Source of the DNA: Thysanoteuthis rhombus
Taxonomy: Eukaryota > Mollusca > Cephalopoda > Oegopsida > Thysanoteuthidae
Direction: 5' to 3'
DNA: 64,000 nucleotides
Assembly (NCBI GenBank): GCA_963457665.1
Contig: OY735206.1
Coordinates: forward strand, 20,234,651-20,298,650
The translations under genes and the position numbers were made by a program. Numbering within the stretch: position 1 is the stretch's first letter; every line of letters starts with the position of its first letter. This document shows, in pieces, positions 1 through 64,000 of the stretch. Below the pieces are notes generated by a model. The model made no database searches, was not told the origin of the DNA, and worked only from the letters and a program-made list of their open reading frames with translations.

Positions 1-319
1 GGAAATGAATGCTCACAAGTGATAATATATAGGGACTGTTGCCTTAAATACTGATTTTGTTATGATTTTAAAGATTTTTTCCTTTGTTCCTTAACCTTTG
101 ATCACCAAGTCCGTTGCAAAAATATAAGTTGTTTGTTGATTGTTTTTCCCTGATTAAGCCGTAACTTTTGCAAAATATAGCCATATAGTCTAGAAATAAG
201 CTGCCAAGAAAATTAGCAGTTTAATTTATATCTATACATATCCAGGTATGTGAATGCGTAGGAATATAGATAGGAATATGTGTGCATTTATGAATCTGCT
301 TTCCTATACACACATACAA

Positions 320-322
<3 letters not shown>
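1..322. other. AT-rich sequence, nothing recognised
   Basis: No open frame, repeat or RNA signal that I can support before the first microsatellite. Confidence 0.5.
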
Positions 323-389
<67 letters not shown>

Positions 390-494
390 GTGTGTGTATG
401 TGTGTGTGTGTGTGTGTGCACAGATACATATGCAAATCGATATATATGCATATAAAGATATATATGTATACTCTCTCTCTCTCTCTCTCTCTCT
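323..494. repeat. Compound microsatellite (TA)n-(TG)n-(CT)n
   Basis: About 32 TA units run to 386, then TG units at 389-419, an AT-rich spacer, and CT units at 471-494. A short second TG run lies at 549-562. Open frames here on both strands encode only Ile-Tyr, His-Thr and Ser-Leu dipeptide runs and are not genes. Confidence 0.97.
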
Positions 495-779
495 TTCTCA
501 AGCACATATATATGGAGAGAAAGTTGGGAGAGGGAGAGAAATGTCTATGTGTGTGTGTGTGTATAATTTGCATTACAAAGAGCAATCATCTTGGATTAAA
601 TTTTGTTTTTGATTCCTTATATTCAAGTACGCACTTAGGTCTTTATTCCCTTACACTCTCCTTTTCTTTTTAGATTCGTTGCTTATTTTTGGGGACTGTC
701 ATTTTCCCTTTTCTCTTTCAGTTGTTTTTTTCTCTCCTCTTCCTTCTCAGTTTCGCATATTTTGTATCCCAACGTCAGA

Positions 780-830
780 GACTTGGGAACCAACACAGAC
801 AGTTTTATAGACGCTTTTATTGATATTACC
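780..830 (+). repeat. 51-bp dispersed repeat, copy 1
   Basis: Starts GACTTGGGAACCAA, continues through ACAGTTTTATA and ends near TTTATTGATATTACC. It matches 3041-3091 with few differences. Both copies lie beside TA microsatellites. The parent element is not recognised; it could be an LTR or SINE end. Confidence 0.5.
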
Positions 831-923
831 GATACATATATATATATGTAAATTCTTGTCCATATAAATATATATATAAAGATATATGTGTATGCGTATA
901 TATTGGCACAGAAAAATGGATAA

Positions 924-927
<4 letters not shown>

Positions 928-1007
<80 letters not shown>

Positions 1008-1044
1008 CTGCATACGCATTTGTTTGTCCATATGTGAGTTAGAA

Positions 1045-1110
<66 letters not shown>
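928..1110. repeat. Two (TA)n arrays
   Basis: TA runs at 928-1007 (with isolated CA interruptions) and 1049-1110 are separated by about 40 bp of ordinary sequence. The long frames through them on both strands are Ile-Tyr repeats. Confidence 0.97.
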
Positions 1111-1111
<1 letters not shown>

Positions 1112-1248
1112 TAAAAAGCTTTTGAGCTTTGAGCACCAAACATTAAAAAACCTTTTCATGTTATTTTTTGTGTCGCTAGTCACATATTTCCCAATATCCG
1201 TCAATGCAATTCATGTCATTTTTTCTTCAGTGTTTTTCCTGTTCCATA

Positions 1249-1275
1249 CGCACACACACACACATACACACACAA
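1249..1275. repeat. (CA)n microsatellite
   Basis: Short CA run interrupted by one TA. Confidence 0.9.
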
Positions 1276-1279
1276 ATAT

Positions 1280-1745
1280 GTATATGCGATTTTTTTTACA
1301 CAGTATTTCCCAAAATTAATGAAATCTAATTACAGTGAATTCATTCATTCTTTCCAACGAATTTGTACGTATTCATTTGTCTGCTCGTATGTCTGTCTAT
1401 TTGTCTGTCTGTTTGTCCGTCTCTCACCAGAATAATTTCAAAAATTGATCAACGTCAATTGCCCTCATTCACTTCTAATAACGAAGTTCAAAGAATTGTA
1501 TGTATTCAATCGTTGTCTGCATATCCGTCTATCCGCCTGCCCTTTCTTTTTTACGCACAATTTTCGAAATTTCATGAATCACAATTGTAGTTCCCAAAAG
1601 ATATCAATGAAATGGTGGGCAATAAGCTTCAAAAAAAGTGATTAAATAATGTGCATAATGCTCTTTTACAGGAATTGAGCACTCTGGTGGATGAGGAACT
1701 TCTGTGTAAAAACAAATATATCGCTTAAATCCAGCCTTACTGACT
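1280..1745. other. Pyrimidine-rich intergenic sequence
   Basis: CTGT/TTGT-rich stretches (for example 1377-1420) but no recognisable gene or transposon. Confidence 0.4.
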
Positions 1746-1926
1746 GTCCAGTTCCGTAGTAGAGGTACGATATCGGCCTACGGGTCTAAAGTGAAGGTTT
1801 CAATTCTGCCTCCCGGTACTATAGCCACACTGAAGAGATGTAATACATCGAAACATCTGTCTGTGGATGACACAAAAATATATATATACATATATTTTTA
1901 TACATATATATACATATATATATATG
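1746..1926 (+). mobile_element. tRNA-derived SINE with (TA)n tail
   Basis: A box-B-like motif, AGGTTTCAATTCTG, lies at 1795-1808, and a box-A-like stretch (GTAGTAGAGGTA) lies about 37 bp upstream, the spacing of an internal RNA polymerase III promoter in a tRNA head. The following body (GAAGAGATGTAATACATC) ends in an interrupted TA run to 1926. The head is too diverged to name the parent tRNA and lacks a paired acceptor stem, so it is a retroposon rather than a functional tRNA. Confidence 0.5.
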
Positions 1927-1929
1927 AAC

Positions 1930-2492
1930 GGAGTCTCATGTCATAAACGAAAAATGGATGTTTAGTGAGAATATGTTCTTCAAAAATTATCACGTCAACC
2001 AGTGAGTTCGTATGTGCACCCCTAATCTCGCTGCTATCTTGCACACTTCACCGAACGCAAGTTACCGCTATTGTCAGCCAGCAATGCTGAGAGTTTCCTT
2101 GAATGGTGAGCCAAACCAGTCTTATTGCAAGCAACAAAACCTCAATTAGAAATATTCATCTCGGTGTTGAAAGCGTTTCTGTTCAAAGGCGTCAATTATT
2201 GTGAAGCAGTTCCTACTCTACGCATTTCGATTTTTTGCAAGTCCTTCCAACAAGGAAAAATTAATGTCATCACATACTTATCTTCGAGCTTCTCCTTATA
2301 TCAAAGAAGGATCCTGTCAACTGAGCCAGGGTATCCTGGCCATGACAGAAAAGCTTCTTTGGGATCCTGTCATTTTCCACCCTGAGTAGGTGTCCCGACC
2401 ATTTCATTTGGACTTTGACATAAAAAGAGAATAAATGAAGAGCACAGTCTCTGAGATGGTCGAGATTTTGTCAGGATTGGAAGCCGACACAG
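1930..2492. other. No recognised gene
   Basis: Two overlapping plus-strand frames of 62-86 codons at 2125-2389 lack any known domain. A 15-bp direct repeat (GGATCCTGTCA around 2310 and 2363) is the only structure seen. Confidence 0.35.
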
Positions 2493-2494
2493 GC

Positions 2495-2496
<2 letters not shown>

Positions 2497-2563
<67 letters not shown>

Positions 2564-2666
2564 TATTGAGATAGAGAGGGAGAAAGACAGAGAAAAACAT
2601 TTATATTCATTTGTTCTATCCCTGATATTGCGCACTCTCCGTGCATAGATCCTTCAACAACCCCCA

Positions 2667-2739
<73 letters not shown>
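2497..2739. repeat. (TA)n arrays with an (AG)n tail
   Basis: TA run 2497-2567, about 100 bp of unique sequence, TA run 2671-2706, then AG units to 2739. Confidence 0.96.
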
Positions 2740-2743
<4 letters not shown>

Positions 2744-3040
2744 TACATATTGAGATCTGTTCACTTGTACAAATGCAAGAGAAGATTACCTATTTTTAAT
2801 GAAAAATGTATGAAAAGAAAATTTTCCTCCATATATATGTATGTAAAGTACTTATACATATGTATAGGGATATATATGTATAAAGTTGCATATAGAAATA
2901 AACACACACACACACAGACACACATATATTCTCTCACACGTAAGTATATATATTAACATATGTATGTGTCTGTGCCTGCGCGTATATACGTGAATATAAG
3001 TGTAAATATTTATTTTTTACTACGGTTCCTATTCGTTGGT

Positions 3041-3091
3041 GACTTGTAAACCAATAGAGACAGTTTTATACGTACGTTTATTGCGATGACC
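3041..3091 (+). repeat. 51-bp dispersed repeat, copy 2
   Basis: GACTTGTAAACCAATAGAGACAGTTTTATA and the following TTTATTGCGATGACC match 780-830. Confidence 0.5.
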
Positions 3092-3459
3092 CCAGATTAC
3101 GCTCTTTTTAATATGGCGTCTGGAAACAACATTTTTTGTGTCTGCTTCATATCCACTTTGAAAAACACTACTTGTTTCGTTAATCGCCCACGGTGTTATT
3201 TTATAGTCACTGTTCTTTATTATTCTTTCTTTTATAGTTCCGTTGATTATTTCCTAAGATTTTTTCTTTGTTTTAATTCAATTCTACTTCTGACCCATAA
3301 CCATAGTTACATTTGCATGTACATTTCACAAACTAAATGTAACAACTATTATGGGACAAAGGTAATATTAAAGTTTTATCTATTCTTACGCCCGATTGAC
3401 TAATATCTTTTATCCCTGCCAACCGAGTTGAAAGTGGTATATGTATTCACTCACGTCTC

Positions 3460-4760
3460 TTTGTTGGTCTGCACAATGTCTCCAAAAGTTCTAAATGAAT
3501 TCTGATGACATTTTGAAAATGTGTGGGAAACGGACTTAAAAAGAATTGATTGAACTTTGATGTGGAATCAGGAATATGTCTCCGGTTAAGAGATATTTTT
3601 TCTAATAAGACGAGGTCAACAATAGTTAAAAATAAAGAAAATCGGAACACAGTTACTTCCCTTGATCATTGCTAAATATCAACTGATTTTCTGTTGTTTT
3701 AATTTGATAACGTTTTGTATACGCCTAGGCTCAATGGTCGATCAATATCTTTTACCTCTCCCAAGTTGGAAGAGATATACGTATTCATATGGGTACGTCT
3801 CTTTGTCCACAAAAGATTGCTAAAAGCTTTCCATGAATTTTTGTGATTGGAGACATTCTTGCTTATATTAGGGAATCGTGGACATATGCTGGAAATCAAT
3901 AGAATACAGTTACCCCCCTTTCAATGTAAAATATTTCTATTCTGTTTTTATTTAGTTCGAGGCATTGGTAGATGAATGCATTCTCTGAGTGCTTTCTAGT
4001 TTTATTTTAATATTAAGGTTTTCATAGACTATCACTCACAGGAATATATTTCATTCGATAGTCTTTGCCTGTCTCTGTTCTCTATTATTACTATCTTTTT
4101 TCACCGTCGTTCTCTTTGTTTTAATTGATATTAAAGCATTATCTAGGGTTACACCCTACTGACCAGCATTTTTTACTTCTTTGATTTTTTATGGGATACT
4201 TCAATCATTGTAGGCAGTATAGTCAGATTACTTTTCTCGTCTTTTACTCATATTTCACGGCATTTTGACCGGGTACCTTCTGGCCTTCTCTCCATTCTTC
4301 TTGTAAAATATAGGAATATAGAAAAGTTTTTGTTTAATGAAATATCAGGGAGTATAAGGAGAGAAACATACGTATCAGGAGGATACTTGTCCGAAACAGT
4401 GTGAGGAAATGAGCAACATAGACGAGAAAAATAGTCCGACTATGCCATAAACAATGATTGGATGAGTTATATGCATGTAATCTCTTCTGTTTGTCATCAG
4501 AATATCCCCAAAGGTTCTCAGTGAAGTTCAATGTAACATTCCGAAAGTGTAGGCCATTAGCTAAGAAAGAACTGATAGAGTTTAGGGGCTGATCCAAGAC
4601 GTTTTTCGATGGAGTGATATTTTCTGAAATTATATTTTCAAGTATCAAATAATATTTGTTCACGCAATATACCCAGAAGTTCTAACGAGTTTCAATGACA
4701 TTTCGAGGAAAGGTTATCAATGGGCTAAGGAAGATTTGATATTATTTGAGAGCAGATAAA
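3460..4760. repeat. Array of diverged units with a shared 60-100 bp motif
   Basis: Four diverged units share an order of motifs: a polypyrimidine ACGTCTCTTTGT, then TCTCCAAAAGTTCTAAATGA, a TTTTGATGACATTT block, then GGACTTAAAAAGAATTGATT and an AGGGGCAGATC-like block. They start near 3465, 3790, 4485 and 4655. Further units lie at 6440-6660 and 31430-31530. No terminal repeats or coding capacity are apparent. The layout resembles a short-period decayed satellite or fragments of a non-autonomous element. Confidence 0.45.
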
Positions 4761-4769
4761 GATTTTTTT

Positions 4770-5780
4770 TCTTTTCCGTTGTGATATATCTTCATATATC
4801 AAGACAAAGGTCTAAAACTATACATAACAAGAACTTGCACGGTGAACTGCTCTGCAGCATGGCTGTATATAAAATGATTTTCATTCAGATTTTAGCGATT
4901 GAATAATGATGACAGGAGTACGGGCTCTCTGAATGCTTCCTAGATCCTCTCTGGTTTCCAGTTTTCTCTTCTGTTTTTTTCATTTTTTTCTCTGACTTTC
5001 GAACAATCACAGCTATCAAATATGACAGAAAGATCTATCCAGTTCTATATTCTATATATCCTTGCGTTTGTTGGTATGTTCCAGCTCTTCTGGTTACACT
5101 ATTGTGGCTACAGTCTTGAAAACTGGCTTAAATACTCCACTAAACCTATTCAAAAACACCAATGATGCCTTGGGTTCACAAAAAAAGCTTCTCTGGATAG
5201 TTTTAGACCTTATTTTGACGTATTAGTAATATCATGAATCTAAAGAATCTAAATGTTTCTAGATGTCTTTCCACTCCTTGTTAATTGTTTCCCAGTGATG
5301 TCATAAATAGAATTCATTCTGACAATCTTTATCCCCGAATGGATTTTTGTACTTGACTTCAAATTTTGACCCTACGGTTGTTCATTTATTGACTGTGATA
5401 GCACGTTTTCTTTAACTTCATATTTCCTTTCTTTTTTTAAAAATCTCTTTCTTCTTCTATCAGAACCCTCTTCCTTTCCAGGGTTTCTTTCGTTGACCCA
5501 AAAGGTTTTTTCTTTCATCATATTCACAAGTTGATATTAGTATAAAATAAGGCTATAATATTGAGGTAATAGTCGGCGAAACGGTTTCTCAATCTTTTTT
5601 TAATCAGGCTATCCAATTTTATGACTTGTTGAAAGAATTGTTCCCATAAGAATCCTTGATGACTCTAAGATGACATTTTACATACATTATTAATTCAATG
5701 TGAACCTTGTGCTTGATCTTTGGCTGTCAATTATCAATATTTGAATTGCTATTCTGGGGTTTTAGCCTCATATCTCTTTG
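4770..5780. other. No recognised gene
   Basis: AT-rich single-copy-looking sequence with only short frames. Confidence 0.4.
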
Positions 5781-5783
5781 CAT

Positions 5784-5784
5784 G

Positions 5785-5879
<95 letters not shown>
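5784..5879. repeat. (CA)n-(TA)n microsatellite
   Basis: Seven CA units run directly into about 40 TA units. Confidence 0.97.
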
Positions 5880-5882
<3 letters not shown>

Positions 5883-6439
5883 TTCTAATCCTCTGCTTTT
5901 TCAATATTTAATTGATAGTGCTAATGTCACATTTCAACCAAATATGAGGTAAGAAAGTACAACAGCATATCATCCATTCCATATGAGATGATCGGAGAAA
6001 GCTTTCTAGCTGTATCTATAAATAATAATAAACGATTCTTTTCATTTCAGCTCTTTCAAACTTGTATTTGCTTTCATTATCATATTTTAGTTGAATATAT
6101 GTTCTTCTTGGATGTTTTCAGCGGAAGATTTTATATGACAGTCAAGAAATTGTAAGGCGATTATTAACCCCTCAAATTACGCCCCTTGGAGACAATTTTA
6201 CCTCCGTTGAGGATGACTTGTCAATAGGACTAGTTGGCTAATCATTTCTCTACAATAAAGAAAACCTGCTAATGATATTCACAAAGTTTAGCTTAGATCT
6301 CTTCTGGTTATCGAATAAATCAATCATTTTCCTGATATCAAGAAGATCAAGACAAATAATATCACCAACGAAATATCGTGGATTCATAGAATAAGCTAAG
6401 GATTTTCCCCTCTCTGACATTATGGTTATATACCTGTTC

Positions 6440-6665
6440 CATAGAATATCTCCGAAGGTTCTAAATGATTTTCATTGAAATTCTCTGGAAAGCATGTGTG
6501 TGGGGGCACAGGGGTAATGGATTGCAAAAAAACATCTGATCTGGGTGGGGTGAATCCTGAGAATATTTGTTCCTCCATCATTGCCACATGTCAACACAAT
6601 GCATTATCTCAAAAAGTTCTCAATGAATTCTATACGCATTTCGTCCTCAGGGAGACCACGTATAG
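6440..6665. repeat. Further copies of the 3.5-kb unit
   Basis: GAATATCTCCGAAGGTTCTA at about 6446 and AAAAAGTTCTCAATGAATTC at about 6611 match the units at 3465 and 4490. A 64-codon frame through them has no known domain. Confidence 0.45.
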
Positions 6666-6669
6666 GTGA

Positions 6670-7327
6670 AATACGTGTTTAGAAAGAAAAAGAAACTTCG
6701 TTTTAGCAGAAATTAGGGATCGGTCAGCTAATCACAGACCCCTTTCACGGATAAGCTAACAAAGATACCATGATGACTTGGCAGGAATGAAGAGAGATTT
6801 GAATGGTAGCAGCAGTTGGATAGAGAGACACCCGGAGCGGATACATGTCTCCCAGTCAGCAGTTGGTTGGTGAGGGTGGAGAGGTAGTAGAGAAAGTAGC
6901 TAGTAGATTGGTGTCGAATCGCATGTGAGTATGAATTTTGGAAAACCCCTTTCAACCTTTCCCCTACTGTCAAATCTGAACTCTTGATTTTCCTCTCCAA
7001 ATCTTTGTCCAGCTTTTTTGCATGTTGTTATCGTTTTTTATTCTTCGGGAGCCGCTCTTGTGACTTCAACGAAACTATTCAAATCACGATAGCTTTTTGT
7101 CAGTTATTGTAGCACATGCAGATATACGTTTCAGATTAGGTCTGAAGAAGAATTGATTAAATGTAGGGAGCTCAGTTCACATTATCAGATAAATCAATTA
7201 CTCTTCAGAGTTCAGAAGAATTAAGAAAAATAACATAATTCCATCTTCTGATTGGAAGACAGAGGAAAATTAATTTGGGTCATAAATTACTTTTGGAACA
7301 TATCATCCTGATAATCATCTCGGTCTT
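6670..7327. other. No recognised gene
   Basis: The stretch near 7150-7220 (AGAAGAATTGATTAAATGTAGG) is again distantly related to the 3.5-kb unit; nothing else is recognised. Confidence 0.35.
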
Positions 7328-8202
7328 TTGGAATTTCAGAAAAGACAATTGGCACCGGATTTGGTCACTGCACCGACATGTCACATGGATTTGGTAAACA
7401 AGTGGATAATCGAAATAAGCGGTGAGATTAACAAGGAAGATAGATTATACCGCCCGGAGCAGGTTCAAAAAGAAAAGGTGTTATCTATGGGAAATCATAT
7501 ATGCAAGAAGTTAAAAATAATAAATTACTCAGGGGACACTTTTTCTAATGTCTTTTTTTTTCATTGGCTTCGTACACAGAATCTCTTGTTATAGCTTTTT
7601 CTAAGAATAATACGTTGCTTAAAATAGGTCGTGTTCAAGTGGCTCATTGATAACCATGTGCGAAAATTCTATCTGGAAAGTATCCGGCCATTTAATGTTA
7701 AGGGAAATAGCCAAAGAAAAGTCAATAGGACTTTCGTACCTTATATATTACTCTCCATGGCACCTCACACGCTTATTATAGTGTCCCTTCCGCTCTTCAA
7801 AATACTCTACAAAACGTTTTTTTGGAATCATCAACAGCTGCCCCGTTGTATTCTCCTGAATCGTGTAGATGTTTTAAAATCTCTGTACAAGATTAGGAGA
7901 ATGATTCAATCAGTTGTTTTGAATGCAATGTTCACACAACACACATGCTCACTGAATAGTGTAACCATTTAGCAAGATTGCTGGTCGATTTCTCTACCCA
8001 GAGGAATTATCATCTTCTCCAATGTGCCATTCAAATAAGTTATTTGCTCACAGTAGCATTTAACTGTGTCAGTTCATCCAGGTTCCAGCAATACGTAGTG
8101 AAGGAAATCTTTTTGAATCTCACGGAACACAGAGAGGAAATCCCCCTCCAACCAACAGTAAGCAAGGCTTTTCGGACACTTTTCACATTAAGAGGAAAGT
8201 AA
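7328..8202 (+). other. Run of three short open frames, unrecognised
   Basis: Frames of 88, 113 and 74 codons at 7328-7594, 7631-7972 and 7978-8202 follow each other on the plus strand with small gaps. The middle one has a hydrophobic segment (LIIVSLPLFKILY). I recognise no domain, and Kozak context, splice pattern and codon bias give no support. This could be a decayed pseudogene or chance frames. Confidence 0.15.
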
Positions 8203-9012
8203 AAAAGGAGTTATTCATGCTACAGAATTCATACAAGTGGAAAAAGGTTCTGATACATGGTTTATTGATGTTAAAACTGTGAAATTGGAAACATTAAAAA
8301 GTTATGTTTAAAATGATGACTAAACATGACTAAAAAAGCAATAAGAGATTAAAATGACTTTGAAGAGAGAGAAACACTAATCGAAGGAAGCAATGTCCGT
8401 ATCTCGCATAAGTGAATCACCATATTTAGGAAAACTAATTGTCTAAAAAAAAAAGCTCAAGATTTTGGCATTGTTGGTTCATTATAAGCATAGAGACCCC
8501 CAAATCACTTTTTAAAAATGCAAACCAAAAAAGCTTCTTGGATGGTGCCTAGTGGTGTAGTGCAAATAAAGTTTTTAGCCCATAAAATGTAACCGAGAGT
8601 GCCTGCACCACACCCACAAACACGTGGACGCACATGCACACGCATGCATAGATACACGCGATTAACACAGATAGAAATCTGTAACCCTCTTAGCTGGTTG
8701 CTCAGGCCGTTAGTGAGGCTACGGTGATTCGATAAGAGAATTTACAAAGGACTTTCATTGGATAAGGCGGGTATTCCTTTTCGATTGAAATGCTAAATAC
8801 CTTGGATATTTCTCTAATTTCCTTGGTTTCTGATTTTATTAATAAATGGTTGTCTTTAACAGATATTCAATGTTCTGTGCCTCGCAAAAAGAGAAGGACA
8901 AGTCTTTAAACATAGACCAATTTTCTTTGGTGTCAGGTCATGAGGAACACGCTTTACTGGCATCAGAATGTTTTGTAAGACTCGTGCGCTACGCACTGCA
9001 GTTTATAGATTG
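8203..9012. other. No recognised gene
   Basis: Unique AT-rich sequence; a short CACA/CACG stretch lies at 8615-8660. Confidence 0.4.
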
Positions 9013-9690
9013 AAGGTTCAGTAAGTCATTCGATAGAAACAACTACGTGACTTTTGGCAGCATGCCGAGTCGGAAGTGAAAAAGTATAAACGATGGATAT
9101 CAATGGACAAATTATTTTCCTTGCATTTTGTTTTGGGCGGTGATCACTAAAAATCTCGATTTTTAAAAGACAAGCAAGTGATCAAATTGAACACCCTAAA
9201 CAAAAACTTTTGGGGTATGATATTCCCAAAAAACTGATATTTTCCATGTAGATTTATTGTATGATAAGGAATGAATCTTGAAAATTTCAGCCCTCTAGCT
9301 CCTCTAATGTAGCCTACAAATGTGATACATATATAGCTAGCCAGCCAACCAGCCATAAAACGTACTTAGCTATATTTTTTCTTTCGTATTTTCCTTATTA
9401 TCTGATATCTCCTTTTTTTCACCTCCTGTAAAAAGACTGTAATGGAAACAGAACCTTCTTTTACCTTTCCAATGCTTTTGCTACTTATATGTGTTTTTGA
9501 TTTTTTTTTTTAGGATTTTTACTTTTGAATAAATAGATGTATAGGATGTTATTGTAATCAGCTTGCGAAATTGCCTTTGAAAATCTCTATCATTGATGAG
9601 GACTTTGTAGTTACTCAGCAAGCCAGCTGGACAAACTTGAAAACTAAAGAAACCATGTTAAGAGTTTTGGTTAACGATTTTTGATATCTG
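9013..9690 (-). mobile_element. MITE family A, near full length with an internal insertion
   Basis: On the minus strand the copy begins at about 9690 with a decayed AACCAAAACT end and closes at 9013-9040, where the plus strand reads GGTTCAGTAAGTCATTCG then ATAGAAAC. Landmarks shared with other copies are CAGCATGCCGAG, GGGCGGTGATCACT and the GCTAGCCAGCCAACCAGCC core at 9337-9355. About 250 bp between 9360 and 9610 is absent from most copies. Confidence 0.65.
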
Positions 9691-9865
9691 AACAAATACA
9701 TCTAAAGGATTAACTAACACCGTCGAAAAGGTGGACTAGGGAACTTTAACAGTAACGTAATATAAGTGCTAATTGTGAGAGCTCAGATTTGATTGAATCA
9801 TAAAGAACTGCTGATTGATGAGAAACATTTTAATCAACCTTATAAAACCAATGCATCCTCCTTTA

Positions 9866-10206
9866 TAGAGCTGAAACATGGAACCCACCAACTGGCCTTC
9901 AAACTGAAAGCAAACGATTGTCCTTCAAACTGAGAACCATACACTATGCAGAGGAGAGAATATACTCAGCATCAGAAAAATCACAAGACGGCACATTATA
10001 GTAGAGATAAAAATAGAATCCATTAGAAAACCTAAACAGGAATTGGCTGGCCCGGCTGCAAGACAACTGCTGGACATCACGACTCACGACGTGGATCTCC
10101 AGAGATCATAGCCGAAACTCTGGCCGATAGAAAATGACGAGTCCAGAAAGTTTTGGCACTGCAACGCCCGTGATTGAGAGACCTAGCTAATCTTGGGGAA
10201 TATATA
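9866..10206 (+). mobile_element. RTE-type LINE 3' fragment (pseudogenised)
   Basis: The plus strand retains the decayed C-terminal part of an RTE-clade endonuclease/reverse transcriptase. It opens with a GAGCTGAAACATGGAAC block, corresponding to the family's TYGAETW motif. It continues through an Arg/Lys-rich stretch and a TCACGACGTGGATCTCC block (TTWISRDH motif) to an ATTGAGAGACCTAGC block near the C-terminus. Several stops and frameshifts interrupt it. Homologous fragments occur at 22003, 55325, 60785 and 61283 (plus) and at 23885, 24470, 26105 and 36917 (minus). Confidence 0.75.
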
Positions 10207-10329
10207 TAGATGGACGTTAAAATACTGATGACAGATAATGAATGATGAAATAATACAAAACAACATACTACTACATCATATTTCATCAATCGTTGAAGAT
10301 ATGTCATTGGACATAAGGCTTCATCGAGA

Positions 10330-10740
10330 AAATTTGAAACATGGAAGTGATGGGCCTTACTATATTTCACTGGCTCATAGACGAGAGGAAATGGATGCAA
10401 GCATTTCCCAAGGGCAATGATGCAAAGTTAATACGAATCGCCCCAGCCTTATTTCTGTAATGATGACAACTCGGCCATCTTGCATCTCCATCTTGCATGA
10501 GCCCGTGAGGTCCTTTGTTGGACATAGGTCTTCACCCAAAATGAGTAAGGCAAAGGGAATGATGAGCCTTACCTAGATTCGCTGGCCCAAGGCATGACAA
10601 GAGGGGCAGGGGAAAATGAATGCAAGAGAAGCGTAGTGGTGCAAAGATTGAACTCGTATTGCCGATTCCCATTCTTCGTGACGTCAACTGTTCGGCCACT
10701 TGCAGCTGCTTTATCAATTGTCGGATGCTATTTTGCACAT
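10330..10740 (+). repeat. Diverged ~230-bp tandem duplication
   Basis: Unit 1 (about 10345-10485) and unit 2 (about 10570-10715) share GCCTTAC, TTCACTGGC/TTCGCTGGCC, a GAGAGGAAATGGATGCAAG/GGGGAAAATGAATGCAAG block, AATCGCC/ATTGCCGATTCC and AACTCGGCCA/TGTTCGGCCACTTGCA in the same order. The intervening 10500-10545 resembles the inverted tail of the RTE fragment (TTTGTTGGACATAGGTCTTC). Confidence 0.55.
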
Positions 10741-10912
10741 TTTCCCAGCAGAATTCAGAAATGGAGTGCTTCTTTGTTCTTCTAAAGGAAAGCAAAGATA
10801 ACATCGAATGGATATCATTGATTAGAAAGATGAAAAGAGATTTTTTTCTTTCCTTTGGTTTTGAATAAAAGGGGCAATAGTGTCCAGCCCAAGCGATGAG
10901 ATAGCAATACAT

Positions 10913-12660
10913 TCCTTATTGGTGCCAATGGTCTTTTTTTCTCCTTTTTTTTTTATATGAGTCCATACATCTCTATTAAATGCTTTTCAGTCGGTCTGTC
11001 AGCATTCTGTCCGTCCCTTTTATGTGAATAACCAAAAGAAAAAGGAATAAATACCCCCTGTATTTACCATATGCTATAATGTCAAGAAAAGAATGTGACG
11101 TCATCAAAAGAGTATCCACCAGCAACCGATGAAATCATAAAATAATTCTTGCCAAAATGACCAAAAACGCCAAAAATGGTCATTTACGACTTTTATTGGA
11201 AATAATACTTGCAGAATGTTTTCATATTGTGATATTTTACAAGTATGAGAATCAGTTGACTCTATGGAAGACTAATAGCACTTCCTCTTCTTCTTCCTGC
11301 TCCTGCTACAACTATCACTGATGGTGGACGCATTGTTAAACTTATGGTCCTTGTTTCTTTATCTCTGACAAAGTAATTGATTATGAAGCAAAAAACACAT
11401 TCTCTTGGTGTCAACTATTCGAAATCTTATCTGTATGAGGCTTTTTTTTTTGTACATACGTACATCATTCTTGCACCGAGTTATTCTTTCTTCTAAAAAA
11501 AATACATTCAAGGTTTCACAATATCATCTGATGTCTGGTATTTTTCCATTACATAACTCAATAACTTCTTTATTTCAATTTAACAATGGTAATAATTTTT
11601 ATAGCTACTACTACTACTACTACGATTATCATTATTATTATCATTACTATAATAACTACTGTTATTTTTTCTTCCTTTTCTTACCTTTCAAAAGAAAAGC
11701 AGTTTGAAGTATGTTTAATTATCTGCTAACAATCAATTTTTCATTTCGGTAATAAAAAAATTCACTGAAAAAAATTCGAATGATATCTCGTCTCGTATCG
11801 CAAGAACAAAAGATTCAGAATTTTTTTCTTCCTACATCCATGAAAAAATTGAAAAACATCTTTAAAAAGTCATATCTCCTGCTGAAATCTAATAATATCT
11901 ATTGGTTGGGCCCGATCGTTACTACCAACGTCAATAGTCGAGGTTCTACCCTAGGTAAAGGCTAGGATATCAAATGCTAATTTTCAAGAATCATAGAAAC
12001 TCCTGAACTTTGGAGATAGGTGCTATATAATTTTCCAATCTGTATTTCGCTCTTTCCAATTTTCTGCTGTTCAGGGTCGCACAGACGTCGTGAAGGGGTT
12101 AAAGTTAAATCCCACCCCCCGTGACTTTTGTGCCAGCCTGTACGAAGCCAAGCTTTGTAGAAACGAGAATCATCTAATCAGAAAAAATACTCAAAAGAGC
12201 TGAAGCATTTGACTCCTATCACTTGTAAAACATTCAGAAAAGAGACGAATATCTCGTGCTTATTCATTCATGCCAGATAGACTCTCAGTGTTGTTTGATT
12301 GATGGTTAACAGGTCAGTTTTAGCTGGATTAGATCGAGCTGAATCATAGAACTTGTCCATTGTTATTCACCCTTTCACTACGCTCTCAGGATTCACTGGT
12401 AGAGTTGACAATTCATACATTTTTTTTATTTAGTTTTTTGAATTTGTGATCTCTAGGTTTCCACTTTGCATATTTTTAAATTTTGAATTTTGGATACACG
12501 TGTTGCTGATGTATATGTTTCCTTTCAGATTTCCAAATTTGGGAATGATTGCAAATTTCAAAGAATTGAAAAGAACCCAAACAAATTTGGCCACAAACCA
12601 GACTCGACCATATTGTCTCTTGCTCTATAAACTCCAGCTCTTCATTTATTGAGAATGCAG
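10913..12660. other. No recognised gene; short ACT/ATT microsatellite
   Basis: Contains an imperfect (ACT)n/(ATT)n run at 11607-11662. The frame of 100 codons at 11405-11707 is partly a translation of that run (poly-Tyr/His). Nothing else is recognised. Confidence 0.5.
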
Positions 12661-12684
12661 GACACTTGTTTTTCGAGAGTTTGT

Positions 12685-12704
12685 TTATTATTATTATTAT
12701 TATT
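12685..12704 (-). repeat. (TAA)n tail at the LINE 3' end
   Basis: About seven AAT/TAA units on the minus strand directly follow the LINE 3' untranslated module. Confidence 0.85.
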
Positions 12705-12714
12705 TGGAATCTCA

Positions 12715-12777
12715 CACCAGTTGTCTGGTGGTAACCGCTGGAGTTTGAGAGACAGCAAGTCTCCTCAAGTCTCCAGC
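12715..12777 (-). ncRNA. LINE 3'-UTR paired-hairpin module A2
   Basis: Second copy of the module, nearest the (TAA)n tail. The outer stem is GCTGGAG/CTCCAGC (12777-12771 with 12743-12737), a compensatory A-T to G-C change relative to module A1. The inner stem is TTGAG..AGAC/GTCT..CTCAA with loop TTGCT. The small hairpin is CACCAG-ACAA-CTGGTG (12730-12715). Confidence 0.6.
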
Positions 12778-12829
12778 CCTCCTCTCCTAGTACTCATAGG
12801 TCGCAGTAATTCTGCGATTTACAGTTTCA

Positions 12830-12892
12830 CACCGGTTGCCCAGTGGTTACCGCTGAAGGCTGAGTGACAATAAGTCTCTTCAGGTCTTCAGC
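12830..12892 (-). ncRNA. LINE 3'-UTR paired-hairpin module A1
   Basis: Reading the minus strand, a perfect 7-bp stem GCTGAAG/CTTCAGC (12892-12886 with 12858-12852) encloses a second stem CTGA..GAC/GTC..CTCAG with loop TTATT. It is followed by a small hairpin CACTGG-GCAA-CCGGTG (12845-12830) with a GNRA-type loop. The same order recurs at 12715-12777, 53549-53609 and 53663-53725. It is probably an RNA structure read during target-primed reverse transcription; the fold is by eye. Confidence 0.6.
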
Positions 12893-12947
12893 TAACGTCT
12901 CCTCTCTCTTTCGCATATCATGACAGAGCTACAATTCGTTGCAGTAC

Positions 12948-15365
12948 TTATATCTCTAGCACCTTCCTCAGTATCCGTGCAGTTCCCAGTAGTGCTGTGG
13001 TCTGTACGGTCTCTATCCTTCCCCTAATCCTGATCTCCTCCAGTCTCATCCTCTGCGTTTTGGGGACAGTTCCTAGTGCGCCCACTATGACCGGTACTAC
13101 ATCTTCCTTAACTCTCTTGCTAGGTCCTAGTATTTTTCCCTTTTTTCACCCTCCTCCTTTTTTACTCTATGGTCTGCAGGCACAGCAACTTCTACTATTT
13201 GGCAGGCCTTCCATTTTTTGTCTACTATTACTAAGTCCGGTCTTCTTGCCTGGATGAGGTGGTCAGTCTGGATGTCAAAGTCCCAGAGTAGTTTGTGGTT
13301 GTCATTCTCCAAAACTGCCTCTGGCTTGTGCTGATACCACTTTTCCACATTTGTTTGCTTAGTTCCCAGTGTATCATCGTTGCTACTCTATCGTGTCTAT
13401 GCTTATACTCCTTCTGGGCGAGTTGACTACATTCACTAGTTATGTGGTTTACTGTCTCATCTCTTTCGCCACACATGCGGCATTTGCTGTTTGTCCGTGT
13501 TCTGTCGATTTTTGTTTTTATGTAGTTTGTCCTTATGCTTTTGTTTTGGGCTGCCATGATGAGCGATTCTGTTTCTCTCTTAAGGTTCCCCTTTCGTAAC
13601 CACGTCCATGATTTCTCGTCTGCTACATCTTGTATCTGTCTTTTAAACTCGCTGTACAATTTTTTCCTTTCCCATCTTTCTTTTCTTGTTTGCTGTACTG
13701 TTCAATTGTTTTCTACTTTATTGCTTGTTGCACTATCTCTCGCGCTCTTTATGATTTCTTCACTATTTGTTTGCACATATCTTTCTAGGACTACTTTAGC
13801 TCTCTGGACACAATCTTCTATGCTGATGAGCCCCCTGCCATCTTCTTTTCTCTTAACGTATAGTCTATCTGTATCATCTCTAGGGTGTAATGCTTTATGC
13901 ATCGTCATAAGTTTCCTTGTTCGCCTATCCATTGATCGGAGCTCTTCCTTGTCCATCCTAGGAATGGTCCTGTATACCTAACTACTGACACAGCCCAGGT
14001 GTTCATTCCTTTTATTAGATTTCTGCTGTTTAATTTGGTTTCTAATATTTTCCTTATCCTTCTGAGGTATTCTATCTTTATTTTCTCCTTCATCTCTTCC
14101 CGTTTTATTGTGTCACATTCAAGGACACCTAGGTACTTGTATCGGTCTTGTGCAGTCAATGCCCTAATCTTGCAGTTGTCCGGGAGTTCAATTCCTTCAG
14201 TCATTGAAAGCCTTCCTTTGTGCATCACCATGATTGCGCATTTTTCTATCCCAAACTCCATTCCTATGTCCTCACTATATTCCCTTACTTCGTTGAACAG
14301 AGTCTCAAGCTCTCCCCTGTTTTTTGCGAACAATTTCATATCGTCCATGTACATTAGTTGGTTGACCTTTCCTTTTGTTTTAGAGAAATGGTATCCTTTG
14401 CTGTTTTTCAGGATTCTGTTGAGCGGTATCATTGTTAGAAAAAATAATAGTGGGGACAACGAGTCTCCTTGGAAGATTCCCCTTTTTATCCCTACCTCGG
14501 CTAGTTTGTCCCCTGCGGCTGTCAAATCTACTTTCCAGTCTTCCATCGAATTACCAATGAATTTAACCACCGGTTCGCTAATTTTGAACATTCTAAGGCA
14601 TTCGAGTATCCAGCTATGTGGAATCATATCGTATGCCTTTTTGTAATCTATCCATCCCATTGCGATATTCTTTCTCTTTTTCCTCACTTCTCCTAAGATC
14701 ATCTGGTCTATGTAGAGTAAATCGTTTGCCTCTTTGGTTCCTATCCTACACCCTTTCTGTTCTTCTGGTAGTAGTCCCCTTCTATCCATTGACATGTATA
14801 TTCTCTCAGGATTTTCCACATAAGTGGTAAGCACGTGATTGGTCTATAGTTGCTTGCTATGTTCCCCTTTTCTGGGTCTTTTTGGATGAGGGTGGTTCTG
14901 GCTTTAGTCATCCATTCTGGTGCCTTGCCTTCGTTTAGACAATTTTGGAGTAGGTGGGTGAGTCTGCCGTGTAACGTGGTGAATTTCTTGAACCAATACC
15001 CATGGATCCCGTCGGGACCCGGTGTTTTCCAGTTGGCTACTTTCCTAAGAGTATGTTTCAATGTGGTTTCATTCAGTAATATTGGTTCTCCCTTGTCTAT
15101 ATCTTCTAGTTCTTTTCTCATGTTTCCTAACCATTGCAGTGTTACGTTGTGTCTTTTTGGGTGCCCCCATATGCTAATCTCTTCTGGTGTAACTCTTCGA
15201 CTACAGTTGTGATGCCTTTTTGCGTTACCTTGTCTTGTTCCAAAGTCTTACTCGTGGTCTGTCCGTGTATGGCGTATTTCTGAGCAGTACTTCATCTCTC
15301 TGTAGTTGGGAGATCTGCCTTTGTAATCTTCTTTCCCATTTGGGTTTCTCTTCCCTATTATTGCT
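12948..15365 (-). pseudogene. LINE polyprotein pseudogene (RT + CCHC + PD-(D/E)XK)
   Basis: Decayed polyprotein for target-primed reverse transcription. Reading from 15365 leftward: a basic region (KWERRLQRQISQLQRDEV), then a fragment at 15121-14741 with NWKTPGPDG and NYRPITCLPL, the RT fingers. The largest intact piece (14834-13905, 309 codons) has block A WIDYKKAYD, block B RGIFQGDSLSPLL and the catalytic YMDD (MYMDDMKLFA). A piece at 13956-13702 has RKLMTMHKALHPR and GRGLISIEDC. The piece at 13659-13231 has a CCHC knuckle (CRMCGERDETVNHITSEC). The piece at 13348-13127 has the endonuclease RPDLVIVD...IVEVAVPAD. The C-terminus (IVGALGTVP, QTTALLGTARILRKVLE) stops at TAA, 12950-12948. At least five frameshifts, and an in-frame stop near 15230, separate the pieces, so it is inactive. 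The plus-strand frames of 148 and 215 codons at 13535 and 13999 are antisense shadows. Confidence 0.88.
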
Positions 15366-15373
15366 CGGGGTCC

Positions 15374-15451
<78 letters not shown>

Positions 15452-15470
15452 CTTATTTACTTATTTATTT
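15374..15470. repeat. (ATT)n-(TTTA)n microsatellite
   Basis: About 21 ATT units, then TTTA/CTTA units. It abuts the 5' truncation of the minus-strand LINE, whose tail is also (TAA)n, consistent with insertion into a TAA array. Confidence 0.95.
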
Positions 15471-15474
15471 TTCA

Positions 15475-16430
15475 GCCCTGACTATTTTTTCCTTCGTCTT
15501 GTTGTTGCTTTCGGCTGTTGAATGATTTGGGTGAAGAAGTAGCTTTTGATGATACTTGGATATGCAACCGTTTATCCTAGAACTTAATCTTTCATGGATG
15601 TCACCTCAACCAATTTGATCACAGAAACTTAATGACTTCTGGGTTCAATTTTATAATCGATGCTACCTCTTTACTTCACTCTTTGCAAAATATTGTAAAT
15701 TTACAACTTAATTGAAATAACAATCTAGAAGTCTGAGTAGTATTTCTCAATTCTCATAGTAGTATTTATTCGCGTCATAAACGAATAAAAAAAGAAAGTA
15801 TTTGTTTTTGTCTCGTTCAACTACACGACAAGCCATTTTAATGTTGTTTGGTTGATATCTACCAGGTAAATGTCGACTAAATCAGATGAGAATGGGAGAT
15901 TGTGCAGATTTTGTTCAATGTTCAATGCATCCTTACATCACAATTGCAGGATACATTGGTCTTTTGCTCCACTTGGCAATATTGTCTCTTAACACACAGA
16001 CTCCCGCTGTTGCTCTATTAAGAATTCATCTCTGGCGTCAGGCAAGCCGTACTCCATCTACCAACCCTTCAATGGAGCTTTGCACCGCATTATTCAGTGG
16101 AGTTTTTGCGTCTGCTTGTTTTCATTGTACAATTCTTTATGTTTTGGAGGATGCTCGTGAAGAATTTTCTTGGATATGGATATTAGGTGTCTGGAGACAA
16201 GCACATAAGAATGTAATGAGTGCCATGAATCTGACTTTTATTAGGATTTCCAAATGTTAGTTGTGGTGCAATTTCTGGATCTTCGAGAGAACAACGCCCT
16301 CAAATCAGTAGATAAGATCTTGGACTGAAAATGCTTGATACAAGTATTTTGATTTCCGTCGCTAGCTTTAAAACGGATTAGATTATCCATGCTAATGGTA
16401 TTGAGCCAGTTTAGATGATACTGGCACAAA
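15475..16430. other. No recognised gene; one 124-codon plus frame
   Basis: A plus-strand frame at 15886-16260 has a hydrophobic N-terminal segment (ITIAGYIGLLLHLAILSL) and a Cys-containing hydrophobic middle. I recognise no family and see no splice or promoter support. The remainder is featureless. Confidence 0.2.
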
Positions 16431-16434
16431 GCAC

Positions 16435-16492
16435 CCGGTGGTAGAAAGCAACACTAGGAAACCAGTTTGCTAACCATTGCACCGATATAAAT
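16435..16492 (-). mobile_element. tRNA-like SINE head fragment
   Basis: The minus strand reads GGTGCAATGGTTAGCAAACTGG, a convincing box A. The expected box B position is decayed. Confidence 0.35.
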
Positions 16493-16590
16493 GCTTTTAA
16501 TAAGACTGAAGCGAATCATATGTTGAGGAGCAGTAGATAGCAGAATAATCTTGAAAACCAGATGTGACGAGATTTCACTTCATTTTGCAT

Positions 16591-16593
<3 letters not shown>

Positions 16594-16641
<48 letters not shown>

Positions 16642-16825
16642 AATGGATTTATAATCCGACGGAACAATTATGAATGTGTTATTTTGAACTCTATTCGAAC
16701 TGACATCCCAAATGGTGGATATTCCAGTTGGCGTGAACAGCATAAATAGAATAAACAGTTAAAGAAAGGGCCCGCTACCAGAATCGAACTTTAGTCCAAC
16801 AGGAAGCCGCCTTAGCTTAAAAGTG
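16594..16825 (-). mobile_element. tRNA-derived SINE, family V, copy 1, with (TA)n tail
   Basis: On the minus strand: box-A-like TAAGCTAAGGCGG near 16815, box B AAGTTCGATTCTGG at 16792-16779, then a body with TGTTTATTCTATTTATGCTGT and the core GTCAGTTCGAATAGAGTTC at about 16710-16690. The 3' end is ATCCATTTCTCA followed by (TA)n at 16594-16637. Matches copies at 28220-28460, 56143-56325 and, more weakly, 57878-58125. Confidence 0.75.
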
Positions 16826-16977
16826 AAAGAACATTCATCAGAAACTAAGTTATTTCATGAAATATTATTCTTAGTGCCCCATGATGATCTCGATGGAACT
16901 CATTACCATTTATCATATATGTATGCGTGTGTGTACGAAGTCTGTCAAGGAAGTTTTAAATTGTTTCGAATATCTCA

Positions 16978-16997
16978 GGGACCGGTTGCACGGTCCC
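16978..16997. other. Perfect 7-bp inverted repeat
   Basis: GGGACCG and CGGTCCC are separated by six bases. There is no downstream T-run or histone-type context, so the function is unknown. Confidence 0.5.
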
Positions 16998-17286
16998 GAT
17001 ATAATTTAGCAGCATTTAGAGAGGACCTTACATGGCTTCTGTGAACAGGAAAACTCGTGCAGGATTACTCAACCGGCAGTTGATAAATGATATGACAGAC
17101 ACATTAAAAATTGCTGAGCCTCATTTTTTGAGCAGGGTTTTTGGCAAAACATCTCGTCAACAAGTCCACCTACTGTTCAGATTTCGCTCCACGCAAAATC
17201 TTGCTTCGCCCCCAGAGATTTCATGAGTGTCTAGGTAAAACAATTTTTTCAAAAGCATTCAACCTAATGAAATATTTTTTCTTAGT

Positions 17287-17515
17287 TGTGCATTCAATTT
17301 GCGATGTAAGTCCGTGCTAAATTGGCTCCATACTTTAGTCCAGCAGCGTTCACGCCTGTCTTTTGGGAGTTCGGACGTTTTTCACTCATCACTGTCCAAC
17401 AAAATGTGAGAGAAGTGAATTGATCATCATTTTTTCAATCTTTTATATCATTCCTAAACTTAACACGGCATACTGATAAAAAATGTTGGTCAGCTGACGG
17501 TTTCTATTGAGCAAC
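17287..17515 (+). mobile_element. MITE family A, 3' half
   Basis: Contains CAATTTGCGATGTAAGTC, TTTAGTCCAGCAGCGTTC, CACTGTCCAACAAAATGTG, TTGATCATCATTTTTTC and the terminal TGACGGTTTCTATTGAG. The 5' half is missing. It ends where a DUF4817-type relic begins. Confidence 0.65.
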
Positions 17516-17518
17516 AAA

Positions 17519-17890
17519 CAAGATGTGTCCCAAATAAGAATTACTTCATTAGCAGACTTCTATATGTGAGTCACCTCCTCCATAGCACTTCAGTCAGTGA
17601 TTGGCACCAGTACTCCCGACATCAGCAAGCATTTCTTGTGAGATGTTTGCACAACAATGTCTTATTGTTGCCCCGACTTAATGAAAGTCTCTCGGATACA
17701 TAAACTTTGCTTTTGATGTAACCCCACAAAAAGAAATCACAGGGTGCCAAATCTGGCGAACTGAAATGCATTGAAATTCTTTTCAAGTCACGCGGTTTGA
17801 GACAGCCTGATCTTTGTCTATGGAGAACTGAACCAGTCTTCATAGACTCAGTGTGAATATTGCAGATTGTCTTCCGGGTGGGAGCCTAAT
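17519..17890 (-). pseudogene. DUF4817/DDE-type transposase relic, internally deleted
   Basis: The minus-strand frame at 17843-17622 (73 codons) starts KTGSVLHRQRSG, like the N-terminal HTH linker of DUF4817-type transposons (TGSV...RSGRP). It then jumps to SPDLAPCDFFLWGYIKSKVY, the conserved DDE-region block of the same group, so the central part of the protein is deleted. The flank at about 17520 (GATGTGTCCCAAATAAG) resembles the GGGTGTCCCAAAAGT-type end of such elements. A second relic lies at 53798-54200. Confidence 0.65.
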
Positions 17891-18121
17891 GTGGTTGGTA
17901 TGTTGCTCTCCGTTTCCGCTGCATTTCAGTCGGTGATTGAAAAATATCTTGCCAGGCTATAATTTTGCTCCACAGTCCTGACGTTAGCGTCACCTCCATT
18001 GTGATGGCTATAGAGGTGGAGATTAAGCGTCAACAATTTCTCAGACATTGAGCTATCGATTGATGTAAATTACATGAGAATTGGACAAAAATCTGAAAAG
18101 AAAACGGAAAAAATAAAGTAC

Positions 18122-18535
18122 TGGTTGGACATTCACTCAGAAAGGACTATCAAAACGAACGTCTTTTTGCAGTATACTGTGTTGGGGATGATCAATTAAA
18201 ACAATTGGATAAAGGGCTGAGCAACCCCTTTTTTGATTCATCACTGAAAAGTTTGAATTTTCATTAAATAAATGTGAATGATGTCAGGCACAAAAAGGAC
18301 AAATTTAAAAGACATTGCAATTTGAACCTAGCTAAAAATGCTCGTTAGGGGGGTTTTCAAAAATCAACAATTTTTTTCCAGACATAATAAGGAGAGAACT
18401 AGCTCAAATTTCATCCCTCTAGCTCCATTAGTTTGGTCTCTACGCACGACACATACATAATCAGCCTGCCAGACCAACTTGAAAACTGAAAAAACCTATG
18501 TTGACAGTTTTGGTTTGCGGTTTCTCAAAACGTAC
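18122..18535 (-). mobile_element. MITE family A copy
   Basis: The plus strand starts CTGGTTGGACATTCACTCAG, then ACGTCTTTTTGCAGTATACTGTG, GGGGATGATCAATT, and ends with CAGCCTGCCAGACCAACTTG, AACCTATGTTGACAG and TTTTGGTTTGCGGTTTCTC. These are the reverse complements of the family ends. Confidence 0.7.
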
Positions 18536-19001
18536 AGTAACTTCGGAGACATGATATTTTCGCTTAGTGTACTTTCATCTCTGCTTGGCTCATAGCCCAT
18601 TGCTTTCAACAAAACCTTACGAGTGTCCCCGACTCAAAAATACGAAGCGCTGATGTTGCCTGACGGCTGTGGTTTGGGGAATATTTCTCTCAATGTCCAT
18701 TAGTGGCACGTGTCACGTGGAGTCTGACGACATCCCATGAGGAAGAAGACGTAATCAGACAACTTTTCTAACGTTGATGCTGAGACTGTACTAAAGATTA
18801 AAAAATACCATTTATCTCAATCAATGAATATCTATTTTTCAACATGATCTCATTTTTCATTGTCAGTGGACTCAAAGGTGAATATTAATTACGTAGATAG
18901 AACATTATTCAGTGAGGATTTGATATCAAAGTTCACGTAATAAATTGTCCAGCAAAAGATCTATTGATCAGTCTCCGTGATTGCAATGCTGGGTGATAAG
19001 T

Positions 19002-19002
<1 letters not shown>

Positions 19003-19060
<58 letters not shown>

Positions 19061-19071
19061 AATATAGATAT

Positions 19072-19118
<47 letters not shown>

Positions 19119-19123
19119 CATAA

Positions 19124-19190
<67 letters not shown>
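19003..19190. repeat. Long interrupted (TA)n array
   Basis: Three TA blocks with TACATA/AAATAC interruptions span about 190 bp. Confidence 0.97.
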
Positions 19191-19193
<3 letters not shown>

Positions 19194-19194
19194 T

Positions 19195-19694
19195 ATAATG
19201 AAAGCACTCGGGAAAAGATAGCAAAAAGCGTCTACATCCCTGTGACCAGAAAACTGAGCAATTGATCAGCAGACAGGAAAAACGAAATAAAGAAATATGC
19301 AACTCGACAAAATTTGTCAGTCGTTTTTAACGAAATATGCTGAAAACTAGAATTGTTGCCGAAATACATATTATCCAAAATGATTTATAAATGTGTGTGT
19401 GCGTATATATCTATGTAAATATGTGTACATGTACATATGTATGTACATATATACATACCTGCAGCGCATCCATGTTTGCAGCATGACATGTTGTTATTAG
19501 CTGGAGTTTGATCTGAAATGTTCACTGCATAATACTCAATCTATGCGATTAATATCCGAAACTGAATCAAATTATTCCACCAGGAAGGAGATTATGCTAA
19601 TGAATAAATATTTTTTGTGTATAATTAATGCCTTTATCATCGTTAGGTCTGAGATCTATTGATGCACCTACACTTATATGCAAATATACATGTG

Positions 19695-19695
<1 letters not shown>
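19195..19695. other. No recognised gene
   Basis: Contains TATG/ACAT-rich stretches near 19390-19460; nothing else is recognised. Confidence 0.4.
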
Positions 19696-19698
<3 letters not shown>

Positions 19699-19762
<64 letters not shown>

Positions 19763-19769
19763 TATATAT
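19699..19769. repeat. (TA)n array
   Basis: About 30 TA units immediately left of a short TIR element. Confidence 0.97.
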
Positions 19770-19787
19770 GCGAAGGGCTATTGGAAA

Positions 19788-20221
19788 GTTCCCGGACTAG
19801 ACTGAAATAGATTGTGCCAAAACATACTCAAGGTCGCCTAAAAAATCCCTGGAGTCGGGCAATGACAGAGAGACAGATAAAAAAAAAACCCATTAGGTTA
19901 ATTATATGGTGAACTTAAATCGACATTCGACCGACTTTGGAACACGTATGCTACTCAAGAATCTGTGTTCAAACAAAATAATCTTTGTCAAACGCCATAA
20001 GGAGATCACGCTTTACGCAAAATGAAGCAGTTCACAGAAAATGTTCTCACACAACGTCACAAAACTTCATATAATACGAGTCTAGGAGCAGTTAGCACGA
20101 AGCTCATTGATTGAAAGATGTTGAAGACTGTGTAACAATGAGCGTCCACTGCATCCGAATTTTTTGTTGAACGATACAATTGCAGCACGTAAAGAGTGTA
20201 GGAACTTCCTCTTATCACCTC

Positions 20222-20222
<1 letters not shown>
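19788..20222. mobile_element. Short mariner/Tc1-type TIR element between two (TA)n arrays
   Basis: The left end CGAAGGGCTATTGGAAAGTT and the reverse complement of the right end, CGAGGTGATAAGAGGAAGTT, are similar over about 28 bp. TA repeats flank both sides, consistent with insertion at TA in a pre-existing array. The 435-bp interior retains no open transposase, so this is probably a deletion derivative. Which superfamily it belongs to is inference. Confidence 0.5.

Positions 20223-20224
<2 letters not shown>

Positions 20225-20282
<58 letters not shown>
20225..20282. repeat. (TA)n array
   Basis: About 28 TA units to the right of the TIR element. Confidence 0.97.
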
Positions 20283-20284
<2 letters not shown>

Positions 20285-20288
<4 letters not shown>

Positions 20289-20840
20289 ACTTGAAATGAA
20301 AATAAAAAATCAAATTAACGACGATTGTCAATTCGGCTCATAGCTTCCAAAATCAATATAATCCTCATGTAAGAACCAAGTTATCTCATTTTAACTGCCT
20401 TGCACGTGGAACTATATAGATAGATAAATACTGTAGAAAATGAACAGTGTGATTATGTTGATTCTCTGTCCATAACACTGGACTATCTCACTGGAGGGTT
20501 GCAGGAAAAATACCACCCACCCACCTTTCCAGTAAACAAATTCTGAACTTTTTTAAGACGATTCTCAATCCAAATATATCCACGATTCCCCAACCTAGAT
20601 TGAAGAGTACATCATATGAATAGAAAAATGTCCCGGAAGATAATCTTGTTGACCGTTAATTGTCTGATACTTAATTATGCTAGGTTGATATACTTATATA
20701 ATAAGCTTTGTGGTCCCTTTCCTGTCCATAACAAAGGACTCTTTGAATCAGAGGTAAAAATGTTGCTGATAAAAATACTCTTCAGCTGAAACAAAGTCGT
20801 TATTCTTTTAATGAAAATTGTATCATAGAAATTCAAACAT
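20285..20840. other. No recognised gene
   Basis: AT-rich; nothing supported. Confidence 0.4.
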
Positions 20841-20843
20841 TAG

Positions 20844-21645
20844 ATTGGTGCAAAAATAATTGCAGTTTTTATTGATTCAATCTTTGATGCTTATTTTAGG
20901 AATAATTTTTTTTTGTTGAATATAACGTTTCAAAAGCTGAGATGCGCTCTAATTGAATGTTTAGTATTTGCTATTTATTCTGGCTTATTTAAGGCAGTGA
21001 AATCAAAGATGCAAAGAGGCAAAATCGAGAAGTGTTGTAGTATGAGTTCAAAATAGGATGTGAAGCAGCAGGAACTACTCGAAATATAAACCAAGTATCT
21101 GGCCAGGAGGAATCAACGGACGTACAGCTGAACATTGGTTCCCAAAATTTCAAAACAGATACAGAGATCTTGAAGATGTGAACGTCTTTCCATGATTGGT
21201 GATATCCAGTTGACGGTCATTATTGAGGCAGACCCACAGTATACAACCAGGGAGGTTGCAGGGGAACTACAAGTTGACCATTCAGCAGTTGTTCGACATT
21301 TGCACTAGATGGGAGAGGCAAAAGTGTTTGACATGTTGCATGACTAAGCCTGAATGAAAAACAAAAAAAGCTTGAATGTCACATGAATCTCCCAAGAGAA
21401 ATTCAACAAATAAGGCTACGATACTTTACCTCACCCAGTTTACTCACCAGATATCTCGCCGACTGACTACCACTTTTTCTGTCATTTCAAAGACTTCCCT
21501 GCAATGGAGTAACACGGCAGAAGTTCAGAACGCCTTCGAATAAATCATTCGTTCAAGGACCATCGAATTCTATGCCACCAGATTGAATAGATTTGTTTCT
21601 AATCGACCAAAACGTGAAGATTCTGAAGTTACTTATTCCGATCTA
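20844..21645 (+). pseudogene. mariner transposase relic with 5' TIR
   Basis: The left end TTAGATTGGTGCAAAAATAA matches the TIR style of cecropia-group mariners (TTAGGTTGGTGCAAAAGTAA). Downstream are frame-broken pieces of a mariner transposase: FEFKIGCEAAGTTRNIN, then GRTAEHWFQKF, the linker region AIIEADPQYTTREVAG, and HSAVVRHL. Towards the 3' end come SPDISPTDYHFF-like fragments and the decayed tail VKILKLLIPI. At least six stops or frameshifts are present. The DDE core is largely deleted and I find no matching right TIR, so it is a dead, 3'-truncated copy. Confidence 0.75.
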
Positions 21646-21649
21646 TAAA

Positions 21650-22000
21650 ATTCATTCTAGCTGAGAGATACTATTGTATGATAAGAATCGATGACTTTTG
21701 TGATTTTTTTCAAGTAATGGTAGATGAACTGAACGAAGGCACAAGAAAATTGGTCCCCACATTAACTCCAGTAAAATGATGTCATGTACAAAGAACAAGT
21801 TCAGGAAAAAGATGCAAAAATCATAATCGGAAAGGCAAACCTGAAAAAAATACATCATTATATCTACTTTGGACCACAAATCTCTATAGTATCCCCGGGG
21901 AAAGAAAGAATCAGGCGAAAAATCTCTACAGAATAGTAAGATTTTGGTAAAGAGCTCACACTACAAGAATCCTATTAGTCATGGAAAAGGAGGGTATACA
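21650..22000. other. No recognised gene
   Basis: Short frames only. Confidence 0.35.
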
Positions 22001-22002
22001 AC

Positions 22003-22418
22003 CCCTCGGTAGTCACTTATGGAGCTGAAACGTCGAATTTACTCAAAGTATTGACCCTCCGACTGAGAACCATGCAACATGCACAGGGTAGAATTATGCT
22101 CTGCATCACATGAAAAAATCATAAGACAGTACAGTATATTAGAGAGGAAAGAAGAGTCAGGGATATCATAGAATCCCCTGGAAACCTATTCGGCAATTTG
22201 GATGGTCATATAGAAAGAATGTCAGTTTCAGTTAACTGATGGACACCACGACTCACAATGTGGATCTCCAGAGATCAAATGCGGAACTGAAGCCGGCAAA
22301 ATATAAGATAAGTGTGACGAACTAAACAAGTTCAGAAAGTATTAGTTCCACAACGCCCATGATAGAGATATCTTGCTTATCCTGGGGAAAGGTCTATATC
22401 CAACGACAGACATGAAAG

Positions 22419-22420
<2 letters not shown>
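22003..22420 (+). mobile_element. RTE-type LINE 3' fragment
   Basis: Begins in the block for VTYGAET (GTCACTTATGGAGCTGAAACG), passes CTGAGAACCATGCAACATGC, GGGATATCATAGAATCCCCT, CACGACTCACAATGTGGATC and CCATGATAGAGATATC, and ends CCAACGACAGACATG-AAAGGCTG just before a CTG/ATG microsatellite, the normal 3' terminus of this RTE family. Confidence 0.8.
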
Positions 22421-22449
<29 letters not shown>

Positions 22450-22495
22450 ATGATGACGATGATAACGACGATGAAGAGGAGGAGGAGAAGGAGGG
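22421..22495. repeat. (CTG)n-(ATG)n-(AGG)n microsatellite, RTE tail
   Basis: Trinucleotide array directly after the RTE end; other RTE copies end in shorter GATGAT runs. Confidence 0.9.
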
Positions 22496-22499
22496 TTAA

Positions 22500-22935
22500 G
22501 GGATATACTGCTTAAAAGTTGATTGTAAAAAACTGAAATTATTTTTGCGACTTCCAATGTATCCGAGCGAATGAATATATTTTACAAGTATTAACTAGTA
22601 TTTGTATGGAGAGTGAAAGAATGAGACTAGCTTGTTAAGTTTGTTCAATGATTCCCTTTCCAAGTCTTCATCATGAAATTACTTTTTTTTTCTAATCAAA
22701 TTTCGTTGTTTTTATCATTTCTGTCTCATTTTCCCTTGTGTATAATATAATTTCATACATAATTCATTTTGTTTTCATGATGTTGTCCGGTCTTATCACA
22801 GAGGTTATCTTACAGTAAATGCGGGAAATAACACTTTATTATTCTAGAAACGTAGGTAGAGCGAGAGAGAAAAAGGTTCTCTGTTCCACTGCTTTCGAAA
22901 AGTAATAAACACATTCAAACCATCTAATTGCAACG
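22500..22935. other. No recognised gene
   Basis: Nothing supported. Confidence 0.35.
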
Positions 22936-22937
22936 TT

Positions 22938-23236
22938 CCTCTCAGGCAGTTATCACTAAAAAGATCAAAATCGTCAACTAAAAAAATAAACAACAATAAA
23001 ACGAGTGTGACACGAACTACGCAAACAATTCTAAAATTAATCCCCCACAAGTCACACACACGAACACACACGCACACACAAAATCCTTTTCTAGTGAGGC
23101 AGTAAAACAAGTGTTTTGTAAACATAATAAGGGGTGAATGTCTAGATTTTCAGTCCTGTAACTTCGTTGGTGCAGTCTGAGTGTGGTCGTTGGTGTTGAT
23201 AGTTAGAGTGACAATTCTTCTTGAAAGTTTCTAATT
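22938..23236 (-). mobile_element. MITE family A, degenerate copy
   Basis: The plus strand has CAGTTATCACTAAAAAGATC, then AATAAGGGGTGAATG, TTTTCAGTCCTGTAACTTCG, TTGGTGCAGTCTGAGTGTGG and a decayed GACAATTCTTCTTGAAAGTTTCT end. The central GGCTGGCTGGC block is replaced by GGTCGTTGGTGTTG. Confidence 0.45.
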
Positions 23237-23239
23237 CTT

Positions 23240-23880
23240 GAGTAAGTTGATTAATTTATCCCCATCCACCCTAAATCATTTCATTTGCAATCGGGTGGAT
23301 CATTCATCTGTTCTAGAAGCACTGGGCTAGATAATTCTCAATTTGAATGATGTTTTTTTTTATTTATTTTTTTTTTGTCAATGCAACCAGTTTTAACAGC
23401 TTCATCAGCTGCTATGTCTGGGCACTGGCTATGGAGGAAATGTTGTGTCCAAATTCAATATCCCTTCCCCTCGTGACCATCTTTGAAGCTCAAGAAGTGA
23501 AGAAGTACTCAGTATATTTGAGCTGCAGGGGATACCTCCCTCTACGGGTCATGGTACCGGGTATTCCCTGAGAGTCCCCCAACCCCAATTTAGATACTGG
23601 CCAGATCCAGATTTTGATAACTAGTATATCCAACGTGATCTTGTCGAAACTAATTTTTTAATTCTCTAATCCACCATCGGCGCAAACGGCTGATATTTGA
23701 TCCCAGATAAAAGCAAGGATTTGGAATGATAAATGAGCAGGGCTTACTGGCCTGGGAGACTGTAAGACAATCTTCCTCCCGACATTCTGCCCTATGTGCC
23801 GTAATAATGTGAGTTTCAACATCGTTGTTGGATGTACTGCTTCCCTAAGATCTACCAGTTATCCTGCTCCCGAGGGAGAT
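23240..23880. other. No recognised gene
   Basis: A 74-codon plus frame at 23347-23571 has no recognised domain. Confidence 0.35.
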
Positions 23881-23884
23881 GGTG

Positions 23885-24215
23885 CCGATGACCTCTGAAC
23901 TTATGTGAATCTTCATATCATCTTATTTTTGCTGGCCACAATCCGGCATATGATTTGGGGAGGCTAACGTTGTGATTCGTGATGCTCAACAATTGTCTTA
24001 CATTTTTGAAACATGGCCTGCCATTGCCTTCCGAACTTCCAAATACATTTTAAAAATCCGACTCCTATTTGCTCTGTAATATAATGTGCTGCTTTGTGAA
24101 CTCTCCATGTAAAACATGATTTACTACTTTATGCGTCTCATGTTTCTTAGTTCTAATGTTAAATACTTGGTTAGATTCCATGTTTCAGCTCCGTACATGA
24201 GTTAGTACGTACAAC
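23885..24215 (-). mobile_element. RTE-type LINE 3' fragment
   Basis: The plus strand reads the reverse complement of the family: TTTTTGCTGGCCACAATCC, GTGATTCGTGATGCTCAACA, TGTGCTGCTTTGTGAACTC, and TCCATGTTTCAGCTCCGTA for the TYGAETW block. Confidence 0.7.
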
Positions 24216-24221
24216 GCAAAA

Positions 24222-24466
24222 ACAAGACGTATTCAATCGACCCAATGGACTTTCGAAAAGTTTTCCGTCGAAGATGCTTTATCTCTGAAGATAAAGTTGG
24301 CAAAAGACGGAATATAAATATTCATAGCAGAATAGCAAAGCCCTTTGAATACTTAACGTCGAGAAACCAGAATTGAGGTAAAGAACTAAATCCGTAACCG
24401 AAGTAGAAGCAGCTGTAGCCACTGTCTGTGTAGTTAAAGATTGTGGGTTGTCGAATAGCGAAGCAA
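24222..24466 (-). repeat. 245-bp near-identical direct repeat, copy 1
   Basis: Shares almost every base with 26498-26746, including CTTTCGAAAAGTTTTCCGTC, ATGCTTTATCTCTGAAGATA, CATAGCAGAATAGCAAAGCC and AGTTAAAGATTGTGGGTTG. Orientation is set by the adjoining RTE fragment. An RTE 3' tail (ATCATCATC) is inserted at its right end. Confidence 0.85.
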
Positions 24467-24469
24467 GTC

Positions 24470-24985
24470 AATCAATCATCATCGGCTTTTTAGTGCCCAT
24501 CACTGGACAATGACCTTCTTCAAGATTCTATCATAGCCCCCGCAGAGTCAATACTTTTTGGACTTGTGTAGTTCGACACATCTTATTTTTCGCTGGCCAC
24601 GGTTTTGAATCTGACTTTTAAAGGTCCACATTGTGAATTGAGTCTTGATGTCCAGTGGTTGTCTGGTATTATTGCAAGATGACCTCCCACTGCAATTGAG
24701 TCTTTTGATAAATTCTATAACATCTCTCTTGTTTCTTCTCTGATATACTCTGCTGTTTTTTGATGTTTGGCATGATTTCCCATTTTTCAGATTGCATTAT
24801 TCTTGGTTTGGTAGCCAATCCTTTGGATAGATTCTATCTTCGAGCTCCATTGGTGACTATCGGGAGGATACATTGATTGTAGAGCCTTCTTTTTCGGACT
24901 GATGGGATTTTCTTGGTTTTGAAGGTTGGGCTCACTCCACAGAAATCTTGCGTACAGTGATTCATTGCTTGATTTCTTTTTTTGA
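24470..24985 (-). mobile_element. RTE-type LINE 3' fragment with GAT tail
   Basis: The 3' tail on the minus strand is GATGATGAT at 24472-24481. Reading right from there on the plus strand: AGTGCCCATCACTGGACAAT, CTTATTTTTCGCTGGCCACG, TCTTGATGTCCAGTGGTTGT, then CATTGGTGACTATCGGGAGG at the upstream end. It closely parallels the copy at 36917-37425. Confidence 0.8.
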
Positions 24986-24989
24986 TGAC

Positions 24990-25318
24990 TTCATCGAGAT
25001 TTTTTGTACCAGGTAGAAGGACGTTTATCGAATATGTTTTTTTGTTCCTTACACTTGAATGACTTTACTCAGATATGATGGTACTTTAGATTTCCCACCA
25101 AAAGAATAATGTTAGCAAACCCACGGGTATTTTGCTATAACAAATAATGGTATATCTTTGAACAACAACTAGGCTACGAGCGAGGATTCTGGAACGAGAA
25201 ATCTTTTTTATAGTAAGTACAATTATTAGGATAGAGCCATTTTTTTTCTTTTCAAATGTCCAACACGTGCAAGTAAAGCCATAGATATATAGATTGATAG
25301 TTTATGAAAAAGGCTTAG
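24990..25318. other. No recognised gene
   Basis: Possibly further decayed RTE sequence near 24960-25050; not supported beyond that. Confidence 0.3.
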
Positions 25319-25381
25319 ATACATAGATAGATAGATAGATAGATAGATACATACATACATACATACATACATACATACATA
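25319..25381. repeat. (GATA)n-(CATA)n microsatellite
   Basis: About seven ATAG units followed by about seven ATAC units. Confidence 0.97.
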
Positions 25382-25384
25382 AGT

Positions 25385-25920
25385 ATATGTATGGTGTCCG
25401 TACACAAGGATGTATTCATATGTATATTAAGAAAAACATTGTTTGTCTGGAGGATTAGACAACAGTCTATTGACCAACGGTGTTAATGACTAATGTTCGA
25501 CCCCTGATAAAACCTTTGATTTTGAACGACAGAGTTAAATAGGGTCAAAGAGAGCTAGCCTGTTTTATACAGGGCTAGTGAAGTTTATGATCCAAAGCAT
25601 AAAACAGGCTAACCTATTCCATATCCAACCACGCCAGATTATACCGCCTTGTATTTTCTATAGATCAGTATTTCAATGTTTCATGATATTTCAACACTCA
25701 GATATGCAGAATCATTGACAGCACAATATCAAATTTTTATTCTATCTCACACATTGATGACAATCTTAATAAATAAGTTCACAATTTGCATATTTGCAGA
25801 TACTAATTAATGTATACAACTAGTATCCCAGAAATGTTTCATGCAATGCGAGTTAAGATTAATGCGTTTTGATTAACTACAAACATCCCTTCATGTACTT
25901 GGTGTAAATAATATTTAAAA
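25385..25920. other. No recognised gene
   Basis: A short inverted repeat, AAACAGGCTA/TAGCCTGTTTT-like, lies around 25557-25607 (TAGCCTGTTTTATAC and AAAACAGGCTA). Nothing else is seen. Confidence 0.4.
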
Positions 25921-25925
25921 AACTG

Positions 25926-26012
25926 TCAATTAAAACTGTCACCAAAACTATTAACATAGGTTTCTCTCAGTTTTTAGGTTGGTCCAGCTGGTGTGCGAAT
26001 AATCTGGCCTGC
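25926..26012 (+). mobile_element. MITE family A, 5' end fragment
   Basis: AAAACTGTCAATTAAAACTG, then CATAGGTTTCTCTCAG and TTGGTCCAGCTGG; the remainder is absent. Confidence 0.6.
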
Positions 26013-26104
26013 TGCACTGGTCCTACTTAGTTAGAAGAAACATTATTTCCTCTCCAACCTTTGGCCTTGTGTTAGGTACTAATCTAAGTTACATGGTCAA
26101 TAAC

Positions 26105-26490
26105 AACCTTGTAAGGTCATTTGTTGGACACAGACCTTCCCAAAAATCTGCCAAATCTCTCACGTCCAAACTTCATGGTGTTGATACGTTTTTTAAATCA
26201 CATCATCTTTTCTTTTTTTTTTCAGCTCGGGGTAGGTGGTCCATATCGTCAAATGTGATGGCAAGTGCTTGCCCGACATTCTTACAATATTGCTTACCCA
26301 TTGCCATCTTAGCTGATTTATGTTTTTTTTCATTTATGACCCCTGTTTGTTTCCTAATACAGTGTGCGGTCTCGTGATCTCTGCATGCGAAATTAATCAT
26401 GATTTTCTTCTCTGCGCGTCGGTTCTTAGTTTGAGGATCGATTTCTCGGTTAAGTTCCATGTTTCAACTCAGTAGGTGACTAAGTATGAA
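26105..26490 (-). mobile_element. RTE-type LINE 3' fragment
   Basis: The plus strand carries TTTGTTGGACACAGACCTTC, GACATTCTTACAATATTGC, TACAGTGTGCGGTCTCGTG and TTCCATGTTTCAACTCAGTA. It is joined to the second copy of the 245-bp repeat exactly as at 23885-24466. Confidence 0.7.
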
Positions 26491-26497
26491 GAAAGCA

Positions 26498-26746
26498 GAC
26501 AAAACATATTTAATCGACACAATGGACTTTCGAAAAGTTTTCCGTCGGAGATGCTTTATCTCTGAAGATAAAGTTGGCAAAGGACGGAATATAAATATTC
26601 ATTGCAGAATAGCAAAGCCCTTTAAATAGTTTACGTCGAGAAACCAGAACTGAGGTGAAGAACAAATATCCGTAGCCGTAGTAGACGCAGCTGTAGACAC
26701 TGTCTGTGTAGTTAAAGATTGTGGGTTGTCGAATAGCGATGCGAAT
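26498..26746 (-). repeat. 245-bp near-identical direct repeat, copy 2
   Basis: See 24222-24466. On the minus strand it is open as part of a 100-codon frame (26812-26510) ending ENFSKVHCVD, but copy 1 does not keep that frame, which argues against a conserved protein. It contains a hairpin CTTTATC-TTCAGA-GATAAAG. Confidence 0.85.
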
Positions 26747-26888
26747 CAGTTTGCTGAAAACATTTAATTTGAATGCGATAGTAGGAATAGAGGTAACATA
26801 AATCAAATCCACGGAAAAGACTTTAATAGCGTCTTCAGATGATGGATCGCTTTTTCTCCCGAAGTTAAAACACTGTATAATTAAAGAT

Positions 26889-26950
26889 GTGCTACAGCTC
26901 AGTGGTTACAACGAGTGTCAGCTCTCCGAGAGGTCAAATGTATGTACAGA
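26889..26950 (+). mobile_element. tRNA-like SINE head, degenerate
   Basis: CAGCTCAGTGGTTACAACG is a good box A; a box-B-like GAGAGGTCAAATG follows about 35 bp later. Confidence 0.35.
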
Positions 26951-26954
26951 TTCG

Positions 26955-28215
26955 TACCTTTTTCAACCAGTTCTCAATGATGTGAGGAAAGTAACTTATT
27001 TATATTTATTTGCAAACTGAATTTTTCTACCGAATGGAGCAAAATTAATGTAAACAAGTGCAGAGGGAACTAACTCCAAGTCATAGAAGGGACAAATATG
27101 TGAGACGTCCGGTTTATACCATTAATATATACACATCAAATTAGCTACAGGGTCAGGTTATTATTATTTAGACTTGCTTCAGGCTTTCCAGGCCCGTTGA
27201 GACTTCGTTCTGCTTACGTCATTTGATATTTCTAAATGGGTAATCATCTACGTAATGATTAGGCACAACGTTGGTTGACTTCGGTGATTTTAGAACCGGT
27301 ATATCCATTTCACGTTTGCCTTAGGAGAGGGGTTCTTCAATTTAATCCCTTGTGCTGATTGCTTAACAAAGAGGCAGTTATGAATGAAATCATTGTTATA
27401 GCGATGAGTACTAATGTAGACCCCCACACACACTATTATCACTCAGCTGCAAATCATTTTAGCATTGTTTAAGTTAGCGTATTTTAGGGGTCTTTTGATT
27501 CAATATCTCTGGCGTCGATGCACTGTTTTGATTACCCAGAGATCACAAACAGATGAACAGAACCAAACTATTAGTAATTTTTATAGAGCTACTGTATAGA
27601 AAGTTAACCCTGGAAATTTATTCAAATTGTTCCGACAGTGAATGTAAGAAGGAAGCTATGAACAGACACCGTGCTTGGTCGAGTTAGTGACTTCGTAAAA
27701 AAATGTGATAGATGACAATTTCTTCTTTCTCTTCAGAACTTAAAAGAGAATAAATCAGCTTCAAAACTCGAAGATATGCAGGATCACTTTCCAAAATCCA
27801 TGATGGTCGACTAACGCCAATATCGGATTGCGTCCACGCTACCGGAATGTTACTGACGGCTGTACTTTTGTTTCGTTAAAGTCCACCCCCAACTTCTATT
27901 TCACCTGTTGATGATTGCTACAACTTCTGTGTTGTATATATGATAAATAAATGATTTCGATGATATGCAACACTTGTAAGTATGGTTCAGTTGCTAAGAG
28001 AGCCACTTACCGATCACTTGAACGTGATTTCAAACGACAGTAAGGAAATGTCAATTTCATATATCAGTTAGGTTTAACAGTCAATCAGGGAATAGATTGC
28101 TCTCCCTGAATTAGGCGACAATTGTCCTTGTTATGGTAGGAACACAAAATTCAGTTCCGAATTCAACTGGCATAACTTGTAGACATCAAATTGTTATATT
28201 TTAACAAAAATTCAA
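26955..28215. other. No recognised gene
   Basis: About 1.2 kb of apparently unique sequence without usable frames or repeats I can name. Confidence 0.4.
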
Positions 28216-28219
28216 ATCA

Positions 28220-28460
28220 TCTCTCTCTATATATATATTTTAGAGAAATACATGTATAATCCTAAAAAATAAGTATAAATGCATTATTTTACTTGAAACT
28301 CTATTTGAACTGACAGTTTGTTTTTACATGATTACGTGAATATGCTAGTTTATCTAGACAGCATAAATAGAATAAACAATGAAGGGAATAGGCCACTGCA
28401 GAAATCGAACCTGCGTCCAACAGGAGACACTGCTCTTATCATCTGAGTTGAGTAGTCAGC
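28220..28460 (-). mobile_element. tRNA-derived SINE, family V, copy 2
   Basis: Best preserved head of the family. The minus strand reads box A TCAGATGATAAGAGCAG, then box B GCAGGTTCGATTTCTG (28417-28402). The body is TTGTTTATTCTATTTATGCTG and the core ACTGTCAGTTCAAATAGAG. The 3' end is TGTATTTCTCTAAAA and a short TA run. Confidence 0.78.
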
Positions 28461-28520
28461 TGGCTAAACAAGAGGCCCAAATAACTGCTTCCAACCCAAC
28501 CCTCCCCTTGTTCATTCACT

Positions 28521-28652
28521 GTCCATATCTGCTCTTTATATTTCTCAGTGCAGGGAATTATATCCAAAAGAAATGTTTATATAACCCGACATAATAATGA
28601 CAAATACGTCATATATATTTTAAACTCAATTTGAATCGCCATCCTATTTATT

Positions 28653-28660
<8 letters not shown>
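28521..28660 (-). mobile_element. SINE family V, partial tandem copy
   Basis: GTCCATATCTGCTC at 28521-28534 also flanks the copy at 56372-56400. ATAACCCGACATAATAATGAC and the AAACTCAATTTGAATCGCC core follow, in the same orientation as the copy at 28220. The left part of the element is cut by the next microsatellite. Confidence 0.6.

Positions 28661-28741
<81 letters not shown>
28660..28741. repeat. (TA)n-(AG)n microsatellite
   Basis: About 20 TA units, AAAA, then about 19 AG units. Confidence 0.97.
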
Positions 28742-28744
<3 letters not shown>

Positions 28745-28746
<2 letters not shown>

Positions 28747-29640
28747 TGGTACCTAAGACATTAGATTAAGAGATTTTTCGTTGCATCTGTTCCTCTCTAT
28801 CTGAGATGTCAATTTTGTTGAAACGCCTTAAGTGAAGTCGCAGAGTTCACAGCATGCGACTGAAAGATTTTTTTTCTAATAAAGAAATACATCAATTATC
28901 TACTTTTTCTTACCTACCTGATCTATCACGGGTTGAGGTCGACGATTTGTAGTCTGGGGCAAAAGACATTTTCCAAAAAGAGAAATACAAAAAAAAAAAA
29001 AAGGAATCAGAATAATACAAATCAGAAAAAAACACATTTTCAAGTCGCTCTTCCGTTTTATAGAGAGCACTGAATAATGAAAAAAATCAATAGACTCCTC
29101 TCCTTGAAAAAATATTTATCAATCATTTGTGGCATCTATGTAAGTATCCTCTGTAGTATTTGCACAGTAATACCAAAAGCTGGGCTTCATGACTTGCATC
29201 TCTTAGAATCAAGGGTCTCTTGGCATTAAGGATTTGAACTGCGGACAACATCATCCCAGTGCAATTAAAAGGAACGATCATATATGTATATTTCAGTTAG
29301 TTCCCGCAGGAGGTCTCATCGTTCTGTGAAAGGATGGTGGTAGCTTCAGCTGGTTGCCATGTTTAATGTATACATGGCCGTCTTTCTAGAGTCTAGGGCC
29401 AAACACATGACTTTCTACTAACAGTAGATAAGAGGCTGTCGATGGGATGAATTTCAGGAAGAAAATCACACGAAATGTCAAAAATTTATTAAATTTATTG
29501 TTTCCATTAAAAAAACGACTTGTGCTGGAGGTAGTTTGAGACATGCTGGATTCGATTATCGTTTTTTCTTACGTGTTGTCCAGGATGCATGATTATCGAG
29601 TAATAACAGTACGTACCTACATGCATACACACCAATGTTA
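28745..29640. other. No recognised gene
   Basis: Unique-looking; a poly-A run lies at 28989-29002. Confidence 0.4.
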
Positions 29641-29643
29641 CAA

Positions 29644-29645
<2 letters not shown>

Positions 29646-29713
<68 letters not shown>

Positions 29714-29714
29714 C

Positions 29715-29744
<30 letters not shown>
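29646..29744. repeat. (TA)n-(TG)n microsatellite
   Basis: About 24 TA units then TG runs broken by GCATA. Confidence 0.97.
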
Positions 29745-29748
<4 letters not shown>

Positions 29749-29959
29749 TTGTAAGAGGATGGATCTATGAATTTGTAGCTTGACACAATAATCAACCAAA
29801 ATTTGATCTCTAATTTTCAATGTATAATATTTTGCTTATACGGGTATTAATTATCAATCAATCTAGTGCATTGGTAAGAAAAGATGTTGTAGTGAAGAAT
29901 AATCATGTGTGCTTCTAAAACAAATTATTGTTTTATCGTAATGCTACGGAATCATAATA

Positions 29960-29967
<8 letters not shown>

Positions 29968-30031
<64 letters not shown>

Positions 30032-30125
30032 TGTAAGACCATTTTATTGCTGTTTTGAGCTTTTGAGCAAGAGTATAGCAGTCTTACAGAAGACAGAAGA
30101 GATAAAATACTTGGAAACGAGTTTA

Positions 30126-30182
<57 letters not shown>
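29968..30182. repeat. Two (TA)n arrays about 105 bp apart
   Basis: 29968-30024 and 30129-30182; the intervening sequence is unrecognised. Confidence 0.97.
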
Positions 30183-30185
<3 letters not shown>

Positions 30186-30299
30186 TGTATGCGTGCATTT
30201 CTATATGTCAATCTATGAATGAAAGTCCGTGAATATGTTTATTCAAATATCAACATATATAATTTTTCAGGATGTATGTGTGTATACGCAAGCTGGCGT

Positions 30300-30362
30300 G
30301 CGTGCGTGCTCGCATGCTTGTGTGTGTGTGTGTGTGTGCGTGTCTATGCGTGTTTATGCCTG
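30300..30362. repeat. Imperfect (TG)n/(CG-TG) run
   Basis: GTGCGTGC and TGTGTGTG units, imperfect. Confidence 0.8.
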
Positions 30363-30429
30363 CGTGAATGTGAATAGGCGTATACTCTGATCTTTCAAAT
30401 AAATAACTCAGATCTCCCTAAAAAAAAAC

Positions 30430-30665
30430 TATTTTCAGCTTCAAAGGAAATGCCATCGCATTCAGCCATCATCTCAATTCAAAAGTCCCAAGAAGCCAGA
30501 AAATCATCGAAACGCAAGGTTCTTCCGCTCTCCTGACTTCTGCTGCTCCTGATTCTCGCTTCCGCCTTTCCATGACGTCACTCAGCTTCCCCCTCTGTTG
30601 CCAAGGGCGTTGCATTAGGGATTTGCTTTCTTCTTTCCCTGATCGGCTTTCTTAACGCTCAACTA
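30430..30665. promoter_or_regulatory. Less AT-rich segment with a consensus CRE
   Basis: The segment is visibly richer in G and C than its surroundings and contains the palindrome TGACGTCA at 30573-30580, the consensus CREB/ATF site, followed by CTCAGC. A GTTGCCAAGG half X-box lies at 30597-30606. No adjoining gene is visible, so promoter function is conjecture. Confidence 0.25.
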
Positions 30666-30669
30666 ATCC

Positions 30670-31425
30670 GTGCACATTACATCTACAATTGAAGAAATAT
30701 GTGTGCGTATGTGTGTTTGTACCGCGATTACTCAATACCTGGCCAATCTACAGGCCGTGCAAAAAGAGCTTAAGGGCTGAAAAAGCAAACATTTACTCCT
30801 TTCCATAATGACAATTTCTTTATTGGTTTGCGTTTTCCTCAGATTCATCGTTTAAGGATGTTATTGTTTTCTTTTCAAATAATTCCTCCAAGATACTATT
30901 ATTTAATCCATCGGCTTTCAGTAACATTGATTTTTTTTTTGTCAATTCCATCACTTGTAAATTTTACCAACTTTTTTTTCTTATTCCTTTCGACCTTTCC
31001 TTTTTTTACACCCCTTTTTTATTTGTGAACCCCCATTCCCGGTCTCACTTTGTCTATATATATTCAATCTATTTCCGTCTTTTTTGCTCGTATTCCCTGC
31101 AACATTGATGTGAAAGAAGAATGTTTACCTGGTCGCCTCATCTCTGGTAACGATTTTCTTATTAACAGTTCCGTTCACAATCCTCAGAGGATGAATAAAA
31201 ATAATGAATTTACTTTTTCTGTCGCTACTATATTCAGTTGGGTATTCGACAAAGATGAAATAACCCCCAGGAAGCCGAAAGGAGAGCTTCTTGATCCACA
31301 GTAAAGTAATTTGAATTCTCGGTGAAATGTTCCGTTTATCTCTGTTTCAGAGATTGTATAAATTATTACATTTTTTCACCTCTCCAAAGAGTTATTATGT
31401 ATTTACTCGTATCTTTTCGTCTCTT
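30670..31425. other. No recognised gene
   Basis: Pyrimidine-rich frames at 30828-31028 and 31050-31304 have no recognised domain. Confidence 0.35.
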
Positions 31426-31429
31426 TCTT

Positions 31430-31530
31430 CACATATTATCTCTATGATTTCTGTATGAATTTTGATGACATATTGTCGGAGGATAAGCTATTGGCTGTGA
31501 AAAAAATCGATAAAATTCAGGGGCAGATCC
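31430..31530 (+). repeat. Copy of the 3.5-kb unit
   Basis: TTCTGTATGAATTTTGATGA, then GGATAAGCTATTGGCTG and AATTCAGGGGCAGATCC. Confidence 0.5.
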
Positions 31531-31534
31531 TCGA

Positions 31535-32045
31535 ATCATAAATTTATGTGCACTTATTTTCATTCAGCTTTAATGACAATGACATTGACAGACATATGCC
31601 CTCACCAAATGCTTCCTCGTGATTAATAATGTGGTTAATATTATTGTCAAAGTCTCAGAGTTGACTTTATTGGTTAGATCTTGAATTCAAGACGTCTCAA
31701 TTTCAGACATGAATAACAGGGAGAGGGGGGATATAGAGAATGAATACATGACATTGTATCGTGTCAACTTGTATTTCAGAATTCTCGTTTTTTTTTTTTT
31801 TTCATGAACTTTGAATTTCTGTTCTGAAAAAAAATTTTCTTGTAATAAAAAGTATATATAACTTTATTTTTTTTTTATAGAAATTACCTTGCTACCAATG
31901 ATGTAATTAGAACAATTGATATAGTAATAGAATCTTTAACCAACGTAAATAAACAAGAATTTTGAAAAGGCAGTTGATACCCGTCCGTGATTTTGAGGTA
32001 TTCGTCGGACCATATTATTCATAATATCAAATAAATCATATTTTC
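31535..32045. other. No recognised gene
   Basis: Poly-T at 31787-31802; otherwise featureless. Confidence 0.4.
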
Positions 32046-32049
32046 AGCA

Positions 32050-32118
32050 GTGTTTCTGTGGTGCAGTGTTTTAGGGTGTTCTGCCAGACATCATATTTTT
32101 GAGGTTTGAATCCAAATG
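32050..32118 (+). mobile_element. tRNA-like SINE head
   Basis: TGTGGTGCAGTGTTTTAGGG (box-A-like) and GAGGTTTGAATCC (box B, 32101-32113) at canonical spacing, but mismatched stems. Confidence 0.45.
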
Positions 32119-32124
32119 AGAGCG

Positions 32125-35095
32125 AAACACCCTTGCTTTTGATGTGAGTGGCAAATTAATCATTAGGTTGAGTAAGCTTCTTTTTTTGTCAAACTCTATA
32201 ACTATTGAGTTTCGAGTTTATTTTTGTATGTAACAATGATAGATGACAATAACAAAAAAGAAAAAAAGATTGACGTCATGCATGAATAACAGTGACACGT
32301 TGACGTACGCAAAAACTGATGACGAATTAATTCCCACTCCAAAAGCCTAACAGGTTGACTTGTTCTGGCAATAACAGCAAATCCCATTCAGAAAAAACTA
32401 TTGATGAAAGAGTTCAAAGGAGACGCGTCGTTTTGGTGAAATATTGTATGGAGGAATGAATTCTGTTTTGTTTACTTTTTAAATCTTAATGAATCAAGGA
32501 AACTTGACCTTAGTGTAGCCAAGATTGTCCAATTAAAAACCATTGTCACTTTTTTGTCCGACTGTCACAGTATTCAGAGGCCAATATCTAATATTAAGAA
32601 ACAGAGCCACGATACGAATGCATTGCGCACACCTTTATAGACAGATTACATACTCATGAGATAATGCAACAGAGATTGCATGAATCAGGATTTCAATATC
32701 GTCAGTCAGGAAGTGGATTTTAGGAAGTGGATATCAAATACGGATGGCCTAAAAAAAAGGCGATAATTTTTCAAATGGATCGTTGATCACTTTGACAAGC
32801 TAATTACGGATAGACAGAAAAATCACAATGCCATCAAAAATCATTCATTAATCTAACATTTTATTTCATTGATTTCATGTTCAATATTTTTCACACGATA
32901 TAAACTGAGATCAATACAACCTCAAACATAATGCAGCACGATATTTTGTAACAAGAAATCAGTAATGTATTTCCCTTCTCTTCTTGCTACAAGTTTTAAA
33001 ATACATGAAATACAGCATAAACACCCAAACTGACAGTGTTCCTGCTTTTGTTCAGAAACTTCTGGTTTGAATCTCTCTGAAGATCAAGATGCTGTATATT
33101 GAGTAGTTTGCTACCCTAACAACAAAATTTCACCCAACATTTTTGTTGGGTTCTATATTAATTATCAATATCACTAGAATATACCCGTTAGAAATGACTG
33201 GGTCATTCATGTATGGGTCAGCATTAAAGAACCTAAAGCTATTTCATGTGGCAGTTGGTTTTCAACAAATCAATTATCCTGATTCAAGCTTTTTGAAGTC
33301 TCAACCTGACTCAAACAATAAGTCTTGAGAGTTTCTATGATATAACTTGAATTTTTACGTCATAATATGAGGATAAATCGACCAATGGGAACATCTCATT
33401 TAAGCACAAACAAACGAACACAAAAAAATGTATATAAACTGATTATATGGTTAGATTTTTATAGGTGAGTTTTCTATTCTTTCTCCTTCCGTGGCATTGT
33501 AAATAATATATTTGGTGTCACCTCGCATGAACCTTTCATCAGAATTCTTTGATTCAATATAAGGTGTCCAATGAAAGTCAAATGATAAGAATAAAAAGAA
33601 TTATTGATGACTTCATTATTATTCATGAAAAAACGTCAATTCGTTCTTGAATAATCAGTTCCTTGTAAATTAAAGTGACATTTAACAGATGCCAAGCTTT
33701 GATGCGTATATATGATCTTGCTGTCCATTACTACTGTAAGCAGTTCCATCTTCATTAGATTGGTGTAGTTCCGACAGTATGTCGAGGAAAGTTGACAATG
33801 TAGAAAGGAAAAGACATAGGACTAGTTTTAACATCTCAAATCATTCATCAAATGCAATTGTTCACGTTTTGCCTGGAAATAGCGCTCAAAGTATCAGGGG
33901 CGAATCTGTATAAAAGAAGTACCCAAATATTAGTTGGGATAATGGAAACGTATTGTTTGGGTATGGATAAAGGAGTCGGATTTTTCATTTCTGTATATCA
34001 GAAAAAGGGTTTTTGTACGGGTGAGGATCCATGAAAATGTTGGGGAGGGTTCCTAATTGATATGGTTGTCTGAGTGTATGTGGGAAAATCTCTGGAGAGA
34101 GAAAACGAGTTTTGCAATGAAGTGATTGGTGCTGATATTAGAAGGATTATGGATTTAAGGAAATTGAGAAAATGGTGGGATATCAAAGAAGTCTGTGAAA
34201 TATGTGTATGAGAGGGAAAAGAGTTGGGAATCATACCTGTGAAGTATGTTTAATCAGCAACAAACGTAATTTTTCTCGGGTGTTATTCTATGTTGATTAA
34301 AGATTAATTTTGCTAATGGTGGAGCTAAATGAAAGCTACCAGGGCGCTGAATATTTGTGCTTTAGAATTAAATTTAGGGCAGACTCAATGCATCTACGTT
34401 TCCTGGTGTCATGCTCATGTTTGATTATTTGTGCTTTTATTCAGTCGAACTTATCCATGTTCCTACACAACGGTTCCTTCACTTCATCTGGGTACTTCTA
34501 TGTAGTTTCCCAATCTTCTCAAACTTTTTTGGTCTAATGTTCGGAATAAGTCCGATATTCTGACTGAAACATAAGCAATACATTTTTCAAAATATTTTGC
34601 ACAAGATATTAGGAATAAAATATTCCATAAGTATTCTCGAAATACTGATTAAATCTATTTATCTCTCACTGTATATATGCGTGTGTGTGTTTGTATGTGT
34701 GCATTTGTGCTGTGTTTGAGTGATTATATGGAGAATTTTATCTCTCCCATCTTTCTCTTCCCCTACTCTCTCCCTTCCCCCTCTCTTTATATCTTTCAAT
34801 CTCTGTATATTATCAACCTGATCCTTCTCTCCATCCTGCACCATTTCAACCCCCTTACCTTTCTCTCAACTGTCCTGTCGTAGATTCTTGGGATCAGCAA
34901 GCTGAACAAAACATGTCAAATCGAAGAGAGCTAATGACAGAGCGGAAAAAGAGATGAAATGCCCGGCGTAAAGCGATACTCCAGAACCTGGGGACAGAAT
35001 TAAACCATTCAACAAAACGACGCCTTTCTTTTCCCGCCACAAAAGAAATCAGGACAAAACATGGCGGATTAATCTTTCCCGTTCCTTCTTCTTTC
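32125..35095. other. No recognised gene
   Basis: Nearly 3 kb without a recognised element. Short frames (60-78 codons) at 33143, 33852, 33998(-) and 34310 show no domain. A TG-rich run lies at 34680-34715. Confidence 0.35.
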
Positions 35096-35098
35096 CCT

Positions 35099-35630
35099 TT
35101 TTGGAAACCATCAACCAAAACTGTCATAAAAACTATCTGTATTGGTAAATTTTTCATAGTTTATCATTTTGTCTGCCTATCGATGTATTTTCAACGAATA
35201 TAAACTGCACGAATAGAGCAAGATGGCTGAAAATTTGCTCCTTATTTCAAGAAAAAACATGTTTTTTTTTTAGAATAAATTTTTCAGTCTAGGGGAGGAG
35301 TTGCAATGTAAATTTGTGCTAAATTGATTCGTTTTTGTGTTTGTTAGTATTCACACTCTTTACTTTTTCATTTGGATCTTTTTTGTCTCCCCTAAAAATG
35401 CAGGGAAAATAGCGATTAGCTTTTTCAATCCATCCCACCCCGATATTTTTTGTGGATAGTACACTTTGCAATGCAAGTGATCACTGCCCAAAAGCCACTA
35501 GTAGCATAACTTATGAATTGATCTTCCCTTTTTTCCAATTTTCCATTTGTTTAATAGTTCATCCCGCCACAACATGCTGCCAAAAGATTCAGCAACCTGA
35601 CGGTTTCTTTTGAGATACTAATCAGACCTA
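35099..35630 (+). mobile_element. MITE family A copy
   Basis: Starts GGAAACCATCAACCAAAACTG and ends CCTGACGGTTTCTTTTGAGA-TACTAATCAGACC. Middle landmarks are TTGCAATGTAAATTTGTGC, TTGTTAGTATTCACAC, GATCACTGCCCAAAAG and CAACATGCTGCCAAAAG. Confidence 0.75.
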
Positions 35631-35772
35631 TTCTATTATTCCAATGACCAGATAGACAAATATTTCCGATATAACGCTGGGATATTCCAAGGTCTTTCAT
35701 CACTCATTTTCTCTTCTCCTCTTCGACTGCTTCGACTGCACCTGACCCTCCCATTCGCCTTTGAATCGAGTC

Positions 35773-35787
35773 GGTTGCCCAGCAACC
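35773..35787. promoter_or_regulatory. Palindromic X-box (RFX-type) motif
   Basis: GGTTGCCCAGCAACC is palindromic apart from its central base and fits the RFX X-box consensus (GTNRCC, spacer, RGYAAC). The nearest frames (35761-36079) are short and unrecognised. Confidence 0.35.
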
Positions 35788-35789
35788 AC

Positions 35790-36912
35790 ATGGGTAAGAA
35801 GCCTGTTGAAACGCTGTAACAATCTGCTTGCTTTTTCTTCTATGTCGAAGGACCTGATTTGTTTGAGTCGGACGCTGATTTTTTATCCTTATGGATTCAA
35901 AATCCAACCTATCAGAACAAAGATTCATGACAATCAGGGAATCAATTCAGTCCGAACTTCGATCTCATCTTGCAATCATTGATGCATTAACTGCGGATGA
36001 CGGGAATTCCAGTCGTCGCAGTACTATGGCTAAACCAATCTCATTTGATCTACAATTTTGCAATTTACATGAAATATAAGGTGTACTTGGTTATGATACG
36101 TTAAGAAACTACTTTATTTTGCTCTGGTCTTTCAAATGAAATGACGATATCAATAATCCTCTTCAAACGGACACATCTGAAGCAAGTTCACTTGACTGAT
36201 GAACCCATCAGGTGCAAATGACACGGATTTCCATCATTCCAGTTCTATGGGTAACTTGATGAAAATTGTATTTTATCGTGATTGATGGCAACTCAGTTCA
36301 ATACACGATTGAGGGCTTTAATTTGCAATGGTTAGCTTGCACTACACAATAACTTTCATTTTCCGATGTATAATATTTACACTGGGGAACAAAACTATTT
36401 TATGTTCCTCGAGGTTGCAGTACAACTGTTTTTCCGCAATGGACATGTTCTGCTTTCAATTCTACTTTACATAAGGCAATATAGGTAAAGGTTGAATGAG
36501 TACAAGATTTGTATCAGTCTGAACTTTTCGGATCGAAAAATCAAAATTACAAAGTATAAGATGTAGAAAGAAGACATTACGCAGAAGAACAAGCTAAAAA
36601 CCGTTAATCTCTGAACAAAAAAATTGCTCTAAATTGGTTTTATGCCATGATACAGCTTTCAGCTTATCCTGAAAATTAAAAGTGGTATGAAAAAGTTGAC
36701 TGCATTTTCAGAATCAGCATCCAAAACTATGTGAAGTACACTACAACACTTGATTGATGGAAATGTGTTGCTGATAAGTGTTATCCTTCGCAACCATTAT
36801 ATGTAAGAGCAGTACTATATACATTATAGGACTTCTTATACGTATTCAAACAATCATAAACTCTGTGTTCTGTCATTGTACCATTTCCTTATATGGGTTG
36901 ATCTAGTTTTAA
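35790..36912. other. No recognised gene
   Basis: A 62-codon plus frame at 35891-36079 (hydrophilic, Ser-rich) has no recognised domain. Confidence 0.3.
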
Positions 36913-36916
36913 TGTC

Positions 36917-37425
36917 ATCATCATCAGTCTTTTATCGTCCATTGTTGGACAGTAACCTTCCCCAAGATTCGCCACACAGCTCTATCGTCGGCATCGCAGA
37001 GACAGTACTTTCTGAATTAGTTTGATTTTCTCTTCAACTTGTATCCTGACGACCTTGGTTGCGCAGATGATCTCTTGGGATTCATGTTGTGAGTCGTGAT
37101 GTCCATCGGTTGTCTACCATTCTTGCAACGTGGCCAGCCAATAGCCATTCGAGTTTTCTACTGAATGTCTCGGACTACTGATTTCTCCCTGATATATTGT
37201 GCTGTCTTATCTCTCCATGTAAGGCTGAACATGATACTTTCATATGCACGTTGTATGCTTCTCACTCGGCAGGTCTGTCTCTTGGTTAGGTTCCATTTTT
37301 CTGCTCCATAGGTGACTATCGGGAGGATGCATTGGTTGTATACTCTTCTTTTTTTTTGGATTAATGGAATCTTCTTGTTTTTGAAAGTTTAGCTTGCTCT
37401 GCCGAGGGCTTGCCATCCTAGATTC
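36917..37425 (-). mobile_element. RTE-type LINE 3' fragment with GAT tail
   Basis: The plus strand begins TCATCATCATCAGTC (tail), then CCATTGTTGGACAGTAACC, TTGTGAGTCGTGATGTCCAT, AACGTGGCCAGCCAATAGCC, TCTCCCTGATATATTGTGCT and GGTTCCATTTTTCTGC. Decayed but the longest copy. Confidence 0.8.
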
Positions 37426-37429
37426 TTCG

Positions 37430-38280
37430 CTTGATTTTTTCTTCTTCTGTTGGTTTTAGGCTACTTAGATAACAAGTCTGGGAACTTTTCCAAACAAAAA
37501 TCTTTGGCCTTCCCCAATTTCTTTGCTGATTGGTTTTGAACAACATTTTAGTGAGAAAAATTACACTTGATTTAATTAATTTAACAAATCAATTCAATTT
37601 TCGATTTTTTTCCCGATATTCGGTAATAGGAACCAGAGAACATGACCAAATGCGCGCTTTGTTGAGTTGATGTCAATAAAATATGATTTTCCTTGCGTAA
37701 AACACAATTTTTAACTCCCAGAACCAAGCCATACGTGTAAAATTTCTAACTGTTCAATTACTTGTAGCAGTATTGTGTACATGCAATAATGTATTACACA
37801 TTCGTTATTACCATTCTTATCGTCATACTCCAGTCCAAACCTGCAGCTCACTTTGTTTATCTAATGTGACAACAAACAACAATCTAACTAAATTTCCCAA
37901 GTCAGTAGCTTACTTTGTTTTTACCACAACGAAAAGAACAGTCCTTGCCTGATTTAGGGTAGTAAACTATTCGTTGTTTGTTTGTCCCGTCACATTAAAC
38001 CAAACTGGCGTATAAGATTGACATTTCCTACTTGTGATTTGAAGTCATGACCAAGTGATCAGCAGGTAGCTCCTTACCGGCTGTGTCAAACTAAGAAGTC
38101 TACCATATTGACGAAAATTTATGTAACGAATAAACAAGGGCCTACTTCATTCTAATAAATAAGTTTTCCGCAGAAAATTTTTTTTAATAATTCTTTGTTT
38201 ATGTATAAAATACGAAAGTTGCAGTGATCATCTTCAGTAATAGACATAGAAGTGCAGTTTGACTCTGCAACAGTTGATCT
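37430..38280. other. No recognised gene
   Basis: A motif with CTTTGTTT and AACAAACAACAA occurs twice near 37850-37935 and is unexplained. Confidence 0.35.
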
Positions 38281-38283
38281 GGT

Positions 38284-38652
38284 TAGAAACTGTCAACCAA
38301 AACTGTCACAAATAATCATTATAGGTATCTTCAGCATTTGAACTGATCTGGCTTTCTGTCTGGCTGGCAATGTAACTATTTACTATGTGTACATCAATGG
38401 AGCTAGAGTGTTTAAAAAAATCATTCCAGTGCTTACAATGTCCAGAAAAAGAAAAAAAACATAGTTTCTCTTATTTTAAAAATACCTTACCCAAAAATCG
38501 GTTTTCAATGAGAGTCAATGCTAAATTGGTTCTTTAGTTTGAGGTGAGGGAAATGACTTATTCCTTGATCACCCCTTCACATGATTTTTTTATTGGTTAC
38601 CTCAACACGATAAAGTGACTATTTCTATTGTGTGACTAACCAGACCTCTTTT
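38284..38652 (+). mobile_element. MITE family A, compact full-length copy
   Basis: Clear ends: TTAGAAACTGTCAACCAAAA at 38284-38303 and TCTATTGTGTGACTAACCAG at 38626-38645. Landmarks are GATCTGGCTTTCTGTCTGG, AATGGAGCTAGAGTG, GTCAATGCTAAATTGGTTC and TTCCTTGATCACCCC. Good reference for the family. Confidence 0.8.
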
Positions 38653-38654
38653 CC

Positions 38655-39510
38655 CCTTTTTTCCAAGGTTGGGGTAATATGGTTAACTGTTTTTACAGCT
38701 ACCATTATGTAAATGTTCACCTGTAAAAGAAAATACATGCATTGTAAATCTACAGAAAAAAAAAGAAAAAGAAAAAAAAGCTGGTCTAAATAGTTTGTTC
38801 ATTCGTGTATTTCGGTTAGGTTTTTCTTTTCCTATTTTCTCGCAAGCAATACATTTTTTTCTTCAACTGGCTGTCAATTTCGCACGTGCCAACATTAATT
38901 GGCTCTCAATTCGCGTGCCTTTCACCGTCAACACAAGAGGAGAGAAAGATGAAGAGAAAAAAAAAGATGTTGAATGTTTGTTATCAGTTCCAGACGGAAT
39001 GACGTAATGCATTATTTGCTCTTAGATAAAACGAAACCAGAAAACACTCGGAGAGCGCATGTATGTGCCTACACCGTTGTGTTTGGGGGGATATGCTTCC
39101 AGATTCGATCCCTTCTTTCATTGACCACCATTCTTTTGGGGATATCATGTGGAGGGTCTTGAATGTATACATAAATGTATGGAGTATGAGAAAGCACTCA
39201 GAGAGTGCACGCCTGTGCTATCTCCTTACATTAACTAAGTGACACTAACGACTTGAATGAAAATAATTTTTTGAAAAACAAGGGGTGTTGTTTCAATATA
39301 TATGAATATTGTGTTACTTTCCTCGGAATCTAAATCTAGCATTTTTATTTACTGTTCGTTTTTAATGCAGAATCACAAAGAGATATATCAATAAAAAAAT
39401 TGCTGAATACCTCCATATTGTGCATGCACTGAATTTAACTGAAATCTACTAGGAACGTTGGGGATATCGTGTGGACGGATGTACAAATGGCGGAAGGAGA
39501 GAGAAACACA
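38655..39510. other. No recognised gene
   Basis: Poly-purine run at 38757-38780; two overlapping antiparallel 62-codon frames at 38974-39172 without domains. Confidence 0.35.
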
Positions 39511-39512
39511 GG

Positions 39513-39516
<4 letters not shown>

Positions 39517-39596
<80 letters not shown>
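39517..39596. repeat. (TA)n array
   Basis: About 39 uninterrupted TA units. Confidence 0.97.
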
Positions 39597-39597
<1 letters not shown>

Positions 39598-39950
39598 GAA
39601 TTCGTTGGCATTGGTAAGAGCTTCAGTTCTGGTTGATATTGTGTTCCAAGTGAATGATTTTCGCGCGATACTGTAGAAACTATCAGAGAGGTCTGTTATC
39701 TTTGCAGCAGTTAATTAAAATTCTATACCAGGTATTCGTGCGATTAGTTTATTTACCTGTCAGTTCTGTCCACAGAAAACTAATTAAGTGTTCACATACA
39801 TAATCACCCCGACCCTCCCACCACACACACAAAAGAGAAGACGCACCCACATCAACACACACATATACAAACACCAACTGAGTCGTTTTTTGTTGTTTTT
39901 TTTGTTTTGTTTTTTTTATTTTTATTTATCTACAAATAAGCAAGGCACAT

Positions 39951-40403
39951 CTGGTCATTCACTCAATAAAACTCTTCGTGTGGCCAACATCATTTGGTTG
40001 CATGCCATGTTAGGGGTGATCAATTGAAACCCTGAAAACGGAGGTAAACAATATATTATGTCATATTACTTCTCTTGCATTTTGTTGGGCCTTTATCACA
40101 GAAAAGTGTGGATTTTCGAAAAATCAAGAACCAACTTTGCAAAATTTTACATTGCAAACTGAACCCCGACCATATATCTATTTGGGAGGATTGAAAAAAT
40201 AGGACAGAAACGTTTCGTAGATATAATAAGGAGTAGGTATTCATAATTTCGGCCTCGTAGTTCCTTTGGTGTAGTCTGTGCGCATGATTTTGGCACGTGC
40301 ACACACATACATACATACATACATACATACATACACAACGAGGCAGACTGACTTTAAAACTGAAGAAGCTTTTTGGATGACAGTTTTGATTGACAGTTTC
40401 TAA
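39951..40403 (-). mobile_element. MITE family A copy with (CATA)n
   Basis: The plus strand starts CTGGTCATTCACTCAATAAA and ends GATGACAGTTTTGATTGACA-GTTTCTAATA, the inverted family ends. The internal TATG run has become about eight CATA units at 40303-40336. Confidence 0.75.
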
Positions 40404-40404
40404 T

Positions 40405-40985
40405 ACATTCTCTCAGTGATTTTCTTATCTTATTTCTCAAAAATTCTTCAAATTTTAGAAACCCAAGAGTTCACATGTGTTCTACCCAACTACACACAAA
40501 AAACGAAAACACACAGAGCCAATTTTGATTTTTTTTTCCATATATCTAATAATAGATGGGATACTTTTTCTCTCATTTTATCTCATTAAAACTATGTTTT
40601 CAATTTTCCTCTTTTCTTTTGAATAATTTTCCAGTGATGAATCTTCCCTCGAGGTGTTTGTTCTCTAAAAGCAGCGAATACAAAAAAACAAAAAACAAAG
40701 CCTTCTATATCAAAGAGGTTTTGAGTAATTTCGCTCAAACTCCCAGCAAATAAAGGCACCTAAAGAATGCATCAGTATGTATGTAGCCTGACAAGTAAAT
40801 ATTTCCTTAATTCCGACAGGAAACTTCTTTCTTTTCTTCAAACTTTCTGACACAAGATTGAGAGACTAACTTGTGGAACATTACTCCACGGTGAGGCCTT
40901 TCGTATTTATCAAGCTGACCTCAAGTGAGCATTAAGTTGCAATCATAGGGCACCAATAGAGGATCGAACTCATGGCAGTAGTAAC
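40405..40985. other. No recognised gene; isolated B-box
   Basis: GAGGATCGAACTCATGG at 40960-40976 is a box-B-like motif on the minus strand, without a convincing box A. Confidence 0.3.
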
Positions 40986-40989
40986 ATGT

Positions 40990-41394
40990 CTGGTTAGTCA
41001 GTCAATAGGATACATCACACGATCAACGTCTTTTGGAAGTATGACCTGTCTTGGTTGATCAACTAAAATTTTGGAAAAAAAAGATGACAAATAATTGTTA
41101 TATTTCTCACCTTTCATTTGGCAATGCTCTGCTCACTGAAAAAGTCCAAAATAAAAACAAAATACAAACAAAAAAATAAACGGAAATAATACAATAAGAT
41201 CCAACCTGCGAAATTATTTGAGTAAGGATCTTTAAAAAAAATATACTTTACGCATAAGAAGTAAATGTTACAATTTTCAACCTTCTAACGTCATTGGTAC
41301 GACCTGTAAGTGCAACATATACATAGAGAGCTAGCTATCCATACCCGCTTAGAAACTTTTTTGCCACAGTTCTGGTTGACGGTTTCAAATAGCC
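40990..41394 (-). mobile_element. MITE family A copy
   Basis: TCTGGTTAGTCAGTCAATAG at the left and GTTCTGGTTGACGGTTTCAA at the right; between them TCTTTTGGAAGTATGACCTG and GAGCTAGCTATCCATACC. Confidence 0.75.
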
Positions 41395-41399
41395 TACGA

Positions 41400-42845
41400 G
41401 CTTATTGATTAGCATTACAGTTTACCTTCCCTTGTATAAGATCACAGATCCGTCCATTCATTTCTTGCTTGCAGCCAGGTCAGTCACATGATTTAGCTGG
41501 GTAAGGTAGGGAGCTTGGGTTATTTAGCTTACGGAAACTCTCTAAGTGATCCCCAGCACCTGATATTTCCAGTCGGTCAGCTGTCTAGGTACTGACCAGG
41601 GTTGATGTTGCTTAACTCCGGTTATTTTACTAGAACTGGCGTTTCCAACGTAATTTGTTCGTAACAAGATCACAGAAATTGGAGGCGCTGCGTAGAGAGC
41701 CTGAAAACTATAGCTGTAATGGTCTATGAGACCAGTCTGCTAAGGACTATTTCGCGATGGAGTACACTATCTGATATTTAGTAAACGTAGCTTATCTAAC
41801 ACAGAGGTCTCGCGTTTGTATTACAGGCATTGGTCATGAAAACTCATAAGGACACATTTCTCTGTGTATTCAGCTGTCAATCGAGTACACTTTAAGTTGC
41901 CTAATATGTTAGAGTTATCCTCCCGTGGAATTGCATTCTGGCAAGGGGGTGGTTAAAAGAACTTGACAGAAGGGATCACTAAGCAGACACACACGCAAGA
42001 AAATGTAGTCTTCGTCGACGGCTGGTCATACTCCATTGGGAGTTGTTTCCTAAGAAACAGACACTTTTTAAGTGTAGCTTTGTCCGTCAGAAAGACAGAA
42101 GTGTATGAGAACTCATTGAAGATCGTAATCGTTTTAATCTCTTCAACGATGCAGTGACAGGTCCTTATGGAGTAATAAACGTTCTTGTGGACGGTTAAAC
42201 ACTTGTGGTTTTGTCGCCAGGGAACGATCTGCGTTGTTTCAAGCATGTATCGATGAAGACAGGTACTCGAGAGAATGATAAGCGTTTTGCTGACCTGCGA
42301 ATCCCTTTCCCTGAACGGAACGATTGACTTCAAATGGTGTTCGTCACCGGGACCAAAATTCGTTTATTTTCAGGGCTTGATTAACCTCGGCATGCAACGT
42401 ATGTTATCGACATCCTGATCATTGGACCTTTCGTATAGAAGGCCGTTCACAGCTGTGGTCAAGAGAGGACAATGAGAGGCAAGGCAGCAGTCGTTAATTT
42501 CTCTCTACATTTCTTTGGTACCCCGGTCGACTTTTCTCGTCCTCCGTCCGTTTACTTCGCTGTGTACCTTGCATCTACCGTGTTGGTTTTTTTCACATTA
42601 TTCATAAGCAGCAGAACCCTGAGGTTGAGAAAAAGAGAAATAAACAAGGCACTAAATTGTTACAACGATATTTTCTTCCTTTTTCGTTTCAGCTTCTTTT
42701 TGCCTTTACTGTGGACGCCCAAAATACGGACCCTATCTCTTAGCTGCCGCATCTTTCACTTTTACAGCTCATTACGCCACGCAATGGCAATGCGTTAATC
42801 TTCCGGTTTTTTTTCTTTGCTTTTTCCGTATTTTTTTTCTAATCA
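41400..42845. other. No recognised gene; mixed-composition segment
   Basis: Visibly higher G+C than its neighbours. The minus frame at 42333-41953 (126 codons) and the plus frame at 42472-42798 (108 codons, with a hydrophobic segment VYFAVYLASTVLVFFTLFI) show no recognisable domain. The strip CTGTAATGGTCTATGAGACC at 41709-41728 resembles 52945-52965 and may be another SINE body. Confidence 0.25.
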
Positions 42846-42848
42846 TAA

Positions 42849-43204
42849 CAGGAGTCGGTAACTTTTTCGCCTCAGTGGACCAAATTGTGTATTAATCAGG
42901 GGATGCTGCGCCAGATAAATGCCTTAAAGGATTGAAATGAGGGGACTATCCATTTGAATCCATCTTGTTCTCTTTTGCCACAAATCAATGAATAAAGGAA
43001 TCACTTATGCTAAACCAAGGATGCCAATTAGTAATCAAAGAACTTAACTGAGTCACAATGTATTTTAATCAGAGAAATTTTTGAATCTATTAAAAAGATA
43101 CAAAGAATCTTTGGAACATAGAATTCAAACATTTTACACGCAGGATGGTCAAAATCCCTTCAGGGCCTGGGTTTTTTCTGTGAGCTGTATGTTGCCGATT
43201 CCTG
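42849..43204. mobile_element. hAT-type MITE with TIRs and 8-bp target duplication
   Basis: The left end CAGGAGTCGGTAACTTTTTC and the reverse complement of the right end, CAGGAATCGGCAACATACAG, form hAT-style TIRs. Flanking octamers AATCATAA (42841-42848) and CATTATAA (43205-43212) agree at six of eight positions. The 356-bp interior is non-coding. Confidence 0.75.
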
Positions 43205-43209
43205 CATTA

Positions 43210-43810
43210 TAATCCTTCCTTTATCTATTCTCTTCTTGATTGTTTTATGATATTTTATAGTGGTTACTTCCTCTCTTTTATTTATTCTTTCCTCGATTGT
43301 TTTATATTTCATTGTGGTTACTTACTCTCTTTTATACATTTTGTTCATTCTTTCCCATTTCCGATTCATTCTATTATTTTTCCGTATAATTATTTCCTTT
43401 GTCTCTTTCTGCTTCCCTACTTTCTATTTTTTTCTTTCTATTTCTGCTCCTCCTTTTCCCCCAAGACAGAAAATTTTCGAATCTTATTCCCTAATTGAAT
43501 GTTGTACTCCCCTCCTTTAAGTCTTGTTCTTGTTCTCCTAAGAATAAGATTTATGTCTTTTAAATCTTTTTTCTTCTTTTCATTCTTCACCCCTTTTAAA
43601 ATCTTCTTTTCCCCTTTAAACTTTGTCATCCCATCGTTTGAATTTTATTCTCCTTCTTCCTTCTTCTTTTTTTCTTCTCTGAGTCCACATTTTTCTTTCA
43701 GATATTCTTTCCCCCTTTAAATCTTAACATCCCCTCTTCTAAATCTCATTTACTTCTTCCTCTCTTTATTTATTTTTAAAAAATTGTCTTCCTTTTTTGA
43801 ACACCCCCTA
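43210..43810. other. Pyrimidine-rich tract
   Basis: Strongly T/C-rich over 600 bp. It gives long open frames of Phe/Leu/Ser on the plus strand and Lys/Glu/Arg on the minus strand; these are compositional. Confidence 0.6.
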
Positions 43811-43826
43811 TCAAGTCTTCTTCTTC

Positions 43827-43858
<32 letters not shown>

Positions 43859-43890
43859 CTACTTCTTCTTCTTCTTCTTCTTCTTTGAGT
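43811..43890. repeat. (CTT)n microsatellite
   Basis: About 22 CTT units with two ACTT interruptions; open in all frames (poly-Phe or poly-Arg). Confidence 0.95.
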
Positions 43891-44243
43891 TTTTCCTTTC
43901 TTTTTCTTTGAGTTTTTTTTTCTTTTCTCAACTTCCACCGAATCGGTCACAAAACCCTGATTCTATTTCTCGCTTAAAAGCATCATTCTTCTTCCGCATT
44001 CATTTTTATCCCCGGTGCATTCTTTTCCCGCCTTTTCCTCCCGTTCCCGCCATAATTCCAAAAAGGAAATTGACATCAGATAAGAGTGAGGCATTAAAAA
44101 TAAGATTTTTTTCTCCTCTGCCACAGCTGAGAGTAATATTAGATATGATTGATGGTGTGAAAATGCTCCCTGATTTTCCAATGCAATATTCTTGCTTCTG
44201 TTTTTATCGGCCCAACGGCTAGGATAGCCTAAGGCACGTGCAG

Positions 44244-44246
<3 letters not shown>

Positions 44247-44311
<65 letters not shown>
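44247..44311. repeat. (CA)n microsatellite
   Basis: About 32 uninterrupted CA units. Confidence 0.97.
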
Positions 44312-44312
<1 letters not shown>

Positions 44313-44395
44313 TGTCAATCCGATTCGAACAAGCTGCAAGAAGAATGGGGTATTTCCATGAGTAAATCTATGTGGGTCTGCAGTTTGTATATGTA

Positions 44396-44925
44396 TTAGA
44401 AACTGTCAACCAAAACTGTCAACATAGAGCTTGTTTTCTTCAGTATTTAAATGGATCTGGCTGACTTGCCGGTTATCTATACATGTATCACACGTACAAC
44501 TGTTGCCCAAACTCTCGGCATGAGTTTCTAAGTTTTAGTTTTCAGTTGGTCAAGCTGGCTGACTGATGGGATTACAAAGTATATGTCACGCACAAAGTCT
44601 GCACCAATCAAAGTATATGACTGAAAATCTAGATATTTACTTTTTATGTGTTTTTTCTTTCGCTTTTTAAAAAATCAAGTAGATTCTTAGAGGTGATTCA
44701 ATTTGCAATTAAATTTTATCCTAAATTTTTCCTTTAGTTTCAGTCCAGTAGCATTCAGGCTTTTTTTTTGCAAGTGCTTAACAAAAGGTGAGAGACGTAT
44801 CTTATTCATTGATCATCCCTATTCCCAATTTTTCAATCGATCTACCCCAACGTGGTATGCTTCCAAAAGACGGTGATTAATTGACAGTGTCTATTGGGTG
44901 ACTAATTCGTTCTCTGTCGTTATCT
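44396..44925 (+). mobile_element. MITE family A, with a partial 5' duplication
   Basis: 5' end TAGAAACTGTCAACCAAAAC at 44397; a second 5'-type core (TTTTCAGTTGGTCAAGCTGG) at 44540; 3' end TTGACAGTGTCTATTGGGTG near 44898. The repeat of the core suggests two overlapping insertions or slippage. Confidence 0.7.
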
Positions 44926-44929
44926 GCTC

Positions 44930-45950
44930 AACTGTTAGGAAGACCCCCTAGCGCGCTGCACTTCACACACTCGGTGTCAATCTGATGGCACGCGCTGCAA
45001 GAGGAACAAACTGCTTGCAGGCGTTAATATGTTGGGGGGGGGTCTGCATTCTTTGGATGTATTATTCTTTTGTTTCTTTTCATTCACTGTTATTTGAATA
45101 TGTGATCAACAAAATATTCCCATTTTCAAGAACATTTTGAACCTGGGTGCCCCCCATCGAATTCGTTTACGATAAAACATTGAGTTATCATGCTGTGATA
45201 GGAAATCCACCATCTTTCAGAAGTAACAAAAGAACTTGTACTTTGCAATTCCTAATAGCCAGTGTTTTTTTGTTTTGTTTTTGCCTAATTTCACACTGAA
45301 GTTCATTTCATTTTCTTCTGGTAACAACAATGGCAAGTATAATGGCAATAACAAAAAACATGACAGTCATCCAAATAAAAATGCTTTTTTTATGAAGGAG
45401 ACTTTTTGTAATCTGAAAAATCATTGGAAAAGTCAAGACCCTACGAGCTACTTTTTTTTCCCAGTTTATACCTATGATTGCCACAAATTATATCTAGACA
45501 TATCTAGATTTTTATGTCATCTATCTAGAAAAATCTCTATTTTATCAAAACCCTGTCCATGGCCAAGTTTTCAAAACTGATAAGCCAAGTCATTTAAGCT
45601 CCAGTCAGAGTGGTGTTTGACCCTGATGTAGCCAGTCCTGTCTTCTTACCCTTTTCAGTGTTCATAATTTGAGAACACATTCTTGAGGCCAACAGAAAAT
45701 CAATGGAGCAAATGAAATTTTGAATCATATTCCCTTCCCGCGTTTTCTCTCCTCTCAAAGCTTTTCAATTCCATTTATCTGTGAAGAAGATTCGTTTACC
45801 TCGAAAAATCAGCTCCAGGAATTGATGAACCATCATCATTTCATCCTTGGACAACAACAAAACTCTTTGGGGTGTGTTTTTCGTCATTGTAAGGCTGGAA
45901 AATCAATGACAGTCCCATATGGATTTGGGTTCGTGGTAGCATTACTTCAC
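44930..45950. other. No recognised gene
   Basis: Frames of 114 and 110 codons at 45236-45580 and 45720-46052 lack a recognised domain; the second runs into the LINE tail at 45954. Confidence 0.3.
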
Positions 45951-45953
45951 CCA

Positions 45954-46330
45954 TGTGATCATCATCATCATCAGCTGCAGCAATCTTTATATGTCAACAG
46001 CTGTACAAAGTCCTTCGACATATCCCTACATGACGACCACGAATTGCGTTAACCTCTGCCATGTCTTACCGGCAGACCTTTCTCATACCTCTATCTTATG
46101 CCCGGTCTTTTCCTACTACGTCCACTTTCCGTACACACCAATCAATTAGCCTCATGCATCATCTGCTTTCATCCTAGTCTTTCCTCTGATCCATTTAGAT
46201 ATTTTTCTCTCTCTCAGTTATCCCCTGCATTGCTCTTGCCATGACTCTTTAAGGTTCTTATGTTGGTTCCCAGCGCATTTTGGTTATTCCCATGTTCTGC
46301 GTCTGTAAGTCATTGCAGGTATGATGTGTT
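45954..46330 (-). mobile_element. Diverged RTE-like LINE 3' tail
   Basis: The plus strand starts with (ATC)n at 45958-45973, the inverted GAT tail. The minus strand then decodes in broken frames to RSAGKTWQRL and KWIRGKTRM, resembling the RGRP..RW and WIRxxTKV blocks of RTE C-termini. AATGACTTACAGACGCAGAA follows upstream. It is a different subfamily from the other copies. Confidence 0.4.
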
Positions 46331-46334
46331 GATA

Positions 46335-47080
46335 TTAAACTTTACAGTTCAAGCACATCGGAAAAGTGCTCTTTGATATGTCTCAATTCATACCAAATGA
46401 TTTACAACTGATCGATATGTGTCATCTTCTTTTTCATGGTCTTTCTCTAATTCTATAATATGTCTTAGGTAAATCTATGCGTATTATCTTGAATCACCTT
46501 TGCTCACCATCAAAGTCAATGATTGAACAACCGCAGCGGCAGAATTTGAAATAATGTAAAAGAGTTCCATTGAAAAATAAATATGGTCAGAATAAATTTT
46601 ATTTTTCACACGACTGGCGTTTTCTACTAGAAAATATTTCAAATAGGGTGAGAAAACAAAACAAGTCATAAGAAACACTTCAGAATAATACTCAAAGGGA
46701 CAAAAAGGCTTATTCGTCAAAATTTAGAAAAAAACATTTCGGGAGGGTCTTGTGACAAAGAAAAGGATTGACAAGAGCAAAAGGAAACACAAGCAAATTA
46801 TCAAGCCCATCAGAATAAAGCTACAAAAAAGTTACAAAAAAAGCTTCTTACACAGAAAATAGAATTTTTAGAAGGGGTTTAGTGGGATACCGATGCCAAA
46901 TTTCGAGTCAGTAGACAATTGCTGAGACAAGCGAATAAACAAACGCACGCACATATGAAAAAAAGGATATAACATTCACCAACTTTAATGGCCATGGTTG
47001 TTCAATTATATGCAACCGATAAGCACTCTTCCCAATCATAAAACTCCACATCATTACCCTCTCTATCTCTTCTATATCTT
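46335..47080. other. No recognised gene
   Basis: Short frames only. Confidence 0.35.
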
Positions 47081-47084
47081 ACTC

Positions 47085-47130
47085 CAGGGGTCAGCAAACC
47101 CTTTTTGGGCGGCAGGCCAATCTAGAATTG
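47085..47130 (+). mobile_element. hAT-like terminal inverted repeat, single end
   Basis: CAGGGGTCAGCAAACCCTTT followed by GGGCGGCAGGCC is typical of hAT element ends. No matching right end was seen before the TA array, so the boundary is unknown. Confidence 0.45.
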
Positions 47131-47272
47131 TTTGTTTGTTTACTTTTTTTGTTTTACAAGCCCAAGTGAATAATGAATCAAAGATCACCTTGAAAATAGA
47201 AACAACTTTCTTTTAATCAACTTAATATTCAAGAAGACACGCAAAAACAAATTTTATTTTCACTCGCATATA

Positions 47273-47275
47273 TAC

Positions 47276-47366
<91 letters not shown>
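47273..47366. repeat. (TA)n array
   Basis: About 45 TA units with one TG interruption. Confidence 0.97.
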
Positions 47367-47368
<2 letters not shown>

Positions 47369-47538
47369 CATTCTATTTGTTTGTTTATTTGTGCCACTTC
47401 TTTGCTAAAACTACGAGGCTTATCGATGTAATATTCTGCATTTGGACTAAGGAGAAATCAGTTCGTTTCATAGGCTGTACGAGGTTGACTGCAGTGATAT
47501 TAGTGGTCACTAGGTGTTCTTTCTTTGTAGCTTTTGGC

Positions 47539-47974
47539 CAATTTTCAGAGCAGTTGGCTACAATTTCAAGTTAAAGATACTGAAATTCAGTATATGGGTA
47601 CATCTTCAAACGGCAAAAATTGTCATCTCTGTGACGTAGACTTCTAAGGTCATCCAAAGTGACCAATTACCCAAATCCTGGGCCACAATTTAGATCATTT
47701 GAAACTGAAATTAGGCATAGTGGTATATCGGTCCATATCGAAGGTCATATGCGATACAGAATCGACTTTGGAGGTCATATGAGGTCATCAAAGATCATTT
47801 CTGACCATGTGCAACAAATTTTCAGAGTTGTAGGCTACGACTTAGCACTAGAGATGTTGGAATTCAAAATATAAGCACATCTTATCAAAGGTAACTGATT
47901 GAGCGAGTTTGGCTTGGCATAGGTGTAATATTTACCTCAGAAATCATTTGAAGTTCCCTCAGGCCAGAGTATTC

Positions 47975-48027
<53 letters not shown>

Positions 48028-48320
48028 TGTATGATTTTCACATAGGGGTTATCAGAGGTCACCATATGCAATATTTTGGTTATTTCCTGGTAATCTTCAA
48101 ATTTTTGGCCACTATTTTGCACTTAAGAAGCGGAAATTTTGCAAAGGTCTGCATCTTTGAATGGCAAAAGGTTATGTGAGGTCGGTGCTGAAGGTCAGTA
48201 ATGGTTACCTGAAATCATTTTTTAACAATAGAAATTATAACAAGGCATTACGACAATTTTTCAAGATCGCAGGCTTCTGTCAACTTTTGATTTTCTCGTG
48301 GACATCTCAATATTGGTTGT
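47539..48320 (+). repeat. ~280-bp tandem repeat, three diverged units plus a partial
   Basis: Anchors TTTTCAGAGCAGTTGGCTAC (47539), TTTTCAGAGTTGTAGGCTAC (47819), TTTTTGGCCACTATTTTGCA (48101) and TTTTTCAAGATCGCAGGCTT (48255) are each followed by a CATCTTCAAA/CATCTTTGAA-type block, except the last. The units contain repeated AGGTCA hexamers, including AGGTCATATGAGGTCA (47772-47787). A TG microsatellite interrupts unit 2. Confidence 0.6.
47980..48025. repeat. (TG)n microsatellite
   Basis: About 21 TG units within the second tandem unit. Confidence 0.96.
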
Positions 48321-48616
48321 TTTAGAGTTGAATCCCTAATCAACCATTTCATCCTGGCACGAAATGAGAAGAAAAAAAAAACTTCTGCGGTGGATCCAGC
48401 AGCCCTGAAAAACAGAGCAACGGCATTATTTCTCCCTTTTTACGCATCAGAATCTCCTTCGACAACATCTTTTCATAGTGTAAATAATTGTTTTTCCTGT
48501 TTGTTGTGTTAGGCGATAAGAAATATAATAAAGAACATATTTTTCCTGTTTGGCTATATTTCATGTTGTTTTCCCCTCTAGCAATGCCGGGTATCCGTGC
48601 TAATATTTATATACAA

Positions 48617-48747
48617 TGTCCTTCCCTGCCGATACTAATCTCTTTCATAGCAAAAGGGGGAGAATACGTTTTCACTGTAAGTCCCGTTTTATGCCCCGGT
48701 TCATGCTATTTTCTAACGTAGCACTTGAAATCTCTACCACTTCATAT

Positions 48748-48751
<4 letters not shown>
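48617..48751 (+). repeat. Inverted repeat, left arm
   Basis: TTCATAGCAAAAGGGGGAGA, then GTAGCACTTGAAATCTCTAC and CACTTCATATCAAT leading into (TA)n. It matches the reverse complement of 49407-49543. AGCAATGCCGGGTATCCGTG lies just upstream at about 48580. Confidence 0.7.

Positions 48752-48807
<56 letters not shown>
48751..48807. repeat. (TA)n-(TG)n microsatellite
   Basis: About 14 TA then 14 TG units at the end of the left arm. Confidence 0.96.
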
Positions 48808-49134
48808 CAAGTTGACAATGAGGAGAATAGTTGTGTATAAATCCAATTTATTATACTAACAAGCGTCGCCTTTCGGCTTTTCTTGTTTATTTCAAGTTAC
48901 AATGTCTTGTAGGAAGCATAAAGTGAGAAATGGATCCATGTATATTAATATAGGAGGAGACATGAACTAAGATTATAGAGAATTACCAGGGTTATGTTTT
49001 TGTGCTATCATTATATCATTGTCAACTTAATTCATCATTGTTCCGTTCAAAATTAGTAGATCGACAAAGCTGATAAGGGAAACACATCAAATTTAATTCA
49101 TGAACAAATATTTTCCTGATTGTCAACTTAATAC
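48808..49134 (-). mobile_element. Penelope-like 3' region (tentative)
   Basis: The minus strand contains CTTGAAATAAACAAG (48896-48882, a 4-bp stem), AAGCCGAAAGGCGACGC (hairpin GCCGAAAGGC at 48877-48868), then AATAAATTGGATTTATAC and TCATTGTCAACTTG. This order resembles Penelope-like element 3' regions. ATTGTCAACTTAAT recurs as a direct repeat at 49018 and 49118 and inverted at 48807-48819. No coding region was found. Confidence 0.35.
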
Positions 49135-49248
49135 ATATTGCGAAGTCGGATATATCGTATCCACATACTTATAACTGTATATACATATATATACATACAC
49201 ACACACATATATAAAGAGAGAGATGTAGATATACATACAAACAAACAC

Positions 49249-49253
<5 letters not shown>

Positions 49254-49291
<38 letters not shown>

Positions 49292-49343
49292 TATATATAT
49301 ATATAGATATATAGATAGATAGATAGATAGATAGATATAGATT

Positions 49344-49396
<53 letters not shown>
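49254..49396. repeat. (TA)n-(GATA)n microsatellite
   Basis: TA run to 49307, then about 20 GATA units with one break, ending beside the right arm. Confidence 0.97.
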
Positions 49397-49397
<1 letters not shown>

Positions 49398-49406
49398 CAT
49401 TCACAA

Positions 49407-49543
49407 ATTGATATGAGGAAGTAGAGATTTTAAGTGCTGCGATCGAGAAAAGCATACACAAGGACATAAAACAGGACACACTGGGAAAAAGTGTTCTCCC
49501 TTTTGCTATGAAAGACAGCTGTAATTGGCAGAGGAAGGACATT
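49407..49543 (-). repeat. Inverted repeat, right arm
   Basis: The plus strand reads ATTGATATGAGGAAGTAGAG, AGTGCTGCGATCGAG and CCCTTTTGCTATGAAAGA, the complement of 48617-48751. Both arms end in microsatellite at ATATCAAT, so they are two copies of one retroposon in opposite orientation. Confidence 0.7.
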
Positions 49544-49544
49544 C

Positions 49545-49825
49545 TCGTCTTTCAGAAGGAACCCAATCTCTTCGGCAATAGAAAACCGGACAGCCGTCAG
49601 CCGGGCACCAAAATGCTTTTATCTTTTATTTTCCTCCTCTGTCTCAACTCTTTCTGCTTGAAACCCCAGCACCTTGCTCTCAACTGTCGTTTCTCAATTC
49701 TTTGCAATAGGAACCGTTGGTTTTATGGTATTAAAACCATCAAACGTTTTTTGTCCACCGCCACATTTAATTTCTTCTTGTCTTCATCCACATATTAATT
49801 CATTGAACCAGACAGTCATATTTCT
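49545..49825. other. No recognised gene
   Basis: A 96-codon plus frame at 49508-49798 overlaps the inverted repeat arm and has no recognised domain. Confidence 0.3.
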
Positions 49826-49829
49826 ATAC

Positions 49830-50108
49830 CAGTGTTTCCTAAAGTGGGTTCCGCGAAAAGATCTAGGGGTTCCGTAAGATAAGATGTTTTTTTATAAAAT
49901 CTTATCAAAATTTAATTTTATAAAGAAAATGGTATTCACTATTTAAAAAAGTATCCATGAATAAATTCTCTCTCTTTTTTTTTATATATAATGTCTTATT
50001 AAGATTTAGTAAGTGGGAGTTGTCGGTAAAATAAATACATGAGTTCTAGGGTTTAAGGAAAATAGTTTAAGGTTTTCGCGAAAAAATAATTTTTGGAACC
50101 ACCACTTG
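49830..50108 (+). mobile_element. hAT-like MITE
   Basis: CAGTGTTTCCTAAAGTGGGT then TCCGCG at the left; TTTCGCGAAAA...TTTTTGGAACCACCACTTG at the right is its approximate inverse (CAAGTGGTGGTTCC). The target duplication is not clear. Confidence 0.5.
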
Positions 50109-50109
50109 C

Positions 50110-52075
50110 TTTCACCATTTTTCACCCCTACTGACAAAGTTTGAAGATATATATATATATATTAATTCGTGCCTGTTCGTTTGTATACACAACCCTTCCA
50201 GAAGCAAAACACGAATTTCAATGGGATTATCTGAAAGAGCAAGCAACGAGGTAAGGAAGAATCGATTGAAATTTTTGAACAGATCCATCTTTCTTTTGTT
50301 CATTCTTTCAATCAAGATGATTTTTTCATTTCTCTCCATACGTTTATGCTGTCAATCATACCTGTCTATACAACATTTATAAAAGTTTTCGGTGATCCAG
50401 GATTTCTTTTTCGCAGTTGCACAGAATGTATCGAAGATATTTATAGACTGATTCATACCAGCTGAGTTATGCACTACCTCAATTTTTTTGTTACTTTTTT
50501 TTTCTCTCGGTATCATTTTGGACAAAGCAAGTTTCATTTGGAACGTGGTTTCATTCACTTCTCCGAATGTTTGTCCGTCGGTATGTTCAACAAAGATACA
50601 GACTTAAGATTTTCAAAACATATATTGCAAATATTGCGTAGAGTAAGAATATTCCCCCTGCGATTGATGTTAGTCTACAAAATAAGCCAGTTTCCACTTC
50701 TATGATACCCCGATTAACGCTATTTTATTTTGTGGTCATTCGCTATGGTACTTTTCAAATACATTTCCTGATAAGTTTATTAGTGTTATTTCTGGAACAA
50801 TTAATGAAAGAATGATGAGTGGACAGTTTCCGAAATAATTATATACGGTAGATTTCTGTTAATGTGTAATGTGTATGAAAATAAACATATCCACACAGAG
50901 TACTGGTCAAAATCGTAGACCGATATTTAAATTCTCTTCAATATCCTCATCGTCCATAAACTTTTTGATTTCTTAGAGTGTCACCTAGAATCAATAAATA
51001 TTCTGGTCATCAGAGACTTGAGCCCAGTTTTATTTTGCATCTAACGTTGAAGTGATTTTTGTTTTTTACATTTCTGTCATAAGCCTTGGTAATTCTTTTT
51101 ACATCTGTTCTGAATTAGACGTTGTTTTTGCAATTAAGAATATCCCAGTCATGTTATGTGCACGATATATTTTAGATGTTATGTTATGTTTGATATGAGC
51201 AGAAATTCGAGATTTGCCGTAATTATAGTATATGAAACCCATTTTTCAGGTCCTGTAATGGTAGAATCAGCGGTTTTCCTCGGAACTTTCCTCCCTAGTT
51301 CATACCCTATTGATTCGAGTTCGATCACTTCCTCCACTGACAATGGACATGGTTGAATCGAGTATAATAATCTACGGCAAATACGAACCCTGAAAACTTT
51401 ACTCTTGTCCTCTTTTTGATTCTATGATTTGTTAAGATATCTTTTAATTCTACCAACTGATGAAATGCTGCGAGTTAAAAAAGATTCCGAGTTTTTTTGA
51501 TGGATAGCAATTTATAGGGTTCGTAGCTCTTGGTATGTGCTTCGTGTGCAAAAAAAAAGACCTTTTTTTAAAGGAATGTTAATATGGGAAAAAAGATCAA
51601 GTGGAAATTGATATTAATAAGAACCACGTTTGAAAGAATCGCTTTCTAATTTGACCGGTACTGTACACATTCACGATAATTCAACTTGTAGCGATATACA
51701 TCATCATCTAGCGATATTTCACCTGCTCTGGCAAGTGACTACTAGATGAGATATGTAGGACCAAGTTATTCAATCTTGTTGAAGCTCAACAACGTCATAT
51801 ATCTTATATTATAATAACTCCATATACCGCTGTTTGATTTAGTGTTGTATTTCTTAAAAACAGCTAGGGCGCTAATCGAGGTATTGCTGTAGCAAAGTGT
51901 AGACCAAGAATTTTTACCATGTGGGGATCTGGGACTGTACTTATACAGTACTGAACGTATAGGATACGGCGTCCACGTCATAGTGTTTTTTGAGCAATTT
52001 TCCTCTGCTATATTTGTTGGTACAAATTTTTCAATAGTTGATATTGAATTAGTATGATGCAAGGCATGTTGAATA
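50110..52075. other. No recognised gene
   Basis: About 2 kb of AT-rich sequence with short frames only. Confidence 0.35.
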
Positions 52076-52080
52076 CCCAT

Positions 52081-52149
52081 CGAGATTTAAACTCACAACA
52101 GGGCTTATAACCAGCAAGACCAGCCTTCTAACCATTGCCCTGTGGCCAG
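52081..52149 (-). mobile_element. tRNA-like SINE head or tRNA pseudogene
   Basis: The minus strand reads CCACAGGGCAATGGTTAGAA (box A) and TTGTGAGTTTAAATCTCG (box B) about 40 bp apart. The acceptor ends do not pair and the anticodon arm is not clear. Confidence 0.5.
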
Positions 52150-52218
52150 TTCCAGCTCCTCAAATCATCAAGATTATTGATATGTAAGATGCATGGATAA
52201 ATATAGCACAATGATATT

Positions 52219-52290
52219 CAAATTGTGTTCCACGGAACCACAGGGTTCCACACGACCTTTCAAAGTGTTTCGTGAAACAAAGTGACATTT
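52219..52290 (+). mobile_element. hAT-like fragment
   Basis: TTGTGTTCCACGGAACCACA then GGGTTCCACACGA and GTGTTTCGTGAAAC, related to the end of the element at 49830. Confidence 0.4.
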
Positions 52291-52616
52291 CCGCAATGTA
52301 CTTAATAATTCTCTATAAGATGAATGATTTATTCACAATTTTCACGTGTTTATTTTATTTCTTCAATATGATTGGTACTTTTTACGTAATAAAAAAACAA
52401 CCTTTCGCCTTTTCGATTGAAATCTTCTTGGTTATTTACGTGACACGTAGGCTATATTCAGTCAGAAATCGTTCAGACGCATATTTTTTCCTCAGTGAGC
52501 TTTATTCTTACTTCTCAATTCTAGTCTGTGCTTTTGTGTATACACATTCAAATAATTCTATAAACAAGGAAAAAATCCAATTGTTACACACACAAGTGCG
52601 CGTGCATGCACACATA

Positions 52617-52635
52617 CACACATATATATATATAC

Positions 52636-52667
<32 letters not shown>

Positions 52668-52675
52668 ATGTGTAG
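52617..52675. repeat. (CA)-(TA)n-(TG)n microsatellite
   Basis: Short TA core flanked by CA on the left and TG on the right; quasi-palindromic. Confidence 0.9.
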
Positions 52676-52885
52676 GATATGGAAAAGAAAGTTGTTTTTG
52701 AAAGAATTCCCTTGAATATTTAATAATTAAAAAGAGTGCCCTGAGTAATTGAAGTTTAGTATAGCACAAAGCCACATGTATTAGATAAATCAATAGGTAC
52801 TGGATAATCTGTAATGGTAATAGTCTACAAGAATAATTTATAATCGTTTCTCCATCGTTAGACCAGAGGAAATGACGATGTACTT

Positions 52886-52940
52886 GCTTATGTGGTCATA
52901 ACACTACAACTGCGGGGAACAAAGTGAGGTTCGATCCCAT
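52886..52940 (+). mobile_element. tRNA-like SINE head
   Basis: TATGTGGTCATAACACTACA (box-A-like) and GTGAGGTTCGATCCC (box B, 52924-52938); followed by TGTAATGGTCTATTAGAC, also seen at 41709. Confidence 0.45.
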
Positions 52941-52999
52941 TACAGTTGTAATGGTCTATTAGACTCGCTTGAAAACCATTACTGCGCTGTTCAATTTTG

Positions 53000-53485
53000 T
53001 GACCAACCCCGTTGAGATCAATCTATTCCGTTTTATAAGAGTTGCAGAATAATTAACATTGAAGATTGGCGTCATTTTGAAAAAGGAACACGCTGTAGTT
53101 ACTGTCTGATACACGTATTGCCATTCAGCTGAATAAGTACTTTCTGATACTTTCTGTGACTTTGAGACGAAACATTATATTACCATCATTGAGGAAGCCT
53201 ATGATCGTAAGGAGAAGGGTGTGACTGGGACTCTGGGAACCATTGGGAACGGTTTAATTTTGCTTGTACTCTGCAAAACGCAATTTTTGGAGCATTGTCA
53301 TTCACATTAGATACTCTTACGTGCTCAATCCCTTCCCACTCAAACCTGCCAATCAATTTGGGGAAAAGGTAGTCAGCTAATAAATTATTTCGATTAACTT
53401 TAATTACAATGAAGTGGTAAACTAATAATAAACAATGAGAAGAGATGAGATGAGAAGAAAAAGAAAAACACAACACACAGCGCAA
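53000..53485. other. No recognised gene
   Basis: Nothing supported before the LINE fragment. Confidence 0.35.
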
Positions 53486-53548
53486 ATGGTTGTAGATGTA
53501 CGAACCACAGCGCTGCTGGGATAGGTGAAGAAGGTATGAGTGGAGTAT

Positions 53549-53609
53549 TGAAGTCTTAGGGAGACTTACTGTCCCTCAAACTTCAGCGATAACTACCAGG
53601 CAACAGGTG
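53549..53609 (+). ncRNA. LINE 3'-UTR paired-hairpin module B1
   Basis: Outer stem TGAAGT/ACTTCA (53549-53554 with 53580-53585), inner GAC/GTC with loop TTACT, then TACCAG-GCAA-CAGGTG (53594-53609). Confidence 0.5.
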
Positions 53610-53662
53610 TGGGGTTGTAAACCACAGCACTGCTATGGATTGTGAGAGTGTGTAGAGGTGAG

Positions 53663-53725
53663 GCTGAACACCTGAGGACACTTGCTGTCACCCAGTCTCC
53701 AGCTGTGACCACCAGGCAACTGATG
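53663..53725 (+). ncRNA. LINE 3'-UTR paired-hairpin module B2
   Basis: Outer stem reduced to GCTG/CAGC (53663-53666 with 53700-53703), inner GACA/TGTC, then CACCAG-GCAA-CTGATG (53710-53725). It is the most decayed outer stem of the four. Confidence 0.45.
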
Positions 53726-53727
53726 TA

Positions 53728-53797
<70 letters not shown>
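53726..53797. repeat. (TAA)n array
   Basis: About 24 AAT units between the LINE end and a DNA transposon end. Confidence 0.97.
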
Positions 53798-53798
<1 letters not shown>

Positions 53799-54200
53799 AG
53801 GGTGGCTCAAAAGTAAGATTAAAATTAATCATAACTTTTTCTATTTTAACATTTTCTGTTTTTTTATTTGCTTCGCATACATGAAGAAACTGTTGGCAAT
53901 TCATCGTGGAAAAGTATACAAATGAGCAACGAACTAAAATATGATTTTACTAAGAAAACCTTCAACATTAACTCTGACGGTGTATTCTCGTTATTTGAAC
54001 ATGCTGATATTGCCATCTGAGTTCATAATTTGTCGTTTGTTTTTGAGGATTAGGCTTCGTTGTTGATCAACCACGAACAATGAAACGACAAAAATCGTGT
54101 ACGTGTGCAGAAGAGAGTAAAGGATGATCCTGTAGCATCAACTCAGCGTCTTTTCTGCTCCGCTTCCCGTATCTCACAGGTCTCCTAAAAGGATTTAGGG
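53798..54200 (+). pseudogene. DUF4817-type DNA transposon relic
   Basis: Left end CAGGGTGGCTCAAAAGTAAG resembles the terminal repeat of the family. Broken frames then give KYTNEQRTKI (start of the DUF4817 N-terminal domain), NHERNTTKIV and VQKRVKDDPVASTQR, which parallels the VxxxVxEDPxxSTRR linker, and ISQVS-KDLGL. Stops occur throughout and the DDE domain is absent. Confidence 0.6.
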
Positions 54201-54204
54201 TTAT

Positions 54205-55320
54205 TTGAAGGATAACGTCTACGTTAACAAGCTAAAGATTATGCATGAGTTAAAGAATGATACCCGAGAAGGAATCGGTGTGCTAGGATCAGGTTTCCTT
54301 TTCTGCAAAATGTTATTGAAAGAACAAGGATTAGTAGAGTTGAAAATGGGGGGGGGGCATCTGAAAGAAAACACTTTCCAGTACAAAGGTCCATCAAATT
54401 TCATTTAGACTAAAAAGATATTAATGTTTTAAACTCCTTCATAATATTTGAGCAACTTTGTACTTATTGCAATTATTAATCATTACATTTTTATAGGTAA
54501 CTAACATTATTTTGAGCAAATTATTTTTCTGTACGTACCGTTTGCAAAGTGCGTGAGCGCGCGCACACAGCATGGAGTGAACTATGCCTGACAGGCGCGA
54601 TCTAGCCACTCTAACGAATTGGTTCACGAGACAAGCTTGCAAAACATTGCACTACGAGAAGCACTTATCTACGATCTTTTGGTTTCCGCTCGCTCAGGCA
54701 AATAAGCGTCGTTATTGACTCGATCCGATAATAGTTTCGCTTCCCCTGGGTTTGACAGCAGAACAGGATTTAGTCAAATATTGGCTCGGCGCTGAACAAA
54801 GGAATGAGGATGTCTGTGATTATGAAGTGACTAGTGCCACAGTGAGCAAATAATGGTCTCTTCTCTCGGTATTTGTTAAATGTCTTTCACGTAAAGCTTC
54901 TGCAAATAGGCACTAGGGTGAACAGTGACTAAAAACGTTTTAGCAGAAACCAGAAAATAGGACCAAATCTCGGTGGATACATCGGTAGCGGGTTTATGTC
55001 TGGTGTCACTTGTAAGGGCTATAAAAATACTGGGTAAGGTAAATACAGTGAACGTTTGTTGTAACAGAACTCGTTCTAACTACACTATTTAAGATGCACT
55101 CGGGGGAACACTGACAGGAACATTTTAGAAGAGACTGGAAAATAGAAGCGGCCAAACGGTTCAAACTCCCGCTGAGACAATTAGCGTTTGCGTCATACCA
55201 ATGCCTTTGAGAAAAATCAAAATTTTGAGAATAGAAAAAGCTAAAAAAATACAAGGCAGGTGATAAAATGTAAGCAGTCCCCCAGAAGGGGAAAATCCAA
55301 TTAGTTCCAACGAGAAGTCT
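54205..55320. other. No recognised gene
   Basis: May include further decayed transposon sequence at 54205-54410. A GCGC-rich strip (GTGAGCGCGCGCACAC) lies at 54552-54567. Confidence 0.35.
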
Positions 55321-55324
55321 CTAC

Positions 55325-55690
55325 AACCAATGTGACCTCTTGGTAGTCACAAACTTAGCTGGAAAACGGAGCCTAACCAAACTGAAAACCATGCTCACTA
55401 TAATATAAACATCCAAAGAAAACACAGTTTGTCTAAAAAAAATCGATTCCATTGGAAAAGGCTAATGGCAATTGGTTGGCTACGTTGCGAAATAGTCAAC
55501 AGCTAGACATCACAATTAACAACGTGAATCTCCAGAGATCATATGCAAAACAAGACCGGCAAAAAATGGTGTGATCGTCTAGACAAGTTAAGGAAATATT
55601 GGCTCCGCGATACCCATGATAGAGAGGTCTGGCGAATCTCAGAGAAAGTGTATATCCAACGACAGACGCAAAAAGGCTGATAATGACGAT
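55325..55690 (+). mobile_element. RTE-type LINE 3' fragment
   Basis: CTTGGTAGTCACAAACTTAG, then CAGCTAGACATCACAATTAA, AACGTGAATCTCCAGAGATC, GTCTAGACAAGTTAAGGAAA and CATGATAGAGAGGTCTGGCG; ends CAACGACAGACGCAAAAAGG with a GATGATGAT-like tail. Confidence 0.8.
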
Positions 55691-55694
55691 GATG

Positions 55695-56140
55695 ATGAAG
55701 AGAACAGAGTTCAGTTGTAACCTTAGTTGTAACGGCAAACTCTAATGACGTGTTTTAACGATATGTTTTAATATTCAGATGGGACCATCGCCGAAGATAA
55801 GTTTGCAGCAGCTGTTCATAAAGATGTCTGTGCATTTAAAAAGCAATATAAAATCAGAAAACCCTCCAAATAACCTGCAAGTAGGGTATTAGACTGTGAA
55901 GGGGTAATAAGATTAATACACTTCTCAAAAAAAAATGAAAATACTCTTGAATTCCCAAGGATGTCATTATAAGAACCAACTGCATGTATACGGGGATTTT
56001 TTTAGTTATTTTTCCTTGTTTTCATATGTGACAGGATCTGATAAATGTAAATATGTTAAGGGTCTGGCTTAGTCTCGGGTATCTTGTTTTCGGAATGGGA
56101 TTTTAAACCTATACAACCACTGCCAAACATTAGGCTTTGG
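55695..56140. other. No recognised gene
   Basis: Nothing supported. Confidence 0.35.
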
Positions 56141-56142
56141 CT

Positions 56143-56325
56143 AAATATATATGTATATAATTGCGTTGGATTACTTTGAACTCTATTTCAGATGACCTCC
56201 CATTAATACACGTTGAAAATATCACTTGTGAGTAGAATGAACAATTTGAGTAAATGGGCTGCGGCAGGAATCAAACCTGTGACCGATAAGTAGCGTCACC
56301 TTGGACCATTGAGCCAAACATACTG
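56143..56325 (-). mobile_element. tRNA-derived SINE, family V, copy 3
   Basis: Minus strand: box-A-like TTTGGCTCAATGGTCCAAGG, box B CACAGGTTTGATTCCTGCC (56282-56264), TTGTTCATTCTACTCACAAG, core TCATCTGAAATAGAGTTC, then a short TA tail. Its head-side flank shares GTTCATTCACTGTCCATATC (56379-56398) with 28510-28530. Confidence 0.72.
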
Positions 56326-56419
56326 CCAGTAAGGCAATGTTACAAATAACTGTCATATGTCCGAAATCTTATATTGTTCATTCACTGTCCATATCTGCTC
56401 CATTTGTTTTCCAACAGAC

Positions 56420-56422
<3 letters not shown>

Positions 56423-56472
<50 letters not shown>
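56423..56472. repeat. (TA)n array
   Basis: About 24 TA units with one CA. Confidence 0.95.
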
Positions 56473-56473
<1 letters not shown>

Positions 56474-56564
56474 AGGAATGATAAATATATATAAAACAAT
56501 AGATATTTTCTAAAATATATTTCTCAATTCCAGAGAGCTCATTAGAGCGAACTAATCAAATATA

Positions 56565-56693
56565 CTATGAATTTAATGTCCCATACTGCGCAGTTCAATT
56601 CTGTTTCACTTTGGAAATCTTTCTACGGGCCATTTGAAGATCAGCAAAGTGAAGCAGAATTGGCATGCACTGTATGGGACATTAAATTCATAG
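56565..56693. other. 129-nt near-perfect hairpin, fold-back element
   Basis: Arms of 49 nt (56565-56613 and 56645-56693) pair over 22 contiguous bases at the base (CTATGAATTTAATGTCCCAT-AC). After a 10-nt partly paired internal loop they pair over 17 more with one wobble (CAAAGTGAAGCAGAATT on the 3' arm). The loop is 31 nt. TA-rich DNA flanks both sides (ATATA left, GATATATATA right). It could be a fold-back MITE or a microRNA-like precursor; the sequence cannot distinguish them. Confidence 0.8.
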
Positions 56694-56694
56694 G

Positions 56695-56699
<5 letters not shown>

Positions 56700-56727
<28 letters not shown>

Positions 56728-57222
56728 AAATTTTCCAAAATTTTTTGTGTCACTTCAGTCACTTATTTCTTGTTGATGTAATTCATGCAATTGTCTCTAA
56801 TGTATTCTCTCAATTTCAAATATACTTTGTTAAAATGGTACTATGTATAAATTGTCTACTGTTGGGATCATTAGTTATTTTCCATGTAACTGTTTCGAGG
56901 GTTTTAAAAACAAAACAGTTGTATGAACATAGCATTCCAGCAGTGTTGATCAATCACCACTTACCTTTCAGTCGTAGCTTAAGTATTAATTTATGCAATG
57001 CAGGTAGTTTGTTATTTCACGTAGAGTATCATCTTTTTGTATTGTATGTGGATGTTATCTTATACTACACTATTTAATCTTTTGAAATAAGGCTTCTTTA
57101 CGTAAGATACTGCAAAAACGTATTTAACGATGTGGGATCAGGAAGTGTAACAACTAGCATAACTCGCTGTTCGTGACCTTTCAATTGAGTGATTCATATA
57201 TACTGAGTGTTATATATAAATG

Positions 57223-57225
<3 letters not shown>
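56700..57225. other. No recognised gene
   Basis: A 110-codon plus frame at 56745-57077 is hydrophobic and AT-driven, with no recognised domain. Confidence 0.25.
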
Positions 57226-57276
<51 letters not shown>

Positions 57277-57290
57277 CACACACACATATA
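57226..57290. repeat. (TA)n array
   Basis: TA units with a TG and a CACACA interruption. Confidence 0.95.
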
Positions 57291-57334
57291 TATGTATATG
57301 TATATATATAAAATATTATATATATAATAATCAG

Positions 57335-57720
<386 letters not shown>

Positions 57721-57874
57721 TCTAAAAAAGATAGGAAAAATGAAAAAAAGTTCACACATTCTACCAGAATAGCTAATTCTTTGTAAGACATAAAAAACAA
57801 AGACAAAAACAACACTGAAAATGACTGGTGTGATCTGGCACAACTAATTACTTCTTTTTCATCGATGGTCTTAA

Positions 57875-57877
<3 letters not shown>

Positions 57878-57957
<80 letters not shown>

Positions 57958-58125
57958 TCAGAAATGGATAAATAATCTTCGTGGTTACACGGTTAATGTA
58001 TTACTTGGCATAGACTGCGAAACTACAATAAACAAATGAATAGAACTGCTGCAAGAATTGAGCGTGTCACCGATAGTGTACCCTCTCTAACGAAAGGCTG
58101 TTCTTAACATTGAGTTAAACAGCCA
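57878..58125 (-). mobile_element. tRNA-derived SINE, family V, copy 4, with (CA)n(TA)n tail
   Basis: Minus strand: TGTTTAACTCAATGTTAAGA (decayed box A), ACACGCTCAATTCTTGC (decayed box B), TGTTTATTGTAGTTTCG, then ATCCATTTCTGAATAC leading into about 18 CA and 18 TA units at 57955-57878. Confidence 0.6.
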
Positions 58126-58129
58126 CTAT

Positions 58130-58750
58130 TTCATTGAATTTGGCAGACGAGGAACATTTTTTTTTTTTTAGTAAAACTTTTTTGTTTTTGAATAAGTGAA
58201 CGCATATTTGGTCCAAGGGAGCGTAAGTATTGTCAATAAACAACATGCAACAACGCAGCTTGCTGCCAATATACTTTGGTCATTAGGCTGTTTCCATTTG
58301 TGTGACGAACCAAGCCTCTCTCTCCTTAACATCTACCGAATAGAAAAAACGAAACCATACTGCAGCACAGGCATTGCTCTAAATTTCTTTTAATCAACAT
58401 AAAATAACACCAATAAATCAAAAAGTAAAGTAGACAATTCGTCCCATGTCCATCATCCCAAAAATCTTTTACCTTTAAACATGCCAAAACACATTATAGA
58501 TTAAACATTAAGATTATTACTATCCACCAGAGCTACAGAAGATATCAACAGGGGCAATAAAACCCAATGCCAAGATTCCTAGGTCAAGATAGAAACTACT
58601 CCCAGACCACTACTAAGCATCCTTGCAGAGATGACACCTATATTGAGTTCACACCCCTTGACAAAATAAATATCCCCATACCACTCACTACCACACTCAA
58701 AATACTCTTACCAAATTCCCAATAAATAGACCAAAAAAAAAAACATAGAG
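58130..58750. other. No recognised gene; possible ORF end upstream of the ribozyme-like motif
   Basis: Between about 58590 and 58725 a plus frame reads DTYIEFTPLDKINIPIPL and ends at a TAA at 58722-58724, about 30 bp before the hammerhead-like motif. I cannot assign it. Confidence 0.25.
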
Positions 58751-58754
58751 AATC

Positions 58755-58810
58755 ATTCGCCTGATGAGGCCCGAAAAGGGCAGAAACATGAGCTAGTTTG
58801 TGTGGCGAAT
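58755..58810 (+). ncRNA. Hammerhead-ribozyme-like motif (type I, likely inactive)
   Basis: The three-way junction can be drawn completely. Stem I is ATTCGC (58755-58760) with GCGAAT (58805-58810). The invariant CTGATGA is at 58761-58767. Stem II is GCCC/GGGC (58769-58772 with 58778-58781) with loop GAAAA. The invariant GAA is at 58783-58785. Stem III is ACA/TGT (58786-58788 with 58801-58803). The residue at the cleavage position (58804) is G, where hammerheads need A, C or U, and the base pair closing stem II is a G-A mismatch, so self-cleavage is unlikely. Such short-stem-III type I hammerheads are known from Penelope-like elements and small retrozyme-type repeats. Confidence 0.72.
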
Positions 58811-58976
58811 CCACTTTCTACTATTTATTTCCAGCTCTACCTTGAGACAACTGAACTTCAAGAGTAAAAAGTTATATGTATCGAGCACTGTATGAAATAA
58901 ATCCATTACATTTCAGAAGTGGCTTTATATTATTGATATATTATTATATTATGTTATACTGCTAGCCTGATTTGTA

Positions 58977-58978
<2 letters not shown>

Positions 58979-59026
<48 letters not shown>
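58979..59026. repeat. (TA)n array
   Basis: About 24 TA units. Confidence 0.96.
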
Positions 59027-59028
<2 letters not shown>

Positions 59029-59029
59029 C

Positions 59030-60780
59030 CATAATTCGTTTAGTAAAATCGTATGCTTTCTTTTGCCAATGGTCTTATTGTCTATTGGTAGGAATTAGAA
59101 AAGGCAACTCAATTTGTTTCTGTTATGGTTGGGAGATTTCGGTTTATTCGAAGCTTTGAGGCAAATAGAAGAGACAGAGAGATTGAACAAGGGATGATAA
59201 TTCTGTCTTTTATAATTGTCCAACTCAAACATAGAACTAATCCTGTATTTAATATTTTCTGACTGTTTCCGACCGTATGGAAAATCAGTGTAGAAAAGAG
59301 GTTATTGGAATTAATGGAACCTACATGAATGAAAAAATTCCAATTGAACATGATTTTTTTAAGATCTTTTCTGACCTACGAATATTGCTCAAAGAATCAT
59401 CCCACTAATTACAAACCACACCAGCAACAGCGGCAGCCATTTCAGGCCTACTGCCGAACAGAGTTTTTTTTTTAACTTTTCCAATGAGGATTTTATGGCC
59501 ATGTTGTTTTTTTTGGGGGGGGGGTAGGAGAAGGTAGTTACTAATCGAGCTTTTCTCTAGCCACTTTTTCCTAGTTCCTTGCCGACGGTAGTCGAACATG
59601 GGTCAGTCGGTCATAAGACGCGGGCAAAAGTCTGTTCGTAAGGTACAGGATTCGTTAGTCAAACGTACAATCATGTATTCAATCACACACATACGCACAT
59701 ACATGTATTCAAAATCAGGAGTTGTATTAAGAGAGGTTAGTTAGCAAACGGGGAAAACGGCAAGAAACTCACTCGTTTTCTGACAAGATCAGGAATAACA
59801 CTCGTTCTGGAATGTAATTGGAGAGGAAAAAAAGACCATATATCCCAGACATATATCATTGAGCTTAGATCATAAAAGGTGAATCAGTAAATGACTTAGT
59901 AGAAAGAATACAATCTTACAGTATCGCCCATAAACGAGTACACACTAATTTTTTAGGAAAGTAATTTACTTCTAAACCAAACATAATAGGATTTCATTAT
60001 TTCTAGTGGAACATTATAGAATAAAAACGGATATTATCAGATATTATCTATAACCAAACTCTACTGCATTGAAGATCGATTACAAGAACAATGTGTATAT
60101 TTACTGCCCCCCCCCCAAGGGTACATTCCTTCTAAAAACATTCATTTCATCATTTATAGTAAGTATATTTTGAAGACGAAAAAAGAACATTGATGTTTTT
60201 TCTTATAGGGGATTCATGTATAAATAAAGTAGTGAATGTTGCAACCCCATTGCGACTTCATTATAATCTCATAGTTCTCAGTGTACAGACATTTAGTTTT
60301 GAGATTGCTACACGTGGGAGGGAACTCTCTTCTGATTTGAAAGAACGTGTCATTTATTTCGATTAACAGAGCAACGACTGAAGTTGTGCAAGAACCCTGT
60401 TGCCTAAGCTGCGCAAAATCACAATAAATGTGGATATGTCAGAGATGTGCAGATGCGACCAGGTCGACTATGCCAGCTGACACCAAGGTCTATTTATTTT
60501 ATCGGGAGATTATCCGACGAAGAGTCGGCTGCGGTTGTTGCTAATGTGATTAAAGGAAGGTGAGACCTGAATGTTTCTGCTACAAAAGTCAAAAGTCCGG
60601 CTTATATGGCTTAGAATCAGGGAGTGTAAAAGGATTTGATACGTAGCAAAAACGTATATTCCAACATATTTTGATTTAATCTTCGAAATTGACTCGAAGA
60701 TTTGTGATTTTTGTACATAATCTTTCGATGCTTAATCCTGTTTCGATATTTTGAGTCAAGCATCGTTTACAAAAGAGAAT
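59030..60780. other. No recognised gene
   Basis: A ten-G run at 59515-59524 and a ten-C run near 60105-60115 are the only compositional features. Confidence 0.4.
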
Positions 60781-60784
60781 CACA

Positions 60785-61105
60785 CTCTGCATAACACAGA
60801 GACGATCATAAGACAGCAAAGTTTATTAGGGGGAAACAGGAGTCCGGCGTATCAAAGAATCCATTAGAAAACTCTAATCGCGATGGGCTGGACATATTGC
60901 AAGAATGTCAAACAACGGTTGGACATTATGGCTCACAATGAGGATCCCACAGGTCATGAAACACTGTGACCTGTAAAAAATATGATGGCATTACGATCTA
61001 GACAAGCTCAGAAAATATTGGCTCCACAACACCCTCGATAGAGAGATCCAGCGAATTCTGAGGAAGGTTTATGTCCAACAATGGATGCAAAAAGGTCGAT
61101 AAAAG
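60785..61105 (+). mobile_element. RTE-type LINE 3' fragment
   Basis: CTCTGCATAACACAGAGACG, then GATGGGCTGGACATATTGC (the WAGHIA block), ATTATGGCTCACAATGAGG, TTACGATCTAGACAAGCTCA, CTCGATAGAGAGATCC and ATGTCCAACAATGGATGC. A stretch with CAGGTCATGAAACACTGTGA-CCTG is altered from the usual SRDH block. Confidence 0.8.
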
Positions 61106-61282
61106 TGATGATATAGAGAATAGGATCAGATAAACTTAAGTTGTAACAGCATCAGTTCTAACTGGAAAATTTAATGACAATGACACCCATGTTCTAACGG
61201 CACTTTGTTTTTTTTAATCAGGAAAGACTATTGTCAGAGTAGGTTTTTAGCAATTGCACATGTAGATTTTAGAGAGTACTTG

Positions 61283-61380
61283 CTCTGGAACGCCCATGAT
61301 TGAGAGGCCTGGCTAATTTTGGTGAGGTCTATGTCCATCGATGGACACTAAATGGCTGCTGCTGATGATGATGATGATAA
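61283..61380 (+). mobile_element. RTE-type LINE extreme 3' end with CTG/ATG tail
   Basis: CTGGAACGCCCATGATTGAG-AGGCCTGG, ATGTCCATCGATGGACAC, AATGGCTGCTGCTGATGATG: the last 70 bp of the family plus its tail. Confidence 0.8.
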
Positions 61381-61410
61381 GTTTTTGATCTTTATTCTAT
61401 CAGCGTTGCC

Positions 61411-62013
61411 ATGTATCTGATACACTTTCAACACGCTTTATATCACTTCCCATTTCTGTTTTTGACTCTTCCTATTCCTACAAATGTTTATTTCTTTTCG
61501 CTTCCTCTCGTCCCCCCCCCTTTCCCAGATTCTCAGTCTTTTCTTCTTTGCAGTTTTTCTTTGGTTCATGAGTTCAGGTGTCCCCGCTGCATCATTATTA
61601 ACCGAATTTGTTTGGACAAGTGTCCTCTTCTTCGTTGTTTTTACCAAAATGTCTTCGTTTCCATCTTACTTGGTAATCCTCGTGGAATTTCGAATCGAAC
61701 CCTTAATCCAATCCGCTGGGTTCATTTCTGTCCGCCCGATGTCCATTTCAGAAGTAGGAGTGGGTATCTCGTGTCGGTGTTTCTTCACAGTCAATTTGAC
61801 CGAGCTGTGTCGCCTGTGTGTCTCTTCTATTGGACCAGCGTATATATGATTTCTCAAATCTACTCGACCCAGGGTTTGTTTCTGTTGCAGTCTCTCTGTA
61901 TTGATTACAGCCTTTTCTTTTTTTTTTTTGTTTCATTTGTTTTATTCGTTCGTATGTGTGTGGTGGTGCTGAGTAGGGTGTCCATCACATTTTGTCAGGG
62001 TTCCCTATCATAA
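61411..62013 (+). other. 200-codon open frame, unrecognised
   Basis: The longest intact plus-strand frame outside the LINE. It is rich in Phe, Ser, Pro, Val and Cys with a hydrophobic C-terminal segment (LFFFFFVSFVLFVRMCVVVL). The second plus frame (61484-61849) and the minus strand (61857-61666, hydrophilic, with SSVKLTVKKHRHEIPTPTS) are also open for over 60 codons. This argues for low stop density from pyrimidine-rich composition, or for an old coding sequence on the minus strand. No domain is recognised. Confidence 0.2.
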
Positions 62014-62339
62014 AACCTTTTAATTGAGTTTATTGCCTGTGACGCCTGGGTGGTGCCACGTTGAATTAGATCAGGGATATCGATGCTGGACTCAAAATAC
62101 TCCTGCATTTTTTACATTTTGTATGATACATACTCGGCATTTTGCGTCTCTTACTGCAGGTTTCAAGATCTATTGTTGGATAAAAGCTTTCCCTAAGCGT
62201 CAGGCATTTCGGGTGATTGGCCTTACCATGCCATACTGGCTCATGGGTCGTTGAGAGCATAGTTCTGTGCCTGTTTTAAAACCAGCGCATAAAGAAAATA
62301 TTGTGCACAAAAAATGACATAATAATTTGATAGCTTGAT

Positions 62340-62517
62340 GAATTTTTAATGAGACGATCGCAAAATCTAATCATTGGTTGAGGGGTTGGGACCAGATGGA
62401 TGCATGCCATTCTCAATGGTGTTAATGTGAAGTGATACACAAACTGTCTCAGCCAGAGTTTGAACTTGTTTCGCCGATCCAATCCTCAACGCCATTAACC
62501 GCTTGGCCACTCTCACC
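62340..62517 (-). mobile_element. tRNA-Leu/Ser-type SINE
   Basis: Minus strand head at 62517-62447: GAGAGTGGCCAAGCGGTTAA has the class II box A of Leu/Ser tRNAs, and AAGTTCAAACTCTGG is box B. The spacing of about 40 bp allows a variable arm. The downstream body (CACTTCACATTAACACC, CATGCATCCATCTGGTCCC) is not tRNA. It is clearly distinct from family V. Confidence 0.6.
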
Positions 62518-62601
62518 TTAACTAACAACTGCATATGACAGCAACAAAAGACAATGATAAGAACAAAATTATGTTTCTTCATCAATCTATCAATCTATCT
62601 A

Positions 62602-63205
62602 TTAGGAACTCTCAGATATTGTCTTTTTAGCAGGTTGGTTATGCTGGCTGGCTATGTATATATGTACGTATGTATGTATGTATGGATGGATGGATGTATG
62701 GATGGATGTACGTATGTTTGGATGTATGTATGTATGTATGTATGTTTGTATGTATGTATGGATGTATGTATGTATGGATGTACGTTTCTATGTATGTATG
62801 GATGTATGTATGGATGTTTGTATGTATGTATGGATGGATGTATGGATGTATGTTTGTATGTATGTATGGATGTATGTTTGTATGGATGTATGTTTGTATG
62901 TATGTATGTATCACGCATACGGGCAGAACCAATTTATTCCGTATTATGTCTAGAAAAGATGATTTGTTTTTTGTTGACTCCCCCTCCATCCTAAATAGTT
63001 TTTATTGGGGGGGTAATTTACAAAGTAAGTCAATGCTAAATTGATCACACCTGTAATTTGAAAATTCATATTTTTAGATCACTGCCCAACAAAAGCTGAA
63101 AGATGTAATTCATCCATTGATCAGCCTTTTCCCAGTCTCATAACTGATCACCGGGAACCCGATCAGTTCGGTCACCTGATGGTTTGTATCGAGTGAATAA
63201 CCAGA
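62602..63205 (+). mobile_element. MITE family A copy with (TATG)n expansion
   Basis: 5' end is decayed (TTAGGAACTCTCAGATATTG). Core AGGTTGGTTATGCTGGCTGG is at 62633; the 3' half has AAGTCAATGCTAAATTGATC, GATCACTGCCCAACAAAAGC and the end CACCTGATGGTTTGTATCGA-GTGAATAACCAGACC. Confidence 0.75.
62655..62910. repeat. (TATG)n/(GATG)n minisatellite inside the MITE
   Basis: About 63 four-base units, mostly TATG with GATG, TTTG and TACG variants; higher-order periodicity (TATGGATGTATG) is visible. It creates long Met-Tyr-Val-Cys and Ile-His-Thr-Tyr frames that are not genes. Confidence 0.97.
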
Positions 63206-63209
63206 CCCG

Positions 63210-63820
63210 TCTATCTATCAATATCTATCACCCTGCTTTCCCCTCTCATTTTATCTCACATTCTTTCTTCCCACCTTCCTCTCTCTATCATATATTCTCT
63301 AATTTGTGTACATCCGAATTCGCAACTGCATATGACAAGGTCAAAGACACCGACAACAAAACAATGTTATCACCAGGACAAGAGAAATTTAAATGCAATT
63401 TTGGATAAAAGCCCAACTCAGTCGATGCACTGACACCCAGCCCTACCCTGTCCTAGCCTGCCCCACACCCTCCCCCATCGACGAATACACTTGTGGGCTT
63501 ATGGCATCGTGTGTGATGACAGATATCAAGAACAAAGATGAAATGCTTTTTAGTCAGTGTCCTTCAAAACCCGCTGAGCTGGAAGTCTATAGAGACAGAG
63601 CAAAATTGGATAGACATCCTCCGTGTGACTAGATGTATACGAACCGAAAATACGGGTCTAGAAAATTATTCTATAAGGGAAATGATTCCCCAAATCACAA
63701 TTCTATTGGAAAGAAGAAATTGCTCAAATTTAAAATTAAAAAGTAAAACAGGAGAAGCTTTATATAAATATCATATATATATATATATATGTAATAAACG
63801 TATTGAATTTCTATTACAAA
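63210..63820. other. No recognised gene
   Basis: Frames of 74, 79 and 130 codons overlap at 63184-63930. The 79-codon one (63393-63632) has several Cys but no known pattern, and the 130-codon one runs into the next MITE. None is supported. Confidence 0.25.
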
Positions 63821-63823
63821 CCG

Positions 63824-64000
63824 CCTTACAGATCTGTCATCAGATATATCAATATAGGTTTCTTCAGTTTTTGAAAGTTAGTCTGGCTGGTCGGCTGGCT
63901 ATATATGTATCACGCAGTAAGCAACAATAGAGCTTGGAAGTAGAAAATTCAAATATTTACTCTTTTTGATGCCAGAGTAAAACATCTTTTACGATAAATT
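63824..64000 (+). mobile_element. MITE family A, 5' half, runs off the window
   Basis: TATCAATATAGGTTTCTTCA, GTCTGGCTGGTCGGCTGGC, TATATATGTATCACGCA and AATAGAGCTTGGAAGTAG; the 3' half lies beyond 64000. Confidence 0.7.

Follow-up and report, generated by a model that had tools for sequence, protein, structure and literature searches.

Introduction

Hammerhead ribozymes in Penelope-like elements (PLEs) were described by Cervera & de la Pena (2014) and Lunse et al. (2017), whose results are taken here from the retrieved parts of PMC7761336, PMC6155905, PMC11167929 and PMC10085705. In these parts PLE hammerheads are characterised as minimal and are presumed to depend on dimer formation or on assistance by a protein (PMC7761336, PMC11167929), and cleavage as dimers has been reported for the small ones in work cited in PMC7761336. 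For one PLE hammerhead the retrieved text of PMC11167929 reports cleavage only in the presence of its protein, and insertion in vitro that catalytic mutations left unaffected, so that insertion may not require cleavage. What hammerheads do in PLEs is described as unknown in the part of PMC7761336 that was available. As to the elements themselves, inverted pLTRs, an optional 'tail', 5′ truncation and AT-rich targets are reported in the retrieved parts of PMC3846280 and PMC11167929.

Literature searches found nothing on hammerhead ribozymes with retrotransposons in cephalopods, and for a hammerhead ribozyme in octopus nothing beyond one paper that mentions each once. Penelope-like elements figure in the 2026 repeat annotation of Octopus vulgaris, and the words 'hammerhead' and 'ribozyme' do not occur in the available part of that article (PMC13282606). 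The locus compared with these systems here lies in a 64,000-nucleotide stretch of contig OY735206.1 of the cephalopod Thysanoteuthis rhombus, referred to as the window. The motif at 58755-58810 is very likely a decayed type I hammerhead-like motif in the 3′ terminal repeat of an abundant PLE family, called family 1. Hammerheads in PLEs being already known, the odd family-wide feature here is a G-A at the base of stem II.

Results

Sequence and fold of the motif

The stretch 58755..58810 (+) is a 56-nt hammerhead-like three-way junction, and its layout was confirmed both by direct reading and by folding with RNAfold. The core segments and three stems in the right order, with a perfect 6-bp stem I and a 4-bp stem II, were thus correctly drawn in the initial annotation. 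The 5′ strand of stem I, ATTCGC (58755..58760), pairs with GCGAAT (58805-58810) in 6/6 positions and is followed by the core segment CTGATGA (C3-A9, 58761..58767). Stem-loop II (58768..58782) has a G10.1/A11.1 mismatch at its base (G58768 opposite A58782) and four GCCC/GGGC pairs (58769-58772 with 58778-58781). The core segment GAA (G12-A14, 58783..58785) and stem-loop III (58786..58803, starting with the A15.1-U16.1 pair, as placed by fold and alignment) lead to site 17 at 58804, which is G in the window copy and A in most family-1 copies.

The RNAfold minimum free energy structure of 58745-58830 is the same three-way junction (z -2.0), although 8 of 200 shuffles of this region fold equally well. 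It has 6 pairs in stem III, and in the family stem III has 6-7 pairs including G-U, so the minimal stem III that had been proposed was refuted. With CUGANGA and GAA ordered among three helices and the ends within stem I the motif has the layout of a type I hammerhead, from which the window copy departs in lacking a cleavable base at site 17 (G58804) and a Watson-Crick 10.1-11.1 pair (G-A). Hammerheads with a guanine at site 17 are not known to cleave.

Chance expectation and covariance models

The motif was compared with expectation in simulated sequence. A crude sum-of-stems score was equalled in 113 of 9,252 Markov-2 simulated windows, and by this score alone chance would stay possible for 58755-58810. 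Two sets of 937.5 simulated windows each yielded 8 and 5 instances of the exact core with stems of at least 6, 4 and 3 pairs. A log-odds score rewarding hammerhead-specific bases was reached by 1 match in 8,620 simulated windows, and on this null together with 1,916 exact 31-base copies in the genome a chance origin was rejected.

For a covariance model, R1, a set of 19 clear hammerheads of viral contigs (IMG/VR) served as training data. Hammerheads were collected from these by pattern, the contigs held further ones, and 19 were aligned. Left out were the duplicates L004, L017, L018 and L019, as well as L002:11704, L008:4244 (long stem III) and L014:415 (no GAAAC), and also L007, which was badly placed. 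In the alignment 99.6% of cells are paired, the covariation score is 0.836 against a shuffled mean of 0.184, the 10.1-11.1 pair is G-C in 19/19 and every one of the 19 has C or A at site 17. The contigs L001, L002/L004, L008, L009 and L014/L017/L018 carry several hammerheads each, which share one strand and are spaced by about 0.3-1 kb. On L008 and L009 they lie between predicted ORFs or touch ORF ends, and L001 has seven R1 matches.

With filters off, R1 over the whole window scored 58755-58809 at 21.6 bits (E 2.8e-4), a value to be read with some bias of R1 towards both motifs of the window in mind, since 10/19 rows matched patterns derived from them and nine are same-contig neighbours of such rows; the training contigs were moreover partly retrieved with the stem II of the 58755 motif itself, which favours that motif. 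The next match in the window after both motifs had 11.6 bits. With default filters the 58755 motif drops to 11.3 bits (E 0.49), and Rfam gave no hammerhead match at gathering score over the whole window, its Hammerhead_HH9 model reaching 13.5 bits over 58400-59100 against a cut-off of 52 (E 4.1). The covariance check proposed with the initial annotation therefore came out in favour of a hammerhead with unfiltered R1 and against it with Rfam and filtered R1.

The silence of Rfam is weak evidence, because at gathering score it found 0/18 of the R1 matches of at least 31 bits on L001, L002, L003, L007, L008 and L009, of which 12 had trained R1. Likewise no hammerheads were found by Rfam at gathering score on L001, L002, L004, L008 and L009. 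Rfam cut-offs miss such motifs, and annotations relying on Rfam would under-count them.

Copies of family 1 in the genome

A DNA search of the genome with the motif region gave 835 first-look candidates, the best 40 of which were scored with 51 matches; 30 loci, the window's own included, were retrieved and 42 motif copies were aligned. An exact 31-base pattern, running from GAAAC to behind stem I with site 17 left free, occurs 973 + 943 = 1,916 times in the 2.73-Gb genome, and the reversed-pattern control 0 + 0 times. No convincing paralogue of the 58755 motif was found inside the 64-kb window.

In the 42 aligned copies, which include the window copy and lean towards it because genome searches score the best candidates only, site 17 is A in 31, G in 9 and T in 2. 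Free of this lean at site 17 are the nine loci obtained by protein search (L056-L064), whose 12 copies all have A, and the first 100 listed of the 1,916 exact places (contigs C1 to C3), counted by eye as A 88, T 8, G 3 and C 1. A cleavable base (A, C or U) hence stands in 33/42, 12/12 and 97/100 copies, respectively, as had been anticipated for most paralogues, and the window copy has on this ground lost its cleavable base. The idea of a decayed copy holds in this respect, A being the norm at 58804. G17 recurs in the aligned set, in three cases together with T at 11.1, and could in principle mark a functional subfamily with altered chemistry; its occurrence in 0/12 protein-found and 3/100 listed exact copies makes such a subfamily very unlikely.

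The base of stem II tells otherwise for the idea of decay. At base 11.1, the 42 aligned copies divide into 33 with A, 7 with T and 2 with C, and the 12 protein-found ones into 9 with A and 3 with T. The 10.1/11.1 position is G-A in 32/42 copies, the window copy included, and a standard pair in 9/42 (G-U 6, G-C 2, A-U 1). The Watson-Crick pair expected to close stem II in most paralogues is thus not there, and the G-A is family 1's own state rather than decay. This same observation speaks against the main reading, as family 1 has mostly G-A at the base of stem II whereas the references have G-C in 19/19. Intact core, cleavable site 17 and a standard 10.1-11.1 pair occur together in 5/52 copies with readable core, two of 54 copies with core gaps having been left out. 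Four of these five have G-U and one A-U (L029), and L046 among them has lost most of stem I. Both copies with C11.1 fail elsewhere, L023 by T at C3 and L034 by G17.

Conservation of the remaining core is high in the family-1 alignment: C3 is kept in 39/41 copies with a letter there, G8 in 39/42, A9 in 41/42, G12 in 40/42, and A13, A14 and U16.1 each in 42/42. Stem I is paired, from the outer to the inner position, in 34/34, 37/37, 38/39, 31/39, 36/40 and 39/41 copies, and stem III over 7 positions in 38-42 of 41-42 copies per position. The stem pairs are mostly kept over the 42 close copies and changes are almost all one-sided; covariation within family 1 consequently speaks neither for nor against the fold, the copies being too close. 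Over 16 loci (10 protein-found and 6 of the 30 DNA-found) R1 scored family-1 copies at 17.0-34.0 bits, with the exceptions of L043 (12.0 bits) and L058 (10.8 bits, off-register).

These tallies bear on an alternative in which the repeat family is real and the junction is coincidental, or a DNA palindrome that serves snap-back priming, and at no time acted as a ribozyme. The G-A in 32/42 copies, the absence of clear compensatory change within family 1 and the silence of Rfam would all fit it, and so would the inverted arms described below, which meet at the hairpin region and which a priming role could explain. Such a look-alike would however hardly keep the invariant core bases other than 11.1 in 39-42 of 41-42 copies or an A, C or U at site 17 in 33 of 42, and both the log-odds null and the E value of R1 run counter to it, as does the fact that hammerheads are a published feature of PLEs in the retrieved parts of PMC6155905 and PMC7761336. 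A look-alike is accordingly considered unlikely, and the reading as a decayed hammerhead-like motif is preferred.

Anatomy of the repeat carrying family 1

Collinear alignment with genomic copies delimits a 5′-truncated family-1 repeat copy at 58328..58979 (+), the left edge of which is approximate and read off the alignment. In a profile of 20-nt bins the stretch shared by the window copy extends from -440 to +280 nt around the motif, its right part being (TA)n. On the 3′ side, the homology between copies extends beyond the motif up to the end ...GATTTGTACCA, which in the window lies about 170 nt behind the motif end and is adjoined by a (TA)n microsatellite (58980..59027, +). Most of ten aligned copies run into a simple repeat, mostly (TA)n, at this boundary, L023 being an exception.

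The 5′ limit of the shared sequence is ragged, from about 0 to -600 nt over 30 loci and at about -1.2 kb for L050 with L051. A second motif copy is present at 12/30 DNA-found loci, always inverted head-to-head, and at 8 of those 12 both copies lie within about 10 nt of each other. The arm has its far end about 14-18 nt behind stem I, where it adjoins a simple repeat, mostly (TA)n. Three inverted pairs, 82-83 nt apart, are seen among the 100 listed exact places. There are two 3′ ends, as five of ten protein-found loci align to 15-19 nt behind the motif and four continue, the longer form ending about 170 nt behind it. Inverted 5′ partial terminal repeat, 5′ truncation and optional 3′ extension are PLE hallmarks and are present in the family, not all of them in each copy. 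The proposal of a retroelement-borne hammerhead-like fold thus gains support from a dispersed repeat with Penelope-like anatomy.

Type I hammerheads of coral and mussel sit in retrozymes according to the retrieved part of PMC7229834, and a metazoan retrozyme (non-autonomous, non-LTR, with tandem units of 150-450 bp) was therefore weighed as carrier instead of a PLE. No direct tandem motif monomers were found at the 30 loci, where second copies are inverted and the shared sequence is dispersed with a ragged 5′ end. With copies that are linked to an ORF, 5′-truncated and dispersed, and that have inverted arms at the retrieved loci, a retrozyme is very unlikely, and a PLE is preferred as carrier.

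Open reading frame linked to family 1

Broken ORF pieces are found upstream of about -330 nt in longer family-1 copies. A protein search with the ORF piece of L050 gave 5,638 candidates, the best 150 of which were scored, and all ten protein-found loci that were retrieved carry the motif, L055 being the query's own locus. In eight of the nine others the motif follows the ORF match on the coding strand, and the ninth, L057, carries it solely in opposite orientation to the 5′ side. At L059, L060 and L062 a 5′ inverted copy is present in addition to the coding-strand one. Recognisable ORF pieces end about 0.33-0.37 kb upstream of the motif in 8/10 protein-found loci, where the end is visible. The suggestion that the window motif lies on the 3′ side of a retroelement agrees with its probable place in a 3′ terminal repeat; the frame that stops about 30 bp upstream of it is, given this distance, not the ORF of the element.

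The ORF pieces presumably correspond to the C-terminal part of a PLE protein, which they resemble in a linker and a GIY-YIG-type end, and one piece of L060 is likewise taken to resemble the N-terminal side of a PLE reverse transcriptase. Pfam RVT_1 or GIY-YIG gave no match in the family-1 ORF in any frame or piece tried, the L058 ORF has no relatives in the PDB, and tblastn found no relatives of the ORF piece in the viral contigs. In six frames of 54-62 kb around the window copy there was no Pfam match above cut-off, and a sub-threshold CUB match (E 0.0033) was judged to be chance. No proteins sharing words with the frames over either window motif were found. As Pfam and the PDB gave no match, the assignment to PLEs is based on anatomy and on protein motifs read by eye, and with these the carrier of family 1 is likely to be a PLE.

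A more distant relative, 69% identical to the region of the 58755 motif, was noted at L052:7482-7595 (+); about 1.5 kb upstream of it lies a stretch with 42% identity to the L060 ORF piece. This relative perhaps represents a related, older element family with a diverged motif.

A second hammerhead in the window

A stronger hammerhead at 1824..1866 (+), missed by the initial annotation, was found by descriptor scan and R1 and has the layout GCCACA/CTGAAGA/GATGTAATACATC/GAA/ACATCTGT/C/TGTGG. This family-2 hammerhead has every core base, G-C at 10.1-11.1 and C at site 17, and scored 43.9 bits (E 2.6e-11) with R1 over the whole window with filters off. The sole hammerhead-type match listed by Rfam for 1824-1866 was RAGATH-1 (RF03152), at 15.1 bits (E 5.2) against a gathering score of 56.3. 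RNAfold of 1815-1880 alone prefers another structure (z -1.1), because the loop of helix III has just two bases.

The genome gave 1,173 first-look candidates for family 2, of which the best 40 were scored. At 20 loci 25 copies were aligned and 20 dissected, the other five being left out for a lost core base or for being cut short. C17 is present in 19/20 dissected copies, the remaining one being shifted by an insertion, and helix III is the palindrome ACAGCTGT in 15/20, which would suit dimeric cleavage. On 13 of the 20 family-2 loci together with L052, 11/20 R1 matches scored 43.6-46.4 bits. L068 alone of the 20 loci matches the family-1 ORF (45% identical), and no Pfam match above cut-off was found in 1-5 kb around the 1824 motif.

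The window stretch 1818-1869 has flanks CTATAG...GGAT and stems in common with the hammerheads of the phage-like contigs L008 and L009. In L014 the two strands of stem I vary together, with ATAG mostly constant. These flanks may reflect a tertiary contact, and so convergence, rather than common descent.

Other features of the window

A third hammerhead considered at 30093 was rejected, showing weak similarity only. A broken reverse transcriptase lies at 13231-15247 (-), with RVT_1 at E 2.4e-22, zf-RVT just below cut-off and 2,409 homologues at E <= 1e-10 in the protein collection; it was discarded as partner of the 58755 motif, to which it has no visible link. Dispersed repeats of 67-82% identity are located at 24060-24470 and 26338-26748, and further ones in the same range at 21985-22431, 36916-37352, 55445-55737 and 60776-61151. 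A 5S-rRNA-like stretch at 41548-41666 (-), with 32 bits against a gathering score of 38, is possibly a 5S-derived SINE.

Discussion

The window copy, a 5′-truncated fossil bearing G17, is most likely inert. In a living element, a motif with A17 would be expected to cleave the RNA transcribed from that element at the junction of site 17 and stem I, and the cut would presumably trim units out of tandem or read-through transcripts. Family 1 might even be an active natural variant in which the G-A is offset by the long stem III or, as reported for one PLE, by the protein of the element, a possibility that is regarded as tentative.

This genome holds two hammerhead families of many copies: a canonical one, in which helix III is mostly palindromic, and another that has the family-wide stem II mismatch. 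Comparison of such natural copies makes it testable whether cleavage is needed for spread, and whether it is dimeric or protein-assisted.

Among known systems, RAGATH-1 (RF03152) is related to family 2 by a score far below gathering, so that family 2 is not a member by Rfam criteria, and the feature suiting dimers in this comparison is the short, mostly palindromic helix III. The IMG/VR contigs L001-L004, L008, L009 and L014-L019 contain recurrences of the family-1 stem II (GGCCC/GGGC) as well as of stems I and II and the flanks of family 2. The 19 aligned hammerheads from IMG/VR differ from family 1 in that stem III is full, the 10.1/11.1 pair is G-C and site 17 holds C or A. The metazoan retrozymes, as far as the retrieved part of PMC7229834 describes them, resemble family 1 in having type I hammerheads in abundant non-coding repeats, whereas family 1 is linked to an ORF and is without direct tandem monomers at the retrieved loci.

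From the PLE hammerheads, as the retrieved parts of the literature present them, family 1 differs in a stem III of 6-7 pairs with G-U rather than an absent one, in the G-A at 10.1/11.1 of most copies and in a protein identity without support from profile searches. The published PLE 'tail' is 30-40 bp in the same sources, and the longer 3′ form of family 1 exceeds this. Family 1 shares with the PLE hammerheads so described a type I core, a position in the terminal region of a dispersed element and inverted repeats, and with the PLEs themselves the optional 3′ extension, the 5′ truncation and the AT-rich flanks.
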